64,000 nucleotides of DNA from Alphaproteobacteria bacterium. Lineage in GTDB: Bacteria > Pseudomonadota > Alphaproteobacteria > Rhizobiales > Rhizobiaceae. The stretch spans positions 1-64,000 of the forward strand of contig JAJRQF010000114.1 of NCBI GenBank assembly GCA_024280375.1, given 5' to 3'. A model generated the notes under the pieces. That model was given only the letters and a program-made list of their open reading frames with translations, did no database searches and was not told the DNA's origin. Position numbers and translations under genes: made by a program. Positions 1 through 64,000 of this stretch are shown here, piece by piece (within the stretch, counting starts at the first letter, position 1; each line of letters opens with the position of its first letter).

Positions 1-654
1 AAAGACGTTGCGTCTACTGTTCCTACCAAGAAAGCTGACAAGCCGGTATTGCTGATGAAGGAAGATGTACCGGTAGTGACTAAAGAGCAGGCCAAAGTTA
101 CCACCTCGGTCGTTGCTAAAGCTGAAACTCCAACAAAAGCCTCGACAGAGGCACCGGCTCCGAGCGAAACCGCCAAAGTAGCAAACGACGTCGCTGCAAA
201 ACCGGTTGAGGTTGCAAAGATCGCTGAACCTGTTGCTGTTGCTCCCAAAATTACTGAGCCTGCAAAAGATGTGGAAGCCTCAAGCAGTGTTACTCAGCCG
301 GTTCAATCTGATGTGCCGCAGGTCAAAATTGTAAAATCGACTGAAAAAAAAACGTTTCAAACAGAATGGGCTGATGCCCGGCGCGCCTATTGGGCGGGCG
401 ATGCGGGTGCAGAAAAGGCCTATCTGGATTTGATTTCGCAATACCCCGACAAGGCGGATATAAGAGGCGAGCTTGGCAATATTTACATCAAGGCCGGGGA
501 TAGTGAAAAAGCTGCGACACAGTTCCTCGATGCGGGTTTGATCTGGGTGAAGTCTGGTGACAAAGACAAGGTAGCCAAGATAATTTCTATGCTGGAAAAT
601 ATATCTCACGATAAAGCGATGGCCCTGAAAGGTGCGCTGGCAAATGCCGGATAA
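1..654 (+). CDS. TPR-containing protein, 3' part (truncated by window edge)
   Basis: The reading frame is open from base 1 (K-D-V-A-S...), so the gene begins upstream. The TTG at 49 is just an internal codon. The visible part has a low-complexity Ala/Pro/Val/Lys/Glu-rich segment (to about base 330), then a compact helical C-terminus with W-A-D-A-R-R-A-Y-W-A-G-D, Y-P-D-K-A-D-I-R-G-E-L-G-N-I-Y and A-A-T-Q-F. These fit two or three tetratricopeptide repeats. The disordered linker before a TPR domain suggests an envelope or scaffold protein binding a partner through its repeats. No enzymatic motif is seen. The N-terminus is missing, so location and function cannot be assigned. Confidence 0.7.
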   Translation, partial: KDVASTVPTKKADKPVLLMKEDVPVVTKEQAKVTTSVVAKAETPTKASTEAPAPSETAKVANDVAAKPVEVAKIAEPVAVAPKITEPAKDVEASSSVTQPVQSDVPQVKIVKSTEKKTFQTEWADARRAYWAGDAGAEKAYLDLISQYPDKADIRGELGNIYIKAGDSEKAATQFLDAGLIWVKSGDKDKVAKIISMLENISHDKAMALKGALANAG

Positions 655-730
655 AAATTGAGCAGTTGAATTTTAATGATCTTTACGGTGTAGTGCTCAA
701 TGTATCCGGATTTTTATAAGGCCAATTCCC

Positions 731-2119
731 TTGCCTCAAAGAGCAGATTGCATAGCGCGTGCAGAAACATATTTCGATAATGGCTCATTCGTAAAAGACC
801 TTGCCCGCTTGGTGGCAATTGAAACCGAGAGCCAGAACCCTGATCAGCATGGTGAGCTTTATACCTATCTTACCAACGAGATGGCACCTTTGTTGGCGGA
901 TATGGGGTTTGTCACTGAAATATTTGATAATAGTGACGATATGGGCGGCCCAATACTCGTGGGCGAACGCATTGAAAATCCTGACTATTTTACCATTCTT
1001 ACCTATGGCCATGGCGATGTTATTCGGGCCCAAACCGACCAGTGGCGTGAGGGTTTGCACCCGTTCAAACTGGTGGTGGAGGGTGAAAAGATCTATGGGC
1101 GCGGCACGGCCGACAATAAAAGCCAGCATCTGATCAACCTGTCTGCCCTGTCGTTTGTGTTGCGGGAACGGGGTTCGCTGGGCTTCAACGTAAAAATCAT
1201 CATTGAAACATCAGAAGAAACCGGTTCAGCCGGATTGGCTGAGTTTTTTACTGAACACAAAGAGCGTTTGGCAGCGGATGTGTTGATCGCCTCGGATGGA
1301 CCGCGATTGCAACCCGATGTTCCAACCGTATTTATGGGTACGCGTGGCGGGCTTAATTTCGATCTGAACGTAAATTTACGAGAAGGTGCCAATCATTCGG
1401 GCAATTGGGGTGGATTGCTGGCTGACCCGGCGATAATTCTTGCCCATGCTATTGCGACAATTACCGATCAGCGCGGCCAAATCAATATTCCCGAATGGCG
1501 GCCGACCAGCCTTACGCCGGAAATTCGAAAGGCCCTGCATGGCCTGCCAGTTGGCGGCGGCGGGCCGGAAATAAGCAAGGACTGGGGGGAGGAGGGCCTC
1601 GACCCGGCAGAGCGCGCATTTGGCTGGAATTCATTCGCCGTACTTGCGATGAAAAGCGGGGTTCCCGAAGCGCCGGTCAATGCAATTTCTGGAAATGCTT
1701 CTGCGACCTGCCAGCTGCGCTATGTGGTTGGCACCGATATTGACGATATAATTCCGGCCCTGCGGCGTCATTTAGACGAAAATGGTTTTTCGCAGGTGGA
1801 GATAACTCCATCAGAGAAAGGGTTTTTCAAGGCAACCCGATTGGACCCGAACCATCCGTGGGTGGATTTTGTTGTGAAATCAGTAGAACAAACCAGTGGT
1901 AAGCCCCCGCATATATTACCTAATTTAGCGGGCTCATTGCCGAATGATACGTTTACCGACATACTTGGTTTGCCGACAATCTGGGTGCCGCATTCCTATG
2001 GCGGTTGTTCGCAACATGCGCCAAATGAGCATATTCTGGGCTCTATTTCGCGCGATGCATTGCGTAATATGACCGGATTGTTTTGGGATATTACTGAGCG
2101 TGGAAATCAAGTTGGGTGA
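731..2119 (+). CDS. M20 family metallopeptidase (dipeptidase-like)
   Basis: A 462-residue zinc-dependent exopeptidase or amidohydrolase of the M20/ArgE/DapE fold. Seen: the metal motif H94-G-D96, the second motif G-R-G-T-A-D128-N-K, the catalytic glutamate pair in E-T-S-E162-E163-T-G and a late metal-binding histidine in C-S-Q-H. The insert between metal motifs (about 190-330) matches the M20 dimerisation lid. Length suits the carnosinase/CPG2-like branch. Exact substrate is unknown, but small peptides or N-acyl amino acids are likely. The start is TTG at 731, with a weak AAGG upstream; no ATG lies nearby before the conserved region. It stands alone between the TPR gene and a long spacer. Confidence 0.85.
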
Positions 2120-2512
2120 GGGCGTTTGAATTTTTTTGCCCTATATTTATGCCGCTGACAGCACTTAGCTCTTTTTGAGTTACAAAAACGTCTGATCATG
2201 AGTCGGAAGATGGCTTTTTCGGGTGTGTGGGCGTTTTATGACCTGGCGGCCTATTTCTCCGACCTTTGCTGGCATTGATCGTAATATTTCATTTCAAAAC
2301 TCGACCATGGTCCAATTTTATTACGCCCATTGCGGCCAAAATTGATTGACCAATCGTCCATTATAATTTCCCCAACCATGCATCATCTTGGGTTCATAGC
2401 TTTTTGGCGGTTTTTAATAAAATTGGTGTTTCAGTCCAATTGGTTGAGAAGCGGCGGCCTTGCTGATCACAGCACCGAGTTTCTGGAAAGCACAACAAAG
2501 GAGGACTAAAAT
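2120..2512. other. Intergenic region upstream of the cupredoxin gene
   Basis: A 393-base gap without a convincing gene. It ends in a strong ribosome binding site, AAGGAGGA at 2498-2505, eight bases before the ATG at 2513. No clear sigma-70 promoter or FNR-type TTGAT-N4-ATCAA box was found. The element near 2344 (TTGATTGACCAATC) has the wrong spacing. Confidence 0.5.
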
Positions 2513-2962
2513 ATGAACAAACTCATTAAATCTCTGCCGTTGATTGCGGTGTTCTTTGCAACAAGTGCATTGGCGGAAGGCGATCTTAGCCGTGCTGACC
2601 CGAAGGAAATTATAATTGAGATGGGCACTGAACAAGGCGTGATGTATTTCAAGCCAGAGCATATCGAATTGCAAACCGGGACAGCCTACAAGATTGTCTT
2701 GCGAAATATGGATGATGAAAAGCACGAATTTGCCGGACCAGAGCTGGTTGGCAAGGTATATTCCAGAAAGGTTGAGGTCACTTCGCTTGACGGGAAAATG
2801 ATTGCTGAAGTCAAAGGCACCGTGTCTGAAATTGAAGTTGGCCCTATGCGTCAGGTGGAATGGTATATTGTGCCGATACAAACCGGCAATAATATTCCGA
2901 TTATCTGCGATATTGATGATCATAACGATCGCGGTATGAACGGGACAATTACGATCAAATAG
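2513..2962 (+). CDS. Periplasmic cupredoxin-domain protein
   Basis: A 149-residue exported protein. Signal peptide residues 1-21 end S-A-L-A, with cleavage before E-G-D. The mature part is a single beta-sandwich domain. Type-1 copper ligands are visible: H71 in D-E-K-H-E-F and, at the C-terminus, C132-x4-H137-x4-M142 followed by N-G-T-I. The Cys-His spacing is azurin-like. It probably carries copper or electrons in the periplasm. With nirK in the same window it is a candidate electron donor, but it is 28 kb away and has no FNR box, so this is only a possibility. It is monocistronic: a strong SD precedes it and a terminator follows about 110 bases downstream. Confidence 0.8.
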   Translation: MNKLIKSLPLIAVFFATSALAEGDLSRADPKEIIIEMGTEQGVMYFKPEHIELQTGTAYKIVLRNMDDEKHEFAGPELVGKVYSRKVEVTSLDGKMIAEVKGTVSEIEVGPMRQVEWYIVPIQTGNNIPIICDIDDHNDRGMNGTITIK

Positions 2963-3072
2963 GTGCATTTTATCAACATCTTATCATGCGCAAAAATTGG
3001 GATGATCAACGCTCCCTATTGAAAAACTCTCAATTTGCGCATGCCGCCCACTGGAGATTGTGGGCAATTCTG

Positions 3073-3102
3073 GCCGGGCTTTAAATTAGCCCGGCTTTTT
3101 TT
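3073..3102 (+). terminator. Rho-independent terminator after the cupredoxin gene
   Basis: A perfect 8-bp stem (GCCGGGCT at 3073-3080, AGCCCGGC at 3088-3095) with a 7-base loop is followed by seven T (3096-3102). The T-run lies on the plus side, so it ends transcription from 2513. Its loop contains the stop codon of the convergent SDR gene. Confidence 0.85.
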
Positions 3103-3842
3103 CGGTTTTCTTCATCCTTCAGGGAAAAATCTGTACCGCAAAATTCGCTGGCGGCCTCGGTGCAAAGCCAGGCGATGGCGCGGGCCGACCATTCGGCTGA
3201 TATGTGAGCCGACGGGTCGAGTTGGCTGACTGGATTAATGCCGGATGCTTTGATCTTTATCTGCATGTCGGTGGCAACCGTTCCAGGCGAAAGGCCGATG
3301 ACACGAATACCGTTCTCGCGACATTCCTTGTCGGTGCAACGGGTAAGTGACAAGACGGCTGCCTTGGTGGCGCAATAATGGCTCCAGCCCTCAAGCGCGC
3401 CGTTTGCTGCACCGGAACTAAGATTGATAATCACGCCGGAACCCTGGGATTCCATCGCTGGGATTGCAGCGCGAAGCCCGTAATAGACGCCCTTGACGTT
3501 TATATCGACAACCTGGCTCCATTTTTGCGGATCGGAATCGGCAATTCTGGCAATCGGGTCGATGACACCGGCATTGTTGATGAGAATATCAATATGGCCA
3601 AATTCTTCGATGCACTTTGAAATCGCCGCGGCAACCTCATCATAATTGCTGACATCGCATTGGACTGCGATGGCTTTGCCGCCAGCCTGATTGATTTCTT
3701 CAGCAATTGCATTGGTATCAACAAGTGTGCGTGCCGCAAGGATTACGCTGACACCGCAATTTGCCAATTCACGCGCGGTGGCAGCGCCTATGCCGCGGCT
3801 TGCGCCGGTGATTACTGCGGTTTTTCCATTGAGTTCTTGCAT
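3081..3842 (-). CDS. SDR family oxidoreductase
   Basis: A 253-residue classical short-chain dehydrogenase/reductase. The Rossmann motif T-G-A-S-R-G-I-G is at residues 12-19 and N-N-A-G near 88. Catalytic Ser sits in N-L-S-S-G and the Y-x-x-x-K dyad in Y-C-A-T-K. S-P-G-T-V-A-T-D-M follows as in family members. The cofactor is NAD(P)(H) and the substrate is unknown. The C-terminus is atypical: the usual I-D-G-G segment is replaced by F-S-L-K-D-E-E-N, with a charged tail. A poor RBS precedes the ATG. Its stop codon lies inside the terminator loop of the convergent cupredoxin gene. Confidence 0.85.
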   Translation of the reverse strand: MQELNGKTAVITGASRGIGAATARELANCGVSVILAARTLVDTNAIAEEINQAGGKAIAVQCDVSNYDEVAAAISKCIEEFGHIDILINNAGVIDPIARIADSDPQKWSQVVDINVKGVYYGLRAAIPAMESQGSGVIINLSSGAANGALEGWSHYCATKAAVLSLTRCTDKECRENGIRVIGLSPGTVATDMQIKIKASGINPVSQLDPSAHISAEWSARAIAWLCTEAASEFCGTDFSLKDEENRKKAGLI

Positions 3843-3935
3843 GGGGGCGTCCTTTTAATTTGATCAAGGGGGAGGTGGCTTGGAAGGCAGCAGGAAGCAA
3901 TAGTTGAAAATGGAAGCTTTTAAAAGAGGGCGCAT

Positions 3936-3971
3936 AAAAATATCCGCCCGATCATTGCTGACCGGGCGGAT
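3936..3971 (-). terminator. Rho-independent terminator of the Asn/Gly-rich repeat gene
   Basis: The arms ATCCGCCCG (3942-3950) and CGGGCGGAT (3963-3971) form a perfect 9-bp stem. Read on the minus strand, the stem is followed by A then TTTTT (3941-3936). It lies 29 bases after the stop codon of the minus-strand gene ending at 4000. Confidence 0.85.
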
Positions 3972-3999
3972 GAATTCAGTTAAAAATTAGTATTAAAAA

Positions 4000-5082
4000 T
4001 TAGCCTTTTGGCTGTGCAGCAGGAGCAACTGGTGCAACTGGACGGTTAGCATATGGAGCGTTGTTGTTGCCCCAGCCGTTGCCGTTTCCAGCAGCATTAC
4101 CGTTACCGGTGAAACCCATGGTGAACGAACCGTTCGCACGACCATTGCTGTTTGTGTTGTAGCTGTTGTTGTAACCGTTGTTTGCAACACCGTATGGTGC
4201 ATAAACTGGCTTGGCAGCAGCAACCTGTGGAGCATTAGCAGCAGGGGCTGCATTTGCAGTTGGTGCAACAGCTGGTTTCGCAGTAGGTGCAGTAGGAGCA
4301 ACTGGTGCTACAGGGCGGTAAGCATAAGGAGCGTTTCCGTTGTTGCCCCAGCCGTTGCCGTTTCCAGCAGCATTGCCGTTACCGGAGAAGCCAAAAGTGA
4401 ACGAACCGTTTGCACGACCATTGCTGTTTCCATTGTAGTTGTTGCTATTGTTGTAGCCGTTATTGTTCCAGCCGTTGCCGTTGCCAGCCATGTTGCTGTT
4501 TCCGGAGAAGCCAAATGTGAACGAACCGTTGCCAGAACCGTTGCCTGTTGCAGAACCGTTATTGTAGTTTGCATATGGCTGATAGCCTTGTGGCACATAA
4601 GTTGGCGCGGCTGGTGCTGCTGCAACTGCAGGAGCGTTTGCGGCTGGTGCTTTAGCAACTGGTGCTGCTGGAGCAGTTGGTGCTTTAGCCATAGGAGCAG
4701 CAGTTGGAGCTACTGGACCAGTTGGGCGGTAACCGTTGTTATAACCATTGTAGCCGTTGCCATTTCCTGCAGCGTTGCCGTTGCCGGAGAAGTTAAAGCC
4801 AAAAGAGCCGTTGCCGTTTCCGTTGTTGTTCCAACCGTTGTTAGAACCATTATTGTTCCAACCGTTGTTACCCCAACCGTTGCCAGCGCCGTTGCCCTTG
4901 GCAGCGAAGTTAAAGCCAAAGTTGCCGTTTGCAGCGCCGTTGCCAGCACTATTGTAGTTATTGTTGTTGTTGTAACCGTTGTTGTTCCAACCCCAGAATG
5001 CACTGGCTGAACCAGCTGTCAAAGTGGCGATGCTCAACCCGATTACACTTGCAGCTACTGCTGATTTTACAAAATTTCTCAT
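4000..5082 (-). CDS. Secreted Asn/Gly-rich repeat protein (sulfur-globule-protein-like composition)
   Basis: A 360-residue exported low-complexity protein. The signal peptide is residues 1-28, ending A-S-A, with mature start F-W-G-W. Five copies of a ~21-residue module (residues 50-70, 90-111, 184-205, 224-245, 316-337) follow the pattern N-G-S-F-x-F-G-F-S-G then N-G-N-A-A-G-N-G-N-G-W. They are separated by Asn/Tyr/Gly-rich runs and by three Pro/Ala/Val linkers (117-171, 251-297, 342-360). There are no cysteines. The alternating aromatic/small pattern suggests a self-assembling extracellular or periplasmic structural protein. The composition recalls sulfur globule envelope proteins (SgpA/CV1-type), but this is resemblance only; no sox or dsr gene is nearby. 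A good RBS (AGGAAGGA) precedes the ATG and a strong terminator follows. Confidence 0.8.
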   Translation of the reverse strand: MRNFVKSAVAASVIGLSIATLTAGSASAFWGWNNNGYNNNNNYNSAGNGAANGNFGFNFAAKGNGAGNGWGNNGWNNNGSNNGWNNNGNGNGSFGFNFSGNGNAAGNGNGYNGYNNGYRPTGPVAPTAAPMAKAPTAPAAPVAKAPAANAPAVAAAPAAPTYVPQGYQPYANYNNGSATGNGSGNGSFTFGFSGNSNMAGNGNGWNNNGYNNSNNYNGNSNGRANGSFTFGFSGNGNAAGNGNGWGNNGNAPYAYRPVAPVAPTAPTAKPAVAPTANAAPAANAPQVAAAKPVYAPYGVANNGYNNSYNTNSNGRANGSFTMGFTGNGNAAGNGNGWGNNNAPYANRPVAPVAPAAQPKG

Positions 5083-5417
5083 CTCAATTATCCTTCCTAG
5101 ATTAACTTAAAGTCCCATCAACTTTTGCATCTCGGGTTACCCCTTTGCGAATGCTGAGGCTATATAATCGCAATAATCTGTATATGTCAACATTCTAATA
5201 TACAAATATATGATATTTTTCATAAATCGTTAATATTATTGACTCTTTTATTTTTGATTTGTGTAAAACTTGCTAAATCCGACGATAAATCACCGGTTCC
5301 AAACAATAAATTAACTCAATTGCCAACCTTAATCAGAGTTGGAGCATTGAATTTAAGAATGGTGGTTTTTGAAAAGCTGGGCGCCAATGCGCAGTTTTGC
5401 ATTGTCATGCATCGGAT
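5083..5417. other. AT-rich promoter region of the repeat-protein gene
   Basis: A 335-base gap between the FAD oxidase stop (5418) and the repeat-protein start (5082). It holds the RBS AGGAAGGA for the minus-strand gene and a very AT-rich block (about 5160-5240) that could contain its promoter. No palindromic operator was identified. A 61-codon plus-strand frame (5239-5424) has no RBS or family motif and is not accepted. Confidence 0.4.
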
Positions 5418-6734
5418 TCAATAAATTTCAAATTTTGATCCATCGACCAACCGTTCATATCTGAAGGGATGCGGGTCGACGCAAGGCGGTGCTCCGGTTA
5501 TTAAGTCGGCAGCAAGTTTGCCCGCACCTGGGCCAATGCCAAATCCGTGGCCGGAAAATCCAGTTGCGAGATAAAAGCCCGGGATGGCGGCTACTGCCGA
5601 TATTACCGGAACCGCATCTGGCGTGACATCGATAATACCTGCCCAACGTTCTTCTATATGTATATCGTTGAACACAGGAAATCGTTTGGCCAATGAGTTA
5701 TATGCCCGTTCAAGCAGACGGTGAGATGGTTTTGGGTCAAGAATACGGGTTATTTCAAATGGCGAGGTTTCATCCATATTCCAAAAACGGGCAAGTCTGG
5801 CTTCATCGACGAACCGGCCACCAACACGAAAATTCAGGTTTTTGAACTCTTCTCTCAGGGCGGGCAAAAATGCGCCGGCTAATCTGAAACTGTCAGGCAC
5901 AATGTCGGCAATGCTTATTATACCGTGGGCAATTGTATAGCCGCCATCAAGGCGTTTGCGGATGGCAAATTCCTCTCCGGCCATTGTATGGGGCAGGTGA
6001 GCGTCTAGCGGGGCACTGCGCATTGCTGAATTGACAACGGTGAGTTGAGGCAACTCGATACCTGCATTTGTGCAAAAGCGTCTCGACCATGCTCCGCCCG
6101 CCACAACAACTGTATCGCAGTTGATTATGCCATTTTCGGTAATTACCGCAGATATTCTGCCGGCGGATCGTTCAATGCCGCGTACTGCGCAATTGGTGAA
6201 TAGGCGTGCACCTTTTGAGCGCGCCGCATTGGCTATCGCAGCCGTGGCAATTTGTGGTTCAGCGCGGCCATCGTCTTTGGTGAACAAGGCACCCGACCAG
6301 GGTAAAGAGGAACCAGGAGTTAACCTGTCGGTTTCATCGCTGGATAATATTGTTGATGAAAGGCCCTGCGGGATCGCGTGATTTTTAAGCCAATGCTCTC
6401 TATTGGCCAATTCTGCTTGCGTTTGGCAAAGATAAAGGATGCCGCACCGGCGAAACCCGGTTTCGCAATTGGTCCGTTCATTCATTTGGCCCCAAAGATC
6501 GAGCGAAATTTTGGCCAGAGGAATTTCGCGGGGGTCGCGTCCCATTTGGCGGCACCAGCCCCAATTGCGGCTGGACTGTTCACCGGCGATGATGCCTTTT
6601 TCGCACAAAACCACCTTGATACCGCGTTCAGCCAGTTCGAGGGCCGTTGAGGCTCCTATTATTCCTCCGCCGATTATAACGACATCTGCTTTGTCTGGTA
6701 GGGTTTGGTCTGATTTGACGGGGTGTGGTGTCAT
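5418..6734 (-). CDS. FAD-dependent oxidoreductase, DAO family
   Basis: A D-amino-acid-oxidase/glycine-oxidase fold flavoprotein of about 438 residues. The dinucleotide-binding motif V-I-I-G-G-G-I-I-G-A-S sits near the N-terminus, then E-K-G-I-I-A-G-E-Q-S-S-R-N-W-G as in GlyOx/SoxB-like oxidases. The C-terminal FAD contact is A-T-G-F-S-G-H-G-F-G-I-G-P. It probably oxidises a secondary or D-amino acid, with oxygen or a quinone as acceptor. I chose ATG 6734, which has GGTGAAAG upstream, over the TTG at 6749. That start lies 8 bases after the nnrU stop, so the gene is probably the third cistron of the nnrS-nnrU operon, an unexpected place for such an oxidase. Confidence 0.85.
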   Translation of the reverse strand: MTPHPVKSDQTLPDKADVVIIGGGIIGASTALELAERGIKVVLCEKGIIAGEQSSRNWGWCRQMGRDPREIPLAKISLDLWGQMNERTNCETGFRRCGILYLCQTQAELANREHWLKNHAIPQGLSSTILSSDETDRLTPGSSLPWSGALFTKDDGRAEPQIATAAIANAARSKGARLFTNCAVRGIERSAGRISAVITENGIINCDTVVVAGGAWSRRFCTNAGIELPQLTVVNSAMRSAPLDAHLPHTMAGEEFAIRKRLDGGYTIAHGIISIADIVPDSFRLAGAFLPALREEFKNLNFRVGGRFVDEARLARFWNMDETSPFEITRILDPKPSHRLLERAYNSLAKRFPVFNDIHIEERWAGIIDVTPDAVPVISAVAAIPGFYLATGFSGHGFGIGPGAGKLAADLITGAPPCVDPHPFRYERLVDGSKFEIY

Positions 6735-6742
6735 GGCGACTT

Positions 6743-7420
6743 TCACCAAAACATAATGAGCAATAATGGGTCAACACCAATAACGGGTTCATGAAGGTGG
6801 AGCAGGGCTAAATATAATAAAGCACCGGAAATCAGTTCGGTTGTAAATGCCCAACCCATTACCCTTTTGAACCGCAGGGTGAATTGGCCGCTCGTTCTGG
6901 CCATGGCTGAATTGAACTCTTCGGTCGGTAATGTTCGCTCTGCCCGGCGCTGCATAATTTTCATGCCCGCAAGACTAAAGATTGCAAAACCACCAAACAT
7001 AATGACCCCCACCAGATCGCCATTGGCAATGGTATGGCTTGTAGCCCATAGGAACAAAGCCCAAAGCAGAGGGTGGCGAATGAGGTTTGTGATGTCTTGT
7101 GCTTTAATGATCGGGTTTTGAACAAAGGACAAAGATAAGGGATTGGGATGCAGAATTGCGCTTGCAAACAGCAGGCAGGCAGGCAGCATTAATATGACAG
7201 GTATCAGCGATGTTGCACCATTGGGGTCCCAAAGTGGAATATAGGGCGCATTGAGTGCGCTCCAGATCAGCCATACTAGCAGGATTGTCGATAGGATTGA
7301 ATATCCAATGATATAGGCTTTTTTGCCAAACCGGTTGATCAGGGCTAATCGCAACCCGGTTGGCCCGGGCAGGGAATGGGCCAAAACAAAAATCGACAGA
7401 CTTGCAAGGAACGCCGTCAT
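6743..7420 (-). CDS. nnrU: NnrU family membrane protein
   Basis: A polytopic inner-membrane protein of about 225 residues with six or so hydrophobic helices and the conserved family features L-I-R-H-P-L-L-W and H-T-I-A-N-G-D. NnrU proteins are co-induced with NO-metabolism genes in denitrifying alphaproteobacteria; the molecular role is unsettled, and homology to isoprenoid-metabolism methyltransferase-like membrane proteins has been noted. The start is ATG 7420, two bases after the nnrS stop, with AAAGGGT as RBS. An in-frame upstream start at 7453 would overlap nnrS. It sits between nnrS and the FAD oxidase in one operon. Confidence 0.88.
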   Translation of the reverse strand: MTAFLASLSIFVLAHSLPGPTGLRLALINRFGKKAYIIGYSILSTILLVWLIWSALNAPYIPLWDPNGATSLIPVILMLPACLLFASAILHPNPLSLSFVQNPIIKAQDITNLIRHPLLWALFLWATSHTIANGDLVGVIMFGGFAIFSLAGMKIMQRRAERTLPTEEFNSAMARTSGQFTLRFKRVMGWAFTTELISGALLYLALLHLHEPVIGVDPLLLIMFW

Positions 7421-7422
7421 TT

Positions 7423-8592
7423 TCAGACCCTTTGCCCTGTTACAATTGGCCAATAGCGCAATACAAACAACCCAAAAGCCGCTGCCCAGCCGGCGGCCGA
7501 TAGTTGCAGCACGGTCAAATAAAACTCGGTTGAAATGAATATGCCTGATATTCTCGCAATGACCGCAATCTGTATCAGGACAAAACAGGCTGTCTCAATT
7601 ACACCTGCCTTGATTTCGCGGCCCGTGTGACCAAGGGCGCTTCTGGTCATCATGGCAAGCATCATGCCGCCCATTGCGCCAATGCCCAGTAGATGGGTGG
7701 AAATGATTGCGTCAATTTCCGGGTTGAACAGATTAACAGCCCTGAATGCCACGCTGGCGATGAGCCAGAAATATGACAGAGGCATAATCCATAACATCGG
7801 GTTTGCCAGGGTCTTGTGCGGGTTCCATTTAATCAGGCGGATCAAATGCAAAAGAGTTAACCCTATCAGGAATGCCATGTAGGTGTTTGAAATTGCGCCA
7901 TTATCAAACAGATCTGGAATTGTGGAGCGCAGGGTTTCAACCAGAAACAAGATGATCATTCCTGCTATCACTGATGTTTCAACCCATTTGATTCCGCCGG
8001 CATTTGCGCCGGGTACTGAATTGTTGATGAACATTGGCACAACCCGGCCGGCAACAATGGTGATCAAAAGGGCGAAAAGGTTCAATCCGGTAATCAATGT
8101 TGGTTCCGGGCCGAAGTCGATGATGCCCCAGGCTTTTGCGTGGAAGTAGAGATTGATCAGGAACAGCACGCCAATAATCGCGACAATCAGATAGTTTCGC
8201 CGATTTCGGCTTTTATAGATGGGAATGCCGATCCCCAGGCCCATCAACGGTAAATATGCGAGATCAACAACGGTTGCGGCAGCCGATGGACCAATCACCA
8301 GCAATATGCGGGCAAGCAACCAGATTGCAGCCAGAGCGGCCAGCTGCTGGCCTGTGGGTGTTGGGTGACCGGTCCAGTTTTTTACCGCGGTAAACAGGAA
8401 ACCGGTCATGATGGCCGTTGCAAAACCAAATATCACCTCATGGGCATGCCAATAGCTACCTGAAAACGGACCGCTGATCGAAATGTTTCCGGTTAAATGC
8501 AGCAGCCAGAGCGGGATAAGGATCGCACCAAACAGCGCCCCACCCAGATAGAATGGTCGAAACCCCAATGACCAAAATGGTTTTGCAAACAT
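7423..8592 (-). CDS. nnrS: NnrS family haem/copper membrane protein
   Basis: A 389-residue, highly hydrophobic protein with about twelve predicted membrane helices. Family features include F-W-S-L-G-F-R-P-F-Y-L at the N-terminus, S-Y-W-H-A-H-E-V-I-F-G-F, the A-G-R-V-V-P-M-F block and histidines in L-L-G-I-G-A-M-G-G-M-M. NnrS proteins bind haem and copper and relieve nitrosative stress in denitrifiers. It is the first gene of the minus-strand operon nnrS-nnrU-FAD oxidase. An FNR/NnrR-type box lies 124 bases upstream with a well-spaced -10 hexamer. Confidence 0.92.
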   Translation of the reverse strand: MFAKPFWSLGFRPFYLGGALFGAILIPLWLLHLTGNISISGPFSGSYWHAHEVIFGFATAIMTGFLFTAVKNWTGHPTPTGQQLAALAAIWLLARILLVIGPSAAATVVDLAYLPLMGLGIGIPIYKSRNRRNYLIVAIIGVLFLINLYFHAKAWGIIDFGPEPTLITGLNLFALLITIVAGRVVPMFINNSVPGANAGGIKWVETSVIAGMIILFLVETLRSTIPDLFDNGAISNTYMAFLIGLTLLHLIRLIKWNPHKTLANPMLWIMPLSYFWLIASVAFRAVNLFNPEIDAIISTHLLGIGAMGGMMLAMMTRSALGHTGREIKAGVIETACFVLIQIAVIARISGIFISTEFYLTVLQLSAAGWAAAFGLFVLRYWPIVTGQRV

Positions 8593-8687
8593 GTTATTCC
8601 TTGTGATGGCGAGATCGGGTAAAATTTAGAGAGCAGGTATTATGTTACATAGTCCGAGAATGGCGAATTAAAGATTGTAAGTGAAGC

Positions 8688-8729
8688 TCTATATCGAATG
8701 GGTCTTTATTGCCTATTGATTGATGTCAA
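8688..8729 (-). promoter_or_regulatory. FNR/NnrR-type box and -10 for nnrS
   Basis: TTGAT-TGAT-GTCAA at 8716-8729 matches the Crp/Fnr-family consensus TTGAT-N4-ATCAA at 9 of 10 defined positions. On the minus strand, TATAGA (8693-8688) is centred 32 bases from the box centre. That is expected for a class II activator site at -41.5 and puts the start near 8681. The plus-strand DUF454 gene begins 58 bases away, but no comparable -10 is seen on that side. Confidence 0.75.
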
Positions 8730-8786
8730 TTAATTCCGATATTAGCGTATCAAACCAAAATCAGGAATTCATAGGATGAAGCCCCA

Positions 8787-9161
8787 ATGACCCGACACTT
8801 CATTCGTGCCCTTTGGGTTTTTGGCGGCATTATCTTTCTTTTGCTGGGTGCTATTGGCATTATTTTGCCCTTGCTGCCAACAACGCCATTTTTATTGCTG
8901 GCGGCGTTTTGCTTTGCCCGCGGTTCAGAGAAAATGAACAATTGGTTGTTGAACCACCGGATTTTTGGCCCTCCAATCAGGAACTGGCGAGATCATGGCG
9001 CGGTTTCGGCTAAAGCAAAAAAACTGGCGCTAATGGTGATGGCGCCGATGGCTCCGGCTGCGTATTTGTTGGGTGCGCCCTTCTGGGCGATTGGCATTCA
9101 AAGCAGCATATTAATTGCGGTTGCAATGTTTATATGGACCCGCCCATTGCCGCCTAAATGA
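8787..9161 (+). CDS. DUF454 (YbaN) family inner-membrane protein
   Basis: A 124-residue small membrane protein with two N-terminal helices containing L-L-G-A-I-G-I-I-L-P-L-L-P-T-T-P-F-L-L-L-A, the YbaN hallmark. A cytoplasmic loop W-L-L-N-H-R-I-F-G-P-P-I-R-N-W and a C-terminal hydrophobic pair follow. Function is unknown across the family. It is divergent from nnrS, with the FNR-type box between them; family members are sometimes seen beside respiratory genes. No downstream partner: the next gene starts 187 bases later. Confidence 0.88.
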   Translation: MTRHFIRALWVFGGIIFLLLGAIGIILPLLPTTPFLLLAAFCFARGSEKMNNWLLNHRIFGPPIRNWRDHGAVSAKAKKLALMVMAPMAPAAYLLGAPFWAIGIQSSILIAVAMFIWTRPLPPK

Positions 9162-9348
9162 AGGTATGAGGTTGAAAACCGAATAATATTTGGTTTGCGA
9201 ACTTGACATTGCCCATGCCATTCCGCTTATTTAAGGGAATTGCATTACTAACATAACTCGATGGTCGGGTTTGGTGCAATTGCCACGCGCCTGGCAGACA
9301 TCAGGAGCCGCGGGGATTGATGGTTTGAGATAACCTAAGGTCTTTCGC

Positions 9349-9942
9349 ATGAATTTGCTTGTTGTTTACGCGCATCCTGTTCCCACCAGTTTTAATGCGG
9401 CTATTTTTGAAACCGTAAAAAGTTCGCTGACTAAAGCGGGACATTCTTTGCGAGTGGTTGATTTATATGCAGAAAATTTTCAACCAATTTTAACCCGTGA
9501 AGAACGCGAAGCCTATCTGGACAATACCGAACTGTTGACCGAGCGGGTTCGCGATCACGTTGATAATCTACATTGGGCGGACGGTTTGGTTTTTGTGTTT
9601 CCAACCTGGTATTACGGCCCGCCGGCAATGTTAAAAGGCTGGTTTGAGCGGGTTTGGCTGCCCGGGGTTACTTTCGAGGTTGCGACCAAAAAAGGCTCAA
9701 AGACCACCTCAAAAATTTCCCATATCAAACGTCTGGTGGTGGTCACCACATCTGGTTCGCCCGCTTGGTGGCTGGCGCTGATTGGCAATCCTGGCAAACG
9801 GCTGTTTCTGCGCGGATTGCGCATATTGTTCAATCGCCGCTGCAAATCCACCTGGCTGCAATTACACGAAATGAATGTGGTTTGTCAGGAAGAGCGGGAG
9901 AAATTTCTGAAGAAAGTCGAGACCAAGATGGCAAAGATATGA
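9349..9942 (+). CDS. NAD(P)H-dependent oxidoreductase (flavodoxin-like fold)
   Basis: A 197-residue quinone-reductase/KefF/MdaB-type flavoprotein. N-terminal L-L-V-V-Y-A-H-P-x-P-x-S-F-N is the FMN/FAD phosphate loop. The middle W-A-D-G-L-V-F-V-F-P-T-W-Y-Y-G-P-P-A-M-L-K-G-W motif carries the flavin isoalloxazine contacts. It probably performs two-electron reduction of quinones or electrophiles. A weak sigma-70-like promoter (TTGACA at 9203, CTTATT 17 bases on) lies upstream. It converges on the RidA-like gene, 11 bases between stops. Confidence 0.85.
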   Translation: MNLLVVYAHPVPTSFNAAIFETVKSSLTKAGHSLRVVDLYAENFQPILTREEREAYLDNTELLTERVRDHVDNLHWADGLVFVFPTWYYGPPAMLKGWFERVWLPGVTFEVATKKGSKTTSKISHIKRLVVVTTSGSPAWWLALIGNPGKRLFLRGLRILFNRRCKSTWLQLHEMNVVCQEEREKFLKKVETKMAKI

Positions 9943-9953
9943 GGGAAGTATAT

Positions 9954-10355
9954 TCAATCTGTTTTGGCAGCAATGGCTTCGATCTCAACGGTGAATTCTT
10001 CACGGGTAAATCCGGTTACAATCATCAAGGTCGAAGCCGGTGGCGGGGTCTTAAAACGTGCATCACGGGCCGCCATATAGGGCGCCATGTGCTCACGCGC
10101 CGTGACATAGGCATTGATGCGCACAATGTCGCTCATTTCCATATTGCTGGCCCGCAGGATTTTTTCAATATTATCAAAACAAAGGTTGGCCTGATCAAGT
10201 GTATTGTCTGGAATAATATCGTTGAGCGATACGGCCAATTGACCAGAGCAAAAAAGCAGACGCGCATTGGCAGGAATTTCAACGCCGTGAGAATAGTTGG
10301 CAAAGGGCGCGCGAATTGTGTCGGGAGTTTTGTGCTGCAACATGGTTTGTCTCAT
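9954..10355 (-). CDS. RidA family protein lacking the catalytic arginine
   Basis: A 133-residue YjgF/YER057c/UK114 protein. Characteristic blocks: L-L-F-C-S-G-Q-L-A near residue 34, N-I-E-K-I-L-R-A-S, D-I-V-R-I-N-A-Y-V-T and the C-terminal E-F-T-V-E-I-E-A-I-A. In active RidA deaminases the block before the final strand reads P-A-R-S/T; here it reads P-P-A-S-T-L, so the substrate carboxylate-binding arginine is absent. It therefore probably belongs to a Rid subfamily without 2-imino-acid deaminase activity. Upstream (10356-10549) is shared with the divergent ABC operon. Confidence 0.85.
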   Translation of the reverse strand: MRQTMLQHKTPDTIRAPFANYSHGVEIPANARLLFCSGQLAVSLNDIIPDNTLDQANLCFDNIEKILRASNMEMSDIVRINAYVTAREHMAPYMAARDARFKTPPPASTLMIVTGFTREEFTVEIEAIAAKTD

Positions 10356-10549
10356 ATGCTTGATGAATCGTTGCGACAGGTTAAGGTGAGATCAAACCAA
10401 TTGGCAACTAGAGTTAAAAATAGTGTCATATTGTTTTTAAGAAACCGAGAAAATAATCGGGAACTGCAAGAGTGGTAGGGAAGATTGGCGAGATGGCAGG
10501 TCAAAACTTTCGTTTCCCTACGTCCTCAATAATAACTGGGAGTAAATTT

Positions 10550-11560
10550 ATGAAACTGAAAACCTTAGGAGTGGCATTAGCCGGTGTACTTGCGGCATCT
10601 ATTTCCGCACAGGCGCTAGAGAAAGTTAAATTTGGAACCAACTGGGTTGCGCAACCCGAGCATGGTGGGTTTTATCAGGCGGTTGCCGATGGCACATACG
10701 AAAAATGCGGTCTGGATGTGGAGATCGTTCCAGGCGGCCCAAATGTGAATAATCGTGCTTTGTTGCTCGCCGGCAAGCTTGACTTTCTGATGGATGGTAA
10801 CCTTTTGCAGCCGTTTAACTCGATCAAAGAGGGGATACCCGTCAAGGTTCTGGCCTCAATGTTTCAAAAAGAGCCGCAGGTTTTCATGACCCATCCGGGC
10901 CAGGGGCTTGATACATGGGAAAGCCTTAAAACCGTCAAAAATCTTATGGTTGGTAATGGCGGCTATCATTCATTCTTTTTGTGGATGAAGAGCATTGGCT
11001 TTAAAGATGAGCAGCGTAAGCCATATACCTACAATTCTGCACCCTTTTTGGCTGACAAAAAGTCAGCACAGCAGGGTTATGTGACCTCTGAACCATTTGC
11101 AATCATGAAAGAAGGCGGGTTCGAACCCAATGTTTTCCTGCTGGCAGATTATGGTTTTGAAACCTATTCAACCCTGATTGACGCAATGGAAGATACGGTC
11201 AAAAACAAGCCTGAAGCGGTTAAATGCTTCGTTGAAGGCTCGATTCTTGGCTGGACCAACTATATGTATGGCGATCGTTCGGCGGCTAACGCGCTGATCC
11301 AGAAAGATAATCCGGATATGAGTGACGAGCAGATCAAATTTTCTGTGGCGCAGCTTAAAAAGTTCGGCATTGTGGATTCAGGCGACAGCGAAACCATGGG
11401 TATTGGCGCAATGAATGCTGAGCGCATCAAGCGGTTTTATGACGACATGGTGAAAGCCGGCGTTGTGGAAGCAGGTATTGATGTGACCAAGGTTTATGAC
11501 CTTAGCTATATCAACAAAGGTCTTGGCATCGACATCAAGAAAAAATTGATGGCCCAATAG
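10550..11560 (+). CDS. ABC transporter substrate-binding protein, NMT1/THI5-like
   Basis: A ~336-residue periplasmic solute-binding protein. Start ATG 10550 has GGGAG upstream and gives a clean signal peptide (M-K-L-K-T-L-G ... S-A-Q-A); a longer frame opens at 10472 but would bury it. The mature N-terminus K-V-K-F-G-T-N-W-V-A-Q-P-E-H-G-G-F-Y-Q-A is typical of the NMT1/THI5 (ThiY/RibY/SsuA) group, which binds pyrimidines, flavins or sulfonates. First gene of a seven-gene plus-strand operon; two stem-loops separate it from the ATPase gene, consistent with higher expression of the binding protein. The ligand is probably a heterocyclic amide or pyrimidine, inferred from the enzymes downstream. 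Confidence 0.85.
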   Translation: MKLKTLGVALAGVLAASISAQALEKVKFGTNWVAQPEHGGFYQAVADGTYEKCGLDVEIVPGGPNVNNRALLLAGKLDFLMDGNLLQPFNSIKEGIPVKVLASMFQKEPQVFMTHPGQGLDTWESLKTVKNLMVGNGGYHSFFLWMKSIGFKDEQRKPYTYNSAPFLADKKSAQQGYVTSEPFAIMKEGGFEPNVFLLADYGFETYSTLIDAMEDTVKNKPEAVKCFVEGSILGWTNYMYGDRSAANALIQKDNPDMSDEQIKFSVAQLKKFGIVDSGDSETMGIGAMNAERIKRFYDDMVKAGVVEAGIDVTKVYDLSYINKGLGIDIKKKLMAQ

Positions 11561-11576
11561 GCAGTCACAAAAACAA

Positions 11577-11623
11577 ACCCGCAAAAAGCGGGTAAAAGTG
11601 CGGGCGCTAATTGTGGTGCCCGC
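11577..11623 (+). promoter_or_regulatory. Two tandem stem-loops between binding protein and ATPase genes
   Basis: ACCCGC (11577-11582) pairs with GCGGGT (11588-11593) across AAAAA. GCGGGC (11600-11605) pairs with GCCCGC (11618-11623). Neither has a T-run. Such intercistronic hairpins commonly stabilise the upstream message and lower downstream expression in ABC operons. Confidence 0.6.
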
Positions 11624-11652
11624 CCTTCAAAATATATCAGGTTGGGAATATT

Positions 11653-12438
11653 ATGGAAGATGCACCTTTGCTGTCTATACAGCAGATTGGCAAGACTTTC
11701 TCGAATGGCACAGTTGCATTGCGCGGCATGACAATGGACATCAAGCAAGGCTCTTTTGTCAGCCTTCTGGGTCCATCTGGATGCGGAAAATCAACCGTAT
11801 TAAAGATAATTGCGGGGCTGGGAAATCTTACGACCGGGCGGGTAGACTGGCCCACCTCCACCGTCGACAGGCTTGGCCGGCCTGACTGCGAAATCTCGTT
11901 TGTTTTTCAGGAACCAACCCTCATGCAGTGGGCAACAGTTTTTGAAAACGTATGGTTGCCATTGCGGTTGAAGGGCATTTCTCGCGAAGATGCGAAAGAG
12001 CGGGTTGAAGAAGCGCTGGACATGGTGGGATTGCATGATTTTGCGGCCTCATATCCGCGAGAGCTTTCCGGCGGTATGAAAATGCGGGTTTCCATTGCGC
12101 GTGCGTTGATTACCCGACCAAAACTTTTACTGATGGATGAGCCATTTGCGGCACTGGATGAAATTACCCGGTTTAAATTGAATAATGATCTTCTGGATTT
12201 GTGGGAGAAATTTAACTGGACGGTGATTTTTGTCACCCATTCGGTGTTTGAAAGTGCCTATCTGTCCAGCCGTATTGTGGTTATGGCCGCAAGGCCTGGA
12301 AGGGTGGTTGAAGATATTGATGTGGCGGCGCCCTATCCGCGTGATGACGCGTTTCGAACATCAACCGCCTATAATGGCTATTGCCGCGAAGCTTCCAGTG
12401 CGCTTCATTCGGCGATGGATACGGGAGATCATCTGTAA
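11653..12438 (+). CDS. ABC transporter ATP-binding protein (SsuB/TauB/ThiZ-like)
   Basis: A 261-residue ATPase. Walker A is G-P-S-G-C-G-K-S-T, Q-loop F-V-F-Q-E-P-T, signature E-L-S-G-G-M-K-M-R-V-S-I-A-R, Walker B L-L-L-M-D-E-P and H-loop V-T-H-S. The start ATG 11653 follows TTGGGAATATT; an upstream in-frame codon at 11611 lies inside the intercistronic hairpins and is rejected. The stop TAA shares its last A with the permease ATG (12438), so translation is coupled. Confidence 0.9.
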   Translation: MEDAPLLSIQQIGKTFSNGTVALRGMTMDIKQGSFVSLLGPSGCGKSTVLKIIAGLGNLTTGRVDWPTSTVDRLGRPDCEISFVFQEPTLMQWATVFENVWLPLRLKGISREDAKERVEEALDMVGLHDFAASYPRELSGGMKMRVSIARALITRPKLLLMDEPFAALDEITRFKLNNDLLDLWEKFNWTVIFVTHSVFESAYLSSRIVVMAARPGRVVEDIDVAAPYPRDDAFRTSTAYNGYCREASSALHSAMDTGDHL

Positions 12439-13289
12439 TGGCTGAAGCAGCAATCGAAGAAGTTGAAATTGACGAGGTGGAAATGCGCAAGGCGCAGGCC
12501 TTGAAACGCGAGAAGATCGGCCGATGGCTTTTGCCTTTGATTGTTATTGTGTTGACAATTTTCGCCTGGGACAGATTTTGCGTTTGGAATGAAATTCCCC
12601 ACTATATCATCCCTCGCCCCGGGCAGGTGCTTGAAGCCTTGATAAACGACCGGGTTATCCTGATTGGCTCGCTTGGCACCACACTGGTAATCACCTTTTC
12701 AGCGCTGGCAATTGCAATTGTTGGCGGGGTTGGGCTGGCGGTGTTGTTTGCCCAATCCAAGTGGATTGAAATGACGTTTTTTCCCTATGCGGTGGTTTTG
12801 CAGGTCACGCCAATTATCGCCATTGCGCCCCTGATCTTTATTTATGTGGATTCAAAATTTGCCGGCTTGCTCATTTGCGCCTGGATCGTCGCCTTTTTTC
12901 CCATTCTTTCCAATACCACATTGGGGTTGAACTCGGCCGATCATAATCTGCGCGATATGATGAAACTTTATGGGGCATCGCGCTGGCAGACACTGCGATA
13001 TTTACGGCTTCCTGCAGCACTTCCCTACTTTCTTGGAGGTCTGAAAATTGCCGGTGGTCTTTCGCTCATTGGTGCGATTGTGGCTGAGTTTGTTGCCGGT
13101 TCAAGCGGTTTTGGTTCTGGCCTTGCCTTCAGAATTCTTGAGGCAAGCTACCGGCTGAAAATGCCGCGTATGTTTGCGGCAATCCTGCTGATTTCGATCG
13201 CCGGGGTTTTGATTTTCATGTTCATGTCATTCCTCTCCTGGTTTTTTCTGCATAAGTGGCATGAAAGTGCCATTAAGCGCGAAATCTAG
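12438..13289 (+). CDS. ABC transporter permease (SsuC/TauC/ThiX-like)
   Basis: A 283-residue inner-membrane permease. A charged cytoplasmic leader (A-E-A-A-I-E-E-V-E-I-D-E-V-E) precedes about six transmembrane helices. The EAA loop is K-L-Y-G-A-S-R-W-Q-T-L-R-Y-L-R-L-P-A-A-L, the site that contacts the ATPase. Length and topology fit the BPD-type family serving NMT1/THI5 binding proteins. The start codon overlaps the ATPase stop by one base. The acidic leader is longer than usual for the family. Confidence 0.9.
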   Translation: MAEAAIEEVEIDEVEMRKAQALKREKIGRWLLPLIVIVLTIFAWDRFCVWNEIPHYIIPRPGQVLEALINDRVILIGSLGTTLVITFSALAIAIVGGVGLAVLFAQSKWIEMTFFPYAVVLQVTPIIAIAPLIFIYVDSKFAGLLICAWIVAFFPILSNTTLGLNSADHNLRDMMKLYGASRWQTLRYLRLPAALPYFLGGLKIAGGLSLIGAIVAEFVAGSSGFGSGLAFRILEASYRLKMPRMFAAILLISIAGVLIFMFMSFLSWFFLHKWHESAIKREI

Positions 13290-13325
13290 CGGGCCTTTCG
13301 CGGTGATATTGGCAAAGGAAAAATC

Positions 13326-15227
13326 GTGCCTGAGCGTGTAATCATAGGGCGGAAAGACGATCTGGTGGCGGGTACATTGCACATTGCCCGGTCGGAGGCT
13401 TTTGGCGGGATTGAGCAGCTTTATTTGCTCGATGGTGATTGTGTTTCCGGAACCGTATCGAGCATAATCGCATTAACCGATGATGATCTGCCGCCATCTG
13501 GTTCGAGCAAACAGGATGTTCATTTGCGGGTGTTTCATTTCAATGATCTGCACAATCATCTGAGCGACCTTTCTGGCAAAACAAAGGGAACGCACCGGTT
13601 TTCGCAAATGGTGAAACGGGTTTCGGATGCGCGAAAAGCGGCAAGCGAGAATGAGGCGGTGTTGTTTCTTTCCATCGGTGATGATCATACGGGTACGGGC
13701 TTTGATGAGCTGCTTGGCTGGAATGAGGCGCAGTTTATTGCATCCCCCGCGTACCGGGTCTATTCCGCCGCCGGGGTTGATTGTTCAGTGCTTGGCAATC
13801 ACGAGTTTGATCGGGGATCTTTGTTACTGGCCAAGGGGATACGGCAAGATTCTCAGTTTCCGATTCTAAGTGCCAATGTGCATTCTTCCAGCCATCTGGA
13901 GCCGGGGCGGGACTATTTTCCGGCCGCTATCGCGGTTGTTAAAGGCCTGCGCATTGGCATGATTGGCCTTACCACAAAGGTGGAAACCAAGGTCGGACAA
14001 CCGGGCGACCCCGGCCTTGCTGTTGCCAGCCCGGTGGATGTGCTTAACAATCTTATGCCGGCACTCGCCCCGTTGGTCGATGTGGTATTTATTCTTTCCC
14101 ATTGTGGCTATGGCGACGGGGAACATAAAAGCGGCAAGGCCTCTGCGGTGCGTGATATTGGCGAGGCCGATTTTGCCCTCGCCAAGGCGGCACGTGAAAT
14201 CAGCAAAAAGCCCACATTTATTCTGGGTGCTCATACCCACACAGTCATTAATGAAAACTCGCTTGATGAGATCAACATTATTGCTGGTGTGCCGGTGTTG
14301 CAGGCAGGCGGCAAGGGGCGGTTTATTGGCGAGATCAATCTTGCATTTGATGCACAGCGAGACTGCAAAATTGGCACGGTCTGCCTGCATCCGATTGTGG
14401 AAAAAGGCGCTTCCAATGGGCAAAGCGATGATGATTTTGATGCAGTCTTTGAAAAGGCTCACGTCACGCCTTTAATCAGCCGGATTGAGGACAGTCTAAC
14501 CCGCGAAATCGCAACGGTTTCGACCAATGCGCTTTCTTATGGGGCCGCTGAACTTGATCGTTATTCAGGTGAATCCGCGCTGTTGAATTTCATGTGCGAT
14601 GCGATTTACGCTCGTATGGTTGAGGCGCAATATGGGGTGGATTTTTGCCTGCTAAACGGTGCAACAGCGCTTGCGGGCATAGAACAGGGTAGCCTCACAC
14701 AAGGTGAATGGTTCGATGTCATGCCCTATGCGGATCAGATCTATCTCGTCACCATGAGCGGAGCGGAGCTTGGGGCGATTTTGCAAAACAATGCAAAGCG
14801 AATTTTGCGACCGGAAGAAATTGCCGATACGGATTATGCGGGTTTTTTGCCGCGCGGATTTACCCACACATCACGGCATATTCGTTATTCTATTGATCTG
14901 GGTAATTCTGCGGCAGCCGCAAGAGCCGTCTCAATTGAGATAAACGGGCAGTCGATTGCCTCACTTCAATCTGCCAAATTCAAGGTCGCCATGCCAACCT
15001 ATCTGGCGCTTGGGGCCTTTGGCGAGCGTTGGAATGGTGAAACTATAAGCGGTGGCGTGCCGGGAAATCTGGCCGGATTTGATATGCGTCAATTGCCTGC
15101 GACCAATACCGGGCAAATATACCGAAATCAGATTTCAGCATTTATCCTGGCAGCCAAGCATCTGGAAGACCGCGATTATGTCGATGGTCGATTGAAACTG
15201 ATAAAAGCTAAAAGCGAGGCTGCGTGA
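13326..15227 (+). CDS. Bifunctional metallophosphatase/5'-nucleotidase family protein
   Basis: A 633-residue UshA-type enzyme. The metallophosphatase core shows F-N-D-L-H-N-H, G-D-D-H, L-G-N-H-E-F-D-R-G, S-H-C-G and G-A-H-T-H-T. A C-terminal 5'-nucleotidase domain (about 390-590) includes L-L-N-G-A-T-A-L-A. An extra ~65-residue N-terminal segment precedes the catalytic domain and no signal peptide is visible, so it is predicted to be cytoplasmic, unlike UshA. The start is GTG 13326 with AAAGGA upstream. Second unusual point: the canonical G-D in the metal site is followed by D-H-T-G-T-G. Within this operon it probably removes phosphate from a nucleotide-like intermediate. Confidence 0.85.
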   Translation: MPERVIIGRKDDLVAGTLHIARSEAFGGIEQLYLLDGDCVSGTVSSIIALTDDDLPPSGSSKQDVHLRVFHFNDLHNHLSDLSGKTKGTHRFSQMVKRVSDARKAASENEAVLFLSIGDDHTGTGFDELLGWNEAQFIASPAYRVYSAAGVDCSVLGNHEFDRGSLLLAKGIRQDSQFPILSANVHSSSHLEPGRDYFPAAIAVVKGLRIGMIGLTTKVETKVGQPGDPGLAVASPVDVLNNLMPALAPLVDVVFILSHCGYGDGEHKSGKASAVRDIGEADFALAKAAREISKKPTFILGAHTHTVINENSLDEINIIAGVPVLQAGGKGRFIGEINLAFDAQRDCKIGTVCLHPIVEKGASNGQSDDDFDAVFEKAHVTPLISRIEDSLTREIATVSTNALSYGAAELDRYSGESALLNFMCDAIYARMVEAQYGVDFCLLNGATALAGIEQGSLTQGEWFDVMPYADQIYLVTMSGAELGAILQNNAKRILRPEEIADTDYAGFLPRGFTHTSRHIRYSIDLGNSAAAARAVSIEINGQSIASLQSAKFKVAMPTYLALGAFGERWNGETISGGVPGNLAGFDMRQLPATNTGQIYRNQISAFILAAKHLEDRDYVDGRLKLIKAKSEAA

Positions 15228-15229
15228 TC

Positions 15230-16036
15230 ATGGGCACTTTTGAGACAGACAGGTTCTATTGGGCCAATCATACAAGCCAGCAATTGGCTGAACTGGCGAA
15301 ACAAGACCCGGTTGCCGTGCTGCCTATCGGGGCGATTGAGCAACATGGGCCTCATTTACCGCTTTCTGTTGATACCGACATTAATCGCGGGTTGGTTGCC
15401 AAAACTGCTGAATTGCTGGTTGGCGCTTCAGTACCGGTGTTGTTTTTGCCGACCATGCCAATTGGCAAAAGCACCGAGCATCTGGATTTTCCGGGATCGC
15501 TTTCATTTTCGACCCAAACACTGATTGCCATGTGGATGGAGATTGGCGAATGCGTTGCGACTGCCGGTATTCGTCGGCTGGTATTTTTCAACAGCCACGG
15601 CGGGCAGGTGGCGCCGATGGATATTGTGGCGCGGGATTTGCGGGTGAAGCATGATCTTTTGACATTTTCCTGCAACTGGTTTGGCCTTGGCCTGCCGGAA
15701 GGGCTGATTTCGGAACATGAAAACAAGCACGGCATTCACGCCGGAGAGCTGGAAACATCAATGATGCTGCATTTGCACGAAAGCAAATGCGATATGAGCA
15801 AGGCGCAGAATTTCAAATCGCATATTGAAGCGCTTAATGCAGATACAAAGCATCTGGGCTTGGGGCCGGGTGGAAAGCTGGGCTGGAAAGTCGGCGATCT
15901 AAACCCTAATGGGGCCTGCGGTGATGCGACAAAGGCGACGCGCGAAACCGGCAAGGCGGCAATTGATTTTGTTGCCGAGCGGTTTGTTGAAATGCTGCAT
16001 GAGGTTCATGCCTATGATCTAGATCGACGGGTGTAG
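15230..16036 (+). CDS. Creatininase family amidohydrolase
   Basis: A 268-residue member of the creatininase / Fe-Zn formamide hydrolase family. Metal and catalytic motifs: P-I-G-A-I-E-Q-H-G-P-H-L-P-L near residue 34, V-D-T-D-I-N, F-N-S-H-G-G, and G-I-H-A-G-E-L-E-T-S. Family members hydrolyse cyclic amides (creatinine) or N-formamides (ArfB, MftE relatives). A GTG at 15224 overlaps the nucleotidase stop; ATG 15230 is also possible and is used here. Translational coupling with the gene before it is likely. Confidence 0.87.
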   Translation: MGTFETDRFYWANHTSQQLAELAKQDPVAVLPIGAIEQHGPHLPLSVDTDINRGLVAKTAELLVGASVPVLFLPTMPIGKSTEHLDFPGSLSFSTQTLIAMWMEIGECVATAGIRRLVFFNSHGGQVAPMDIVARDLRVKHDLLTFSCNWFGLGLPEGLISEHENKHGIHAGELETSMMLHLHESKCDMSKAQNFKSHIEALNADTKHLGLGPGGKLGWKVGDLNPNGACGDATKATRETGKAAIDFVAERFVEMLHEVHAYDLDRRV

Positions 16037-16039
16037 CAA

Positions 16040-17335
16040 TTGCGCGATCATTGGCTTCCATCTCCCGGTAACAATCAGCATTATGTGCTTGGTAATGTGC
16101 GCATTCCGCCTGCGCTATCGTCACTTGAACCGGGCAGTAATGGTTGGTGCGAGGCCGATATTCTGATTGAAAATGGTGAAATTGCGAGTGTTGCACCGGT
16201 TGGGAATATGCCCGCTACCACTGTTGAATATATCGATGCGGATAAGGGTATTCTCTATTCCGGGCTTGTCGATTGTCACACTCATCTGGACAAGGCCCAT
16301 GTGACGGCATTCACCGATTTTCCCCCTTGCAATTTGCTTGATGCGATTGCCGCAATGGCGGAAAACAAGAAAAGCTGGACAGCGGAAAGCCTGTCTGCGC
16401 GGGTTGAGTTTTCGCTAAAATCTGCCTTTGCCAGTGGCGTGCGGGCGATGCGCAGCCATGTGGACTTTAATCCCGATACCTCTGATTTTATCTGGGGGGT
16501 GATGAGCGAATTTATCCAGTCTTATACGGGCAGGGTCGATCTGCAATTATCACCGCTTGCCAATATCGTTCATTTTGATGAGGCGGAATTTTGCAAACGC
16601 ATTTATGAAGTGGCGGCAAAACAGGGTGTTTTGGGTCTGTTTATCTACGATCAAAGCGATTTGCAAAACCGCTTAACGCCGATTTTCGAACATGCCAACG
16701 CGCAAGGCTGGGATATTGATTTGCATGTGGATGAGGGGCTGGATGCTTCGCTCGATGGGCTGAATGCGGTAGCAAAGGTTACACTTGCGACCAAATTTAC
16801 CGACAAGGTTTTGTGCGGTCATTGTGTAGCGCTTAATTCCTATGATGAGGAACGGCGCAAACGGGTTATCGACCGTTCGCTTGAGGCTGGCTTGCATTTC
16901 GTATCGCTGCCGGTGACCAATCTTTATCTGCAGGGGCGGGAAAGCAACGGTCTGCCGCAGCTGCGCGGCATGACCCCGGTTGGCCATTTAAGCGATAAGG
17001 GAGCGGTCGTCTCGTTTGGAGCAGATAATGTTCGCGACGGGTTTTGCGCCTTTGGTGAATTTGATCCGATGGCGGTTTTAAATCTCGGGGCGCAGATTGG
17101 CCATCTGGACGAGCCGGGGCGGGACTGGGCGGCACTTGTGACCAAAAATCCGGCCCATTCGATGGGGCTTAAATGGCAGGGTGAGATTACAAAAGATGCG
17201 CCGGCTGATCTGGTGTTGTTTTCTGCCCGCTCAAGCGGCGAATTGAGCGCGCGTGGCGAAACTCCGCGGGTTGTCATCAGAAACGGTTGCTGGCTGGATG
17301 AAAAGCTGCCGGATTATCGTGAATTGAATGGGTGA
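16040..17335 (+). CDS. Cytosine-deaminase-like amidohydrolase
   Basis: A 431-residue metal-dependent hydrolase of the amidohydrolase superfamily. Metal motif D-C-H-T-H-L-D-K near residue 78, then M-R-S-H-V-D, D-L-H-V-D-E-G and the distal H of C-G-H-C-V-A-L. Catalytic Asp is in S-F-G-A-D-N-V-R-D-G. These match the CodA/atrazine-chlorohydrolase-like group that deaminates or hydrolyses cytosine-like rings. The start is TTG 16040, three bases after the preceding stop. The ring-acting class agrees with the NMT1/THI5 importer and the creatininase-family enzyme upstream. Confidence 0.85.
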   Translation: MRDHWLPSPGNNQHYVLGNVRIPPALSSLEPGSNGWCEADILIENGEIASVAPVGNMPATTVEYIDADKGILYSGLVDCHTHLDKAHVTAFTDFPPCNLLDAIAAMAENKKSWTAESLSARVEFSLKSAFASGVRAMRSHVDFNPDTSDFIWGVMSEFIQSYTGRVDLQLSPLANIVHFDEAEFCKRIYEVAAKQGVLGLFIYDQSDLQNRLTPIFEHANAQGWDIDLHVDEGLDASLDGLNAVAKVTLATKFTDKVLCGHCVALNSYDEERRKRVIDRSLEAGLHFVSLPVTNLYLQGRESNGLPQLRGMTPVGHLSDKGAVVSFGADNVRDGFCAFGEFDPMAVLNLGAQIGHLDEPGRDWAALVTKNPAHSMGLKWQGEITKDAPADLVLFSARSSGELSARGETPRVVIRNGCWLDEKLPDYRELNG

Positions 17336-17347
17336 GGAGCATTAAAA

Positions 17348-18721
17348 ATGGCTGTAAAGGAAATTAACTGGGATGGGTTTCAGGGCGATATTGAAGGGAT
17401 CAAAATCATCGACAACCCGCAGCGGGTTAAGCTGAAATCCCGCGATTATTTTTGGTACAGCCCGATTCTCAACGAGATATTGAAAAAATCTCATGCCCAT
17501 ATGGTGGTGGTGCCTGCTAGCGAGGCAGAAGTTATCAAGGTCGCTGCTGCATGCGCCAAATGGAAAGTGCCGATGACCCTGCGCGGTGGTGGCACTGGCA
17601 ATTACGGGCAGGCGGTGCCCCTGGTTGGCGGTATCGTGCTGGACATCACCAAGGTCAACCAGATTAAAGAAATTGGCGATGGCTTTGTGCGGGTTGAGGC
17701 AGGCATGCTGATTGAAGATCTTGATATTGCGGTCCATAAACAAGGGCAGGAGCTATTGATGTGGCCCTCGACCCGTTCGCAGGCAACGATTGGCGGCTTT
17801 ATTGCCGGTGGTTCCGGCGGCATTGGATCTGTGCGCCACGGGGTGTTGCGCGATGATGGCAATGTTCGTTCGCTGCGCATTGTTACACTTGAGGAAGAGC
17901 CCAAAATCATCACGCTTGAAGGCGTTGATATTCAAAAGGCTCACCATGCCTATGGCACAAATGGGATTATTACCGAGCTTGAGCTGGCCTTGCAGCCAGC
18001 CGTAGACTGGCATCATGGCATTATATTATTCGATGATTATGGAGAAGGGGTGCGCTTTGGCGAAACGCTTTGTCGCGAAGATTATGATATTTATCTGATC
18101 TCGGTGGTTGATAAGAGGTTTTCACCCTTCTATCGCGATTTGAAGGATTATTTTCCGCCCGATAAGCATGCGGTTTTCGTCATGGTTGGGCCAAAGACGA
18201 TTGAGCCACTCAAAAAAGATGCCAAAGCCCATGGCGGTGAGGTCGCCTTAATGATCAATGAGGCAGATCTGAAATCTGCTGGTATCACGCCTGCTTATGA
18301 ATGTTCATGGAACCATACCACGCTGATGGCGCTGCAATCGGATCGTTCGTGGACCTATTTGCAGATTGCCTATCCGCAGCCCTATCAGGCTTCAATTGAT
18401 GAACAAATCATGGCGGAATTTGGCGACGAGCTTTATCTGCACCATGAATTTGCCCGCGAGCGTGGGGACTATCAATTGTTTGCCCTGCCGCTGGTGAAAT
18501 TCACCACTAAGGAACGGTTATATGAAATCTCTGGTCGGTTTGAGGAACTTGGTTGCGGGGTGTTCGATGCCCATGTTTACACCATTGCCGAGGGCGGAAT
18601 GAAGGTGATTGATCCGGTGCAAATGGCCTTTAAGGCCGAGGCCGATCCACATAATTTGATGAACCCCGGCAAGACCAGCCAGCAGGAAGCTGAGCAGGTT
18701 TTGGCTGAATATGGTGTTTGA
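17348..18721 (+). CDS. FAD-binding oxidoreductase (PCMH/GlcD type)
   Basis: A 457-residue flavoprotein with an N-terminal PCMH-type FAD domain: V-P-A-S-E-A-E-V-I-K-V, then P-M-T-L-R-G-G-G-T-G-N-Y-G-Q for the pyrophosphate and G-G-F-I-A-G-G-S-G-G-I-G. The C-terminal substrate domain ends N-L-M-N-P-G-K as in GlcD-like dehydrogenases. It probably oxidises a hydroxy acid or an aminoalcohol and passes electrons to the respiratory chain. It is the last gene of the operon; a composite intergenic repeat follows. Confidence 0.88.
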   Translation: MAVKEINWDGFQGDIEGIKIIDNPQRVKLKSRDYFWYSPILNEILKKSHAHMVVVPASEAEVIKVAAACAKWKVPMTLRGGGTGNYGQAVPLVGGIVLDITKVNQIKEIGDGFVRVEAGMLIEDLDIAVHKQGQELLMWPSTRSQATIGGFIAGGSGGIGSVRHGVLRDDGNVRSLRIVTLEEEPKIITLEGVDIQKAHHAYGTNGIITELELALQPAVDWHHGIILFDDYGEGVRFGETLCREDYDIYLISVVDKRFSPFYRDLKDYFPPDKHAVFVMVGPKTIEPLKKDAKAHGGEVALMINEADLKSAGITPAYECSWNHTTLMALQSDRSWTYLQIAYPQPYQASIDEQIMAEFGDELYLHHEFARERGDYQLFALPLVKFTTKERLYEISGRFEELGCGVFDAHVYTIAEGGMKVIDPVQMAFKAEADPHNLMNPGKTSQQEAEQVLAEYGV

Positions 18722-18779
18722 TGGGAACGTGAAAATACGCCGGATGCGACCCCACCCGAAATATGCTGGCGCAATTTCG

Positions 18780-18800
18780 ACCTCCCCTCAAAGGGGAGGT
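18780..18800. repeat. Perfect hairpin after the heterocycle operon
   Basis: ACCTCCCCT (18780-18788) and AGGGGAGGT (18792-18800) form a 9-bp stem with the loop CAA. No T-run follows. It may stabilise the 3' end of the upstream message or be a small intergenic palindrome. Confidence 0.6.
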
Positions 18801-18812
18801 TAGACTGCTTCA

Positions 18813-18992
18813 CATTTACATGGAAGCGTATCAGGCCGCGAAGAGTGGCCCGGCTCTAATGGCTCAAGTTTTGCGCTTCGCGTTGCTCAACGTGCAACTT
18901 GAGCTATGTCGCGACCGCGCAGGCTTGCGTAAGCCCAAATGGCCGTGAGCGAAAACAAACTTGAGCGATTCCATCTAAAGATAAATCGCTCC
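18813..18992 (-). repeat. Composite intergenic repeat, copy A (minus orientation)
   Basis: Read on the minus strand it starts GGAGCGATTTATCTTTAGAT, then AATCGCTCAAGTTTG and CGCTCACGGC, a variable middle, a 41-base imperfect palindrome (18863-18903: CTCAAGTT ... AACTTGAG) and a CGCTTCCATGTAAATG end. Blocks are shared, in the same order, with copies at 33772 (one mismatch over the 41-base palindrome) and 42757. It contains no gene. Confidence 0.8.
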
Positions 18993-19016
18993 AAGACTAT
19001 CGAAAGATGAAATAAA

Positions 19017-20756
19017 CTAAGCTACCCGGTCGCCTTTTTTAACCTTAACCGTGCGGTTGTCGACTGCCGGTAACATATGGGCAGGATCACGGGTGACCAC
19101 AACATCGACCACGGATGGGCGGGTTTTTTCTGCCATCGCTTCCTTTAGGGCCGCTGCTATATCGTTCGGGTCTTCCACCCGAATGCCGTGACAGCCAAAG
19201 CTCTCAGCAATTTTTGCATAGTTCATTTCGACCAGATCGCTGGATTGATAATTGCCTGCCCCATACATCAAATGTTGCAGGGCTTTCACATAGCCGGATG
19301 CCGCATTGTTGACGATGACAATAGTTAGGCCCAGCCCCATGCGTTTGGCTGTTTCCAATTCTCCCACCACCATGTTGAAGCCGCCATCGCCGGTAACGCC
19401 AATGACCGGGCGATCACCGCCGGCAATTTGTGCGCCCATGGAGCCGGGCAGGCCATAGCCGATTGAGGCAAAGCCACGGTCGGGCACAAAGCCGCGACCG
19501 GCGCGTTTTGTGTCAAATATCAACCCGCCCCAATGGGCCGCAAAGCCGCCATCGGCAATCAGCAAGCCGTCTTCGGGCAGGGTGTTGCTGATTTCATGCA
19601 TCAGCCGCGCCATATTGATGGGGCTTTCATTTGAATTCAGTCTTGCATCAACCGATTTGCGCCATTTTTCCATTTTGGCCGGGATTTCAGCAAGGTATTC
19701 CGCGCGCATGGATTTGATCGCGTCTGCATTCGGGGCCATCGCCTCTTTCAGATCAGCGATGGTTGCACGGGCATCGCCCCATAGTTTCAGCACAGCCGGG
19801 GTGGTGCGTTCAAATTCTTCGGCGACAATATCGACGTGGATAATAGTTTTGCCTTTTGGCGGAACCGTATAGCGTTTGGTAGCGATCTCGCCCAGTTTGC
19901 AACCAATCACCAGCAGGCAATCGGATTGCTCGATCAAGTCGTTGGCAATGCGGTCATAGCGGCCAAACAATCCGGCATTAAGCGGGTGACTGCAGGCAAT
20001 CGCGCCCTTGCCGGTCATGGTGTGGGCAACAGGAATGGAGCAGGTTTCGGCAAAATCCTGCAAAACTTCTGCCGCATCGGATAAATGAATACCGCCACCG
20101 GCCAAAATCAGCGGGTTTGCGGCTTTTGAAAGCATCTCAACCGCACTCGCCAAAGTTTCCGCATCCGGGCGGCAGCGAATGGCGGGTGAAATAGATGCAT
20201 CTGGTGTATCGGCGAAATCTTCCGGGTCAAAATCATAGGTGTCGTGGCTGATGTCTTCTGGAATATCCACAATCACCGGGCCGGGACGGCCACTTGTTGC
20301 AACGGCAAACGCGCGGCGGATGATTTCCGGTATCCGGGCAATCGATTCAACGCGGAGCAATTCCTTGCAGGCAGGGCGCAGCATTTCAACCTGCCGGGTT
20401 TCCTGGGTCATGTTTTTCCACGAGTGATCGCGGTGACTATCGGCGACAATTGCAACAATCGGAGTGCCCGCATTCAAAGCTTCCACAAGGCCGGTGAGCA
20501 GGTTGGTTGCGCCCGGTCCAAGGGTCGCATCAACCACACCAACGCGACCGGAAACCTTGGCATATGCATCGGCTGCAAACATGCCGCAACGCTCGTCATT
20601 GATCAGGTTGTGGTTCATGTTGAGCCGTCTGACCGCATCGTAAAACGGCAGCAGCTGAAATCCGCCCATGCCAAACATCGGGCCAACACCGCAGGCGCGA
20701 AGAGTTCGGGCGATGGCTTCACCACCGGTCATTGTGGTGTTTTTGTTGTCAGTCAT
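19017..20756 (-). CDS. Thiamine-pyrophosphate-dependent lyase (acetolactate-synthase-like)
   Basis: A 579-residue member of the acetolactate synthase/benzoylformate decarboxylase family. The catalytic Glu that activates TPP is E55 in N-D-E-R-C-G-M-F-A-A-D-A-Y-A-K. The central domain is present and the C-terminal TPP/Mg motif is G-D-G-G-F-N-M-V-V-G-E-L-E-T-A ... N-N. It probably carboligates or decarboxylates a 2-oxoacid. Start chosen at ATG 20756, with AGAGGG seven to nine bases upstream; the ATG at 20780 lacks a good SD. Third gene after the E1 alpha/beta pair on the same strand. Confidence 0.85.
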   Translation of the reverse strand: MTDNKNTTMTGGEAIARTLRACGVGPMFGMGGFQLLPFYDAVRRLNMNHNLINDERCGMFAADAYAKVSGRVGVVDATLGPGATNLLTGLVEALNAGTPIVAIVADSHRDHSWKNMTQETRQVEMLRPACKELLRVESIARIPEIIRRAFAVATSGRPGPVIVDIPEDISHDTYDFDPEDFADTPDASISPAIRCRPDAETLASAVEMLSKAANPLILAGGGIHLSDAAEVLQDFAETCSIPVAHTMTGKGAIACSHPLNAGLFGRYDRIANDLIEQSDCLLVIGCKLGEIATKRYTVPPKGKTIIHVDIVAEEFERTTPAVLKLWGDARATIADLKEAMAPNADAIKSMRAEYLAEIPAKMEKWRKSVDARLNSNESPINMARLMHEISNTLPEDGLLIADGGFAAHWGGLIFDTKRAGRGFVPDRGFASIGYGLPGSMGAQIAGGDRPVIGVTGDGGFNMVVGELETAKRMGLGLTIVIVNNAASGYVKALQHLMYGAGNYQSSDLVEMNYAKIAESFGCHGIRVEDPNDIAAALKEAMAEKTRPSVVDVVVTRDPAHMLPAVDNRTVKVKKGDRVA

Positions 20757-20812
20757 TTTGTGTAACCCTCTGTTCGTCATCTCATCACAGGACGGGATGA
20801 CGGTATGAATTA

Positions 20813-21784
20813 TTAGCCCATTGCCCGAACGGCTGCGGCGATATTATTGGCGGTCACGCGCACCTGATCTTCAAGCGGTGGTGAATATGATACCGGTGAA
20901 CGCGGTGCGCCGAGGCGTTTGATCGGCCCTTTCAGGGATGAAAACATTTCTTCGGCGACGCTTGCGACAATTTCCGCGCCAAAACCGGAAACACTTACCG
21001 CCTCGTGGGCGACCAGCAGGCGTCCGGTTTTTTCAACCGAGGCAAATACGGCCTCCTTGTCCCAGGGCCAAAGGGTGCGAAGGTCGATCACTTCGACTGA
21101 CGTTCCTTCACTTGCCAGAGTATCGGCTGCTTCCACGGCCACATGAACTGTTGCTGACCATGAAACAATGGTGATGTCGCTGCCTTCGCGTGCAATGCGC
21201 GCCTTGCCAAGCGGAATGGTGAAATCTTCCTCGTCGCTGACATTGCCCGTAAGTCCCCAAAGGTTTTTATGTTCCATGAAAACAACCGGGTCATCATTAC
21301 GAATGGAAGTTTTGAACAGGCCATAGGTGTCTTCCGGCGTGGAAGGGGCAACCACCACAAGGCCCGGAATATGGGTGTACCAGGATTCCAGCGATTGCGA
21401 ATGCTGGGCGGCGGATGAACGCCACATGCCGATCGGTTCGCGCACCACAAGCGGCACTTTTTTCTGCCCGCCAAACATAAATCTTGCTTTGGCTGCCTGA
21501 TTGACCAGCTCGTCAATGGCGCAAAGGGCAAAGTCTGAAAACCGCATTTCAACCACCGGTCTGGTGCCCATCATTGCAGCGCCCACGGCCCCGCCCATAA
21601 TGGCGGCTTCAGAAATTGGTGCATCAGAAATACGCTCTCGCCCAAACTCGTCTGCAAGGCCGATATATTGGCCAAAAACTCCGCCACGGCCAAGGTCTTC
21701 GCCAATCGCCCAGACCATTTCGTCGCGGCGCATTTCTTCGGCCAGCGCCCGCTTACCGGCTTCTAAATAGGTCATCTGGCTCAT
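20813..21784 (-). CDS. 2-oxoacid (acetoin/pyruvate-type) dehydrogenase E1 component, beta subunit
   Basis: A 323-residue transketolase-type pyrimidine-binding subunit. N-terminal M-T-Y-L-E-A-G-K-R-A-L-A-E-E-M, E-D-L-G-R-G-G-V-F-G-Q-Y, D-A-P-I-S-E-A-A-I-M-G and E-M-R-F-S-D-F, plus a C-terminal transketolase domain (L-R-T-L-W-P-W-D). It pairs with E1 alpha upstream, overlapping by four bases (ATGA). No E2 or E3 gene is in the window, so the acceptor of the activated aldehyde is unresolved. An acetoin- or branched-chain-type substrate is possible. Confidence 0.9.
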   Translation of the reverse strand: MSQMTYLEAGKRALAEEMRRDEMVWAIGEDLGRGGVFGQYIGLADEFGRERISDAPISEAAIMGGAVGAAMMGTRPVVEMRFSDFALCAIDELVNQAAKARFMFGGQKKVPLVVREPIGMWRSSAAQHSQSLESWYTHIPGLVVVAPSTPEDTYGLFKTSIRNDDPVVFMEHKNLWGLTGNVSDEEDFTIPLGKARIAREGSDITIVSWSATVHVAVEAADTLASEGTSVEVIDLRTLWPWDKEAVFASVEKTGRLLVAHEAVSVSGFGAEIVASVAEEMFSSLKGPIKRLGAPRSPVSYSPPLEDQVRVTANNIAAAVRAMG

Positions 21785-22788
21785 TGGTTTGCCCCCGTTG
21801 TGTCGAGGTCGCTATCCTGAACATCGCTAAAGGCTTCGCCAATATCCGGCCAGGGGGCATTCTTGGCCACCTCATAAGCCTGGCGGATTTCCTCCAGACA
21901 TTTATTGGCTTCATATTCGGGTACATCGTCTTCGATGCCGGTTTGTAAAATTGAATCAAGACAACGCTTTATCGGATCACCCTGCCATTTGGCATCAACC
22001 TCGGCGCTATCACGGTAGGCGGCCGGATCAGCCGCCGTATGGCCGGTTAAACGATAGGTTTTTGCCACCAGAAAACGCGGGCCGCCGCCAGCGCGAATGC
22101 CGTCGATTAATTCGCGCGCAACATCGTCAACCACTGCCACATCATTGCCGTCAATTTCGGTAGCAGGGATGCCAAGGCTTTCGGCCCGCGCTGCGGGGCC
22201 AGCACCCGATGTCATGGTTTTTGTGCGGGTGGTTGCGGCAAAGCCATTGTCTTCGCAGACAAACAAAATCGGCAAATCAAAAACGCCAGCCCAGTTTAGC
22301 CCTTCCAAAAACGGCCCGCGATTAATCGCGCCATCGCCAAAAATACAGCAAACAATCTGATTGCTTTTCTTCAGCTTGATTGCGTGCGCTGCACCGGCGG
22401 CAATGGTGATATTGGCACCGACAACGCCGTTTGAACCCAACATGCCAACGCGGAAATCGGCAATATGCATCGAACCGCCTTTGCCCTTGCAAATACCGCC
22501 TTGTTTGCCGAACAATTCGCACATCATCTCAACTGGCACGGCCCCTTTGACCATAGTGTGGCCGTGGCCGCGATGGGTGGAAAGCAATACATCATCGGTT
22601 TCAAGATTACCGCAAACGCCAACGGCTATGGCTTCCTGCCCGATTGACGGGTGGATTGCGCCCTTTACCAAACCTTCTTTTGAGGCGGCAATGGCGGTTT
22701 CCTCAAAGGCGCGAATGCGGCGCATTTGGGCATATTGTTGAATGAGCCTGTCGGTATCGACATTGCTTCTTGTGGTGTTTATTCGCAT
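21781..22788 (-). CDS. 2-oxoacid (acetoin/pyruvate-type) dehydrogenase E1 component, alpha subunit
   Basis: A 335-residue TPP-binding subunit. Seen: Y-A-Q-M-R-R-I-R-A-F-E-E near the N-terminus, S-T-H-R-G-H-G-H (phosphate-contact histidines), K-G-K-G-G-S-M-H and the TPP motif G-D-G-A-I-N-R-G-P-F-L-E-G-L-N-W-A ... E-D-N. It forms an alpha2beta2 E1 with the next gene. It is first in a minus-strand run E1 alpha, E1 beta, TPP lyase, and divergent from the duplicated unknown protein 131 bases away. Confidence 0.9.
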   Translation of the reverse strand: MRINTTRSNVDTDRLIQQYAQMRRIRAFEETAIAASKEGLVKGAIHPSIGQEAIAVGVCGNLETDDVLLSTHRGHGHTMVKGAVPVEMMCELFGKQGGICKGKGGSMHIADFRVGMLGSNGVVGANITIAAGAAHAIKLKKSNQIVCCIFGDGAINRGPFLEGLNWAGVFDLPILFVCEDNGFAATTRTKTMTSGAGPAARAESLGIPATEIDGNDVAVVDDVARELIDGIRAGGGPRFLVAKTYRLTGHTAADPAAYRDSAEVDAKWQGDPIKRCLDSILQTGIEDDVPEYEANKCLEEIRQAYEVAKNAPWPDIGEAFSDVQDSDLDTTGANQ

Positions 22789-22919
22789 GAATTATTCGCT
22801 ATTATAGGGATAAAAATCCGGTTTATGTTTTTATTTGCGTTTGAACAAGGTGCACCAATAGTATTGGGGGTTCAAGAGCTCAGGAATTGAATTTCCTGCT
22901 AAATCCATTTGTTTTGAGA

Positions 22920-23756
22920 ATGACGGGAAAATTGCAAGTGCCTGATGTTGAAAATGAAATTGCAATCATTAATAGCGCAACCAAACTTGACGACACCTGC
23001 CGTGGCAAAGTGCTTGTCTGTGGTTCGCATGGAGGGGAATATCCCGCATGGCTGGTGGCCCGCGCAGGGTGCCGGGCGGTGATTTTGAATGATGCGGGCA
23101 TTGGCAAGGATGAGGCGGGTATTGCATCGCTCGCCTATCTTGAAAAATGTGGCATGGCGGCTTGCTCAATTGATACGATGTCGGCCCGTATTGGTGATGC
23201 CAATGATATGTTTGCGCGCGGTATTATTTCTCGCGCTAATTCGCCAGCTGCTGCGCTCGGAGTAACAAGCGGACAAGCCTGCCGTGAGGCTGCGCATCTG
23301 CTTATAAAGGCCAAAGAAATGCAGATTGATCCGGGTAGCTATGAGGAAGCACGAATATTGCTCGCGGGCGAAAAGGGCGAGGTGGATGTGATGCTGATTG
23401 ATTCAGCCTCGCTGGTAAAACCAGAGGATAAAGGGCGCATTATCATCACCGGTTCGCATGGTGGCTTGGTTGGCGGTATGCCTGCAATGGCCCTGCAGGT
23501 GGATGGGTTAGCCGGAATTTTTCATGATGCGGGCGGTGGCGCGGATGGGGCCGGGCTAACCCGACTTGCAGCACTGGACCAACGCAATATTGCCGCTGCA
23601 ACGGTTGCTGCTGAAAGCGCACGCATTGGCGATGCCCGCTCGATTTATGATGATGGAATAATCTCCCATGTAAATGAAACCGCATCGCAGGCTGGCGGCC
23701 GGGCCGGGCAAAGCGTCGGTGAATTTGTTAAACGACTTCGAGAAAACTCAGCCTGA
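22920..23756 (+). CDS. Internally duplicated protein of unknown function (GSHGG repeats)
   Basis: A 278-residue protein I do not recognise. It consists of two homologous halves (about 13-135 and 150-275). Each has an I-N/D-S-A strand, G-K/R-x-x-x-x-G-S-H-G-G, N/H-D-A-G-x-G-x-D-x-A-G, S-A-R-I-G-D-A and G-I-I-S. The conserved Gly, His and Asp residues in both halves suggest ligand or metal sites related by pseudo-twofold symmetry. No signal peptide or membrane helix is seen. ATG 22920 begins just before the first repeat; TTG 22887 is an alternative. It is divergent from the E1 alpha gene, with a shared spacer, so a role in the same pathway is likely but unproven. Confidence 0.75.
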   Translation: MTGKLQVPDVENEIAIINSATKLDDTCRGKVLVCGSHGGEYPAWLVARAGCRAVILNDAGIGKDEAGIASLAYLEKCGMAACSIDTMSARIGDANDMFARGIISRANSPAAALGVTSGQACREAAHLLIKAKEMQIDPGSYEEARILLAGEKGEVDVMLIDSASLVKPEDKGRIIITGSHGGLVGGMPAMALQVDGLAGIFHDAGGGADGAGLTRLAALDQRNIAAATVAAESARIGDARSIYDDGIISHVNETASQAGGRAGQSVGEFVKRLRENSA

Positions 23757-24644
23757 TTGGTTTTGACGTTCGCGGTGTAACAGATAAAGCCCGGACGCGC
23801 ATATGACCAAAGCACCAACAAGCGTATAAATATCCGGGACATCGCTAAACAGGATGTAGCCCAGAATAATCATCCAGATAATCTCGATATACATATAGGG
23901 CGCAAGTGTTGATGCGGGGGCATATTTGTGGGCTGCTGTATGAAACCAATGGCCAAGCGCCCCGATAATGCCCGCAACTAAAATGGCGATGATTGCGTCA
24001 TTGGATGGCATTGCCGCATGGGGAAGTGCGAAGGGTATCATAATAATGGATACAAACAGGGCTGGGAAATAGACCATAGAAGTGGTGGTCTCGGTTGGCG
24101 CCAACATGCGGGTGGTCAAGGTGTAGGCTGAATAGCAAAGCATGGTGATAAACGAATATATTACCTCGATTGGCAGATCGGTAATACCGGGCCGGAATAT
24201 GATCAACACTCCGCAAAATCCAACAATAATTGCCCCCCATCTATGCAGCCCGACCTTTTCTTTCAGCAGTACAACGCCCAAAATGGTGACGACAAATGGC
24301 GCGCAAAAAAGGATGGAGACGGTTTGAGTAAGCTGCAATTCGCGCAGGGCAAAGAAATTGAAAATGGTTGCGCCGACAAGAAACAGCGAACGTAAAATCT
24401 GCATTGCCGGTCGTTTAAAGGTGACAATTGCTTTCCACTGTGAGGGGCGGGTTAGAACCAGAATAAGGGCCGCCTGAACCAGAAATCTCAACCACACCAG
24501 AAATAGTGGCGCAACGGTCATGGCCGCATATTTGGCCGCCGCATCGAGCACCGCAAAAGCCATAAATGTGCCGGTAATCAGGGCGATCCCGCGCAATTCC
24601 TGACTTTGTTGTTTTGGGTGTCGGCTGACGGGGGCGGAGTTCAA
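23748..24644 (-). CDS. DMT (EamA) family transporter
   Basis: A 298-residue inner-membrane protein with about ten hydrophobic helices forming two EamA repeats. The first contains F-A-V-L-D-A-A-A-K-Y-A and W-L-R-F-L-V-Q, with the L-V-W-x-R motif typical of S-adenosylmethionine/metabolite exporters of this class. It probably exports a small metabolite or amino acid. It converges on the duplicated protein gene: the last 9 bases overlap (23748-23756). Confidence 0.88.
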   Translation of the reverse strand: MNSAPVSRHPKQQSQELRGIALITGTFMAFAVLDAAAKYAAMTVAPLFLVWLRFLVQAALILVLTRPSQWKAIVTFKRPAMQILRSLFLVGATIFNFFALRELQLTQTVSILFCAPFVVTILGVVLLKEKVGLHRWGAIIVGFCGVLIIFRPGITDLPIEVIYSFITMLCYSAYTLTTRMLAPTETTTSMVYFPALFVSIIMIPFALPHAAMPSNDAIIAILVAGIIGALGHWFHTAAHKYAPASTLAPYMYIEIIWMIILGYILFSDVPDIYTLVGALVICASGLYLLHRERQNQSG

Positions 24645-24824
24645 TAGGTTGCCTTGCCAAAGGTAACAACAGTGTTCATTGCCGAAAGGTCATTGTGGTT
24701 CATATTTTGCCTGAATTTGCATAAAAATTTGTGGTAAAATGGTTGATCTTCATCCTATGCTGCTTTGTAAAATGCGCAACTAATTTCAATGCTGCAAATG
24801 GCATGGTGAATATGGAGATTTGGT

Positions 24825-25565
24825 ATGGGACGATTAAGCGGCAAAACCGCATTTGTAACAGCTGCCGGGCAGGGAATTGGCCGCGCCACTACTCTTGCTA
24901 TGGCAAATGAGGGGGCAAAAATTATTGCCACAGATCTGAATGAAGAGCTTTTGGCCGATCTTCCCGACCTATCTGAAAATATCGAGATTGCACAATTGGA
25001 TGCGCGCAATCCGAATGCTATTTCAGCCCTGGCTGAAAAGCTTGGAGCTGTGGATATTTTGTTCAATTGCGCCGGCTTTGTTCATCATGGAACGATATTG
25101 GATGCGAGCAATGATGAATGGGACATGGGCTTTGATTTGAATGTTAAATCGATGTTCCATACCATCCGGGCTTTTTTGCCGGGTATGCTGGAAAAGGGTG
25201 CAGGGTCGATTGTCAATATGTCGTCGGCTGCATCCAGCATCAAGGGCGTTCAAAACCGGTTTATCTATGCAACTACAAAGGCGGCCGTTATCGGGCTGAC
25301 AAAAGCGGTCGCGGCAGATTACATCACTACCGGTGTGCGCTGTAACGCGATTTGCCCGGGCACCATTCAATCGCCCTCGCTGGAAGATCGTATCAAGGCG
25401 CAGGGTGATTATGATACGGCCCGTGCGGCCTTTATTGCACGCCAGCCAATGGGCCGACTTGGTACAGCGGAAGAAATTGCCGCATTGGCGATTTATCTGG
25501 CAAGCGATGAATCCGCTTTCACCAGCGGGCAAACTCATATTATCGACGGTGGCTGGTCACTGTAA
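24825..25565 (+). CDS. SDR dehydrogenase, L-2-keto-3-deoxyfuconate dehydrogenase / BDH2-like
   Basis: A 246-residue classical SDR. T-A-A-G-Q-G-I-G is the cofactor loop, D-L-N-E the NAD-selecting acid (D at the end of beta-2), N-C-A-G, and catalytic S-S ... Y-A-T-T-K. C-terminal I-D-G-G-W-S-L. Long stretches resemble mammalian BDH2 (F-V-H-H-G-T, P-S-L-x-x-R-I) as I recall it, and bacterial L-2-keto-3-deoxyfuconate 4-dehydrogenases. The FAH-family hydrolase starts 39 bases later; that pairing favours the non-phosphorylating sugar-acid pathway over ketone-body metabolism. Confidence 0.85.
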   Translation: MGRLSGKTAFVTAAGQGIGRATTLAMANEGAKIIATDLNEELLADLPDLSENIEIAQLDARNPNAISALAEKLGAVDILFNCAGFVHHGTILDASNDEWDMGFDLNVKSMFHTIRAFLPGMLEKGAGSIVNMSSAASSIKGVQNRFIYATTKAAVIGLTKAVAADYITTGVRCNAICPGTIQSPSLEDRIKAQGDYDTARAAFIARQPMGRLGTAEEIAALAIYLASDESAFTSGQTHIIDGGWSL

Positions 25566-25604
25566 TTGTTCTAATAAGTTGAATCATTTAAAGAGGATAA
25601 GATC

Positions 25605-26447
25605 ATGAAATTGTTGCGTTTTGGCGATACGGGCAGCGAGAAGCCCGGCCTTTTGGACGGTGATGGAAATATCCGTGACCTTTCAGCCCATATTGATGAC
25701 CTTGCGGGTGAAAACATCTCACCAGATGCGTTGGCTAAGCTTGGCGCAATTGATGTGAAATCACTGCCGTTAGTTGAAGGCTCGCCGCGTTTAGGGCCCT
25801 GTGTCGCCGGCACCGGAAAGTTAATGTGTATTGGATTGAACTATTCTGATCATGCGGCGGAAACCGGTATGGAGGTTCCGCCGGAGCCAATTTTGTTCAT
25901 GAAGGCAAGCTCAGCCATTGTTGGGCCGAATGATATTGTTGAAATCCCGCGCGGTTCAGTTGCGACCGATTGGGAAGTTGAACTTGGGGTTATCATCGGT
26001 AAAACGGCCAAATATGTCAGCGAAGAAGATGCGCTTGATTATGTGGCTGGATATTGTGTTTGCAATGATCTCTCAGAGCGTGATTTTCAAGCCAAGCGTT
26101 CAGGCCAATGGACCAAGGGCAAATCCTGCGATACGTTTGGCCCGACCGGCCCCTATCTGGTGACAAAAGATGAAGTGCCGGAACCGAACAATCTTGCCAT
26201 GTGGTGCGATGTGAACGGCCATCGCTATCAGGATGGTTCCACCAAAACCATGGTCTATCAAGTAGCCTTTCTGGTCTCGTACCTCAGCCAATTGATGTCA
26301 CTGCATCCAGGCGACATAATTTCTACCGGTACACCGCCGGGCGTTGGTATGGGGCAAAAACCGCCGGTATATCTGAAACCCGGTGATGTGATGGAATTGG
26401 GCATTGAAGGCCTTGGCTCCCAGCGGCAAGACGTCGTGCAGGGGTGA
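25605..26447 (+). CDS. Fumarylacetoacetate hydrolase family protein (2,4-diketo-3-deoxy-L-fuconate hydrolase-like)
   Basis: A 280-residue FAH-fold hydrolase. Divalent-metal ligands occur in W-E-V-E-L-G-V-I-I-G and N-D-L-S-E-R-D-F-Q; the central catalytic stretch is C-I-G-L-N-Y-S-D-H-A-A-E, and the end has S-T-G-T-P-P-G-V-G. The N-terminal 70-residue cap (K-L-L-R-F-G-D-T-G) is the form seen in ureidoglycolate-lyase-like/FucF-type hydrolases. It would cleave the diketo acid made by the SDR upstream. A GAGGATAAG RBS precedes the ATG. Confidence 0.85.
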   Translation: MKLLRFGDTGSEKPGLLDGDGNIRDLSAHIDDLAGENISPDALAKLGAIDVKSLPLVEGSPRLGPCVAGTGKLMCIGLNYSDHAAETGMEVPPEPILFMKASSAIVGPNDIVEIPRGSVATDWEVELGVIIGKTAKYVSEEDALDYVAGYCVCNDLSERDFQAKRSGQWTKGKSCDTFGPTGPYLVTKDEVPEPNNLAMWCDVNGHRYQDGSTKTMVYQVAFLVSYLSQLMSLHPGDIISTGTPPGVGMGQKPPVYLKPGDVMELGIEGLGSQRQDVVQG

Positions 26448-26491
26448 GCTTTTGATTGGCTAACCAAAGATTGAAGTGACAATTGGCCGGA

Positions 26492-27811
26492 ATGGGATAT
26501 GACTTCATTGGTCAATTGTCGGATGCAAAAATGCTTTTTCTCCTGTTAGCCTCAGCTCTGGTCAGCCCTCAAACCGCAACGGGAGAAGCGCTGTTTTACA
26601 GGCAGTGGCAATTGCCAATTGCCGGACAAGTTAAGCTGGGCCCGCTTTACAACGCCGGTTCCTGTGCTGCCTGCCATATAAATAATGGGCGTGGGCAGCC
26701 TCCTATTGACGGGCAAAGCGATCCTTCCTTCGTGCTGCGGTTTTCTATTGCACCGCAAAATGAAGCGCAAAGAATGGGGCTGGCGCTTGAGGAATATGCT
26801 TCCGTCGCAGACCCTCGCTATGGCCGTCAATTGCAGGACAAGGCCATTGATGGTGTGGGTGAGGGGCGGTTGCTGGTCGAATATCGTGACAAGCCCTATA
26901 AGCTGGATGATGGTGAGGTGGTTATCCTGCACCGGCCGGTTTATTCGCTCGATAATTTGAAAAAAGGCCCGTTGCATAATAACGTGCAGATCTCGGCGCG
27001 TATTGCCCAGCCGTTGCATGGTATTGGCTTGCTGGCGGCCATCAGAGATGAGGATATTTTATCCGCTGAAGACCCAAGAGACAAAAATAAAGACGGTGTT
27101 TCTGGCCGGGCAAATCTGGTGCGTGATGTGGTAAGCGGAAAAACCGTACTCGGGCGATTTGGCTGGAAAGCGACCCAACCTAACTTGCGGCAGCAGGTTG
27201 CGGCCGCCTTCGCGCAAGATATCGGTATAAGTTCCAGTCTGTTGCCGCAGACCGGGCAGGGCTGCAATGACGATAGTGCTGATTGTTTAGCGACCAATTC
27301 CAAACCGGCAAATGCGGAAAAAATTGAAATTTCTGATGATGAATTGCGGTTGACCACCCAATTTGTCAGCCGTTTTCGTGCCTACCAAAGCGGGGCCGGA
27401 ATGAAGTTTGGAACCGAGCGCATTGGTGAAAAATTATTCTCGGAAACCGGCTGCATTTCCTGCCATCGTGAATCATACAAGATCACAATTAAAGATGCAG
27501 ACGGCAAGGCCAAGGCGGGAACCATCTACCCATATTCTGACTTTCTCTTGCACGATATGGGGGCGGGGCTTGCCGACCATCGCCCGGTTGCACAGGCCAG
27601 CGGGTGGGAATGGCGCACTCAACCGCTTTGGGGCATTGGTAATGCCGAAGAGATCAACGGTAATAAATTCTTTTTACACGATGGACGCGCCCGCACCATT
27701 ACTGAAGCTATTTTATGGCATGGGGGTGAGGCGAGGCGCGCACGGGCAAAGTTTTCTGCCTTGAGCAAAATGCAGCGGTTGGCGCTGGTTGAATTTGTTC
27801 GCGGGCTATGA
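26492..27811 (+). CDS. Di-heme oxidoreductase (thiol oxidoreductase/DHOR family)
   Basis: A ~440-residue periplasmic c-type cytochrome with two CxxCH haem motifs: C-A-A-C-H near the N-terminus and C-I-S-C-H in the C-terminal third. Family features L-G-P-L-Y-N-A-G-S-C, G-R-F-G-W-K-A and F-L-H-D-G-R-A are seen. The hydrophobic stretch L-F-L-L-L-A-S-A-L-V serves as signal. Start is uncertain: TTG 26483, ATG 26492 (used) and ATG 26531 all precede or begin that stretch. The product is a DHOR family protein, related to MauG-like peroxidases in layout; its substrate is unknown. It overlaps the MFS gene by four bases. Confidence 0.82.
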   Translation: MGYDFIGQLSDAKMLFLLLASALVSPQTATGEALFYRQWQLPIAGQVKLGPLYNAGSCAACHINNGRGQPPIDGQSDPSFVLRFSIAPQNEAQRMGLALEEYASVADPRYGRQLQDKAIDGVGEGRLLVEYRDKPYKLDDGEVVILHRPVYSLDNLKKGPLHNNVQISARIAQPLHGIGLLAAIRDEDILSAEDPRDKNKDGVSGRANLVRDVVSGKTVLGRFGWKATQPNLRQQVAAAFAQDIGISSSLLPQTGQGCNDDSADCLATNSKPANAEKIEISDDELRLTTQFVSRFRAYQSGAGMKFGTERIGEKLFSETGCISCHRESYKITIKDADGKAKAGTIYPYSDFLLHDMGAGLADHRPVAQASGWEWRTQPLWGIGNAEEINGNKFFLHDGRARTITEAILWHGGEARRARAKFSALSKMQRLALVEFVRGL

Positions 27812-28977
27812 AAGCGCGGTCCGTCACATTGCTGCTGATTGCTGAAGTGTCGGCCTTAAGCCTTTGGTTTATTTCTGCCGCAGTATTGCCCGAAATGGTG
27901 CGGGAAGTTGAATTTTCCGCATTTCGTCAAGCGGCCCTATCAAGCGGTGTTCAAGCAGGCTTTGTCATTGGTGCATTGCTGTCGGCGATATTCGGGTTGG
28001 CCGATCGCTATGATCCGCGCAAGGTATTTGCCGTTTCTGCCATTGCTGCGGGGGTCATTAATTTTGTATTGGTGGTTGTTACGCCCGGTAGCACCATTGC
28101 CATTATTGCACGGGTGCTCACCGGTGCATTGCTTGCAGGTGTCTACCCAACCGGCATGAAGATTGCCATTGGCTGGGGCAAAAAGGATCGCGGCTTTCTG
28201 GTGGGCGCACTGGTTGGGGCGCTGACGCTTGGCTCTGCTTCTCCCCATCTCATTGTTTTGCTTGGTGGCGCGGATTGGCGCTTAACCGTCACCTTTGCGT
28301 CATTGGCATCAATCGCCGCTGGATTGGTTTGCCTGCTGGTTAAACTCGGCCCGCATCATATGAGTGCCGCTAAGTTTAATCCTCGGGTGATTTTATCCGC
28401 GTGGACCAACAAAAGGGTCCGGCTGGCCTATGCCGGATATTTTGGCCACATGTGGGAACTTTATGCCATGTGGGCGTGGATTGCGGTTGCAACATCCGTC
28501 TCCTATTCAGCCACATTGCCGCTGGCGGATGCTGAATGGCTATCGCGCGTCACGGCATTCGTGGCGATTGGTTCTGGTGCTTTTGCCTGCCTGTTTGCAG
28601 GAAAGCTCGCCGATAATATAGGCAAGGCGGAAGTCACTATCATTGCCATGGTGTTGAGTGGCACGGCTGCCCTTGCAACCGCGCTTTCATTTGGTGGTGC
28701 ACCGTGGATAACATTTGTGATTGTGGTGATCTGGGGCATTACCATCATTCCGGATTCTGCGCAGTTTTCAGCGATTGTGGCGGATGCTTCTTCACCAGAT
28801 CAGGCAGGTAGTCTGATGACGTTTCAAATCGCGCTTGGTTTTGCCTTGACCTTTGTTACCGTGCAGATGGTTCCAATTCTGGCCAATTTATTTGGTTGGC
28901 CTGCAATATTGGCTGTAATGGCACTTGGACCCGCATTTGGTATTGTCGCGATGGCTCGATTACGAGCTATGGGGTGA
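27808..28977 (+). CDS. MFS transporter
   Basis: A 389-residue major facilitator with about twelve helices. Typical features: A-D-R-Y-D-P-R-K in the loop between helices 2 and 3, R-V-L-T-G-A-L-L-A-G-V-Y-P-T-G in helix 4, and F-A-G-K-L-A-D-N-I-G-K in the second half. Its start ATG overlaps the di-heme oxidoreductase stop (ATGA), so the two are translated together. It may move a metal-siderophore or small substrate connected with that cytochrome; the sequence does not say which. Convergent with nirV, with three bases between stops. Confidence 0.87.
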   Translation: MKARSVTLLLIAEVSALSLWFISAAVLPEMVREVEFSAFRQAALSSGVQAGFVIGALLSAIFGLADRYDPRKVFAVSAIAAGVINFVLVVVTPGSTIAIIARVLTGALLAGVYPTGMKIAIGWGKKDRGFLVGALVGALTLGSASPHLIVLLGGADWRLTVTFASLASIAAGLVCLLVKLGPHHMSAAKFNPRVILSAWTNKRVRLAYAGYFGHMWELYAMWAWIAVATSVSYSATLPLADAEWLSRVTAFVAIGSGAFACLFAGKLADNIGKAEVTIIAMVLSGTAALATALSFGGAPWITFVIVVIWGITIIPDSAQFSAIVADASSPDQAGSLMTFQIALGFALTFVTVQMVPILANLFGWPAILAVMALGPAFGIVAMARLRAMG

Positions 28978-28980
28978 ATT

Positions 28981-29793
28981 TCAGCTCAATTCTTTCAGTA
29001 CACGAAAGCCGATATTATCGACCGGTGCGCCGGTGCCGCAGCCGCCGGTATAAACCTCATCAAAGAAGTAGGGGACATGGGCGCGTTCTTCACCTTGCAC
29101 AATGCGGTTGGGGCAGAGCTTGGGGTCGCGCAATTGTTCAATTGTCCATTCTTTGCGATTGGCATCGTCAGAAGGGAAGCGGCAGGTCATCGTCCATTCC
29201 CAAACCGGGCCGGTTAAATCGGTAATGCCCCAGTCATTTTTGTCAATTGAGCCGACTTTTCGGGTTTTGCGAAACAGGCTCAGGGGCGTTGTTTTCAACA
29301 TTTGTCGGTCGGCGATTAATTTCTCAATTGTATCAACTGTGTAGTCTTTGCCTGAATTGGCGAAATAGCCCCATTCTTCTTCCGTGGGCAGGCGGTAGGT
29401 TTCGCCGGTTTGATTTGAAAGCCAATTGGTGAAATCCATTGCATCTGCCCAGGAAACGCGGGTGACAGGATGATTGCCTTTTTGGTATTTTCTGCGTTTG
29501 GCCGGGTGCGTACAGCCGCCGTCCTTAAAGCAGGTATTCCATTGATCGACGGTAATTTCATATCGACCTATTTGAAAGGGCCGGTTTATTTTGACAGGCT
29601 TGGTGTAATAAACCCGTTCCAGCACATTGGGCACCAATATGGTGAGGCTGTAATCGCCCGGCCTTACGGTCACCATTTCCAGACCGGGCAATTGGTAGGG
29701 TGGCGACCAGATTTTGGATATTTTCGTCCAGTAAAATGCCGCAAATGCAATGAGTGCAAATGCGGCAAGTGTGAGTACAGAATTGCGGTTCAT
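28981..29793 (-). CDS. nirV: NirV: SUMF1/formylglycine-generating-fold protein of the nirK operon
   Basis: A ~270-residue protein with an N-terminal membrane anchor (residues 7-22) and an FGE-sulfatase domain. Seen: F-Q-I-G-R-Y-E-I-T-V-D-Q-W, N-H-P-V-T-R-V-S-W-A-D-A, Y-R-L-P-T-E-E-E-W, D-L-T-G-P-V-W-E-W-T and C-terminal I-G-F-R-V. Such NirV proteins sit next to nirK in several alphaproteobacteria; function is not settled. Start chosen at ATG 29793, 22 bases after the cytochrome stop; ATG 29856 would overlap that gene. Third cistron of nirK-cytochrome-nirV. Confidence 0.85.
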   Translation of the reverse strand: MNRNSVLTLAAFALIAFAAFYWTKISKIWSPPYQLPGLEMVTVRPGDYSLTILVPNVLERVYYTKPVKINRPFQIGRYEITVDQWNTCFKDGGCTHPAKRRKYQKGNHPVTRVSWADAMDFTNWLSNQTGETYRLPTEEEWGYFANSGKDYTVDTIEKLIADRQMLKTTPLSLFRKTRKVGSIDKNDWGITDLTGPVWEWTMTCRFPSDDANRKEWTIEQLRDPKLCPNRIVQGEERAHVPYFFDEVYTGGCGTGAPVDNIGFRVLKELS

Positions 29794-29815
29794 GGCGCTA
29801 TTTCTGCTTTTCGAT

Positions 29816-30529
29816 CTATTTGAGTGTTTTGATATAGGCAAGGATATCGGCTGCATCCTTGGTTGATTTCAAACCAGGGAACCTTGCCGTTGTGCCTTTA
29901 ACAAATTGCTCGGGATTGGAGGCAAATGCCGCGAGGTTCTTATCATTCCAGACGAGACCTGAATTTTTCAACGCGTCAGAATATTTATAGCCTTCAACAG
30001 ATGCGGCTTTCTTGCCATAAATGCCAAACAGGTTTGGCCCATATACAACCTTGCCGCCCTTATCAAATGAATGGCAAACCGTGCAGGTTTTCTTGGCTAC
30101 CCGTTTGCCTGCTTCAACATTACCCATAATATCGTCGTGATCTTCACCACTGCGAAGGGTTTTGAAATAGGCCAGCAGGTCAGCGCGTTTTGCCGCTTTC
30201 TTGATGCCGGGGAAGCTCATTTTGGTTCCCTTGACCACCTTTCTTGGCTTGGTGATATATTCAAGGAATGTATGCTCATCCCAGGTTAGGCCAGAATTGG
30301 CCATCGCTTTTGAATATTTATAGGTCGGGTTGGTGGCAGATTTTTTGTTTAGAATTCCAAACAGATTTGGCCCTAGACGGTTTTTGCCACCTTCTTTCAA
30401 AGTGTGACAGGCGACGCATTTTTTCGCGACTTTCTTGCCTTTGGCAACATCACCTTCCGCGAAAGCGGTCGATGCGGTCAATAACAAAGTACCGGCAGCA
30501 ATAATCGAGAATAGTTTAGAGTTTTTCAT
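29816..30529 (-). CDS. Duplicated c2-type di-heme cytochrome c
   Basis: A 237-residue exported protein. Signal peptide 1-24 (T-A-F-A). Two tandem homologous class I cytochrome domains carry C38-V-A-C-H42 and C149-T-V-C-H153. Domain 1 has the usual axial-ligand loop K-G-T-K-M104-S-F-P-G. In domain 2 that loop reads K-G-T-T-A-R-F-P-G, so the Met is replaced by Ala. The second haem may therefore be five-coordinate or have another ligand. It lies directly after nirK and is the likely electron donor to it. RBS GGGAGATTGT precedes ATG 30529. Confidence 0.88.
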   Translation of the reverse strand: MKNSKLFSIIAAGTLLLTASTAFAEGDVAKGKKVAKKCVACHTLKEGGKNRLGPNLFGILNKKSATNPTYKYSKAMANSGLTWDEHTFLEYITKPRKVVKGTKMSFPGIKKAAKRADLLAYFKTLRSGEDHDDIMGNVEAGKRVAKKTCTVCHSFDKGGKVVYGPNLFGIYGKKAASVEGYKYSDALKNSGLVWNDKNLAAFASNPEQFVKGTTARFPGLKSTKDAADILAYIKTLK

Positions 30530-30562
30530 TACAATCTCCCAATTGTATAACTAGTGCCCTTG

Positions 30563-30592
30563 CGGTACTGGCGCTATTATTTGCCAGTACCG
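30563..30592 (-). promoter_or_regulatory. 10-bp stem-loop between nirK and the cytochrome gene
   Basis: CGGTACTGGC (30563-30572) and GCCAGTACCG (30583-30592) pair perfectly around a 10-base loop. No T-run follows on the minus strand, so it is more likely a processing or mRNA-stability element than a full terminator. Confidence 0.65.
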
Positions 30593-30606
30593 GGAAGGCA
30601 TTTTAG

Positions 30607-31770
30607 TTAGGCTTCGATTGCGGTCGGTTTTTTGACCTGTTTCATCAATTCATTATTCCACTTGCCATCGACCTCGAAGATTGCAGTTGCACCCTTCAGT
30701 ACAGCCTCAATAAGGTTGTGATTCACATAGGCGTAAACGCCCGGCTGACGGAACGTGTAAATTGCAGCACCTGCTGCTCCACCGCAAATTGGCCATGTTT
30801 CCATACCTGTTTGTGGGTCGTCACCAAATGAACCACTTGCCCAAACATAGTCGCCGTGACCACCGATAAGGTGAGGGCGGGTGTCATAGTTGGCCTGCGA
30901 GTGAATGATCAAAACAGCGTCACCGACAGTGGCTTTGAGTGAATTTTCACCGGTCAATGCGCCCACAGCGCCGTTGAATACGATATGGCTTGGTATCAGG
31001 GTCGCCATCGTTTCCATATAATCGGCGTAATCTTCACCGGCGGTATCGTATTTGATGTATTCGTCATCCTCATCTTTTTTCAGGTAATAGTCCTGTTCAC
31101 CAATGAAGTAGGCCTTGTCATATTTAAGCGAGTTGCCATCCTTGTCCTGCAGGCCCGCGCGCGGCAGCACCATGATGGCGCCATTCATGCCGTGGGTGAC
31201 ATGGTAAGGGATCATCGCGCCGCCCGGGGCACAGTGATAAACGAACACACCGGGTTTTGTCGCACGGAAACGCAACATGCATTCTTCGCCGGGGGAAACA
31301 TGGGTTAATCCGCCACCGCCAAGTGCGCCGGTTGAGGCGTGGAAGTCGATATTGTGTTCCATGGCGTTGGTATCAGGATTGACCAGAGTTAATTCAATAT
31401 AGTCATCTTGATGAACAACAATCATTGGTCCGGGTACAGAACCATTGAAGGTCAAGGCCCAGATTTCAGCGCCATCATCATCGAGGACCATTTTCTTTTC
31501 TTCGATCACAAAGCGAACTTCAACAACCTTTGGGCCGCCTTTTGCCACCTGATCATGTTTTGGCAAGAATGGTGGGGCAACCATTTCCTGTTTTACGCGT
31601 GGCAGAGCGGCAATTTCTGCTTCGCTCAATGCTTTCTTTGCGCCGTGACTTGCGGCTTTTGCTTTGCTCAGGGCTGCATCGGCCACCATAATTCCGGCAC
31701 CCACTGCTGCGGTGCTAGCGATGAAAGTTCTGCGGGATACGGCTGGTTTTTCTCCAGTTGTTTTGTTCAT
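30607..31770 (-). CDS. nirK: Copper-containing nitrite reductase NirK
   Basis: A 387-residue two-cupredoxin-domain enzyme reducing nitrite to NO in the periplasm. Tat signal S-R-R-T-F-I-A-S-T. Type 1 copper: H139, C180, H190, M195 ([18 protein letters not shown]). Type 2 copper: H144, H179 and H351 (Y-V-N-H-N-L-I-E-A). Catalytic D142 in I-D-F-H and H300 in T-R-P-H-L-I-G-G-H. All key residues are present, so it should be active. AAGGA RBS. First gene of nirK-cytochrome-nirV, with an FNR/NnrR-type box upstream. Confidence 0.97.
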
Positions 31771-31848
31771 TTTATTAGTCCTTCGAAAAATTGACCGGAA
31801 CTTTATATCTATCCAAGGCCAATTATATTCTGGCGATTCTTTGCCAAG

Positions 31849-31869
31849 GTCAGGAAACCATCTCCTGAC
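31849..31869 (-). promoter_or_regulatory. Stem-loop at the predicted 5' end of nirK mRNA
   Basis: On the minus strand GTCAGGA pairs with TCCTGAC around a 7-base loop. If the box below is at -41.5, transcription starts near 31870, so the message would begin with this hairpin, leaving about 80 bases to the nirK ATG. Confidence 0.55.
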
Positions 31870-31876
31870 ATCCAGT

Positions 31877-31918
31877 TTTGTATCAGTGTGAAATGTTCGA
31901 AGTTTTGATCTGGGTCAA
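31877..31918 (-). promoter_or_regulatory. FNR/NnrR-type box and -10 for nirK
   Basis: TTGAT-CTGG-GTCAA at 31905-31918 matches the Crp/Fnr-family consensus at 9 of 10 defined positions. TACAAA on the minus strand (31882-31877) is centred exactly 32 bases from it, the same layout as at nnrS. The site is palindromic but lies 133 bases from the divergent gene at 32052. Confidence 0.8.
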
Positions 31919-32051
31919 GAAATTCAAAATGATTTTGGGAGGTTTGCTCTTTGTTTGTTTTTGCTGATTATCGGGAACGGGCAATTTGCGGGATTAACCA
32001 GTTCTGGTAGAAATGCTTGTTGGCAGGAGTGGGACGGCATAAATTGCCCAG

Positions 32052-33773
32052 ATGTTAAAATCCCAGCCAGCAAGATTACATTCGAAAGATTTGCTCCGAA
32101 AACTTGTCGCCTTTTCGCGCCGGCCGATCGTCATGCTGATCGCCAGTTTTGGTGCTGTTTTTGCCCTTTATAATCTGGAAAATTATTGGGCCGCATTGCC
32201 GTTTGCCGTTTTGATTGTCGCCCTGATTTCGGCACTGTTGTTTGCCCTGTCAAAACGCCCGGCATTTTCACTCTATACAGCATTTATGCTGGTTGGACTT
32301 GTTACGGTTATTTCGCTGATTAAATTCAAGATGAAGGGCTTTTCGCTGCATTTTTATGACCTTGTGTTTGTCGGTAGTGACCCGCAGGCGGCGGAATTTT
32401 TGCTTGGCACCTATGCTCGCCTGGTTGTACCGGCGCTGGTATTTGCCGCTGTTATTGTTGTCGCTTCGATTGTGCTTTTTATTTACGACCGGAAAATCGA
32501 GATTAAAACACGTCGATTGATGGCCGGTATTTTGCTTCCGGCATTGCTGTTGCCTGTCACTTACCCAAGTGAAGCGCGTGAAGGGCGCTATGTTTACTAT
32601 CTGCAGGGCCGGCATGTATCGGCGTTTTTTGTCTCGCTGCTCGACTTGCAATATATGTTCAGCGACGGAGAAATGGAACGCCGTCTTGCTGCTGTAAAGC
32701 CGCAAAAGCTATTCTCAAAAGCTGTAACCTGCGGGGCCAATGCGCCCGATATATTCGTTGTATTAAGTGAAACCCAGGCTGACCCGGCCAAGTTTCCGCA
32801 ATTGAAAAACGGTAAAGAACTCAATCAACGTATGGCAAAGGCCAATGGCCCGTTGCAGCCGCTTATTGTCGAAACTTTCGGCGGCGGCACATGGATTTCC
32901 AATCTTTCGTTCCTGACCGGGTTGCCGGCTACCGAATTTGGCTGGCGCAGCCCATATTTGACAATTGAGCTTGAGGGCAAAGTGCGTGGGGCATTGCCCG
33001 AACTGTTGTCCGATTGCGGCTATCGTACCGTTGCAATCATGCCGTTTGAGCAGAATTTTGTGAATGAGGGGCCATTTTTAACCTCGGTCGGTTTTCAGGA
33101 AATTTACGATAAATACGCTATTGGCGCATCGGACTACAAGATGCGTGACCGGTTTTATTACCAGGCGGCTGAAAAGATTATCGCTGACAAAAAAGAAGGT
33201 GACAACCGGCCATTATTTTTGTTGGTCCAGACGATGTATCCCCATTCCCCTTACGATATGCGCAAAGATCCTGAAATTGTATTGAAAGGTGAGCCGTTTA
33301 ACAAAGATCCGCAAATTGCTGAATATTTACGCCGCATGTTGATTGCCCGGCAGGATCTTTCCGAGTTTTTTGACGGGCGACGAAGTCAGGTCGATAACCG
33401 CGGGGCGGTATTCCTTGATTTTGGTGACCATCAGTCATTTGCAACCAAGTCGATGGTTGAAGAGGTTGCTGGAGAAGATGCAATGGGCAAGCCCGGCGCG
33501 CTGCCTTATCAGACGTTTTATACGATGCGCTATGTTGGCCTTTCGGGTGAGCGGGTGATGAAAGAGCAGACACCGGTTGATATTGGATTTCTTGGCTCCA
33601 GGATGCTGAGATTTGCTGGCCTCGCAACCAGCGAAATGTGGGACGATATCGCCCGACTTGATGGTTTGTGCAAGGGCAGGCTGTTTGCCTGCGCCGACAA
33701 ACAGCAGGTTATCAATCACCTGCGGCGGCGAATTGATTCAGGGCTGCTGGACATCAAGATTGCCGCGCAATAG
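32052..33773 (+). CDS. Membrane-anchored sulfatase-family (LTA-synthase-like) enzyme
   Basis: A 573-residue protein with about five N-terminal transmembrane helices (residues 25-190) and a C-terminal alkaline-phosphatase-superfamily domain facing the periplasm. Motifs: F-V-V-L-S-E-T-Q near 255, the T-F-G-G-G-T-W nucleophile region with S-F-L-T-G-L-P, M-Y-P-H-S-P-Y and F-G-D-H-Q-S-F (metal Asp/His). Family members transfer phosphoglycerol or phosphoethanolamine to envelope glycans or lipids; exact acceptor unknown. Divergent from nirK; a composite repeat begins within its stop codon. Confidence 0.83.
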   Translation: MLKSQPARLHSKDLLRKLVAFSRRPIVMLIASFGAVFALYNLENYWAALPFAVLIVALISALLFALSKRPAFSLYTAFMLVGLVTVISLIKFKMKGFSLHFYDLVFVGSDPQAAEFLLGTYARLVVPALVFAAVIVVASIVLFIYDRKIEIKTRRLMAGILLPALLLPVTYPSEAREGRYVYYLQGRHVSAFFVSLLDLQYMFSDGEMERRLAAVKPQKLFSKAVTCGANAPDIFVVLSETQADPAKFPQLKNGKELNQRMAKANGPLQPLIVETFGGGTWISNLSFLTGLPATEFGWRSPYLTIELEGKVRGALPELLSDCGYRTVAIMPFEQNFVNEGPFLTSVGFQEIYDKYAIGASDYKMRDRFYYQAAEKIIADKKEGDNRPLFLLVQTMYPHSPYDMRKDPEIVLKGEPFNKDPQIAEYLRRMLIARQDLSEFFDGRRSQVDNRGAVFLDFGDHQSFATKSMVEEVAGEDAMGKPGALPYQTFYTMRYVGLSGERVMKEQTPVDIGFLGSRMLRFAGLATSEMWDDIARLDGLCKGRLFACADKQQVINHLRRRIDSGLLDIKIAAQ

Positions 33774-33881
33774 AGCGACTCATTTTTAGATAGAATCGTT
33801 CAAGTTTGTTTTCCTCACGGCCATTCGGGCAATTTTGATACTCAAGTTTTGCGCTTCGCGATGCTCAACGTGCAACTTGAG
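33772..33881 (+). repeat. Composite intergenic repeat, copy B
   Basis: AGAGCGACTCATTTTTAGAT, then AATCGTTCAAGTTTG and CTCACGGC, followed by the 41-base palindromic block CTCAAGTT...AACTTGAG (33841-33881). The block is identical to 18863-18903 except at one position. The copy is shorter than A and C. Its first two bases are the AG of the upstream gene's TAG stop. Confidence 0.8.
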
Positions 33882-33882
33882 T

Positions 33883-35043
33883 TTACCCGACTTTGCCCTC
33901 ATAGGCCTGTTCGTACAACCTCACGCAATCGGCGACTTCAAGCTTGACCGGGTTACCGCTGGCGGTTGGATCAACCACCGCCATTTCAGCCAGCCGGGTA
34001 AATTGATTGTTGCCGACATTGATTTCCTTAATTGTGTGAGGAATGCCAAGGCTTTGCCTTGATTCCAGCACCCAATCCATGAAGCCGGAAAAGCTGCCTT
34101 TAATACCCAGCCAATGGGTGAGGCGTTCAATTTTGTCTTCAATTGCCGGGCGATTATGCATCAGCATATAGGGCATGAAGATCGAATTGGTGAGGCCGTG
34201 TGGTGTGTGGTAGACCGCGCCAACCGGGTGGGAAAGCGAGTGAATGCCGCCAAGGCCCTTTTGGAAGGCAACTGCACCCATAGCGGCGGCTGAAAGCATA
34301 TGGCCGCGGGCTTCGATATCGCTGCCATCCTTATAGGCGCGCGGCAGATATTCCTTGACCAGACGCATTCCCTCAACCGCAATACCTTCTGACATCGGGT
34401 GATAGGAAGGCGCACAATAGGCCTCAAGACAATGAATGAACGCATCCATGCCGGTGCCAGCGGTGAAGTTCGGCGGCAGGCCAACGGTTAGTTCGGCGTC
34501 ACAAATAACCTCTGCCGGTAGCATTTTCGGGTGGAAGATGACCTTTTTTGTTTCGGTCTCTTCATTGGTGATAACACCGGCGCGGCCAACTTCAGAGCCG
34601 GTGCCAGCGGTAGTTGGTACGGCGACGATTGGGGCAATGCCATCCGGGTCGGCACGGGTCCACCAGTCGCCGACATCTTCAAAATCCCACATTGGGCGGG
34701 TTTGGCCCAGCATAAAGGCAATGGTTTTTGCCGCATCAAGTGCAGAGCCGCCACCAAATGCAACAACGCCATCATGGCCACCATCGCGCATGACCTTCAG
34801 GCCATCTTCAACATTGCGGGCGGTTGGGTTTGGTTGCACATCGGAAAATACCCCGGTTTCCAGACCAGCACCGGCAAGCACATCGAGTGCTTTTTTGGTG
34901 ATCGGCAGAGATACAATGCCCGGATCTGTGACAAATAATGGCTTTGAGATTCCAGCAGATTTGCAGGCATCGCCAAGTTCGGAAATTCGACCAGCGCCAA
35001 AACGAATGGAGGTCGGGTAAGACCAGTTAGCGGAAATGCTCAT
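33883..35043 (-). CDS. Iron-containing alcohol dehydrogenase
   Basis: A 386-residue group III (Fe-ADH) enzyme. Seen: F-G-A-G-R-I-S-E-L, the NAD-binding G-G-G-S-A-L-D-A-A-K-T, P-T-T-A-G-T-G-S-E, and metal ligands in M-D-A-F-I-H-C-L-E and H-S-L-S-H-P-V-G with the later H-T-P-H-G. It would oxidise a primary alcohol (or reduce the aldehyde) with NAD. It follows the aldehyde dehydrogenase gene by 34 bases on the same strand, so the two probably oxidise an alcohol to a carboxylate in sequence. Confidence 0.9.
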   Translation of the reverse strand: MSISANWSYPTSIRFGAGRISELGDACKSAGISKPLFVTDPGIVSLPITKKALDVLAGAGLETGVFSDVQPNPTARNVEDGLKVMRDGGHDGVVAFGGGSALDAAKTIAFMLGQTRPMWDFEDVGDWWTRADPDGIAPIVAVPTTAGTGSEVGRAGVITNEETETKKVIFHPKMLPAEVICDAELTVGLPPNFTAGTGMDAFIHCLEAYCAPSYHPMSEGIAVEGMRLVKEYLPRAYKDGSDIEARGHMLSAAAMGAVAFQKGLGGIHSLSHPVGAVYHTPHGLTNSIFMPYMLMHNRPAIEDKIERLTHWLGIKGSFSGFMDWVLESRQSLGIPHTIKEINVGNNQFTRLAEMAVVDPTASGNPVKLEVADCVRLYEQAYEGKVG

Positions 35044-35077
35044 GGATGTTCCTGTGTGTTCCTGAAGTGATGATTAT

Positions 35078-36472
35078 TTATTTTGTGTCAGTACGAAGAT
35101 GAAAGCTCTTTGGACGGGTGAGCGATTCATAGCCAAGTGCCGACAATGTGCAGCCGCGCCCGGTGTTTTTAACACCGGTCCAGGCAAGTGCCGGATCGAG
35201 ATAATCGCAACGGTTCATAAAGACCGTTCCGGTTTCCAATCGGTCGCCAATTCTTTCAGCCGCATCGACATCCTGGGTCCAGATTGCCGCCGTCAGTCCA
35301 AGGTCAGAATCGTTCATCAGGTTTATCGCGTCTTCATCATTGGCAACCTTCATAATGCCAACCACCGGGCCAAAGCTTTCTTCGCGCATGATTGACATGG
35401 TGTGGTCAACTTCGGTCATAATTTGCGGGGCCATATAGGCGGAACCCGGGCTGGCAAGCGGGAAATCGGCCGGATCAATATGCGGCGTGGCACCGGCTGC
35501 GATTGCCTCATTTATCTGTTTGCGGACAAAATCTGCCGCCTGCGGCTTGATCATCGGCCCAAGGGTGGTTGCCTCATCCAGCGGATCGCCAAGCACATAG
35601 GAATTAGCGACTTTCACCATGCCTTCGACGAATGCGTCATAAACATCCTCATGGACGTAAATACGTTCAATCCCGCAGCAAGATTGACCGGAATTGAAGA
35701 AAACGCCGTCGGCGAGATTTTCAATTGCGTGTTCCAGATCGCAGTCAGCGCGCACATAGGCGGGGTCTTTGCCGCCAAGTTCAAGGCCGACCGGAATGAA
35801 ATGGCCAACCGCCAATTCTTCCATTTGACGGCCAGCATCGACCGAGCCGGTGAAACAAACCATGTCGACAAAACCGCCGCCGATCACTTCGCCGGTCTGG
35901 CGGTGATCCATAACTATATTGGTGAATATGCCTTCGGGAATACCTGCCGCATCAAAGGCCTGTTGAAAACGATCGCCGACCGCCAAAGTGTGGGAGGCGT
36001 GTTTGAGCACAACCGCATTGCCGGCCATCAATGCCGGAATGACCGAGTTTACGGTTGTCAAATAAGGGAAATTCCACGGCGCTATGGTAAGAATAGTGCC
36101 AAGCGGTTCGCGGCGGATATAGCGTTTGAAACCAGATTTTTCGCCCGGGTCCACATCTGCGAGCTTTTCAGCGGCCACTTCAATCATATAACGGGCACGC
36201 TCTTCAAAGCCGCCGAGTTCTCCGGCTGCATAACGAATAGGGCGGCCCATTTGCCAGGCAAGCTCCGGCCCGATCTCATCGGCCATTTCCAGCATTGCAT
36301 CAACCGCTTTGGTGCAAAATTCTGCCCGTTCTGCAACAGAAAGTGCTTTCCATGCCGGTAATGCTGAATGGGCATTGGAAAGTTTTTCGTGAATTTCTCG
36401 GGTAGTTGCAACTGGATGTTCTTTGTAAATAGAACCATCAACAGGGGAAATGCATTTAATCAGCTTTGGCAA
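35078..36472 (-). CDS. NAD(P)-dependent aldehyde dehydrogenase
   Basis: A 464-residue ALDH superfamily enzyme. N133 of P-W-N-F-P (oxyanion), E231 in E-L-G-G-K-D-P (general base) and nucleophile C265 in N-S-G-Q-S-C-C-G are all present. The C-terminus S-L-T-R-P-K-S-F resembles the succinate-semialdehyde/aldehyde group. First gene of a two-gene operon with the iron ADH; divergent from the MetE-like gene across 191 bases. Confidence 0.92.
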   Translation of the reverse strand: MPKLIKCISPVDGSIYKEHPVATTREIHEKLSNAHSALPAWKALSVAERAEFCTKAVDAMLEMADEIGPELAWQMGRPIRYAAGELGGFEERARYMIEVAAEKLADVDPGEKSGFKRYIRREPLGTILTIAPWNFPYLTTVNSVIPALMAGNAVVLKHASHTLAVGDRFQQAFDAAGIPEGIFTNIVMDHRQTGEVIGGGFVDMVCFTGSVDAGRQMEELAVGHFIPVGLELGGKDPAYVRADCDLEHAIENLADGVFFNSGQSCCGIERIYVHEDVYDAFVEGMVKVANSYVLGDPLDEATTLGPMIKPQAADFVRKQINEAIAAGATPHIDPADFPLASPGSAYMAPQIMTEVDHTMSIMREESFGPVVGIMKVANDEDAINLMNDSDLGLTAAIWTQDVDAAERIGDRLETGTVFMNRCDYLDPALAWTGVKNTGRGCTLSALGYESLTRPKSFHLRTDTK

Positions 36473-36663
36473 AACAGCATCCTTAAACTGGTGTATTTAA
36501 TTGATCCCGGCCCGTTTGTGGGCCAAACCTTTGAACAGCATATTCACCATTGCGAAGAATTATTCAATGATTATTTTGCGACATTTATTGACGTTATTTG
36601 TATTGTTGTTTTGATGGAATTCTACTTGATTTGAGTTCTGGATTTGATCTGAAAGGTGGACCA

Positions 36664-37725
36664 ATGGCTATTCCAACGACTTGTATCGGGGCCTACCCGA
36701 AACCGAACTATGTGCCGATTGTTGACTGGTTTCAGCAACAGGGCGGATTGAGCGCCTCGGCGGGCGATGTTACCCGGCAGGCCAGTGCTGCATTGGAAAG
36801 CTATAGTGATGAAGATGAGGCATTGTTTATACGTGCAACAAATGCGGCCGTAAGCGATCAGGTTGCCGCCGGCATTGATATTCCAAGCGACGGGGAACAG
36901 CGGCGTGAAAATTATATTCACTATCATTGCCGACATCTGAACGGTTTTGATTTTCAAAACCTGACCAAAAGGGTATTGCGTGATGGTGCCTATGAGGCGG
37001 AGCTTCCATCAATTTTCGGGAAAATCACACCAAAGGGTAATAATTTTCTCAATCGTGATTTTGAAATTGCGCAGGGTTTTACCGACCGCCCGGTGAAAAT
37101 TACCGTGCCCGGCCCGATGACTATTATGGATACAACGGCAAACAGTTTCTACGATGACGAGAAACAATTGGCGCGTGATTTGGCCGATGCGCTAAACTTT
37201 GAAATTCGGGCACTGGCTGATGCCGGGTGTCGCTATATTCAGGTGGATGAACCGGTTTTTGCGCGCAATGTGGCAAGGGCGCTTGATTTTGGCATGGAAT
37301 GTCTCGACCGGTGTTTTCACGGGGTTCCGGATGAGGTAACCCGCGTTATGCATATGTGCTGCGGGTATCCTGAAAAGCTTGATGATGCGGACTACAAAAA
37401 AGCAGAGCCATCCAGCTATTTTTTGTTGGCTGACGCAATTGATGCATCAACGATTAATCAGGTATCGCTTGAGGATGCACACCGATATAACGATCTTGCA
37501 TTGCTGGAAAAATTTACCCGCACAAGCGTTATATTTGGTGCTGTGGCGATTGCCGACAGTCGTGTGGAGACGGTCGAAGGTATTAAAACGCGGCTGAAGC
37601 AGGCATTGAACCATATTGATCACGACCGGTTGTTGGCGGCTCCCGATTGCGGGTTGGCAATTTTGGGGCGAGAATTGGCGATGACTAAACTTGCCAACCT
37701 TTGTGAGGCGGCAAAATTTGTTTGA
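36664..37725 (+). CDS. MetE-C-terminal-domain-like cobalamin-independent methyltransferase family protein
   Basis: A 353-residue single-domain protein of the cobalamin-independent methionine synthase fold. Visible: G-A-Y-P-K-P near the start, P-S-D-G-E-Q, V-P-G-P-M-T-I, V-D-E-P-V-F-A, and zinc-ligand candidates H-M-C-C-G-Y-P and A-P-D-C-G-L-A. The folate-binding N-terminal half of MetE is absent. Such stand-alone forms often use other methyl donors (for example methylated amines or thioethers); donor unknown here. Start ATG 36664 with AAGGTGG; upstream codons from 36598 are rejected for lack of an RBS. Confidence 0.82.
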   Translation: MAIPTTCIGAYPKPNYVPIVDWFQQQGGLSASAGDVTRQASAALESYSDEDEALFIRATNAAVSDQVAAGIDIPSDGEQRRENYIHYHCRHLNGFDFQNLTKRVLRDGAYEAELPSIFGKITPKGNNFLNRDFEIAQGFTDRPVKITVPGPMTIMDTTANSFYDDEKQLARDLADALNFEIRALADAGCRYIQVDEPVFARNVARALDFGMECLDRCFHGVPDEVTRVMHMCCGYPEKLDDADYKKAEPSSYFLLADAIDASTINQVSLEDAHRYNDLALLEKFTRTSVIFGAVAIADSRVETVEGIKTRLKQALNHIDHDRLLAAPDCGLAILGRELAMTKLANLCEAAKFV

Positions 37726-38092
37726 ATTCACTCGGAATTTTGTCGAAATAATTCAATTTAAAGTGATGGAATAAAACTGATTTCTGCAATCGTTATATTC
37801 TGGACTCTTATTCTTTAATGATCTGGACCCAATTTATTTTTCAATAAGGCCTTCCAATATGCATTGACCACCGTATAGTGCGGTAGAGTCCGTGACTATA
37901 ACTCTTGGCTTGCGCAATAAGAAAACAATATGCGCGTGACAGTTCACGGCGAGGAGGCGATCATATTTTAATGCACGCGCAAAGTGCCATAAACACGTTG
38001 AAATTGTGTGTTAAATCGTTCAGACTTATTCGAATTCGAAACCATTCGAATTCTTACGAACCTTGTTGAAGGTTAAAAAGGGAGAATACTTA
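37726..38092 (+). promoter_or_regulatory. Long leader upstream of the polyamine-type transporter operon
   Basis: A 367-base gap ending in GGGAGA before ATG 38093. It includes two direct repeats of TTCGAATTC (38029-38037 and 38045-38053, 16 bases apart) that could be an operator. A possible 32-codon leader frame (ATG 37971 to TGA 38069) has AGGAGG but 13 bases away, so it is doubtful. I saw no known riboswitch core. Confidence 0.4.
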
Positions 38093-39247
38093 ATGAAACA
38101 AAAAACCAACTCAACACTGCAGGCTGCTAAAGACTTTAGCCGTCGTACGGTGATTAAGGGCGGTGCAGCAGCTGGTGCAGTAGCATTGACCAGTCCAATG
38201 TTTATTCGCAATGCGCGTGCGGCAGGCGAAATTAACATTTTAATGTGGTCAGACTATCTGCCAGAAGGTTTCATTGCCGGGTTTAAAGAAAAAACCGGCA
38301 TTAAAATCAACTTCACCGGCATTGGTTCGAATGAAGAGATCATCAACAAAATGAAGGCCAATAAAGGCCAGGGTTTTGATCTTGTCTCACCAACCAACAA
38401 CCAGAACCTCGAGTGGGGTCCACTTGAATTGCTGCAACCTTTTGATATGGCACGCGTAAAGATTGACAAGGTCAATCCTGCAATGGCTAAAATCGGCTCC
38501 GATGGCTGGAACTTTAATGGCAAGGGTATTCACTGGGTTCCTCATATCTGGGGTACTGAAGGTGTTGCCTGGCGTACTGATCTTTGGGCTCCTGAAGGTG
38601 GCGTTCCTAGTTACGGTGATATCTGGTCAGAAGCCAATGCTGGCAAAACCATGATTCGTCCGCATTCCGGCATGCTGTGTGCAGGTCTTTATATGGAATC
38701 AATCGGCGAATTGGATAAAGGCGCAATGTGGGGAGCTTATGAATCAGAAGCTGCTATGCGTCCGATTTGGCAGAAAGTTACTGATTGGTGTATTGCCCGC
38801 AAAGCTAACCTCAAACTTCTTTGGAATGATGCGGATAGCCAGAAAAACGGTCTTCTCAAAGAGGGCGTTATTGTTGGTCAGGCTTGGGATGGTCCACCAT
38901 TGTCACTCAAGACTGCCGGTGAGCCTGTACAGTATCAGGCACCTAAAGAAGGTGCTATGGCATGGGTTGATGGTATTTCAATGCCGATCGGTGCGAAGAA
39001 CACTGACGAAATTTATGCATTCCTTGAATATGCCTATGAGTCCAAGCCTGCTGGCGAAGCCATCAATAAACATGGTTATAATTCACCTGTTCTTGGTGCT
39101 GATCAGGCTGCTAATGCAAACTACAAAAAGAACTTTGCAGAAGCTTATCCAGGGGACGCTCTTTCCAACCTTAACCCATGGCCACCACAGGCTCCATGGT
39201 ATGCGAAAGTGCGTACAGAATATGTAAACAAGTTTAAAAGCTCATAA
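38093..39247 (+). CDS. Spermidine/putrescine-type extracellular solute-binding protein
   Basis: A 384-residue periplasmic binding protein (PotD/PotF class). N-terminal twin-arginine segment S-R-R-T-V-I-K-G-G-A-A-A-G-A-V-A with cleavage near A-R-A-A. The mature protein begins E-I-N-I-L-M-W-S-D-Y-L-P, typical of polyamine-binding proteins, then S-N-E-E-I-I-N-K-M. Ligand is a polyamine or related cation by family. Start ATG 38093 with GGGAGA; the TTG at 38063 is less likely. First of four transporter genes. Confidence 0.88.
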   Translation: MKQKTNSTLQAAKDFSRRTVIKGGAAAGAVALTSPMFIRNARAAGEINILMWSDYLPEGFIAGFKEKTGIKINFTGIGSNEEIINKMKANKGQGFDLVSPTNNQNLEWGPLELLQPFDMARVKIDKVNPAMAKIGSDGWNFNGKGIHWVPHIWGTEGVAWRTDLWAPEGGVPSYGDIWSEANAGKTMIRPHSGMLCAGLYMESIGELDKGAMWGAYESEAAMRPIWQKVTDWCIARKANLKLLWNDADSQKNGLLKEGVIVGQAWDGPPLSLKTAGEPVQYQAPKEGAMAWVDGISMPIGAKNTDEIYAFLEYAYESKPAGEAINKHGYNSPVLGADQAANANYKKNFAEAYPGDALSNLNPWPPQAPWYAKVRTEYVNKFKSS

Positions 39248-39278
39248 GCTTTTTGATTTGCACATTCTTCAACAATGT

Positions 39279-39300
39279 CTCTGGGCAGGTTTGCCCGGAG
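39279..39300 (+). promoter_or_regulatory. Stem-loop after the binding-protein gene
   Basis: CTCTGGGCA (39279-39287) pairs with TGCCCGGAG (39292-39300), with one G-T pair and the loop GGTT; only a broken T-rich tail follows. It probably attenuates transcription into the ATPase gene or stabilises the binding-protein message. Confidence 0.6.
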
Positions 39301-39404
39301 ATTGCCTTTCTATTTTGTGAGGTGAATTTGAAATTAAATGCGGTTTTGCGCTAAATAATTGCAAAATAGCCGGCTCGAAATGGGCCTGATCTGGGGAGGT
39401 CTCA

Positions 39405-40514
39405 ATGAGTTCTGGTGTAAGCGTTGATTTGCAGGATATGTGGATCAAGTTTGGCGATTTTGTTGCCGTTCGTGAAGCGAATGTAAATATTAAAGGCGGC
39501 GATTTCTTCTCGTTTTTGGGGCCTTCGGGTTGTGGTAAAACTACGATTTTACGGGCGGTTTCCGGGTTTCTTGAGCCAAGCGATGGCAACATCTTAATCG
39601 GTGGCGAGAACATGATCGGCAAAGGCCCAAATGAGCGGCCGACTGCATTGATCTTCCAAAATCTTGCACTCTTTCCGTTGATGAAAGTCTGGGAAAATAT
39701 TGCATTTTCTATGGAAGTTCGCGGTGCCAGTGCTGGCGAGAGGCGTAAACGGGCAGACGAGCTGTTGGATATGATTGCGCTTTCAGACCAGGGTGACAAA
39801 CTGCCTTCTGAATTGTCGGGTGGCCAAAAGCAGCGGGTGGCGATTGCCCGTGCACTTTGTGCTGAACCTGATGTATTGTTGCTTGACGAGCCTCTTTCAG
39901 CATTGGATTTGAAGTTGCGCCAACATATGCGTACAGAGCTTCGAGAAATTCAAAAACGCGTCGGCATTACATTTATTTACATCACCCATGACCAGGGTGA
40001 AGCGCTGACCATGTCTGATAGTGTGGCGGTTATGAAAGCCGGTATTATTGATCAGATTGCCGATGGCAAGTCTATTTACGATGATCCATCAACAGCATTT
40101 GTGGCCTCATTCGTGGGCGAAAACAATTGTTTCCGTGGCAAGATTTCCAAGATTATCGATGGTCAGGCAGTCATTGATTCCAACCGAACCGGCGCTTTAC
40201 GTGGCCGCATTGCAACCGGTGCTCAAGGTAAATTGAGCGTTGGCGATGATGCGATGATGTTCATTCGACCGGAAGGGTTGAGCCTAACGGATAAAGAAGC
40301 CTCCGATACGCGGATAATGGCTGAGGTTCATCACTCTGAGTTTGAGGGCCAAAGCTATAATGTCTTCCTTGAGGGTACCGAGGGCAAGGAAATGAAAATG
40401 GCGCTGACCAATCGAGGGGAAGCGCAGCTGTTTGATGCCGGATCCAATTTGAAGATTAGTTTTGATGCCAATCAGGCGGTCATTGTGCCCGTCGGCGAAC
40501 TGGCGAGTGAGTGA
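39405..40514 (+). CDS. Polyamine-type ABC transporter ATP-binding protein
   Basis: A 369-residue PotA-like ATPase. Walker A G-P-S-G-C-G-K-T-T, Q-loop F-Q-N-L, signature L-S-G-G-Q-K-Q-R-V-A-I-A-R, Walker B L-L-L-D-E-P-L, H-loop T-H-D. A C-terminal TOBE domain (about 280-360) with M-F-I-R-P-E-G-L-S-L is present as in PotA. It overlaps the GTG at 40511 of the permease frame by four bases. Confidence 0.92.
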   Translation: MSSGVSVDLQDMWIKFGDFVAVREANVNIKGGDFFSFLGPSGCGKTTILRAVSGFLEPSDGNILIGGENMIGKGPNERPTALIFQNLALFPLMKVWENIAFSMEVRGASAGERRKRADELLDMIALSDQGDKLPSELSGGQKQRVAIARALCAEPDVLLLDEPLSALDLKLRQHMRTELREIQKRVGITFIYITHDQGEALTMSDSVAVMKAGIIDQIADGKSIYDDPSTAFVASFVGENNCFRGKISKIIDGQAVIDSNRTGALRGRIATGAQGKLSVGDDAMMFIRPEGLSLTDKEASDTRIMAEVHHSEFEGQSYNVFLEGTEGKEMKMALTNRGEAQLFDAGSNLKISFDANQAVIVPVGELASE

Positions 40515-41443
40515 TCGTCATGAATGGATTTATGAAAGATTACTTCAGAAGGAACGGCACCCTGATGGGGTGGATGTTGCTTATCCTGGTTTTGTTCTGG
40601 ACGGTCATGCTGATCATCCTGCCTCAGCTTTATATGTTCGACCTGTCGTTCCATCCGAATTTGCCGCCGCCGGAAATGGGTGGCCCGAAAGATCACCATA
40701 CACTTGAGAATTATAAGTATCTGGTATTTGGTGCGCCGGGGAATGAGGATGGCTATAATAAAGTCGATCTGCTGGTTTTTGTGCGAACGCTCATTGCTGC
40801 AGCGTTTGTTACAGTAATCGATCTGATGTTGTGTTATCCAATTGCTTACTTTTTGGGGCAAACCAAGGGTGGCGGCTTCATCCGTATCCTTGTTCTGTTG
40901 CTGATTATTCCTTATTGGATCAACGAAATTCTTCGCGCCTTTGCGTTCAGAATTATATTTGGCGATAGTGGTGTCATCAACGAATTCCTGATACTTTTCA
41001 GTGTCATTGATAGTCCAATTGACTTTATTCGGGCCAACGTGGCGCTCTATGCCGGGCTTGGCTATGCCTATATTCTGTTGATGATTTTCCCGATGTACAA
41101 TGTTATCGAGAGCCTTGATCGCAACCAGATTGAAGCGGCTCGGGATATGGGAGCATCGTGGGTAACCATTCACAGACGCGTGGTAATTCCCTACGCTAAA
41201 CCCGGTATTGCATCTGGTTGTACTATGGTCTTCATGTTGTCAGCCGGTGCATTGGCCGCACCGCAAATTCTCGGCGGGCCTTCAAGTTTGTGGTTTACCC
41301 AACTGGTTTACCAGTGGTTCAACACCGGTAGTAACTGGACGCAGGCATCATCCTACGCGATCGTGTTGTTGGGAGCGTGTTTGGTCATTGTTTTGACCGT
41401 CATGCGCTTGTTTAAAGTGAACATGGGGGATATTGGCAAATGA
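40511..41443 (+). CDS. ABC transporter permease (PotB-like)
   Basis: A 310-residue inner-membrane permease, about six helices, with a periplasmic loop after helix 1 (F-H-P-N-L-P-P-P-E-M-G-G). The EAA loop is A-A-R-D-M-G-A-S-W-V-T-I-H-R-R-V-V-I-P. GTG 40511 overlaps the ATPase stop; ATG 40520 is a close alternative. Its stop overlaps the next permease start by four bases. Confidence 0.9.
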   Translation: MIVMNGFMKDYFRRNGTLMGWMLLILVLFWTVMLIILPQLYMFDLSFHPNLPPPEMGGPKDHHTLENYKYLVFGAPGNEDGYNKVDLLVFVRTLIAAAFVTVIDLMLCYPIAYFLGQTKGGGFIRILVLLLIIPYWINEILRAFAFRIIFGDSGVINEFLILFSVIDSPIDFIRANVALYAGLGYAYILLMIFPMYNVIESLDRNQIEAARDMGASWVTIHRRVVIPYAKPGIASGCTMVFMLSAGALAAPQILGGPSSLWFTQLVYQWFNTGSNWTQASSYAIVLLGACLVIVLTVMRLFKVNMGDIGK

Positions 41444-42747
41444 GGGATCAACCACTTCTTATCCGCATTGGAATGTCGCTCTATTTATTGATGTTCTTCA
41501 CCTATCTGCTCGGGCCTTTGGTTCTGATGGGGATAACGGCCTTTAACTCGGCGTCATTTCCGCAGATTTCTCCGTGGGAGATATTTTCATTTGAATGGTT
41601 TTCGAAGCTGTTTGCCGATGATCGCATTCTGGAAGGCCTAAAAAACTCGCTTTATGTGGGTTTCTTTACGGTCATATTGTCTGTTTCAATGGGCCTTGCC
41701 GGCGCGTTGATATTGACCCAAATCTGGCCAAAATTGCGGGCAACCTATTACACGCTCATTATTGCGCCAATTCTGGTGCCGGGTGTGGTGATCGGGATTT
41801 CCACCCTGGTTTTCTGGGCAGAAATTAATCGGATACTCGGCCTGTCGCCTGACAGTTTTTTAGCCAATGGTATTTTTCTAACCGTGCTTGGGCAATCTAC
41901 CTTTATTGCTTCCTATTGCATGCTGGTATTTGTGGCGCGCTTACAGCGCTACGATATCGGATTGACTGAGGCGGCGCTTGATTTGGGTGCCAGCCATCTA
42001 CAGGCTTTCAGAAAAATTCAACTGCCATTCCTGTTTCCGGCTATGGCATCTTCGGCGGTGTTGGCATTTTTGGCTTCGTTTGAGAATTATAATACTTCGA
42101 TATTTACCCATCAGAAATTTGCTACATTGACGATTATTCTGTCGCAAAAGGTTCGATACGGTATTGATCCTTCGATTTCAGCATTGGCATTTATCATTGT
42201 CTGTTTGACCGTGTTCTTTGCTCTTCTAAATGAGGTTCGGACCAGACGGGCACAATTGGCAGTTGCTAATGGTGCACCTGTTGGTGCTGTGACAAGTGGC
42301 TTTAAGGCGCCAAGTTTCTTTGCTGGAAACCCTGCCGCGGTTGTCTTTGCATTATTTGTCGCGGGTGTTGTTGCAACTGTTGCTATCTCTCAGGTCTATG
42401 ATCCGGAGCCTGCAAAATCGGTCTTGTTGAAAGAAAAACGGGCAGCTCAGGAACTGCGCATTCAGGCACTTCAGCAACGCTTGAAAGATAAGCGTTTGCA
42501 GAAGAAAATGAAGGGACCTGATATTTTCAATGAGGAAAAAGTTGGGGCTAAGCCCAAGAGCCCAGGTGCCAAAACTTTTGGTAACGTCTTTGCACCTAAT
42601 AATCTTGAAGATGCTGCGGGCTCTGCTAAAGACAAAAACGGCCTTAAATCCAAAAGTCCGGGTGTGAATACCTTTGGCAATGTCTTTGCGCCGACCAATT
42701 TGGAAGATGCCGCCGGTTCAAAGAAAAAGGATGCGCCGAAGGAATAG
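41440..42747 (+). CDS. ABC transporter permease (PotC-like) with a repeat-bearing C-terminal extension
   Basis: A 435-residue protein, about 150 residues longer than PotC. Residues 1-275 are a normal permease with the EAA loop A-A-L-D-L-G-A-S-H-L-Q-A-F-R-K-I. Then comes an extra predicted membrane helix (about 294-316), a Lys/Glu/Gln/Arg-rich coiled-coil-like segment (325-360) and two 23-residue repeats (373-395, 405-427) with the pattern K-S-P-G-x-x-T-F-G-N-V-F-A-P-x-N-L-E-D-A-A-G-S, ending in a lysine-rich tail. The tail's function is unknown; it may dock a cytosolic partner. No frameshift is needed to explain it. Confidence 0.87.
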   Translation: MRDQPLLIRIGMSLYLLMFFTYLLGPLVLMGITAFNSASFPQISPWEIFSFEWFSKLFADDRILEGLKNSLYVGFFTVILSVSMGLAGALILTQIWPKLRATYYTLIIAPILVPGVVIGISTLVFWAEINRILGLSPDSFLANGIFLTVLGQSTFIASYCMLVFVARLQRYDIGLTEAALDLGASHLQAFRKIQLPFLFPAMASSAVLAFLASFENYNTSIFTHQKFATLTIILSQKVRYGIDPSISALAFIIVCLTVFFALLNEVRTRRAQLAVANGAPVGAVTSGFKAPSFFAGNPAAVVFALFVAGVVATVAISQVYDPEPAKSVLLKEKRAAQELRIQALQQRLKDKRLQKKMKGPDIFNEEKVGAKPKSPGAKTFGNVFAPNNLEDAAGSAKDKNGLKSKSPGVNTFGNVFAPTNLEDAAGSKKKDAPKE

Positions 42748-42756
42748 GTGCGTTCT

Positions 42757-42893
42757 AGAGCGATTCATCTTTGGATAGAATCGCTCTAATTTCTTTCGCT
42801 CACGGCATTTTGGTGCTGTGCACCAGCCTTCGCGGGAGCGATGCATCCGCATCGGGCTGCTCTTCGCAGCCTGACCGCTTCCATGTAAACATG
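42757..42893 (+). repeat. Composite intergenic repeat, copy C
   Basis: AGAGCGATTCATCTTTGGAT, AATCGCTCTAATTTC and CGCTCACGGC, then a distinct middle and CTCTTCGCAGCCTGACCGCTTCCATGTAAACATG in two blocks. The first and last blocks match copy A on its minus strand; the 41-base palindrome of copies A and B is missing here. Confidence 0.75.
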
Positions 42894-42910
42894 ACGCGCT
42901 CAAAAACAGC

Positions 42911-42951
42911 AAAAAAGGGCATGAAGCAATTGTACTTCATGCCCTTTTTTT
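42911..42951. terminator. Bidirectional rho-independent terminator
   Basis: GGGCATGAAG (42917-42926) and CTTCATGCCC (42935-42944) form a 10-bp stem flanked by A6 and T7. It can end both the plus-strand transporter operon and the minus-strand molybdenum hydroxylase operon. Confidence 0.9.
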
Positions 42952-42960
42952 ATTGTCGCG

Positions 42961-43092
42961 TGTCTTTATTCCCAAAACCGGTTTCTACATTTCAGAGACA
43001 AGCTTTCATTGTTGACGCATGTCCTTATCCTCAAAACCGGTTCCCACCAACGGATCAAGTCCGAGGGCATGCTTTTAGGAGACAAGCTTTAT
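42961..43092 (+). repeat. Tandem pair of CAAAACCGGTT-core intergenic repeats
   Basis: Unit 1 (42961-43008) and unit 2 (43020-43092) share TGTCYTTATYCYCAAAACCGGTT and GAGACAAGCTTT. Unit 2 carries a 25-base insertion (about 43049-43073) not present in unit 1. I recall similar CCGGTTCCCAC elements as frequent in Hyphomicrobiales genomes. Confidence 0.7.
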
Positions 43093-43113
43093 TCGCTCGA
43101 AAGCTGCTGATGC

Positions 43114-45858
43114 CTATTTTGAATGAATGGCCGCGTAAACCCGCGCTGGAGTTGCCGGAAGATCGCGCACCGATACGCCGGTTGCATCGCGAATGGCATT
43201 TAAAATTGCTGGTGCCGTTGGAATGAGCACATGTTCGCCAAGCCCTTTTGCCCCATAGGGGCCTTCTGCATCTTCGACCTCGATAATGATACTATCGACT
43301 TTTGGCATATCGCCAATTGTCGGAATGAGATAATCATGCAGATTTTCAGTAATACCCGGTACAAATTCTTCCATCAGGGCCATCCCGATGCCTTGCGCCG
43401 AGCCACCCTCAATTTGCCCTTCAACCAGTTTCGGGTTGATTGCCTTGCCCACATCATGGGCAGCTGTAAGGCGATCAAGCTTTACGGTGCCAAGACCAAT
43501 ATCGACGGTTAATTGCATCAATTGCGCGCCATAGCCGTAGACCGCGTAAGGGTTGCCCTGACCGTTTTCGTCCAATGGGGTTGTTGGCGGGTCATAGGTT
43601 TCTTCTGCGCAAAAGACATAGCCATTTTCATCAGGATCAAGTGTTCCAAGCTCAATCTGGTGGCTGGCTTCCCCATCTTTCAATAAAAGTGTGCCGTCGC
43701 CCAAAATGATTTCAGCATTTTCTGAAACATTGGCGTGGCGCAGAATTTGTTCGCGCAGGGCAAGGCCGGAAAGCCTTGCCGCATTGCCAGAAATCACTGT
43801 TTGGCGTGAGCCGGAGGTTTTGCCCGCATCGGGCGTGTGGTCGGTATCTGCCCCGCCGATGAGTATATCGAGTGCCTGAACCCCCAAAGCATCGGCGGCA
43901 ATTTGCACAATCACCGTGCTTGAGCCCTGGCCAATATCAACGGCCCCCTGATGCAGGATAATCAGGCCGTCTGACCTGATGCCCATCTTGATGGTGGATG
44001 GATTTGATATGGAGGTATTGCCGCAACCATACCAGCAGGTGCCAATGCCACCGCCCTTGCGAAGATTGGGGTTTTCCGGGTTGGCATTGTAGTCAGCGGC
44101 CGCTTTGCGGGCCCTTTCCCATACGGGCTTCAATGCTTCCAGACATTCAACAATGCCGACGCCCTTTTCAAATATCTGCCCGGTAACTGTTGGTTGATTG
44201 TTCCTAAGCGCATTTTTTAGCCGGAACTCGAGCCGGTCGATGCCCACTTTATCGGCCAGTTCATCAAAGGCGCATTCCTGGGCAATGGTTGCCTGGGGAA
44301 TGCCAAAACCGCGAAACGCACCGGAGGGCACGCAATTGGTATGGACGGCAGTGCCGCTTGCCCGGTAATTGGGCATCAAATAGGGGCCGGAGGCGTGGAT
44401 TGGCACTCGGTTTGCAACCGTTGGGCCCCAGCTTGCATAGGCGCCAGTATTGAAAATTCCCTCATAGCTCATGCCGGTTAAAATGCCATTTTCATCACAG
44501 CCAATTTCGACAGTGGTTTGTGAGGGATGGCGTTTGGTGGTTGAGCGCATGGATTCCGAACGCGTGTAGCAAATCGTGGCGGGTCGTTTTAAATGCCAGG
44601 CGGCAAGCGCAATAAAAGGCTGGATGGAAATGTCGATCTTTGATCCAAAGCCACCACCGCAGGCGCTTGGGATTATCTGGATCTGCCGTTTGTCCAACCC
44701 CATGATTTTGGCAGTTGATTCCAAATCCATATGGGGTGACTGGGTGCCACCGTAAATCCTGATCCGATCGCCAATGCGCACCGCATATCCGGCTTCCGGC
44801 TCAATATAGGCGTGTTCAACAAAGGGCGTCGAGAAGGATGCTTTTACCCGGTGGGCCGCCTGTTTTAGGCCCGCATCCGCATCACCGCACACCACCCGAC
44901 CTTCGATCAGAATGTTACTTTTGCGGTCACGGTGAATTTGGGCGGCACCGTTTTCAAGCGCTTCATTGGATGTCATGATTGCAGGTAATTCCTGCCAGGT
45001 GACCGGGAATGTCTCCAAATCAAGGGCTGTAATGGCCTCTACCTCGCCGGCAATAATGGCGATGGCCTCACCACGAAACAGGCTGATTTTTTCCGCCAGC
45101 ACGGGTTGGTCAAAAAATGGAGGGATAACGCCAAAGTGGTTGTCGCCCGGAATGTCGCTGGCCGTATAGATCGCAAGTATGCCGGGGTTTTCAGCGATGA
45201 AATTAGCCGTATCGCCGATTTGGAAACTGGCATGGTGGAAGGGCGAGCGCACAATGCGCACAGCAATTGCATTTTCCGGCAAAAGGTCATCACCAAATTT
45301 TTCGCTTCCGGCGATCTTTTCCAACCCATCAATCCGGTTGATGCTGGCACCAACAGCGTGACCGGCTGCCGGGTCTTCGGGCTCGGTGTTGAAACTCGCC
45401 ACATCCATCACCGCATCAATGATTTTTGAATAGCCGGTGCAGCGGCACAACACGCCGGAAAGGGCATTTTCAACATCTTCGCGGGTTGGTTCCGGGTTGT
45501 TGTCCAACAGATCAACTGCACTCATCAACATGCCGGGGGTGCAAATGCCGCACTGGGCCGCACCATGTTGCAGAAAACATTGTTGCAGGCGCGACAAAAT
45601 TTGTTGGTCAGACAGACCTTCAACTGTGGTTACCGGCAGATTGGCCGCATGGGCAACCGGTACGAGACAGGAGCAAACCTGCTTGCCGTCGAGGGTGACA
45701 GTGCAGGCACCGCAATCGCCCGCATCGCAACCGACCTTGGTGCCGGTCTGGCCCAATTCGTGGCGCAGCACATGGGATAAGCGTGTCGATGGGTGCGCAT
45801 TAACGGTGACATCTTCGCCATTGAGCAGAAACCGGATGGGGGTGGTTGAAATATCCAT
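43114..45858 (-). CDS. Molybdopterin-dependent hydroxylase, fused Fe-S and Mo-binding subunits
   Basis: A 914-residue xanthine-oxidase-family protein in which the [2Fe-2S] subunit (residues 1-155) and the large molybdopterin subunit are joined. First cluster: C44, C49, C52, C64; second: C103, C106, C138, C140. The Mo-site glutamate is E875 in G-A-K-G-L-G-E. The adjacent FAD subunit completes the enzyme. It hydroxylates an aldehyde or N-heterocycle with water as oxygen source; substrate unknown. The start ATG overlaps the FAD-subunit stop by one base. Confidence 0.9.
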   Translation of the reverse strand: MDISTTPIRFLLNGEDVTVNAHPSTRLSHVLRHELGQTGTKVGCDAGDCGACTVTLDGKQVCSCLVPVAHAANLPVTTVEGLSDQQILSRLQQCFLQHGAAQCGICTPGMLMSAVDLLDNNPEPTREDVENALSGVLCRCTGYSKIIDAVMDVASFNTEPEDPAAGHAVGASINRIDGLEKIAGSEKFGDDLLPENAIAVRIVRSPFHHASFQIGDTANFIAENPGILAIYTASDIPGDNHFGVIPPFFDQPVLAEKISLFRGEAIAIIAGEVEAITALDLETFPVTWQELPAIMTSNEALENGAAQIHRDRKSNILIEGRVVCGDADAGLKQAAHRVKASFSTPFVEHAYIEPEAGYAVRIGDRIRIYGGTQSPHMDLESTAKIMGLDKRQIQIIPSACGGGFGSKIDISIQPFIALAAWHLKRPATICYTRSESMRSTTKRHPSQTTVEIGCDENGILTGMSYEGIFNTGAYASWGPTVANRVPIHASGPYLMPNYRASGTAVHTNCVPSGAFRGFGIPQATIAQECAFDELADKVGIDRLEFRLKNALRNNQPTVTGQIFEKGVGIVECLEALKPVWERARKAAADYNANPENPNLRKGGGIGTCWYGCGNTSISNPSTIKMGIRSDGLIILHQGAVDIGQGSSTVIVQIAADALGVQALDILIGGADTDHTPDAGKTSGSRQTVISGNAARLSGLALREQILRHANVSENAEIILGDGTLLLKDGEASHQIELGTLDPDENGYVFCAEETYDPPTTPLDENGQGNPYAVYGYGAQLMQLTVDIGLGTVKLDRLTAAHDVGKAINPKLVEGQIEGGSAQGIGMALMEEFVPGITENLHDYLIPTIGDMPKVDSIIIEVEDAEGPYGAKGLGEHVLIPTAPAILNAIRDATGVSVRDLPATPARVYAAIHSK

Positions 45859-46697
45859 TATTGCGCCTCCACAGCGGAAAGAATTGCCCGGCGCACGCTT
45901 TCCTGCATGGCCGATTGTCGATAATCAGCCGGTGCGCGTATGTCATCAATGGGCGTCAGATGGGCAAATTGATCAGCGCTAACCAGATCGCAAAGCGATT
46001 TATCAAAGGGTTGCGCGATCAGCTTTCGTTCAAGTTCTGGAATGCGCCGGGCTTTGGCCGAGCAGGCACCAACTGAAACGGATGCGGTCATCACTTCGCC
46101 GAGCGGGCCTTTAAGCAAGCGCACCGCTGACATGACGATGGAGATGACCATGTAGCGTCGGGAGCCAAGTTTGTGAAATGCGGAATTTCCGGTTGCCGAC
46201 ATGCGCGGAATGATGATGGCGCTGAGCAGTTCGTCATCGGCAAGGGATGTTTGGCGGTTGCCAGAAATGAATTCAGAAAGCGGCATTTGCCGGGTGCCGT
46301 TCTTGCCCATCAGTTCAATTTCTGCATCCAGCACCAGCAGAGCGGGCACACCATCGGCAGCGGGCGATGCATTGCAAAGATTGCCGGCTATTGTGGCGCG
46401 GTTCTGTATTTGCTTTGAACCGACTTCGATGGCCGCCTGTTTCAGGGCATTAAAGCAATCGGGCAGGGCAAGAACAGCAATATCGGCCCACGTGGTCAGC
46501 GCGCCAATGCGCCAGTGATCGAGCTTTTCGGTAACGCCGTTCAAAGTGGCGATTGATGTGATGTCGAGAATATCGTTTTTTGGCGCATTTTCGCCAAGGG
46601 CGGGGTAAAAATCTGTGCCACCTGCCAGAATATCCCACTGGCCGTTGGCAAGTAGTTCAAGCGCCTGTTTCAGTTCAACCGGTCTGGCATATTGCAT
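45858..46697 (-). CDS. FAD-binding subunit of the molybdenum hydroxylase
   Basis: A 279-residue CoxM/XdhB-type subunit. FAD motifs A-G-G-T-D-F and T-I-A-G-N-L-C-N-A-S-P-A-A-D are present, with a C-terminal CO-dehydrogenase-flavoprotein domain. It transfers electrons from the Fe-S clusters to NAD or quinone. Start chosen at ATG 46697 with GGTGAAC upstream; the longer frame to 46760 has no better RBS. Between matB (75 bases upstream) and the fused subunit. Confidence 0.9.
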   Translation of the reverse strand: MQYARPVELKQALELLANGQWDILAGGTDFYPALGENAPKNDILDITSIATLNGVTEKLDHWRIGALTTWADIAVLALPDCFNALKQAAIEVGSKQIQNRATIAGNLCNASPAADGVPALLVLDAEIELMGKNGTRQMPLSEFISGNRQTSLADDELLSAIIIPRMSATGNSAFHKLGSRRYMVISIVMSAVRLLKGPLGEVMTASVSVGACSAKARRIPELERKLIAQPFDKSLCDLVSADQFAHLTPIDDIRAPADYRQSAMQESVRRAILSAVEAQ

Positions 46698-46772
46698 GTA
46701 ATGTTCACCATTGTTGGAATTTTTTATGACCCTATTGAAGGCGGCAAGCAGCGTCAACAATAGGTTCTGACC

Positions 46773-48308
46773 CTAATCTATTTGCTGAAAAAGGTCTTTA
46801 TATTCTTCGCGCATCTGGTTCTTTTGAATTTTGCCCATTGTATTGCGCGGCAGTGCGTCGATAAAGATTACCCGCTTTGGCACTTTGAATTTTGCCAGCA
46901 ATTGTCTGGCCTCCGAAATTATTTCAGCCTGGCTGATGTTTTTACCCTCGCGTCGGGCAATAATCGCGACAACGCTTTCGCCAAAATCTGGATCTGGAAC
47001 GCCGATAATCGCACTTTCGGCAATCTCGGGCATGGCATCAAGCACGGTTTCAACTTCGGCAGGATAAATGTTCAAGCCACCGGAAATGATTAAGTCTTTT
47101 GAGCGCCCGACAATGGAAATATAGCCATCTTCATCAATCCGGGCCATATCGCCAGTGATGAAAAATCCATCCACGCGCAATTCTTCTGCGGTTTTTTCCG
47201 CATTGCGCCAATAGCCGGCAAATACGTTTGGCCCGCGCACCTCGATAATGCCGGTTTCACCCTTTGGTAGTTCTTTTGCCGTTTCCGGATTGGTGATTTT
47301 CAATTCAACACCGGGCAGGGGAAAACCAACGGTTCCAGCCCGGCGCTCGCCGTCATAGGGATTTGAGGTATTCATATTGGTTTCAGTCATGCCGTAACGC
47401 TCTAAGATGGCATGGCCGGTGCGCTTACTAAATTCATTATGGGTATCGGCGGAAAGCGGGGCCGAGCCGGAAATGAAAAGCCGCATATTGACCACCAGAT
47501 CGCGGTCGAATTCCGGTTTTGAAAGCAGGCGGGAATAGAAAGTTGGAACCCCCATTAATGTGGTGCAGCGGGGTAATTGGCGGATTAATTCATCCGCATC
47601 AAATTTCGGCAGGAAAACCATTGCGCCGCCGGATAAGAGGCTGGTGCTGGTGGCGACAAAAAGCCCGTGGGTATGAAATATCGGCAGGGCGTGCAGCAAT
47701 ATATCGTTAGCGGTAATTTTCCATATGTCCAGCAGAGCTTGCGTATTAGAAAGCAGGTTGCCATGGGTGAGCATCGCCCCCTTGGAGCGCCCGGTGGTGC
47801 CGGATGTATAAAGAATAGCCGCAAGATCACCGCTTTCGCGGTGGATGATGTCAAACTCGCCCGCCTGTTCGTTGGTTATATTTGCAAGCGACCCTTTGCC
47901 TTTTTGATCGAGGGTCAATTGATGCACCACACTGGCCTTTGTGCAGACATCGGCAAGCAGCGCTTCGTCTTTTGGGTCTGAGATGAAAATATGTGGCTCC
48001 GCATCACTAAGGAAATAGGAGACTTCGACCGGGGTATAGGCGTTGTTAAGTGGTAGATAAACGCCGCCGCACATGAGACAACCGAGGTAAAGGCAAAGCG
48101 CATCGGGTGATTTTTCAATCTGCACCGCAATGCGATCGCCGGGCCGAACGCCCAATGAAACGAACGCATTGGCATATTTTGATGCGATGGAAAACAATCC
48201 GCCATAGGAGATCACCTCATCATCCTTAGTGTAAATGCTTGGTTTTTCCGGCTGGTCTATATTTGCAACAAAATGAGCAATAAGGTTGTTGTTGGTTGGT
48301 TCGGGCAT
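46773..48308 (-). CDS. matB: Malonyl-CoA synthetase
   Basis: A 511-residue acyl-adenylating enzyme. P-loop Y-T-S-G-T-T-G-R-S-K-G, A5 motif E-R-Y-G-M-T-E-T-N-M, then the MatB-typical N-T-S-N-P-Y-D-G-E-R-R-A-G-T-V-G, hinge G-R-S-K-D and catalytic lysine in N-T-M-G-K-I-Q-K. It converts malonate or methylmalonate to the CoA ester in the cytoplasm. First gene of the minus-strand operon with the Mo hydroxylase; divergent from the BKACE gene. Confidence 0.9.
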   Translation of the reverse strand: MPEPTNNNLIAHFVANIDQPEKPSIYTKDDEVISYGGLFSIASKYANAFVSLGVRPGDRIAVQIEKSPDALCLYLGCLMCGGVYLPLNNAYTPVEVSYFLSDAEPHIFISDPKDEALLADVCTKASVVHQLTLDQKGKGSLANITNEQAGEFDIIHRESGDLAAILYTSGTTGRSKGAMLTHGNLLSNTQALLDIWKITANDILLHALPIFHTHGLFVATSTSLLSGGAMVFLPKFDADELIRQLPRCTTLMGVPTFYSRLLSKPEFDRDLVVNMRLFISGSAPLSADTHNEFSKRTGHAILERYGMTETNMNTSNPYDGERRAGTVGFPLPGVELKITNPETAKELPKGETGIIEVRGPNVFAGYWRNAEKTAEELRVDGFFITGDMARIDEDGYISIVGRSKDLIISGGLNIYPAEVETVLDAMPEIAESAIIGVPDPDFGESVVAIIARREGKNISQAEIISEARQLLAKFKVPKRVIFIDALPRNTMGKIQKNQMREEYKDLFQQID

Positions 48309-48430
48309 TGGAGTTTGGTTCCGGCCGTTTGATTGGGGTCAGGATAAAATTGCAGCATAGGCTGCTTGAATTTATCTGCAATATCCTCGACAGTGTTGGT
48401 TGATATTTTTTAGAGGAAAAGGATAATTCT

Positions 48431-49225
48431 TTGCCTGATTTGCCTTTGATAATGGTGGCGCCCAATGGCGCGCGCCGGACAATGGATGATCATCCAGCAC
48501 TACCGGTAACGATTGATCAGCTGGCGTGGAATGCGGTTGACTGCCTGGAGGTCGGTGCCGGTGCAATCCATATTCATGTGCGCGATAAAGATCAAAAACA
48601 TGTGCTGGATGCGCCGCTTTACCGTGAAGCCATTGCTGCGATTGATAGGGCAACGAGCGGGCAAATGCTGGTGCAGATCACAACCGAGGCGGTTGGCCGA
48701 TATTCGCCGCAACAACAGCGCGATGTGGTGCGGGCGGTGATGCCCAGGGCGGTCAGTATTGCACTGGGCGAGATGATACCGGATAAAAGCGAAGAGAAAA
48801 ATGCAGCGGCGCTTTTTGCCGAACTGCTGAAAAATGAGGTGGCGGTGCAGCACATTATCTATGATGTTGCGGGCATTGAGAAATTTGCAAATTATTTAAC
48901 GCGCGGCATCGTGCCGGGTGACGCCCATGAATTGTTGTTTCCGCTGGGGCGCTACACGAAGGACCAGCAAAGTGACCCTGCATCACTTCTGCCCTTTCTG
49001 GCAAAGTTGGATGATTTGGGCCTGCGTGAAAGCTGCAACTGGGCGATTTGTGCCTTTGGGGTCGGCGAAACCCGCTCACTGGCCGCCGCATTGGCTTTGG
49101 GCGGAAAAGTGCGGGTGGGATTTGAAAACAACCTTTTGCATACGGATGGTTCAATTGCTGAAAATAACGCCGAGCGGGTAGCGGTGATAGCTGCTCTGGC
49201 GGGGAAAATGGGGTTGATGGGCTAA
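48431..49225 (+). CDS. 3-keto-5-aminohexanoate cleavage enzyme family (BKACE) protein
   Basis: A 264-residue DUF849 TIM-barrel enzyme using zinc and acetyl-CoA to cleave a beta-keto acid into a CoA ester plus acetoacetate. Zinc motif H47-I-H49-V-R-D; A-P-N-G-A-R near the start; V-R-V-G-F-E-N-N near the end. Start is TTG 48431 with AGAGGAAAAGGA upstream. Divergent from matB and convergent with the SDR; the beta-keto substrate could be formed by the neighbouring oxidoreductases. Confidence 0.85.
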   Translation: MPDLPLIMVAPNGARRTMDDHPALPVTIDQLAWNAVDCLEVGAGAIHIHVRDKDQKHVLDAPLYREAIAAIDRATSGQMLVQITTEAVGRYSPQQQRDVVRAVMPRAVSIALGEMIPDKSEEKNAAALFAELLKNEVAVQHIIYDVAGIEKFANYLTRGIVPGDAHELLFPLGRYTKDQQSDPASLLPFLAKLDDLGLRESCNWAICAFGVGETRSLAAALALGGKVRVGFENNLLHTDGSIAENNAERVAVIAALAGKMGLMG

Positions 49226-49229
49226 AAAG

Positions 49230-50027
49230 TTATCCCATCAATTGGCCTCCATTGATTTCCAAAATCTGACCGGTGATATAGCCACTTAACTTGTGGGAGG
49301 CGAAAAACAGGCAGGCGGGTGCACAATCCTGCGGGATGCCAAGCCGTCCAAGTGGAATTGCCCTGGCGGTCGCCTCAAGTTTTTCCTTCGATGAATAGCG
49401 TGTGTGAAAGTCCGTATCAATTGTGCCGGGAGAAAGCGCATTAACCCGGATATTATGCGGTGCCAGTTCGCGTGCAAGGCTTCTGGTATAGGTTGAGACA
49501 AATGCCTTTGAGGCGCTATAAATGGATGAACCGGGGCTTCCGCCTGTCGTGGCTGAAATCGATGTGGTGTTAATGATCGACCCGTTGGCTGATTTTTTTA
49601 ACAATGGAAGCAGGGCAGTCGTAAGCACCACAACCGAGCGGGCATTAAGATCCATAACCTTGTCATAATGCGCGCCGCTCATATCATCGGCCAATACACG
49701 GCCGAACATGGTGCCTGCATTGTTGACGAGAATATCCACTTTGGAAAATTTTGCGGAAATTTCAGTAGCAAGCTCTGCAATGCCCTGATCGGTGGAAAGA
49801 TCAGCATAGGCAGCCGTGCATGCTTGCGAATTTTTATCGGCAGAAAATGTGTGGGCATTGGCCGAATTTTCCGATACGCCCATATGAGCAAAAAGATTGG
49901 CCCCGTGGCTGACAAATTCTTCAGCAATCGCCGCGCCAATGCCGCGCCCGGCGCCCGTGACCACCACATTCAGCCCGGAAAACAGGCGTTTTGAGAACGG
50001 GGATTCCGTGGGTTCAGTATCTTTCAT
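49230..50027 (-). CDS. SDR family oxidoreductase
   Basis: A 265-residue classical SDR. T-G-A-G-R-G-I-G at 25-32, N-N-A-G, catalytic S ... Y-S-A-S-K, S-P-G-T-I-D-T-D and C-terminal I-N-G-G. An unusual N-terminal extension (K-D-T-E-P-T-E-S-P-F-S-K-R-L-F) precedes the Rossmann fold. Probably acts on a hydroxy or keto acid in the BKACE-linked pathway. Four bases separate its stop from the BKACE stop. Confidence 0.85.
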   Translation of the reverse strand: MKDTEPTESPFSKRLFSGLNVVVTGAGRGIGAAIAEEFVSHGANLFAHMGVSENSANAHTFSADKNSQACTAAYADLSTDQGIAELATEISAKFSKVDILVNNAGTMFGRVLADDMSGAHYDKVMDLNARSVVVLTTALLPLLKKSANGSIINTTSISATTGGSPGSSIYSASKAFVSTYTRSLARELAPHNIRVNALSPGTIDTDFHTRYSSKEKLEATARAIPLGRLGIPQDCAPACLFFASHKLSGYITGQILEINGGQLMG

Positions 50028-50095
50028 ATTGACTTTCGTTTATATTCATTTCAAACCCATTGCAGCAATATTTTGTGCTTTAAATAGGTGTTTCT

Positions 50096-51592
50096 GTGTC
50101 TGTTGATTATGACGTATTTGTCATCGGTGGCGGTGTCAATGGGTGTGGAATTGCCCGCGATGCGGTTGGACGCGGGTTTTCTACCGGCCTTTGTGAGATG
50201 AAAGATCTTGGCTGGGCGACCTCATCCAGCTCTACCAAACTTATACATGGCGGCCTTCGTTATCTTGAGCATTACGAGTTTATGCTGGTGCGCAAAGCCT
50301 TGAAAGAGCGGGAAGTTCTTTGGGCAATGGCGCCGCATATTGTTGAGCCTGTGCGGTTGATTTTGCCCCATCACAAGGGGCTTCGCCCTGCCTGGTTTTT
50401 GCGCCTTGGCCTGTTTGTCTATGACTATATTGGCGGGCGGCATAAACTGCCGGCGACGAAAACCATCAATCTTGCAACCCATGAAACAGGAAAACCACTG
50501 AAGCCACTGTTTAAAAAGGCTTTCGAGTTTTCAGATTGCTGGGTGGATGATAGTCGGCTGGTGATGCTGAATGCCCGTGATGCGGCCGAGCGTGGGGCTG
50601 ATATTATGGTGCGGACGCGCTGCAAACGGGCCGATAAAAAGGGCGATCATTGGGAAATTACGCTGGAGAATGTCGATAGTGGCGATGAAAAAATTGTTAC
50701 TGCAAGCCTGATTGTTAATGCGGCCGGTCCCTGGGTTGATGATGTGTTGTCGACCTCTTTGGGTAAAAATGACAGCCACAATGTGCGGTTGGTACAGGGC
50801 AGCCATATCGTGGTGAAAAAACTGTTTGATCATGACCGGAGCTACTTTTTTCAAAACAAGGATGATCGTATCATTTTTGCCATTCCTTACCGCGATGATT
50901 ATACGCTGATTGGAACCACCGATCGCGATTATGAAGGTGATCCGGGCAATGTGAAAGCCAGCAGGGAAGAAATATCTTATTTGTGCGATTGTGCCAACGA
51001 GTATTTTGCAGAACCGGTGCTTGAAGAAAATGTGGTCTGGACCTATTCAGGTGTGCGCCCGCTCTATGATGATGGCGCAAGCATGGCGCAGGAAGCCACC
51101 CGCGATTATGTGTTGCGTCAGGATGGCGAGGCGGGGCAGGCGCCGGTTTTAAACATTTTTGGCGGCAAAATTACCACCTACCGGGTTTTGTCTGAGGCGG
51201 TGGTTGAAAATATCGAAGACTTGCTGGGCACTAAAAAGCCCGCATGGACAGAAGGCGCAACATTGCCCGGAGGCTATTTCCCGGTTGAGGGCTTTGATGA
51301 GCTTGTAACTGAAACACTTGCCGACTTTCCGTTTTTGGAAAAACCTCAAGCCCGGCGGATGTGCCGGGCCTATGGTTCTGATACCAAATTAATGCTGAAT
51401 GGTGCAAAATCCCTGATTGATATGGGCAAGGATTTTGGTTGCGGCTTGAGTGAAATAGAAGTGAACTACATGCGGGAAAAAGAATGGGCCCAAACCGCAG
51501 AAGATGTGCTTTGGCGGCGCAGCAAGCTCGGCATTAAAATGTCTGATGACCAAATTTCTGCGCTTGGTGAATGGATGAAATCTCAGGCGTGA
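50096..51592 (+). CDS. glpD: Glycerol-3-phosphate dehydrogenase (aerobic, FAD)
   Basis: A 498-residue flavoprotein. FAD loop I-G-G-G-V-N-G-C-G-I-A-R-D-A, then S-S-S-T-K-L-I-H-G-G-L-R-Y-L-E as in GlpD, the G-T-T-D-x-D-Y-E block and Y-S-G-V-R-P-L, F-G-G-K-I-T-T-Y-R. It oxidises sn-glycerol-3-phosphate to DHAP at the membrane and reduces quinone. Start is GTG 50096 with AGGTG upstream. No glpK or regulator nearby. Confidence 0.94.
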   Translation: MSVDYDVFVIGGGVNGCGIARDAVGRGFSTGLCEMKDLGWATSSSSTKLIHGGLRYLEHYEFMLVRKALKEREVLWAMAPHIVEPVRLILPHHKGLRPAWFLRLGLFVYDYIGGRHKLPATKTINLATHETGKPLKPLFKKAFEFSDCWVDDSRLVMLNARDAAERGADIMVRTRCKRADKKGDHWEITLENVDSGDEKIVTASLIVNAAGPWVDDVLSTSLGKNDSHNVRLVQGSHIVVKKLFDHDRSYFFQNKDDRIIFAIPYRDDYTLIGTTDRDYEGDPGNVKASREEISYLCDCANEYFAEPVLEENVVWTYSGVRPLYDDGASMAQEATRDYVLRQDGEAGQAPVLNIFGGKITTYRVLSEAVVENIEDLLGTKKPAWTEGATLPGGYFPVEGFDELVTETLADFPFLEKPQARRMCRAYGSDTKLMLNGAKSLIDMGKDFGCGLSEIEVNYMREKEWAQTAEDVLWRRSKLGIKMSDDQISALGEWMKSQA

Positions 51593-51705
51593 TGGGCGGA
51601 GAATAATTTCCTCAATCTTGCTTTATTTCTTCAGGTGCGCTTTGTCACACTGGTGCTGATTATTGTGTGGTACTGAATTGGCATAATTTAGAAAATGGGG
51701 AACTC

Positions 51706-52881
51706 ATGTCTGATAATTATACACAAACCTCCAGCAAATCCTGGTTTACACGGTTAAAAAACAGCGCCGTTGGAACGATTGCAGGGCTCATGTTATTCTT
51801 GAGTGCCTTTGCCGTTTTGTTCTGGAATGAGGGTCGTGCCGTCGATACGCATAAAATGTTGCAGGAGGGGGCGGGCGCTGTTGTTTCGATTTCCAGTTCC
51901 AATGTTGATCCGGCAAATGCGGGCAAACTGGTGCATGTATCTGGCAAAACCAGTACAAAAGATGTGTTGGAAGACCCGATTTTTGGTGTGAGCCTTAATG
52001 CAATCGTGCTGCGCCGTAAGGTGGAAATGCTGCAATGGCATGAGACAAAAAAATCTGTAACCACCAGGAAAGCAGGCGGCGGCAATGAAACCAAATCCAC
52101 CTATTCCTATAAGAAGGACTGGTCGGAAAACCTGGTTGATTCCAACAAATTTGAATACGCTGATGGGCATGAAAATCCGGCTTCAATGATTTTTGAAACG
52201 GAAAGCTGGAATGCTGAAAATGTGTCACTTGGTGCGTTCAAACTGACATCAGGCCAGATTGGCAATATTGGTGGTGCCGAGAAATACGACCTCGCTGAGG
52301 AAAACCGGATTAAGAAAAAGATCGCCGGTAAAGCGCGCGTCGTAGGCGGCGTCATGTTTATTGGCTCGAAAGCCCAAGACAAGGTTGGTGATTTACGGGT
52401 CCAGATGGAAGTGGTCTATCCCGGTGATGTGAGCATTATTGCGGCGCAATCGGGGAATAGTTTTGCGCCTTACGCGACTAAAGTTGGTGGATCGATTTCT
52501 ATGCTGCGCACTGGCGTTAAGTCTGCTGCAGAAATGTTTGATGCAGCAGAAGCCGCTAATACGACACTCACATGGGTTATGCGTTTTGCGGGCTTTATGA
52601 TGATGTTTAGCGGGCTGAAAATGATTGTTCGAATATTGTCTGTTCTGGCTGATATTGTACCGCTGTTTGGCAGTATTGTCAGAGGCGGCACCAGCTTAAT
52701 CGCCCTGTTGGTGGCGCTGTTTTTGTCGCTCATCACAATCGCTATTGCCTGGGTATTTTACCGCCCGCTGATCAGTGGAGTCCTGATTGTGGCAGCCATT
52801 GGAGCGCTGGTACTAGCGCGTTCGAAGTCCAAGAAAGAAGCACCGGCTGCGGAAGATGAAGCCGCATTTGGACGGCAATAA
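51706..52881 (+). CDS. TMEM43 family membrane protein
   Basis: A 391-residue protein with one N-terminal helix (about 18-40) followed by F-W-N-E-G-R-A-V, a hallmark of bacterial TMEM43/LUMA homologues, a large periplasmic domain, and three or four C-terminal helices (295-380). Function unknown; the family is associated with membrane organisation. Start ATG 51706 with GGGGAA; the longer frame from 51667 is unlikely. Convergent with argE; a 7-bp GC hairpin without a T-run (52893-52914) lies between. Confidence 0.85.
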   Translation: MSDNYTQTSSKSWFTRLKNSAVGTIAGLMLFLSAFAVLFWNEGRAVDTHKMLQEGAGAVVSISSSNVDPANAGKLVHVSGKTSTKDVLEDPIFGVSLNAIVLRRKVEMLQWHETKKSVTTRKAGGGNETKSTYSYKKDWSENLVDSNKFEYADGHENPASMIFETESWNAENVSLGAFKLTSGQIGNIGGAEKYDLAEENRIKKKIAGKARVVGGVMFIGSKAQDKVGDLRVQMEVVYPGDVSIIAAQSGNSFAPYATKVGGSISMLRTGVKSAAEMFDAAEAANTTLTWVMRFAGFMMMFSGLKMIVRILSVLADIVPLFGSIVRGGTSLIALLVALFLSLITIAIAWVFYRPLISGVLIVAAIGALVLARSKSKKEAPAAEDEAAFGRQ

Positions 52882-52901
52882 CCGGGTTTAGGCAAGGGGC
52901 A

Positions 52902-54083
52902 TCAAAACCCCTTGTCTTCAGCCCAATCAACCAGTTTTCCAATGAAATCGCTGCATTCGTTCATTTGGGATATTTCGATAAATTCATCCGGTAAATGGGC
53001 CTGCCCAATACTGCCGGGGCCGAAAATCACGCCGGGAATTCCGGCCTTTTGGAAGCGTCCTGCTTCTGTTCCATAGGACACCCGCATGGACTGGTTGAGG
53101 CCGGTCAGGTGGCGCAGCAGGGTTTCAGCCGGGGAATCCTCATCCGTCAACAGGGCTGGCACGTCAAATAATCTGCTGGAGGTGACACCGCATTCCGGTG
53201 ATATGGCCTTTAGTGCCGGTTCAATTTCATTGGCGATAAAATCCATCACCTCTTTTTCCAGACCGTCAATATCGTCGGTCGGGATCATGCGAAAACCCCA
53301 ATTAAAAGCACATTGGGCGGGGATGATATTATTGGCAGTGCCGCCATTGATAACGCCAATATCGAGCGTTGTATTGGGCGGCGCGAAGCCGTTATCCGGG
53401 TCTGCCTCATCGCGTAATCTTTGGTGCAAATCATCCAAAAACCCGACGATTCGGGCGGCTGCAACTATCGCGTTGGCACCAAGTTCCGGGCGGCTTGAAT
53501 GACCATCAAGGCCGCGCACCACGGTTCTGAAACTGCGGCCGCCCTTATTGCCACCGATTAATTGCATCGATGTTGGCTCCCCAACAATAACAGCAATTGG
53601 CAGGGGTTGGTTTTCGACAATGTCGGCAATCAGCCCCTTAACGCCGGTGCAGCCAACTTCCTCATCATAGGAGAAGGCAAAATGGATCGGAGTTTTTAAA
53701 TTCCGTTTTGCCATGTCGCCTGCATGGGCAAGGGCGCAGGCAACAAAGCCCTTCATATCGCAGGTGCCGCGACCGTATAGTTTATCGCCGCGCTGTTCGA
53801 GTTTAAACGGGTCGCTCGACCAGTCCTGACCGGCAACCGGCACCACATCGGTGTGGCCGGAAAGCACGATGCCGCCTTTTTCCGCCGGGCCAATGGTTGC
53901 CCAAAGATTGGCCTTGGTTTTTTCCTCGTTGAAGGTGAGGCGGCTTTCAATGCCGAGAGCTTCCAACTGGCTTTTGATAAATTCGATTAATTGCAGATTG
54001 GAATTTGCCGAGGTCGTATCAAAGGCAATCAGATCACCGAGGGCTTTGATACAGTCTTCGCCGTTGGGGCGGTTGTCGGTCAT
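52902..54083 (-). CDS. argE: Acetylornithine deacetylase
   Basis: A ~393-residue M20 family enzyme of arginine biosynthesis. Metal and catalytic motifs L-S-G-H-T-D-V-V-P, G-R-G-T-C-D-M-K-G-F and S-Y-D-E-E-V-G-C-T-G; dimerisation region with G-L-D-G-H-S-S-R-P-E. ArgE-typical length and order. ATG 54083 (M-T-D-N-R) with GGAAAG upstream is used; ATG 54098 is possible. It is monocistronic and divergent from pncA. Confidence 0.88.
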   Translation of the reverse strand: MTDNRPNGEDCIKALGDLIAFDTTSANSNLQLIEFIKSQLEALGIESRLTFNEEKTKANLWATIGPAEKGGIVLSGHTDVVPVAGQDWSSDPFKLEQRGDKLYGRGTCDMKGFVACALAHAGDMAKRNLKTPIHFAFSYDEEVGCTGVKGLIADIVENQPLPIAVIVGEPTSMQLIGGNKGGRSFRTVVRGLDGHSSRPELGANAIVAAARIVGFLDDLHQRLRDEADPDNGFAPPNTTLDIGVINGGTANNIIPAQCAFNWGFRMIPTDDIDGLEKEVMDFIANEIEPALKAISPECGVTSSRLFDVPALLTDEDSPAETLLRHLTGLNQSMRVSYGTEAGRFQKAGIPGVIFGPGSIGQAHLPDEFIEISQMNECSDFIGKLVDWAEDKGF

Positions 54084-54238
54084 GGAACTTTCCTTCATTG
54101 TGTCACGGGTTTGGTTGAATCTAACCGAACCATCCCAATTAGGCTATTACCGAATTTCAACACGACCTAAAGCTTGAACAATTGGTGTTGATAATTCACA
54201 ATGCTGATACTTGTTGGTGAATTGCAGAAAGAAATTAA

Positions 54239-54856
54239 ATGATTGAAATGACCCCCGGAGCGAGCGATGTGCTTTTGGTGATTGATGTGCAAAATGACTT
54301 TTGCACCGGTGGTAATCTGGCGGTTCCAGGTGGCGAGGAAGTGGTGCCGTTGATCAACCAGCTGGGTCAAAAGTTTGACAATGTGGTGATCACCCAGGAT
54401 TGGCATCCGCAAGGGCATTCGTCCTTTGCATCCAGCCATGAGGGGCTGGAGCCGTTTACTGAAATTACCATGTCTTACGGGGCGCAAACCCTTTGGCCGG
54501 ACCATTGTATTCAGGCGAGCAATGGGGCGGAACTTCATGAGAGACTTGATCTGCCGCATGCGGCGATGATTGTGCGAAAGGGTTACCGCAAGGAAATTGA
54601 TTCCTATTCGGCCTTCTTTGAAAACGACCACAAAACGCCAACCGGCCTAACAGGCTATTTGCGCGAACGTGGGTTCGAACGGGTTTATTGTGTTGGGCTG
54701 GCGCTTGATTTTTGCGTGCGGTTTTCGGCTGTTGATGCGGCTAATCTCGGTTTTAAATCGGTCGTATTGGAAGAGGCATGTCGTGCCATTGATATGATGG
54801 GCTCGCTTGATGCGGCACGCAAAGACATGGCCGATAGTGGCGTGATGGCAGGGTAG
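54239..54856 (+). CDS. pncA: Nicotinamidase
   Basis: A 205-residue cysteine hydrolase that deamidates nicotinamide to nicotinate for NAD salvage. Catalytic triad D16 (V-I-D-V-Q-N-D), K114 (V-R-K-G-Y) and C159 (L-D-F-C-V); metal ligands D54, H56, H89. The cis-peptide region G-L-A-L-D-F-C-V is intact. It precedes the VOC-cupin gene by 57 bases on the same strand; they may be cotranscribed. Confidence 0.93.
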   Translation: MIEMTPGASDVLLVIDVQNDFCTGGNLAVPGGEEVVPLINQLGQKFDNVVITQDWHPQGHSSFASSHEGLEPFTEITMSYGAQTLWPDHCIQASNGAELHERLDLPHAAMIVRKGYRKEIDSYSAFFENDHKTPTGLTGYLRERGFERVYCVGLALDFCVRFSAVDAANLGFKSVVLEEACRAIDMMGSLDAARKDMADSGVMAG

Positions 54857-54913
54857 GTTTGGCTTGGCGAAATGATGTCATTCGAGCCTAAGATAAATTT
54901 GGAGAATTTTTAA

Positions 54914-56020
54914 ATGTTTACCAGTGTGCCAAGCCAGATTAAGGCGGCCGAAATCGTACTTGGATGTGGGGAAATTGCCGATACGCTGAGCTTTTATCAG
55001 GAACGGCTTGGTTTTCAGTTGGACGCAATTTTTCCAGCCGACGACCCAACCAATGCGGTAATAAGCGGCTATGGTTTGCGGGTGCATCTGGTGCGCGGTT
55101 CAAAAGAGGGGCCGGGAACCCTGCGGCTGTTATGCGATAATCCGCTGGCCGCCTCTCGCGGTGAGGGCGATTTGATTGCACCAAACGGCACAAGGATTGA
55201 GTTTGTCGAACTTGACCCGCCTATGGTGGTGCCGGAGGTGGCGCAATCATTGGTGATTACCAAGAATAATGCAAATGCGGAAATTATTACCGGGCGGGCG
55301 GGAATGCGGTATCGCGATCTCATTCCTGGAAGGCTCGGCGGGCACGTGATTGCCTCGCAAATCAGCATTCCTGATGCAGGCCCGGTGCCGGATAATGTGC
55401 ATTATCACAAGGTGCTTTTTCAGCTGATTTATTGCTACAAGGGCTGGGTGAAAGTGCTCTATGAGGACAATGGCCCGCCGATTACGCTTCATGCCGGAGA
55501 CTGTTTTATGCAGCCGCCAGAAATCCGCCACCGGGTGCTGGAATCATCTGAAGGGCTTGAGGTGATTGAAGTCTCGGTGCCGTCTGAACATATTACCTAT
55601 CTTGACCACGAGATGGAATTGCCAACGCCAGAGCTTAGGCCTGAACGGGAATATACGGGTCAGAAATTCGTCAATCATCAGGCTGCAAAAGCACAATGGG
55701 CGCCCTGGCGGCTGGCCGGGTTTGAGGCGCGTGATCTGGAAATCAACGCGGCTACAGAAGGTGTGGCGGATGTGAAAGTTGCCCGGGTTAAAGGCAACCG
55801 CGCACCGATTACTACCAGCCATGATTGCCCGATGATCTTTAATTTTGTGCTTGAGGGTGAGATGAAATTGCGGATTGAAGAGGGCGCGGCAGAAGTGCTT
55901 GCCGCGAGCGATTCATTCGTTGTGCCCGCAGGCACCAAACATACTATATTTGATTATTCAGACGATCTGGAAATTCTGGAAGTGGCGCTTCCGGCTGATT
56001 TTGAAACGACGGTTTATTGA
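54914..56020 (+). CDS. VOC-cupin-cupin fusion protein
   Basis: A 368-residue protein with an N-terminal glyoxalase/VOC-like domain (about 8-115: A-A-E-I-V-L-G-C-G-E, F-Y-Q-E-R-L-G-F) followed by two cupin domains. Cupin 1 (about 155-235) keeps a metal site: N-V-H-Y-H-K then P-P-E-I-R-H. Cupin 2 (285-360) lacks most histidines (V-P-A-G-T-K-H-T only), so it is probably structural. The family is not one I can name; a role in aromatic or nicotinate-like catabolism is conceivable given the VOC and cupin folds and pncA next door. Confidence 0.8.
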   Translation: MFTSVPSQIKAAEIVLGCGEIADTLSFYQERLGFQLDAIFPADDPTNAVISGYGLRVHLVRGSKEGPGTLRLLCDNPLAASRGEGDLIAPNGTRIEFVELDPPMVVPEVAQSLVITKNNANAEIITGRAGMRYRDLIPGRLGGHVIASQISIPDAGPVPDNVHYHKVLFQLIYCYKGWVKVLYEDNGPPITLHAGDCFMQPPEIRHRVLESSEGLEVIEVSVPSEHITYLDHEMELPTPELRPEREYTGQKFVNHQAAKAQWAPWRLAGFEARDLEINAATEGVADVKVARVKGNRAPITTSHDCPMIFNFVLEGEMKLRIEEGAAEVLAASDSFVVPAGTKHTIFDYSDDLEILEVALPADFETTVY

Positions 56021-56026
56021 AATTTT

Positions 56027-56461
56027 TCAAGCAGCTTCAGGAATTGGTATTTCAATTTTGATGGGTACGTTGATTGCTTTATAGGCAGCTTCAATTTGGT
56101 CCAGGCGTGAATTGTGGTCGAGCCTAAATAGTCGATCAACGGTTTCCCGATTTTTTACCCCCATTCGACGCTGCAATTCTGCGCGTGAAATACCCAAGTT
56201 TCTCAAAGAAGCGTAAAGCCCCAATTTTAGTGCTGTCAGTGAAGATATTTCAATGAAACTACCAGAACTCTGGTCTTTTGAGGAAGGCAACGGAACATCT
56301 GTATTATCAAAAATTCGCGCTGCTATTGCTTCTTCAACCGCCTTTAAACCGTATTGGCTTGCATCATCAATATCTTCGCAAAATGTAGTCAATTCAGGGA
56401 AGTCTGGGCTTGTAATAAGCCAGCTGTTTCCATCTTTGCTAAAGTTTAACTCGTAGCGCAT
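56027..56461 (-). CDS. hicB: HicB family antitoxin
   Basis: A 144-residue antitoxin with the HicB partial RNase H-like domain (R-Y-E-L-N-F-S-K-D, S-P-D-F-P-E-L-T-T) and a C-terminal helix-turn-helix (S-R-A-E-L-Q-R-R-M-G-V, residues ~93-125) for operator binding. It sits four bases after hicA on the same strand, toxin first as is typical of hicAB. Convergent with the VOC-cupin gene, six bases between stops. Confidence 0.9.
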   Translation of the reverse strand: MRYELNFSKDGNSWLITSPDFPELTTFCEDIDDASQYGLKAVEEAIAARIFDNTDVPLPSSKDQSSGSFIEISSLTALKLGLYASLRNLGISRAELQRRMGVKNRETVDRLFRLDHNSRLDQIEAAYKAINVPIKIEIPIPEAA

Positions 56462-56465
56462 GTCA

Positions 56466-56657
56466 TTAACCTCTTAAGTCTAGGTCTTTTAAAATCTTGT
56501 TTACGAGACCTTTGCCAAGTTCCTTTTTATTGCCATGCATTGGCAATTGAGATTTTCGTCCAGCTCTGCGAACTGTCAAATGTCCACTTCCACCCCTGTG
56601 GTTTTCAAAGGTGCACCCATTTTTCTTTAGAAATTTTTTCAGCTCTTGAGCATTCAT
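56466..56657 (-). CDS. hicA: HicA family mRNA interferase toxin
   Basis: A 63-residue dsRBD-fold toxin. Catalytic histidine H26 in G-G-S-G-H-L-T-V; C-terminal K-K-E-L-G-K-G-L-V-N-K-I-L as in family members. Cleaves mRNA when not bound by HicB. No Shine-Dalgarno is seen; the upstream TTGACT and TTTAAT elements would place the 5' end at or near the start codon, so the message may be leaderless. Confidence 0.9.
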   Translation of the reverse strand: MNAQELKKFLKKNGCTFENHRGGSGHLTVRRAGRKSQLPMHGNKKELGKGLVNKILKDLDLRG

Positions 56658-56670
56658 ACAATAGCATTAA

Positions 56671-56700
56671 ACACAAATATGTGGAAGTCAACATATGTGT
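56671..56700 (-). promoter_or_regulatory. Probable HicB operator / hicAB promoter
   Basis: ACACAAATATGTG (56671-56683) and ACATATGTGT (56691-56700) form an imperfect inverted repeat immediately upstream of hicA and overlapping TTGACT (minus strand, 56691-56686). Position and symmetry fit autoregulation by HicB. Confidence 0.55.
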
Positions 56701-56721
56701 AGAGTGTTGAGGCGGTTTTAC

Positions 56722-58617
56722 TTACACCAACCCAACCTCTTTTGCATATTTGGTCGTTGTGTAAACGGGCACATTTTCGGTAAAGCCTTTTAGCGGAATT
56801 TTATCGACAAGATGCAGGTTCCGCGTGGTTTTTTCTTTAAAGCCAGGGCCAACAACCAGCGGTACTCCGACGGTTTTTGTGGCTGCCTCCAGCCTTGCCG
56901 CCATATTCATGGCGCTGCCGATGGCGGTATAGTCGAAGCGCAGGGATGAACCATAATTGCCAACTGTGCAGACGCCAGTTTCGAGCGCCGCACCAATTTG
57001 CAGCGGCGGCAGGCCGCGCTTCACCAGTTCGGGGTTTTTCGCATGTATTGAGGCAATAATGGCTTCAGCTGCTGCCAGCCCCTTATCGGCATGGTCAGGT
57101 TGGTCAATTGGTGCATTCCAGAAGGCAAGCACCGCGTCGCCCATAAATTTATCGACGGTGCCATCATACTTAAAAATTTGATCATTGGCGATGGAAAGCA
57201 GATGATTGATTAAATCAAACATCTGGTCCGCGGATAAATCCTGGGTGGTTGAGGTGAAATTCCGCATATCCATTAGCAAAACGGTGATTTCGCGCTTTTC
57301 GCCAGTTAACAATGCTTCGCTGTCCTGTTCCATAAGCTGTTTGACAACTGTTGGCGACATGAATTGTGAAAATTGCTGCACCAGAACTGACCGCCGCTGC
57401 TCGGTGGTTTTGTATAGCGAATAAGCTTCCATGGTGATGACCATAAACAGGCCAATCGCCGGCTGGACTGATTCATAGAGTTCACCCCACCAAAGATAGG
57501 CATTAAACCCTGCGATCAGTGGTGCGGACACGATCAATGTCACCAGCGGTATAGATAGAATGAAACTGCGAAATACAAATCTTGATGATAGAATTATCAA
57601 CAAAGCCGATACCAGAAACCAAAGTCGTTCAATCGGCAATCCGTTTTCAGGCTTGGATAAAAATGCGCCGACCAGCAACTGCTCCGCTATTAGCGCATGG
57701 ACCTCACTGCCCAGCCGTTGGGTTTTTGAAGGCGTGGTATGGAACTGATCCAGGCCGACCGCATTATTGGATATAATGACGATGGCATTTTTTAGCGTAG
57801 GTTCACGGCCACCGTCCAGTATTTTGAGTGCTGAAATTTTGGCAATGCCACCTTTGCGTTCCCAAAGAATTATTTGCCCCTGTGGCTGTAAGGGCAATAT
57901 GGCGGCACCAATTTTAAGCGCATCAAATCCATCGCCGCCCATGCGAACTGCATAATTTCCAGCACCCGCGTAGAGCCTTATAAGCTCCAGTGCAAATGAC
58001 GGCCACATTTGATAGCCCCCACCGGTCGATTGCAGCCAGACCAGCGGCAGCTCGCGCAAGACACCGTCTTTATCGGGAGTAGCGCGGATAATGCCAAGCG
58101 CTGATGCGCTCTGGTTGAACTTGGCAAGCGAGGCAATAACGCCGGTAAAACCGGGCAAGCTCTTCGGCACGATGCCAACAATGGAAGGGTCGGCTTTCGG
58201 ATGAATATTGGTGTTGGTAAACTCATTGCCTAGGCTGGCCGCCAGGACGGTGGGCATAATTCCAAGTGCTTTTGCCAGTTCATCATCGCCCTTAAGCCCG
58301 TTTGGTGCGGTATCTGGCTCTGGAAATAATAGATCCAGTCCGACAACCGCAGCACCCTGATCCTTTATGCCTTTTACCAGATCAGCGACCACGCTCCGGT
58401 TCCAGGGCCAGCGGCCATATTTGGCCAATGTTACATCGTCAATTACAACAAGCTTGATCGGGCTTTCGTTTTCGCTACCGGGGCGGGGGGCGAGGGTTTG
58501 GTAGGCGTCAAAAGTTTTGCCACGCAAATAGGAAAGCGGGTTTTCAAAAATTATATGGCCAGTAAACAGTAGCAGGGCCAATACAATAGGGGCGTAGCGA
58601 ATTCTCGAAAACCGCAT
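56722..58617 (-). CDS. CHASE2-domain adenylate cyclase
   Basis: A 631-residue membrane protein. N-terminal helix (11-28), an extracytoplasmic CHASE2 sensor (about 30-325), three helices (332-400), a short linker and a class III cyclase domain. Catalytic residues all present: metal D450 and D494, K489 and D562 for adenine, N571 and R575 for the transition state. It makes cAMP in response to an envelope cue. Last gene of a four-gene minus-strand operon, 10 bases after the acyltransferase gene. Confidence 0.92.
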   Translation of the reverse strand: MRFSRIRYAPIVLALLLFTGHIIFENPLSYLRGKTFDAYQTLAPRPGSENESPIKLVVIDDVTLAKYGRWPWNRSVVADLVKGIKDQGAAVVGLDLLFPEPDTAPNGLKGDDELAKALGIMPTVLAASLGNEFTNTNIHPKADPSIVGIVPKSLPGFTGVIASLAKFNQSASALGIIRATPDKDGVLRELPLVWLQSTGGGYQMWPSFALELIRLYAGAGNYAVRMGGDGFDALKIGAAILPLQPQGQIILWERKGGIAKISALKILDGGREPTLKNAIVIISNNAVGLDQFHTTPSKTQRLGSEVHALIAEQLLVGAFLSKPENGLPIERLWFLVSALLIILSSRFVFRSFILSIPLVTLIVSAPLIAGFNAYLWWGELYESVQPAIGLFMVITMEAYSLYKTTEQRRSVLVQQFSQFMSPTVVKQLMEQDSEALLTGEKREITVLLMDMRNFTSTTQDLSADQMFDLINHLLSIANDQIFKYDGTVDKFMGDAVLAFWNAPIDQPDHADKGLAAAEAIIASIHAKNPELVKRGLPPLQIGAALETGVCTVGNYGSSLRFDYTAIGSAMNMAARLEAATKTVGVPLVVGPGFKEKTTRNLHLVDKIPLKGFTENVPVYTTTKYAKEVGLV

Positions 58618-58627
58618 GGATCAGTTT

Positions 58628-59407
58628 CTACGTATCAAGAGCATCTGGGTCATTATTCGGGGCTGTGTCTGGTGTTGCAGGGGGCAGCAAGTTATCAGCA
58701 GTATCCACGCCGTTGAAATAGTCTTCGAGGAACTTATTGAAGGTTTCCTTGTTTTTAAAGCGAGGAAATTGGTGAAAAACTTCCAGTTCAATTTTGGCGT
58801 GGCGACGGCCTTTGGTGATGCCGATAAATGACCAGAATTGATCATAAATGCGATATTGACTTTTGCCCAACCCATCGACCTTCAGCAGAACAACCGGATG
58901 ATCTGGAAGCGCCTCGACCATGTCATAGGCGCCGGTAAGATAGGGAGGGATTTCTTCTTTTTCGCCCTTTCTAATACTCCCGGCAGGAAATATGAGAATC
59001 GAATTATCGTTCTGCAAAACCCGTTTCATAATATCGAGTGTTATAAGCTTTTGGGCCTCCCGGCGTTCAGGCGTCCAATCTTTTGGGCTGCTCATCGGAA
59101 TGGTGCCAAACAGCATCATGGGATATTTTTGTAGCCAGTGTTCATATTCAAGATAGTAGGCCGTTGGGCGAATTCGCGTCACCGTATAGAGCGATGTCAT
59201 TATCAAAGGTGGGTCGTTGCGGCTGACATGGTTTGCCAGTATAATTGCGCCGGTAAGGTCCTGCAATTGTTCCTTGTTGGAACAGCTGACATTGTAGAAT
59301 AAATCGTAATAGGGCCTGACAAGTGCAAAAACGAGATGCCGAAGAAGCTTACCAAAAATATTGTCTATAACTTTTACGCCACGTTTCTTGGCTGGTGGAT
59401 TTGTCAT
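58628..59407 (-). CDS. Lysophospholipid acyltransferase (PlsC family)
   Basis: A 259-residue 1-acyl-glycerol-3-phosphate acyltransferase-like enzyme. HX4D motif H60-V-S-R-N-D65, and the second motif P-A-G-S-I-R-K-G with Y-L-T-G-A-Y. Acts on membrane lipid precursors, but its placement within a FecR/CHASE2 operon and its divergence suggest a specialised lipid role. An imperfect inverted repeat (59412-59466) lies just upstream. Confidence 0.87.
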   Translation of the reverse strand: MTNPPAKKRGVKVIDNIFGKLLRHLVFALVRPYYDLFYNVSCSNKEQLQDLTGAIILANHVSRNDPPLIMTSLYTVTRIRPTAYYLEYEHWLQKYPMMLFGTIPMSSPKDWTPERREAQKLITLDIMKRVLQNDNSILIFPAGSIRKGEKEEIPPYLTGAYDMVEALPDHPVVLLKVDGLGKSQYRIYDQFWSFIGITKGRRHAKIELEVFHQFPRFKNKETFNKFLEDYFNGVDTADNLLPPATPDTAPNNDPDALDT

Positions 59408-59411
59408 GCGA

Positions 59412-59466
59412 CCCTTTCGGTATGTTTAATATTGTATGCAATCGGCCATATCATTATACCGAAGGG
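59412..59466 (-). promoter_or_regulatory. Imperfect inverted repeat before the acyltransferase gene
   Basis: CCCTTTCGGTAT (59412-59423) faces ATACCGAAGGG (59456-59466), 11 matches with one bulged T, separated by 32 bases. It could be an operator or an intercistronic mRNA structure between the fecR-domain and plsC-like genes. Confidence 0.5.
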
Positions 59467-59491
59467 ATCGGGGCAAAATTAATGTCAGATT

Positions 59492-60430
59492 CTATAGACA
59501 CGCAGCTGGAATTGGTGGAGCCGTTGGGCATGCCGTTGCTGTTGTTCCGGTAATTGCCGGGTCGGTTGCTGCAGCTATTGCCGCTGGGGTTGTTTGAGTG
59601 AGTGTTGGATTAACTACCGGTGTGGGGTTCTCGACGATGATTACCTCTTGCTGTTTTTGCGAACCAAGCGGAATAATAGGATTGTTTCTTCGTTCAGGAT
59701 CGCCGGTTAAACCTGGAAGCGAACCATTTGAGGATTTGCAAAAGCCTGTCGCATCCTTGCTGCCATCTATGCAATTTGCTCTTGCTCTCAAGCCTTGACC
59801 CTTGCGCCCGGGAATACCATTGCCGGCAACCATGTCGCGACTGTCCAGCAGGTCCATGTCATCATCTTTGGACATTTCAATTTTAAGAGTTTTACCGTCG
59901 GAAATACAGGCAAAGCCGGGCTTGGTTATGATACGTGTTTTGCCGTTAACACTACACGACATTCTGCCTGCCCGTAAAATTGATTTGGTGAAAGCCCTGG
60001 TTACTCTGGTATCTAAAATACCGCCGCGAATACCCAATACAATATGCGGTGTGGTGACCTGCATTTTTCCGGATTTTGAAATTTGCCCACCGTAAAACCG
60101 GACCAAACCACTGTTCATGTTAACCGCGACCTTACCCCTGTTTCTTCCCGGTTGATAAACAAATTCATCAATAACAAGTTTCGAGTTAGGTCCGATTTTT
60201 GCACTTGATTCGTCGGCAAATACTATCATGCCGAGCCCGGTTTTATTGCTCGATAGACTGTCGCCAAGTGATATTTTTGAGCCGACTGACAGATTTTTAC
60301 CATTGTTACCGGCAATTTGGGTCTGAAGAGCCGTCATGGTGCCGACAACTTCAGCAGATGCCAGATTTGGCATTACTGCCAAGGCAAAAACTGTGGATCC
60401 AATGAAGGCCAGATATTTGGGCATGTACAT
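59492..60430 (-). CDS. FecR-domain periplasmic protein
   Basis: A 312-residue exported protein. Signal peptide (M-P-K-Y-L-A-F ... A-S-A, cleavage before E-V-V). The FecR-like beta domain spans about 40-175 (V-G-S-K-I-S-L-G-D-S, S-S-A-K-I-G-P-N-S, R-G-K-V-A-V-N, T-P-H-I-V-L-G-I-R-G). A disordered Thr/Pro/Ala-rich tail (about 265-312) ends with two cysteines. FecR domains often pair with CHASE2 sensors; this one probably binds the outer-membrane protein next door or a ligand. RBS unclear. Confidence 0.85.
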   Translation of the reverse strand: MYMPKYLAFIGSTVFALAVMPNLASAEVVGTMTALQTQIAGNNGKNLSVGSKISLGDSLSSNKTGLGMIVFADESSAKIGPNSKLVIDEFVYQPGRNRGKVAVNMNSGLVRFYGGQISKSGKMQVTTPHIVLGIRGGILDTRVTRAFTKSILRAGRMSCSVNGKTRIITKPGFACISDGKTLKIEMSKDDDMDLLDSRDMVAGNGIPGRKGQGLRARANCIDGSKDATGFCKSSNGSLPGLTGDPERRNNPIIPLGSQKQQEVIIVENPTPVVNPTLTQTTPAAIAAATDPAITGTTATACPTAPPIPAACL

Positions 60431-60445
60431 GGTAATTTGCTCCAG

Positions 60446-61717
60446 TTAACGGAAAGTATAGGTGTAACTTAGTCCAACTCCGTAGGATGTCTGGTTGCGG
60501 CTTCGATCATCAAGTGTGAGCTGCCGGTAAAAAGAAGTTAGGTCGACCCGATTGGATTCATTGAGTTCAAACGTGTGATCCCAGCGTAATTGCCAAAAAT
60601 TTCCGTCAAAAGTGGTCCCGGGTGTAGCGTTTAAATCGGGCAGTTGAATATGACCGCCACCAATACTGGCGCGATGGGTCCAGCTAATACCGTCTGGTTT
60701 GGAAACTATCAAACCTGCATAACTGAACTCACCATCAACTGAGCGGCCAATAGAAGTGCCGCCATATGTATAATCGAATTGGGTTCTGATCGTTGCACCA
60801 ATCGCATGTGCCGCGCTTAGCCGATAGGCACCGCCCGCCTGGGCCCGAACGCGGTAATCTGTAAATAACAGATCGGAGGCGGAAAGGTCAGCAAGGCCGA
60901 AATTGGCAAAAACCGTAGTGTCGACCGTCGGCTGTACGGTGAATTTGGAAAAAATACCATATTCCTGAATAGCGGCGTTCTTTTGGAAGCTGTTATAATC
61001 TCCATAGAGTGACAGCGACATGCGTAATGAGGAAATTCCCGAATTCGGCAGGCCTTTTTCCCAGGATAGGCTCAAGCGGCCCGAAGGTGCAGTAAAAACT
61101 CCACCGCCGCCGCTGAGATCAAAATCGCCGAACAGGCGGGATGCCCGGGCCCGGATTGAAATCATGATCGCATCGTCGGTGGGCGTTTCTAGGTTACGGC
61201 GCAGAACCCCGTAAATTTCTCCATAGGGATTAAAATCTGTCCGGTCTGAAATGGCCGCTGAGCTGGAAAAGTTGGTCTGGATGACATCAGCACCCGCAGT
61301 AAACGAAATGTAGCCGCTAACGCCGCCGATGTTTTTGCCGATTCGCTCGCGGAGCTTTTCAGCTTGCCCAATTTCCCTGAGGTTGAGCGTTCCAATTTCA
61401 AGAGCGTATTCAATCTGGCGCAAAGCAAGGTCATAGGACCCCACATGATTGTACAAGCGACCGGCGACCAATCTGGCCTGTGCATCACGGGGAAAGGTGA
61501 TTAAATGCTGCTCGATTGTGGAAAGCGCCTGGTCGTACTGGCCAGCTTCAACAGCAATGTTGATAAATTCTGTAAGACTTCCCGGATCACGTGGATTTGC
61601 AATGCGATTGGCAAACGAGTCCTGGTATGCGGAAGCAAAGGCCGAGCTTATCCCGATTGTCAGCAAAGAAGTGCCAACAATCGTGGCTAATATGCTCCTA
61701 TAAAAATTGCTTTGCAT
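60446..61717 (-). CDS. TPR-plus-beta-barrel outer membrane protein
   Basis: A ~423-residue exported protein. Signal peptide 1-29 (S-A-F-A-S-A). About 30-140 contain two or three TPR motifs (A-G-Q-Y-D-Q-A-L-S-T-I-E-Q-H, A-R-L-V-A-G-R-L-Y-N-H-V-G). The remainder is an alternating beta-strand sequence ending Y-T-Y-T-F-R, typical of an outer membrane barrel. ATG 61717 is preferred to TTG 61735. First gene of the operon; FecR follows after 15 bases. Upstream 61736-62009 is probably its promoter region. Confidence 0.82.
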   Translation of the reverse strand: MQSNFYRSILATIVGTSLLTIGISSAFASAYQDSFANRIANPRDPGSLTEFINIAVEAGQYDQALSTIEQHLITFPRDAQARLVAGRLYNHVGSYDLALRQIEYALEIGTLNLREIGQAEKLRERIGKNIGGVSGYISFTAGADVIQTNFSSSAAISDRTDFNPYGEIYGVLRRNLETPTDDAIMISIRARASRLFGDFDLSGGGGVFTAPSGRLSLSWEKGLPNSGISSLRMSLSLYGDYNSFQKNAAIQEYGIFSKFTVQPTVDTTVFANFGLADLSASDLLFTDYRVRAQAGGAYRLSAAHAIGATIRTQFDYTYGGTSIGRSVDGEFSYAGLIVSKPDGISWTHRASIGGGHIQLPDLNATPGTTFDGNFWQLRWDHTFELNESNRVDLTSFYRQLTLDDRSRNQTSYGVGLSYTYTFR

Positions 61718-62009
61718 TATAAAAAAACCCAACAAACCCCAGCTGGAACCAATTAATAATTAGTTCCTGTATTCTTTTAATATATTTGTAACTAATTTGG
61801 TAGTGTGTTCATGGTTTTTGCAGCCCTTAGGTTAATACCTGTGTTAATTTTGTCATAGTGTGAATATGGCCTCAAAATCTTGAACCTGATATGCGTTTTT
61901 GCACGCGTCAGTTGGCGAATAGATTTTTACCAGAATTTTGGAAAAGATGGTTCACATATGGGGTGAAATCATTTAAGTTTCATTTGCAACTAAATTTAAG
62001 GTTTTAAGC

Positions 62010-62960
62010 ATGGCAAAGAAATTCGCGTCTCAGGCAGATATGGACGAGAAAGAGATTTCATTTACTGAAATTGGTAAAGATTTATGGGCCTTTACCGCCG
62101 AGGGTGATCCCAATACCGGGGTGATTATTGGCGATGATAGCGTGATGATTATTGATGCGCAGGCAACGCCACGGCTTGCCAATGTGGTGATCGAAAAAAT
62201 CCGGGGCGTGACCGATAAGCCGATCAAGCATGTGGTTTTATCGCATTATCATGCGGTACGGGTGCTTGGGGCATCTGCTTATAATGCGCCAGAAATTATC
62301 ATGTCTGAAAAAGCCCGTTCGATGGTGGTTGAACGCGGCCAAGAGGACTGGGATAGCGAATTTGAGCGTTTTCCGCGGTTGTTTCAAGGTCACGAATCCA
62401 TTCCGGGGCTTACCTGGCCAACCACAACTTTCAACGACCGTATGAGCGTTTATCTGGGTAATCGACGGGTCGATTTGATGTTTATGGGCAGGGCACATAC
62501 GGCCGGCGATATCGTTGCCTATGTGGGTGATGAAAATGTCATGTTTACCGGTGATATCGTTGAGTATAAATCGGCCTGCTATTGCGGCGATGGGCATTTT
62601 CATGATTGGCCTGATACTTTGAATGAAATTCGAGCATGGGAAGTGGATGCCATTGCGCCGGGGCGCGGTGATGCGCTGGTTGGGCGAAAAATGGTCAATG
62701 CAGCGCTGGATTCGACCGAAGATTTTGTCACCACGACCTATAAATCGGTGGCCCGTGTGGCTCTTAGAGGCGGTTCGTTGAAAGAAGCATGGGATGCATG
62801 CCGCGAGGTCTGTGATCCGAAATTTGGCGATTACGCGATCTATGAGCATTGCCTGCCGTTCAATGTTTCGCGTGCCTATGATGAGGCCCGCGATATGGAC
62901 ACACCAAAAATCTGGACGGCGGCGCGAGATATTGAAATGTGGGAGGCTTTGCAGAGCTAG
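62010..62960 (+). CDS. MBL-fold hydrolase with altered metal motif
   Basis: A 316-residue metallo-beta-lactamase-fold protein. The HxHxDH motif reads H-Y-H-A-V-R, so the Asp and third His are missing. Later motifs are H in G-R-A-H-T-A-G-D and D in F-T-G-D-I-V; the last usual His region reads A-P-G-R-G-D. One or both metal sites are therefore probably altered. S-H-Y-H-A-V-R-V-L-G-A is, from memory, a conserved form in Hyphomicrobiales. Substrate unknown. A small membrane protein starts immediately after its stop. Confidence 0.83.
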   Translation: MAKKFASQADMDEKEISFTEIGKDLWAFTAEGDPNTGVIIGDDSVMIIDAQATPRLANVVIEKIRGVTDKPIKHVVLSHYHAVRVLGASAYNAPEIIMSEKARSMVVERGQEDWDSEFERFPRLFQGHESIPGLTWPTTTFNDRMSVYLGNRRVDLMFMGRAHTAGDIVAYVGDENVMFTGDIVEYKSACYCGDGHFHDWPDTLNEIRAWEVDAIAPGRGDALVGRKMVNAALDSTEDFVTTTYKSVARVALRGGSLKEAWDACREVCDPKFGDYAIYEHCLPFNVSRAYDEARDMDTPKIWTAARDIEMWEALQS

Positions 62961-63296
62961 ATGCCGATTTGGGCTGCCGTAATATCAGTGATACTGATGG
63001 CAATTACCGGGGTTGCTTTTCTCAGAATGTTTTATTTCCAAGCAAAAGTTATTTTGACTTTTCCAGTGTTAAAAATGGAACAGCTTGAGCGACTCAGAAT
63101 TGGACCGTGGTCAGAAAAAGAAACAGTTTTGCGTTCAAAATGGGCGCGCTCAATTTTGCATGTCTTGGTTGCATTTGTCTTCTTGGCTGTCTGGGTATTC
63201 TTTGTTCAGTTGTTTGGATTAAATGGTCCGGTTGAATGCTTGACCAATGCAAAGGCCAGTGGATTCTCAAGGGCTAACTGTCCTCCTATTTTATAG
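62961..63296 (+). CDS. Small membrane protein of unknown function
   Basis: A 111-residue protein with two hydrophobic helices (about 4-25 and 66-88) and a charged loop between them (K-M-E-Q-L-E-R-L-R-I-G-P-W-S-E-K-E). It ends with two cysteines in S-G-F-S-R-A-N-C-P. ATG directly abuts the MBL gene stop, so the two genes are almost certainly cotranscribed. No family recognised. Confidence 0.65.
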   Translation: MPIWAAVISVILMAITGVAFLRMFYFQAKVILTFPVLKMEQLERLRIGPWSEKETVLRSKWARSILHVLVAFVFLAVWVFFVQLFGLNGPVECLTNAKASGFSRANCPPIL

Positions 63297-63310
63297 TATG
63301 AGAATTGCTG

Positions 63311-63688
63311 CTAAATTACTACCACATCATAAAGGCGGATGTTTTTATCCATGGTCATGATTGTTAAATTTTCCATTTGCGCCTGCGCCACCAACATTCG
63401 GTCAAATGGATCGCGGTGATGATGGGGCAGGTGGGAGACCGCGAGCGCGTGTTCTGGGAGGATAGGTAAGATGGAGATATCGCTGTTTTCAATATCCTTT
63501 AGCAAACCTGGGGGCATTATCAGTTTGCCAATACCAATTTTAATGGCAATTTCCCAAATCGAGACAATGCTTATGAACTTATTGACATCGCCTGTCATTA
63601 ACCGAAAGTGCCGTTCTTTCAGTTTGTTGTCGTCATTCAAATCCCAGAGCAAGATATGAGTATCAATCAGATAACCAGTATCACTCAC
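63311..63688 (-). CDS. PIN-domain (VapC-like) toxin
   Basis: A 125-residue PIN ribonuclease. N-terminal acid in Y-L-I-D-T-H-I-L-L-W (D9), middle I-V-S-I-W-E-I-A-I-K, and later D-P-F-D-R-M-L-V-A-Q-A and T-M-D-K-N, giving the usual acidic quartet. Probably cleaves tRNA or rRNA. Its ATG overlaps the antitoxin stop by four bases (ATGA). Confidence 0.9.
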   Translation of the reverse strand: MSDTGYLIDTHILLWDLNDDNKLKERHFRLMTGDVNKFISIVSIWEIAIKIGIGKLIMPPGLLKDIENSDISILPILPEHALAVSHLPHHHRDPFDRMLVAQAQMENLTIMTMDKNIRLYDVVVI

Positions 63689-63909
63689 TTGATGTATTCA
63701 TCCCATTCAGGGCCCAGCTCATCAAAGTCATCCGCCATCCAAATTTTACCCTTCATGGCTCCATGCAAGGATTTCTTCTTCGCCGGTTTTTCGGCAATGA
63801 TTTTCACATATGGCTTGCCGTGCTTGGTGATCGCTATTTCCTCTCCATTCGCTGCTTTGCGAAGGATTTCGGAAACATTGGCTTTCATTTCAGCGACGGT
63901 GATGTTCAT
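63685..63909 (-). CDS. Phd/YefM family antitoxin
   Basis: A 74-residue antitoxin. N-terminal M-N-I-T-V-A-E-M-K-A-N-V-S-E-I-L and I-A-I-T-K-H-G-K-P match Phd/YefM DNA-binding folds; the C-terminal part D-D-F-D-E-L-G-P-E-W is the toxin-binding tail. ATG 63909 with GGAGCC is chosen over the longer frame to 63987. Partner of the PIN toxin. Confidence 0.88.
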   Translation of the reverse strand: MNITVAEMKANVSEILRKAANGEEIAITKHGKPYVKIIAEKPAKKKSLHGAMKGKIWMADDFDELGPEWDEYIK

Positions 63910-63979
63910 GACAGGCTCCAGTTCTGGCCATAATATAGGCCATAATTTGGGTATTTGCAAGTTTAAGGCGGGATAGAAA

Positions 63980-64000
63980 ATGCCCAAAATCTTTGAAACG
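63980..64000 (+). CDS. Possible start of a gene cut by the window end
   Basis: An ATG at 63980 (M-P-K-I-F-E-T...) follows GGCGGGATAG and stays open to the last base. Only seven codons are visible, so the product cannot be judged. Confidence 0.3.

Follow-up and report, generated by a model that had tools for sequence, protein, structure and literature searches.

A two-domain protein with a probable DUF1805-like fold, and its association with E1-alpha/beta and acetolactate-synthase-like genes that have no nearby E2

The gene that we label T, which encodes a two-domain protein of 278 amino acids at positions 22920-23756 on the forward strand of the window (the whole stretch of DNA that was analysed, 64,000 nucleotides), is distributed across genomes almost identically to two thiamine enzymes, and so very likely carries out a hitherto undescribed step of the breakdown pathway that they share. 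The best overall explanation, to which we give slightly less than an even chance, is that T would be a duplicated DUF1805-like enzyme of the catabolic pathway of this ThDP-enzyme module, acting by proton transfer on a hydroxy-oxo-acid. Members of the T family, which have no curated model and stand as ‘hypothetical protein’ in annotated plasmids, are now tied to a four-gene module (T, E1-alpha, E1-beta and the acetolactate-synthase-like enzyme) present in roughly one sampled class genome in twelve. The module suggests a complete catabolic pathway not described before, as well as E1 working, unusually, without E2, and T offers a concrete way into the DUF1805 fold. Neither the tandem family nor its motifs nor its link to the module turned up in the literature searched, which covers few subscription papers, and a search on the T/E1/ThDP gene cluster found no paper.

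A duplicated domain beside ThDP-enzyme genes

T is a real gene, with an open frame running from ATG to TGA over exactly 22920-23756 (+); an alternative TTG start at 22887 would add 11 residues. A sequence-only reading of the window had described a protein built from two repeats that keep the motifs GSHGG, DAGxGxDxAG, SARIGDA and GIIS at equivalent spacing, and all of these pairs are present and equally spaced (listed below, with the GIIS pair at residues 101-104 and 246-249). The same reading placed T divergent from 2-oxoacid E1 genes, as is seen for the E1-alpha gene about 130 bases away, and this divergent E1 neighbourhood is the most telling feature of the T locus. On the other side, the end of a convergent gene for an EamA-like transporter (identified by eye) overlaps the T stop by nine bases.

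22920..23756 (+): T, two-domain protein, 278 aa; open frame; relatives in 31/289 class genomes
22962..23327 (+): domain copy 1, residues 15-136; half alignment; AlphaFold model, mean pLDDT 95.1
23022..23036 (+): GSHGG copy 1, residues 35-39; Ser36 46/46, His37 42/46
23091..23120 (+): DAGxGxDxAG copy 1, residues 58-67; Asp58 41/46
23181..23201 (+): SARIGDA copy 1, residues 88-94; Arg90 41/46
23379..23744 (+): domain copy 2, residues 154-275; half alignment; modelled alone, mean pLDDT 95.4
23451..23465 (+): GSHGG copy 2, residues 178-182; His180 in 42/43 two-domain rows
23526..23555 (+): DAGxGxDxAG copy 2, residues 203-212; Asp203 43/43
23616..23636 (+): SARIGDA copy 2, residues 233-239; Arg235 38/43
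21781..22788 (-): E1-alpha-like ThDP enzyme subunit; NCBIfam TIGR03182 292.7 bits, under the cut-off of 393.85; near T in 20/43 T loci
20813..21784 (-): E1-beta-like ThDP enzyme subunit; NF006667 338.3 bits, above the cut-off of 321; near T in 20/43 loci; co-occurs with T
19017..20780 (-): acetolactate-synthase-like ThDP enzyme; NF004772 394.8 bits, under the cut-off of 673, and none of the NCBIfam models shown reaches its cut-off; near T in 20/43 loci; co-occurs with T

The duplication of a domain that had been proposed from the motifs is borne out by the comparison of the two halves, by the predicted structure and by single-domain relatives. Local alignment of one half with the other (BLOSUM62) scores 177 over about 115 columns, against a mean of 32.5 (s.d. 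6.0) and a maximum of 63 for 2000 shuffles of one half, which rules out a chance or low-complexity repeat. When 27 proteins are aligned as 54 half-proteins the same residues are retained in both halves, and the model of T consists of two near-identical folds, one per half. Free-standing single-domain relatives of 130 and 134 aa were found in the phylum draw (L085 and L086) and one of 131 aa in the class (L064), which shows that the domain is a unit in its own right, duplicated or fused in T; the L085 gene sits beside an SDR-like gene.

Conservation was assessed in an alignment of 46 proteins, 43 of them two-domain and 3 single-domain. In copy 1, Ser36 is found in all 46 and Asn107 in 45, followed by His37 (42/46), Asp58 and Arg90 (41/46 each) and Asp93 (37/46), and Gly62, Gly67 and Gly101 are present throughout (46/46). 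Copy 2, counted over the 43 two-domain proteins, keeps Asp203 in every one, His180 in 42, Arg235 in 38 and Asp238 in 37. Both copies thus keep their polar, putatively catalytic residues, as had been anticipated, in the half-protein alignment as well as in this one. A divergent two-domain clade (L062, L063, L065, L070 and L071; FastTree support 0.995) has Tyr in place of His37 in three of its five members (L065, L070 and L071) and a changed DAG or RIGD motif in several, from which it follows that the motif residues are not essential to every family member. L072 has Asn at the His37 position. Two loci of the divergent clade, L070 (with CoA and thiolase genes) and L071, lie in other catabolic settings.

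Most of the T relatives in the 31 class genomes are full length, with 40-60% identity, and across the phylum draw they are sparse (6/398). They are also carried on 13 plasmid records, 12 of which are annotated ‘hypothetical protein’ under the match and one of which is unannotated, with haloarchaea, Rhodococcus, Aminobacter, Rhizobium, Ponticoccus and Methylovirgula as hosts. A phage origin was considered, and T has no match among 50,697 phage records.

Predicted fold and relation to DUF1805

Strictly, no family can be assigned to T, as the sequence-only reading had it: no Pfam model is reached at cut-off, the sole NCBIfam match up to E 10 is to NF005012 (11.9 bits, where the cut-off is 116), and searches of solved structures with T, with a two-domain profile and with a half profile returned only unrelated proteins at E > 0.02. 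A clear match to a characterised family was looked for and not found. To this a DUF1805-like fold can be added. AlphaFold gives a confident model both for whole T (pLDDT 95.1, pTM 0.91) and for domain 2 alone (pLDDT 95.4, pTM 0.90), and Foldseek, the check that had been suggested alongside it, returns zero matches below E 0.001 for either, a negative that holds for the families represented in the structure lists. In each half, helices alternate with four or five strands. The motifs come after strands 31-37, 53-57, 80-84 and 102-106 in half 1 and after strands 174-180, 198-202, 225-229 and 247-251 in half 2, in the segments VLVCGSH, AVILNDAG, SARIGD (in the loop after AACSI) and IISRAN. For a parallel sheet of the kind found in Rossmann-like folds, the motif residues would gather on one sheet edge and line one pocket per half.

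VIA-align ranks 1qw2 (TA1206) first both for the whole model (Z 8.2 with 95 aligned at rmsd 3.1; the next row is at 5.7) and for domain 2 by itself (Z 7.7 with 80 aligned at rmsd 3.1; the next row is at 4.7); Foldseek lists the same structure at E 0.86 and 0.58, with probability 0.63 and 0.72, for the whole protein and domain 2. When a bona fide DUF1805 protein is compared with solved chains, 1qw2 is its sole match at E up to 1 (E 2.4e-7). The Pfam family DUF1805 (PF08827) in turn matches T at 22.4 bits (E 1.5e-4), in the C-terminal half of the T domain. Weak as the Pfam match is, it and the top fold row are two independent routes to DUF1805, which makes them persuasive together, and the halves of T are likely to have a DUF1805-like fold, although a Z near 8 can reflect nothing more than a common arrangement. 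The fold of T is thus probably one that is already known.

The same evidence, together with the recovery of PF08827 at E up to 1 in 22/27 relatives (best 7.4e-8), could be taken to mean that T belongs to DUF1805 proper (YunC/TA1206) and has the function of that family, a reading that we consider improbable. The match to T stays under the gathering score of 29.5 (isolated halves give 17.4 bits for half 1 and none reported for half 2), and PF00817 (IMS) is found in nearly as many relatives (21/27) through the same short helical stretch. DUF1805 sequences are without GSHGG, DAGxG and SARIGDA, whereas their own GYIMCG-LD (GYxMCG...L) motif and long conserved tail motif are missing from T, and the DUF1805 proteins seen here are single-domain and about 100 residues long. 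Profile comparison of the T family with four DUF1805 sequences aligned 27 columns at a probability of 5.6%, which is weak. Because the Pfam match is under cut-off, IMS recurs in 21/27 relatives, this profile comparison is weak and Foldseek is not significant, we call T ‘DUF1805-like’ and do not file it as a member of that family. No known function was found for DUF1805, and a literature search on YunC/TA1206/1QW2/PF08827 gave mostly unrelated papers among the matches listed.

PF00817 itself matches T at 21.3 bits over a 54-residue stretch, under its gathering score of 23.2; identity with a Y-family polymerase was rejected, as the rows share only a short strand-helix stretch. The Ser-His of GSHGG, which comes after a strand, also invites comparison with the phosphohistidine motif of the mobile domain of PEP-utilising enzymes, in which case its histidine would be phosphorylated. 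A rifampin phosphotransferase segment does align with domain 2 (Z 4.1, 83 aligned), but this Z lies within the background of the domain 2 list, no Pfam match to the PEP-utilising mobile domain appears up to E 10, and the Oia-type kinase described below adjoins T in some loci only, all of which leaves a phosphohistidine role very improbable.

Co-occurrence with ThDP-enzyme genes and the lack of a nearby E2

Orthologues of the acetolactate-synthase-like ThDP enzyme and of E1-beta were searched for in the 289 class genomes with the window's own proteins as queries (E up to 1e-160 and 1e-100, respectively), giving 26 genomes with the former and 24 with the latter. As a test of membership of the ThDP module in the same genomes, T accompanies both partners in 24/24 E1-beta genomes and is present in 24/26 ThDP genomes, the two exceptions (G053 and G087) being without E1-beta too. 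Co-occurrence with T gives Fisher p values of 1.2e-26 and 3.8e-29, uncorrected for shared descent, and the 24 genomes span 16 family codes. T lies more than 12 kb from the ThDP gene, or on another contig, in 5/24 of these genomes, and the same holds for the E1-beta gene (5/24), so the co-occurrence is not a matter of linkage alone. We conclude with high confidence that T belongs to the pathway of the ThDP-enzyme module. The remaining seven of the 31 T genomes (G011, G066, G081, G196, G200, G280 and G287) are without either partner orthologue. One ThDP orthologue match, at G277:C92:34097-35827, contains a single in-frame TAG.

Gene neighbourhoods were surveyed at 43 T loci (L032-L074), several of them from one genus and some of them second copies. 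The window's E1-alpha, E1-beta and acetolactate-synthase-like genes each have homologues at 20 of the 43, and under stricter homologue grouping the counts become 13, 20 and 20. The T and ThDP genes lie on the same strand with a gap of -4 to 18 bases at 6 of the 20 loci measured, which are those with both genes, and genes for the binding protein and the large permease of a TRAP transporter each lie near T in 8/43. At L055, L060 and L066, two E1-alpha/beta pairs flank the acetolactate-synthase-like gene next to T.

Near-perfect co-occurrence and such short gaps between genes would also be expected if T, rather than being an enzyme itself, served the acetolactate-synthase-like ThDP enzyme or the orphan E1-alpha/beta as a subunit, an activator or an assembly factor. 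We regard this as unlikely: the seven genomes named above have T without either ThDP orthologue, T stands with OiaK/OiaX-like genes at four loci (below) and in its single-domain form beside an SDR-like gene (L085), and the wide conserved polar set at the strand ends goes beyond the needs of a structural partner.

The E1 of the module is itself unusual in its surroundings. In the 24 genomes the E2 catalytic domain (PF00198) was found at 63 places, none of them on the same contig within 100 kb of the T or E1-beta gene (judged by eye, with several contigs shorter than that distance), and a dedicated E2 for the module's E1 was rejected accordingly. Because no PF00198 lies near, the E1-alpha/beta pair may be a stand-alone ThDP enzyme or may borrow its E2 from elsewhere. 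The likeness to 2-oxoacid dehydrogenase complexes extends to the E1-beta beside T, which passes the cut-off of a PDH E1-beta subfamily; the T loci differ from them in having no nearby E2 and, instead, an acetolactate-synthase-like enzyme.

A second genomic setting and the proposed role of T

On plasmids of Haloterrigena, Haloarcula and Natronosalvus, T is followed directly by RuBisCO-like and four-carbon acid sugar kinase genes and preceded by SDR and VOC genes, with a TRAP transporter also at the T locus of the Haloterrigena and Haloarcula plasmids. G462, from the window's own family, has a run of genes for a sugar ABC transporter, a lactonase-like protein, T, a dehydrogenase, a kinase and a RuBisCO-like protein (transporter, lactonase and dehydrogenase named by eye). 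In an NCBIfam scan of the kinase and RuBisCO-like partners from Haloarcula, Haloterrigena and G462, the kinases best match OiaK (441-536 bits) and the RuBisCO-like proteins OiaX (454-516 bits); the cut-offs are 700, so these partners may act on another substrate. The OiaK/OiaX-like pairs at L067, L073 and L087 (haloarchaea and one alphaproteobacterium) are far below the equivalog cut-offs and perhaps act on a different branched or four-carbon acid. Genes resembling the OiaK/OiaX pathway of 3-oxo-isoapionate (NCBIfam NF042436 and NF042437) adjoin T at three haloarchaeal loci and in G462, but T is not among the named enzymes of that pathway, having no NCBIfam match. In the FastTree tree, many of whose inner nodes are weak, the haloarchaeal T and the G462 T fall in separate parts, which suggests that the association with OiaK/OiaX-like genes arose more than once. 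OiaX as a general partner of T in the class was rejected, as OiaX-like genes occur in 1/289 class genomes (G036), which does not bear T. Among the matches listed by a literature search on apionate and Oia terms, no paper deals with this pathway.

3-oxo-isoapionate, a 2-hydroxy-3-oxo acid, is the dihydroxy analogue of 2-acetolactate, and acetolactate-synthase-like enzymes make or break 2-hydroxy-3-oxo acids. Acetolactate-type and Oia substrates may thus have a chemical skeleton in common, and an isomerase, tautomerase or lyase acting on a 2-hydroxy-3-oxo acid would fit both the ThDP and the Oia settings of T.

We read T as a putative soluble metabolic enzyme, which we think somewhat likely, formed by two copies of a DUF1805-like alpha/beta domain. 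It would share one catabolic pathway with the E2-less E1-alpha/beta and the acetolactate-synthase-like ThDP enzyme, the substrate of which may be a small carboxylic acid imported, in several genomes, by the TRAP transporter. The conserved Ser-His, Asn-Asp, Arg, Asp and Ser/Asn of each copy are predicted to sit at the C-terminal ends of consecutive beta strands and to line one pocket, where Arg, Ser and Asn could hold the carboxylate and His and Asp could serve as acid and base; duplication would then give either a pocket in each half or a single pocket to which both halves contribute a base. The most likely chemistry would be a proton transfer of isomerase, tautomerase or lyase type on a hydroxy-oxo-acid, a substrate type to which we point only tentatively, its class being read from the neighbour genes alone. 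This explanation of T as an enzyme of the ThDP pathway is weakened by the 7/31 T genomes that are without both partners, by the altered motifs of the divergent clade, and by the Foldseek and profile-comparison results.

Two pocket-like copies in which Pfam recognises no cofactor-binding motif would also suit a non-catalytic protein that binds the pathway substrate as a sensor or carrier. We find this doubtful, since the 278 residues hold no DNA-binding or signalling domain (by Pfam and in the model) and T loci often have an IclR-like or LysR regulator of their own (by eye or annotation). Returning to the enzymatic reading, its furthest extension, which is speculative, is that T could be the first member to be recognised of a new enzyme family, pseudo-symmetric and built on the DUF1805-like fold. 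It would catalyse a step not yet described, an isomerisation or one linked to retro-carboligation, on hydroxy-oxo sugar acids of the acetolactate type. The step would then belong to a new catabolic pathway relying on an E1-alpha/beta without E2 and on an acetolactate-synthase-like lyase; in haloarchaea and some bacteria the step itself would be unchanged, but an OiaK/OiaX-like kinase and a RuBisCO-like decarboxylase would stand in for these two.

Two further groups of genes lie on either side of the module in the window. At 15224-18721 (+), creatininase-like, cytosine-deaminase-like and FAD-oxidase-like genes stand in a row that ends just before the convergent ThDP gene, all of them under the NCBIfam cut-offs shown. 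At 24825-26447, an SDR gene precedes one that is close to 2,4-didehydro-3-deoxy-L-rhamnonate hydrolase (422 bits, under the cut-off of 500), and this is likely to be a separate sugar-acid pathway.

Follow-up and report, generated by a model that had tools for sequence, protein, structure and literature searches.

The closest described counterpart of the locus analyzed here is the NsrA-CyaK system (and CyaD1/D2) of Sinorhizobium meliloti. NsrA is an outer-membrane protein whose barrel comprises residues 600-1200; it is necessary for CyaK-dependent cAMP signalling, and the cAMP output of CyaK acts on Clr (PMC7529298, PMC10463352). In the S. meliloti annotation, nsrA lies directly upstream of cyaK, and Pfam searches found FecR (57.2 bits) and TPR matches in NsrA and CHASE2 and cyclase domains in CyaK. 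A CHASE2-cyclase/phosphodiesterase/FecR/TPR cluster has been described in Campylobacterota, where no acyltransferase was reported (PMC9239204). The BiofilmReg operon of Burkholderia places a FecR-LysM protein beside a CHASE2 histidine kinase and has a two-component output, with no barrel reported; the factors recognized by CHASE2 were called unknown (PMC5192318). In magnetotactic bacteria, the gene of the exported TPR protein MtxA (Ig-like and TPR domains; no barrel reported, FecR not mentioned) is followed by a CHASE2-cyclase gene (PMC4439547). Slam/DUF560 (type XI) proteins consist of an N-terminal TPR block and a 14-strand barrel and have TbpBBD as cargo partner (PMC8406197). FecA-FecR and PupB-PupR combine a FecR/PupR-like periplasmic domain with an outer-membrane barrel.

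The window (the whole stretch of 64,000 nt that was analyzed) carries four tightly ordered minus-strand genes (Table 1), separated by 15 bp (barrel to FecR), 84 bp (FecR to PlsC-like) and 10 bp (PlsC-like to cyclase). The sequence-only reading had named these genes correctly: open reading frame coordinates, Pfam matches and the AlphaFold model of the barrel agreed. Like NsrA-CyaK, the locus links FecR, TPR and an outer-membrane barrel to a CHASE2 cyclase lying downstream. It differs in that NsrA is a single polypeptide of 1200 aa, whereas barrel and FecR are separate proteins in the window, and in its acyltransferase gene, which NsrA-CyaK lacks. The locus has the CHASE2 cyclase, FecR and TPR proteins of the Campylobacterota cluster without its phosphodiesterase gene, the FecR-CHASE2 receptor pairing of BiofilmReg, and the order of exported TPR protein and CHASE2 cyclase seen with MtxA. 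The window barrel has the layout of Slam/DUF560 proteins, but FecR and CHASE2 genes as its neighbours. Unlike FecA-FecR and PupB-PupR, the locus has neither a sigma factor nor an anti-sigma region; its FecR protein is secreted, and the partner would be CHASE2. The function of the operon had been called undescribed, a claim overtaken by the published NsrA-CyaK relay and Campylobacterota cluster (PMC7529298, PMC10463352, PMC9239204). The relay itself is already known; the split-gene layout and the genus-only acyltransferase gene set the window apart.

Table 1. Features of the operon and its flanks (positions in the window).
Feature	Position	Strand	Remarks
TPR + 14-strand beta-barrel outer-membrane protein	60446..61717	minus	423 aa, signal peptide
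Secreted periplasmic FecR-domain protein	59492..60430	minus	312 aa; Pfam FecR; disordered tail ending Cys-Leu
PlsC-like acyltransferase	58628..59407	minus	259 aa; Pfam Acyltransferase; genus-restricted accessory gene
CHASE2 class III adenylate cyclase	56722..58617	minus	631 aa; CHASE2 + catalytic domain
FecR tail	59492..59560	minus	Cys-Leu end and another Cys upstream in 4/4 genus members
Palindrome GGAACTAATTATTAATTGGTTCC + T-rich stretch	61740..61775	minus	just ahead of barrel start; outer stem kept in G003, not in G002
HicA toxin	56466..56657	minus	Pfam 43.8 bits; directly downstream of cyclase
Probable HicB-like partner	56027..56461	minus	follows HicA; no Pfam match
Metallo-beta-lactamase-fold gene	62010..62960	plus	divergent from operon; kept in G001, G002, G003
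PIN-domain protein (probable toxin)	63311..63688	minus	
Probable antitoxin gene	63685..63987	minus	upstream of PIN-domain gene

The cyclase matched CHASE2 with 151.3 bits (cut-off 26.3) and Guanylate_cyc with 31.5 bits (cut-off 21.9). Its architecture comprises an N-terminal transmembrane segment, a periplasmic CHASE2 domain (residues 22-342), C-terminal transmembrane segments and a catalytic domain (437-620), the transmembrane positions being assigned by eye. D450, D494, K490, D562, N571 and R575 occupy the class III metal, adenine-specifying and transition-state positions; all six aligned to CyaB (PDB 3r5g), in an alignment unbroken at these residues, so that the complete active site claimed earlier was confirmed. 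With this domain order and these catalytic residues, the protein is a CHASE2 class III adenylate cyclase, predicted from its sequence to make cAMP. Along its full length it shares 29% identity with S. meliloti CyaK, and a 97% identical cyclase was found in a Rhizobiaceae metagenome-assembled genome (MAG). Seven cNMP-binding proteins are encoded in the window's own genome (G000), and its contig C31 (13980-18633) combines one cNMP-binding protein with two class III cyclase matches inside 5 kb.

The FecR-domain protein begins with a signal peptide, as read from its sequence, and matched Pfam FecR with 27.9 bits (cut-off 24); no further domain was matched. Its domain (approximately residues 28-190) was well modelled, and the C-terminal third was disordered. 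The best solved matches of the model were 4m0h (a FecR-like putative anti-sigma factor) and 6ovk (the PupR cell-surface-signalling domain). No sigma-factor gene was recognized among the adjacent ORFs, and the protein does not have the features of a FecR anti-sigma regulator. C-termini of relatives read DCFPDCR (L054) and PPDCQPYCN (G040), and such Cys pairs in FecR tails suggest a C-terminal disulfide.

In the barrel protein, TPR matches fell under the Pfam cut-offs (E 4e-6). Its AlphaFold model (mean pLDDT 80, pTM 0.63) consisted of an N-terminal helical TPR-like block followed by 14 beta-strands. Among the best solved Foldseek matches were two TPR-barrel exporters, BcsC and PelB, and two barrels, OmpG and CymA. 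In the viral contigs searched, the barrel had no relative.

Within the genus, two other members (G002 and G003) kept the barrel-FecR-PlsC-cyclase order intact, and in the fourth (G001) the contig stops within plsC. In the comparison where dN/dS was reliably measurable (G000 vs. G003), omega was 0.06-0.14 for all four genes, that is, purifying selection. The Rfam search of the window gave no match, and promoter and terminator scans stayed at chance level. Two CRP-type matches (two mismatches each) upstream of the barrel gene were rejected, the window holding 21 such sites with 22.7 expected by chance. A hairpin before plsC was also rejected (z -1.7; not conserved in G002).

The sequence-only reading had proposed gene-neighbourhood statistics as a check, and these came out in favor of linkage. 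In 61 relatives spanning genus, family and order, there were 70 FecR and 61 CHASE2 matches; antisense ORFs of cyclases were excluded from the iterated FecR profile. FecR lay within 10 kb of 39 of the 61 CHASE2 genes vs. 0.36 expected, an approximate expectation that assumes uniform placement and approximately 4.1 Mb per genome, with related genomes not being independent. For the remaining 22 CHASE2 genes, FecR was not matched inside 10 kb (some of their contigs end early, and at least one FecR fell below threshold); therefore, FecR is not universal beside CHASE2. The barrel alignment search returned 17 loci at E ≤ 1e-20. FecR adjoined the barrel in all 17, and CHASE2 lay within 10 kb in 13; of the others, two were on contigs without a CHASE2 match and two had CHASE2 on the same contig more than 70 kb away. 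Around CHASE2 cyclases in 80 named loci, many of which end early, FecR was in the flanks of 48 and barrel plus FecR in 16. These loci ranged over Rhizobium, Tardiphaga, Thalassospira, Sphingomonadaceae, Reyranella and records labelled Elusimicrobia and Omnitrophus, labels that may reflect contamination. Three of the four genes (barrel, FecR and CHASE2 cyclase) form a conserved module.

A second set occurs in the window's own genome on contig C51 (L033), with a barrel of 462 aa, a FecR protein of 990 aa and a CHASE2 cyclase of 753 aa, without PlsC. A transposase with an rve integrase core lies near it (L033:15257-16117). For all three proteins, the window set was closer to those of G016 and L054 than to this paralogue; thus, the sets descend as units. 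Over 16 sets, protein distances were correlated between barrel and FecR (r = 0.95) and between FecR and CHASE2 (r = 0.81; partial r = 0.58 once the distances of the catalytic domain were removed). Shared ancestry explains part of this correlated divergence.

Fused forms were also found. Approximately 10 relatives carry a FecR ORF of approximately 1200 aa adjoining CHASE2. The fusion in G018 (1229 aa) has a long C-terminal part besides FecR and TPRs, and its gene overlaps a CHASE2 cyclase gene. Over 98% of its length, this protein shares 53% identity with S. meliloti pSymB proteins, one of which is the annotated nsrA. Profile comparison of the window with NsrA supported homology of the FecR part. 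Between the two barrels there was no significant sequence match, and hhalign aligned the TPR stretch alone, weakly. Because barrel and FecR are encoded by two genes and the alignment covers the TPR stretch only, the window system is not an NsrA orthologue, although it would act in the NsrA-CyaK manner.

The locus is probably a split-gene relay of the NsrA-CyaK type. The trans-envelope relay proposed earlier holds up as the best reading on linkage, co-divergence, fusions and the NsrA-CyaK precedent, except for the acyltransferase as one of its parts. We infer the following course, which covers the FecR-barrel and FecR-CHASE2 contacts, the signal direction, the cAMP output here and any PlsC role. 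The outer-membrane TPR-barrel would detect either an external ligand or the state of its own envelope, and its periplasmic TPR face would pair with the secreted FecR protein, which would contact the inner-membrane cyclase at its CHASE2 domain. Rearrangement of the cyclase dimer would change cAMP synthesis, to which one or more of the cNMP-binding proteins of the genome may respond. The PlsC-like enzyme would possibly have an envelope-lipid function under the promoter of the operon.

Alternatively, the barrel could be a Slam/DUF560-like (type XI) translocon with FecR as cargo or partner, in which case the cyclase would monitor export or surface assembly and not a soluble ligand. The TPR and 14-strand barrel layout is that of DUF560 (PMC8406197), FecR adjoins every strong barrel homologue, and one homologue (L123) scored 34.1 bits for SlipAM (cut-off 22), with several others matching SlipAM/TPR_Slam weakly. 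Moreover, the FecR profile matched 5ix9, the anchoring domain of an RTX antifreeze adhesin, and several FecR ORFs beside other CHASE2 cyclases are adhesin-like, with FecR at the N-terminus followed by cadherin, Ig-like, laminin-G or RTX domains. However, SlipAM had no match at E ≤ 1 in the window barrel by profile search, DUF560 cargo carries TbpBBD (PMC8406197) whereas the window protein has FecR as its single domain match, and NsrA-type fusions carry FecR on the same chain as the barrel, so that a cargo role is not required. We consider the translocon explanation unlikely.

The acyltransferase could be a working part of the relay, for example by lipid remodelling around the cyclase or by acylating a component. 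Its gene adjoins FecR in 4/4 genus genomes and, in the window, lies 10 bp from the cyclase gene. The protein matched Pfam Acyltransferase with 41.9 bits (cut-off 23) and retains HX4D (HVSRND), with FPAGS in motif III replacing the usual FPEGT. Its omega was 0.06 (G000 vs. G003), and because of this purifying selection the enzyme is probably functional, although accessory. Against a part in the relay, the closest operons (G016 and L054, both three-gene), the paralogous set of this genome and the other linked loci scanned all lack the gene. It is absent in relatives with 41-48% cyclase identity, and the three-gene operon without PlsC in a Mesorhizobium MAG has gaps of 11 and 15 bp. High-identity relatives of PlsC occurred in the four genus members only (61 relatives), and among 385 class genomes the window's own was the single one with a match at E ≤ 1e-10. 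In G058, a PlsC-like gene close to a TPR-barrel was rejected as an ordinary EGTR-type enzyme whose neighbours look like phospholipid synthesis; that genome had no CHASE2 or FecR match. The place in the relay that had been given to the acyltransferase is not upheld, the gene being confined to this genus, and we regard such a part as improbable. In the preferred reading, this genus acquired the gene as an accessory that is probably co-transcribed, and the enzyme is no relay component.

The least probable explanation, that the operon members share transcription alone and the cyclase is regulated via CHASE2 only, is in line with the CHASE2 genes without a detected FecR neighbour, but linkage that extends over many families, the natural fusions adjoining CHASE2 cyclases and the published nsrA requirement for CyaK (PMC10463352) make it very unlikely.

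Because FecR is the element common to barrel, fused and adhesin forms, we raise tentatively that very different surface modules may all signal to CHASE2 cyclases through FecR as their shared periplasmic adaptor. The modules would be the Slam-like TPR-barrel of the window, the fused FecR-TPR-barrel of NsrA, and cadherin/RTX adhesins with a periplasmic N-terminal FecR-like domain; the window barrel would then be a Slam-type translocon turned receptor. The comparison joins NsrA-CyaK, the Campylobacterota cluster and BiofilmReg through their common FecR-CHASE2 pairing. With the genes split, FecR and barrel can be removed or swapped separately, which is impossible with the fused NsrA, and the adaptor role of FecR thus becomes directly testable.
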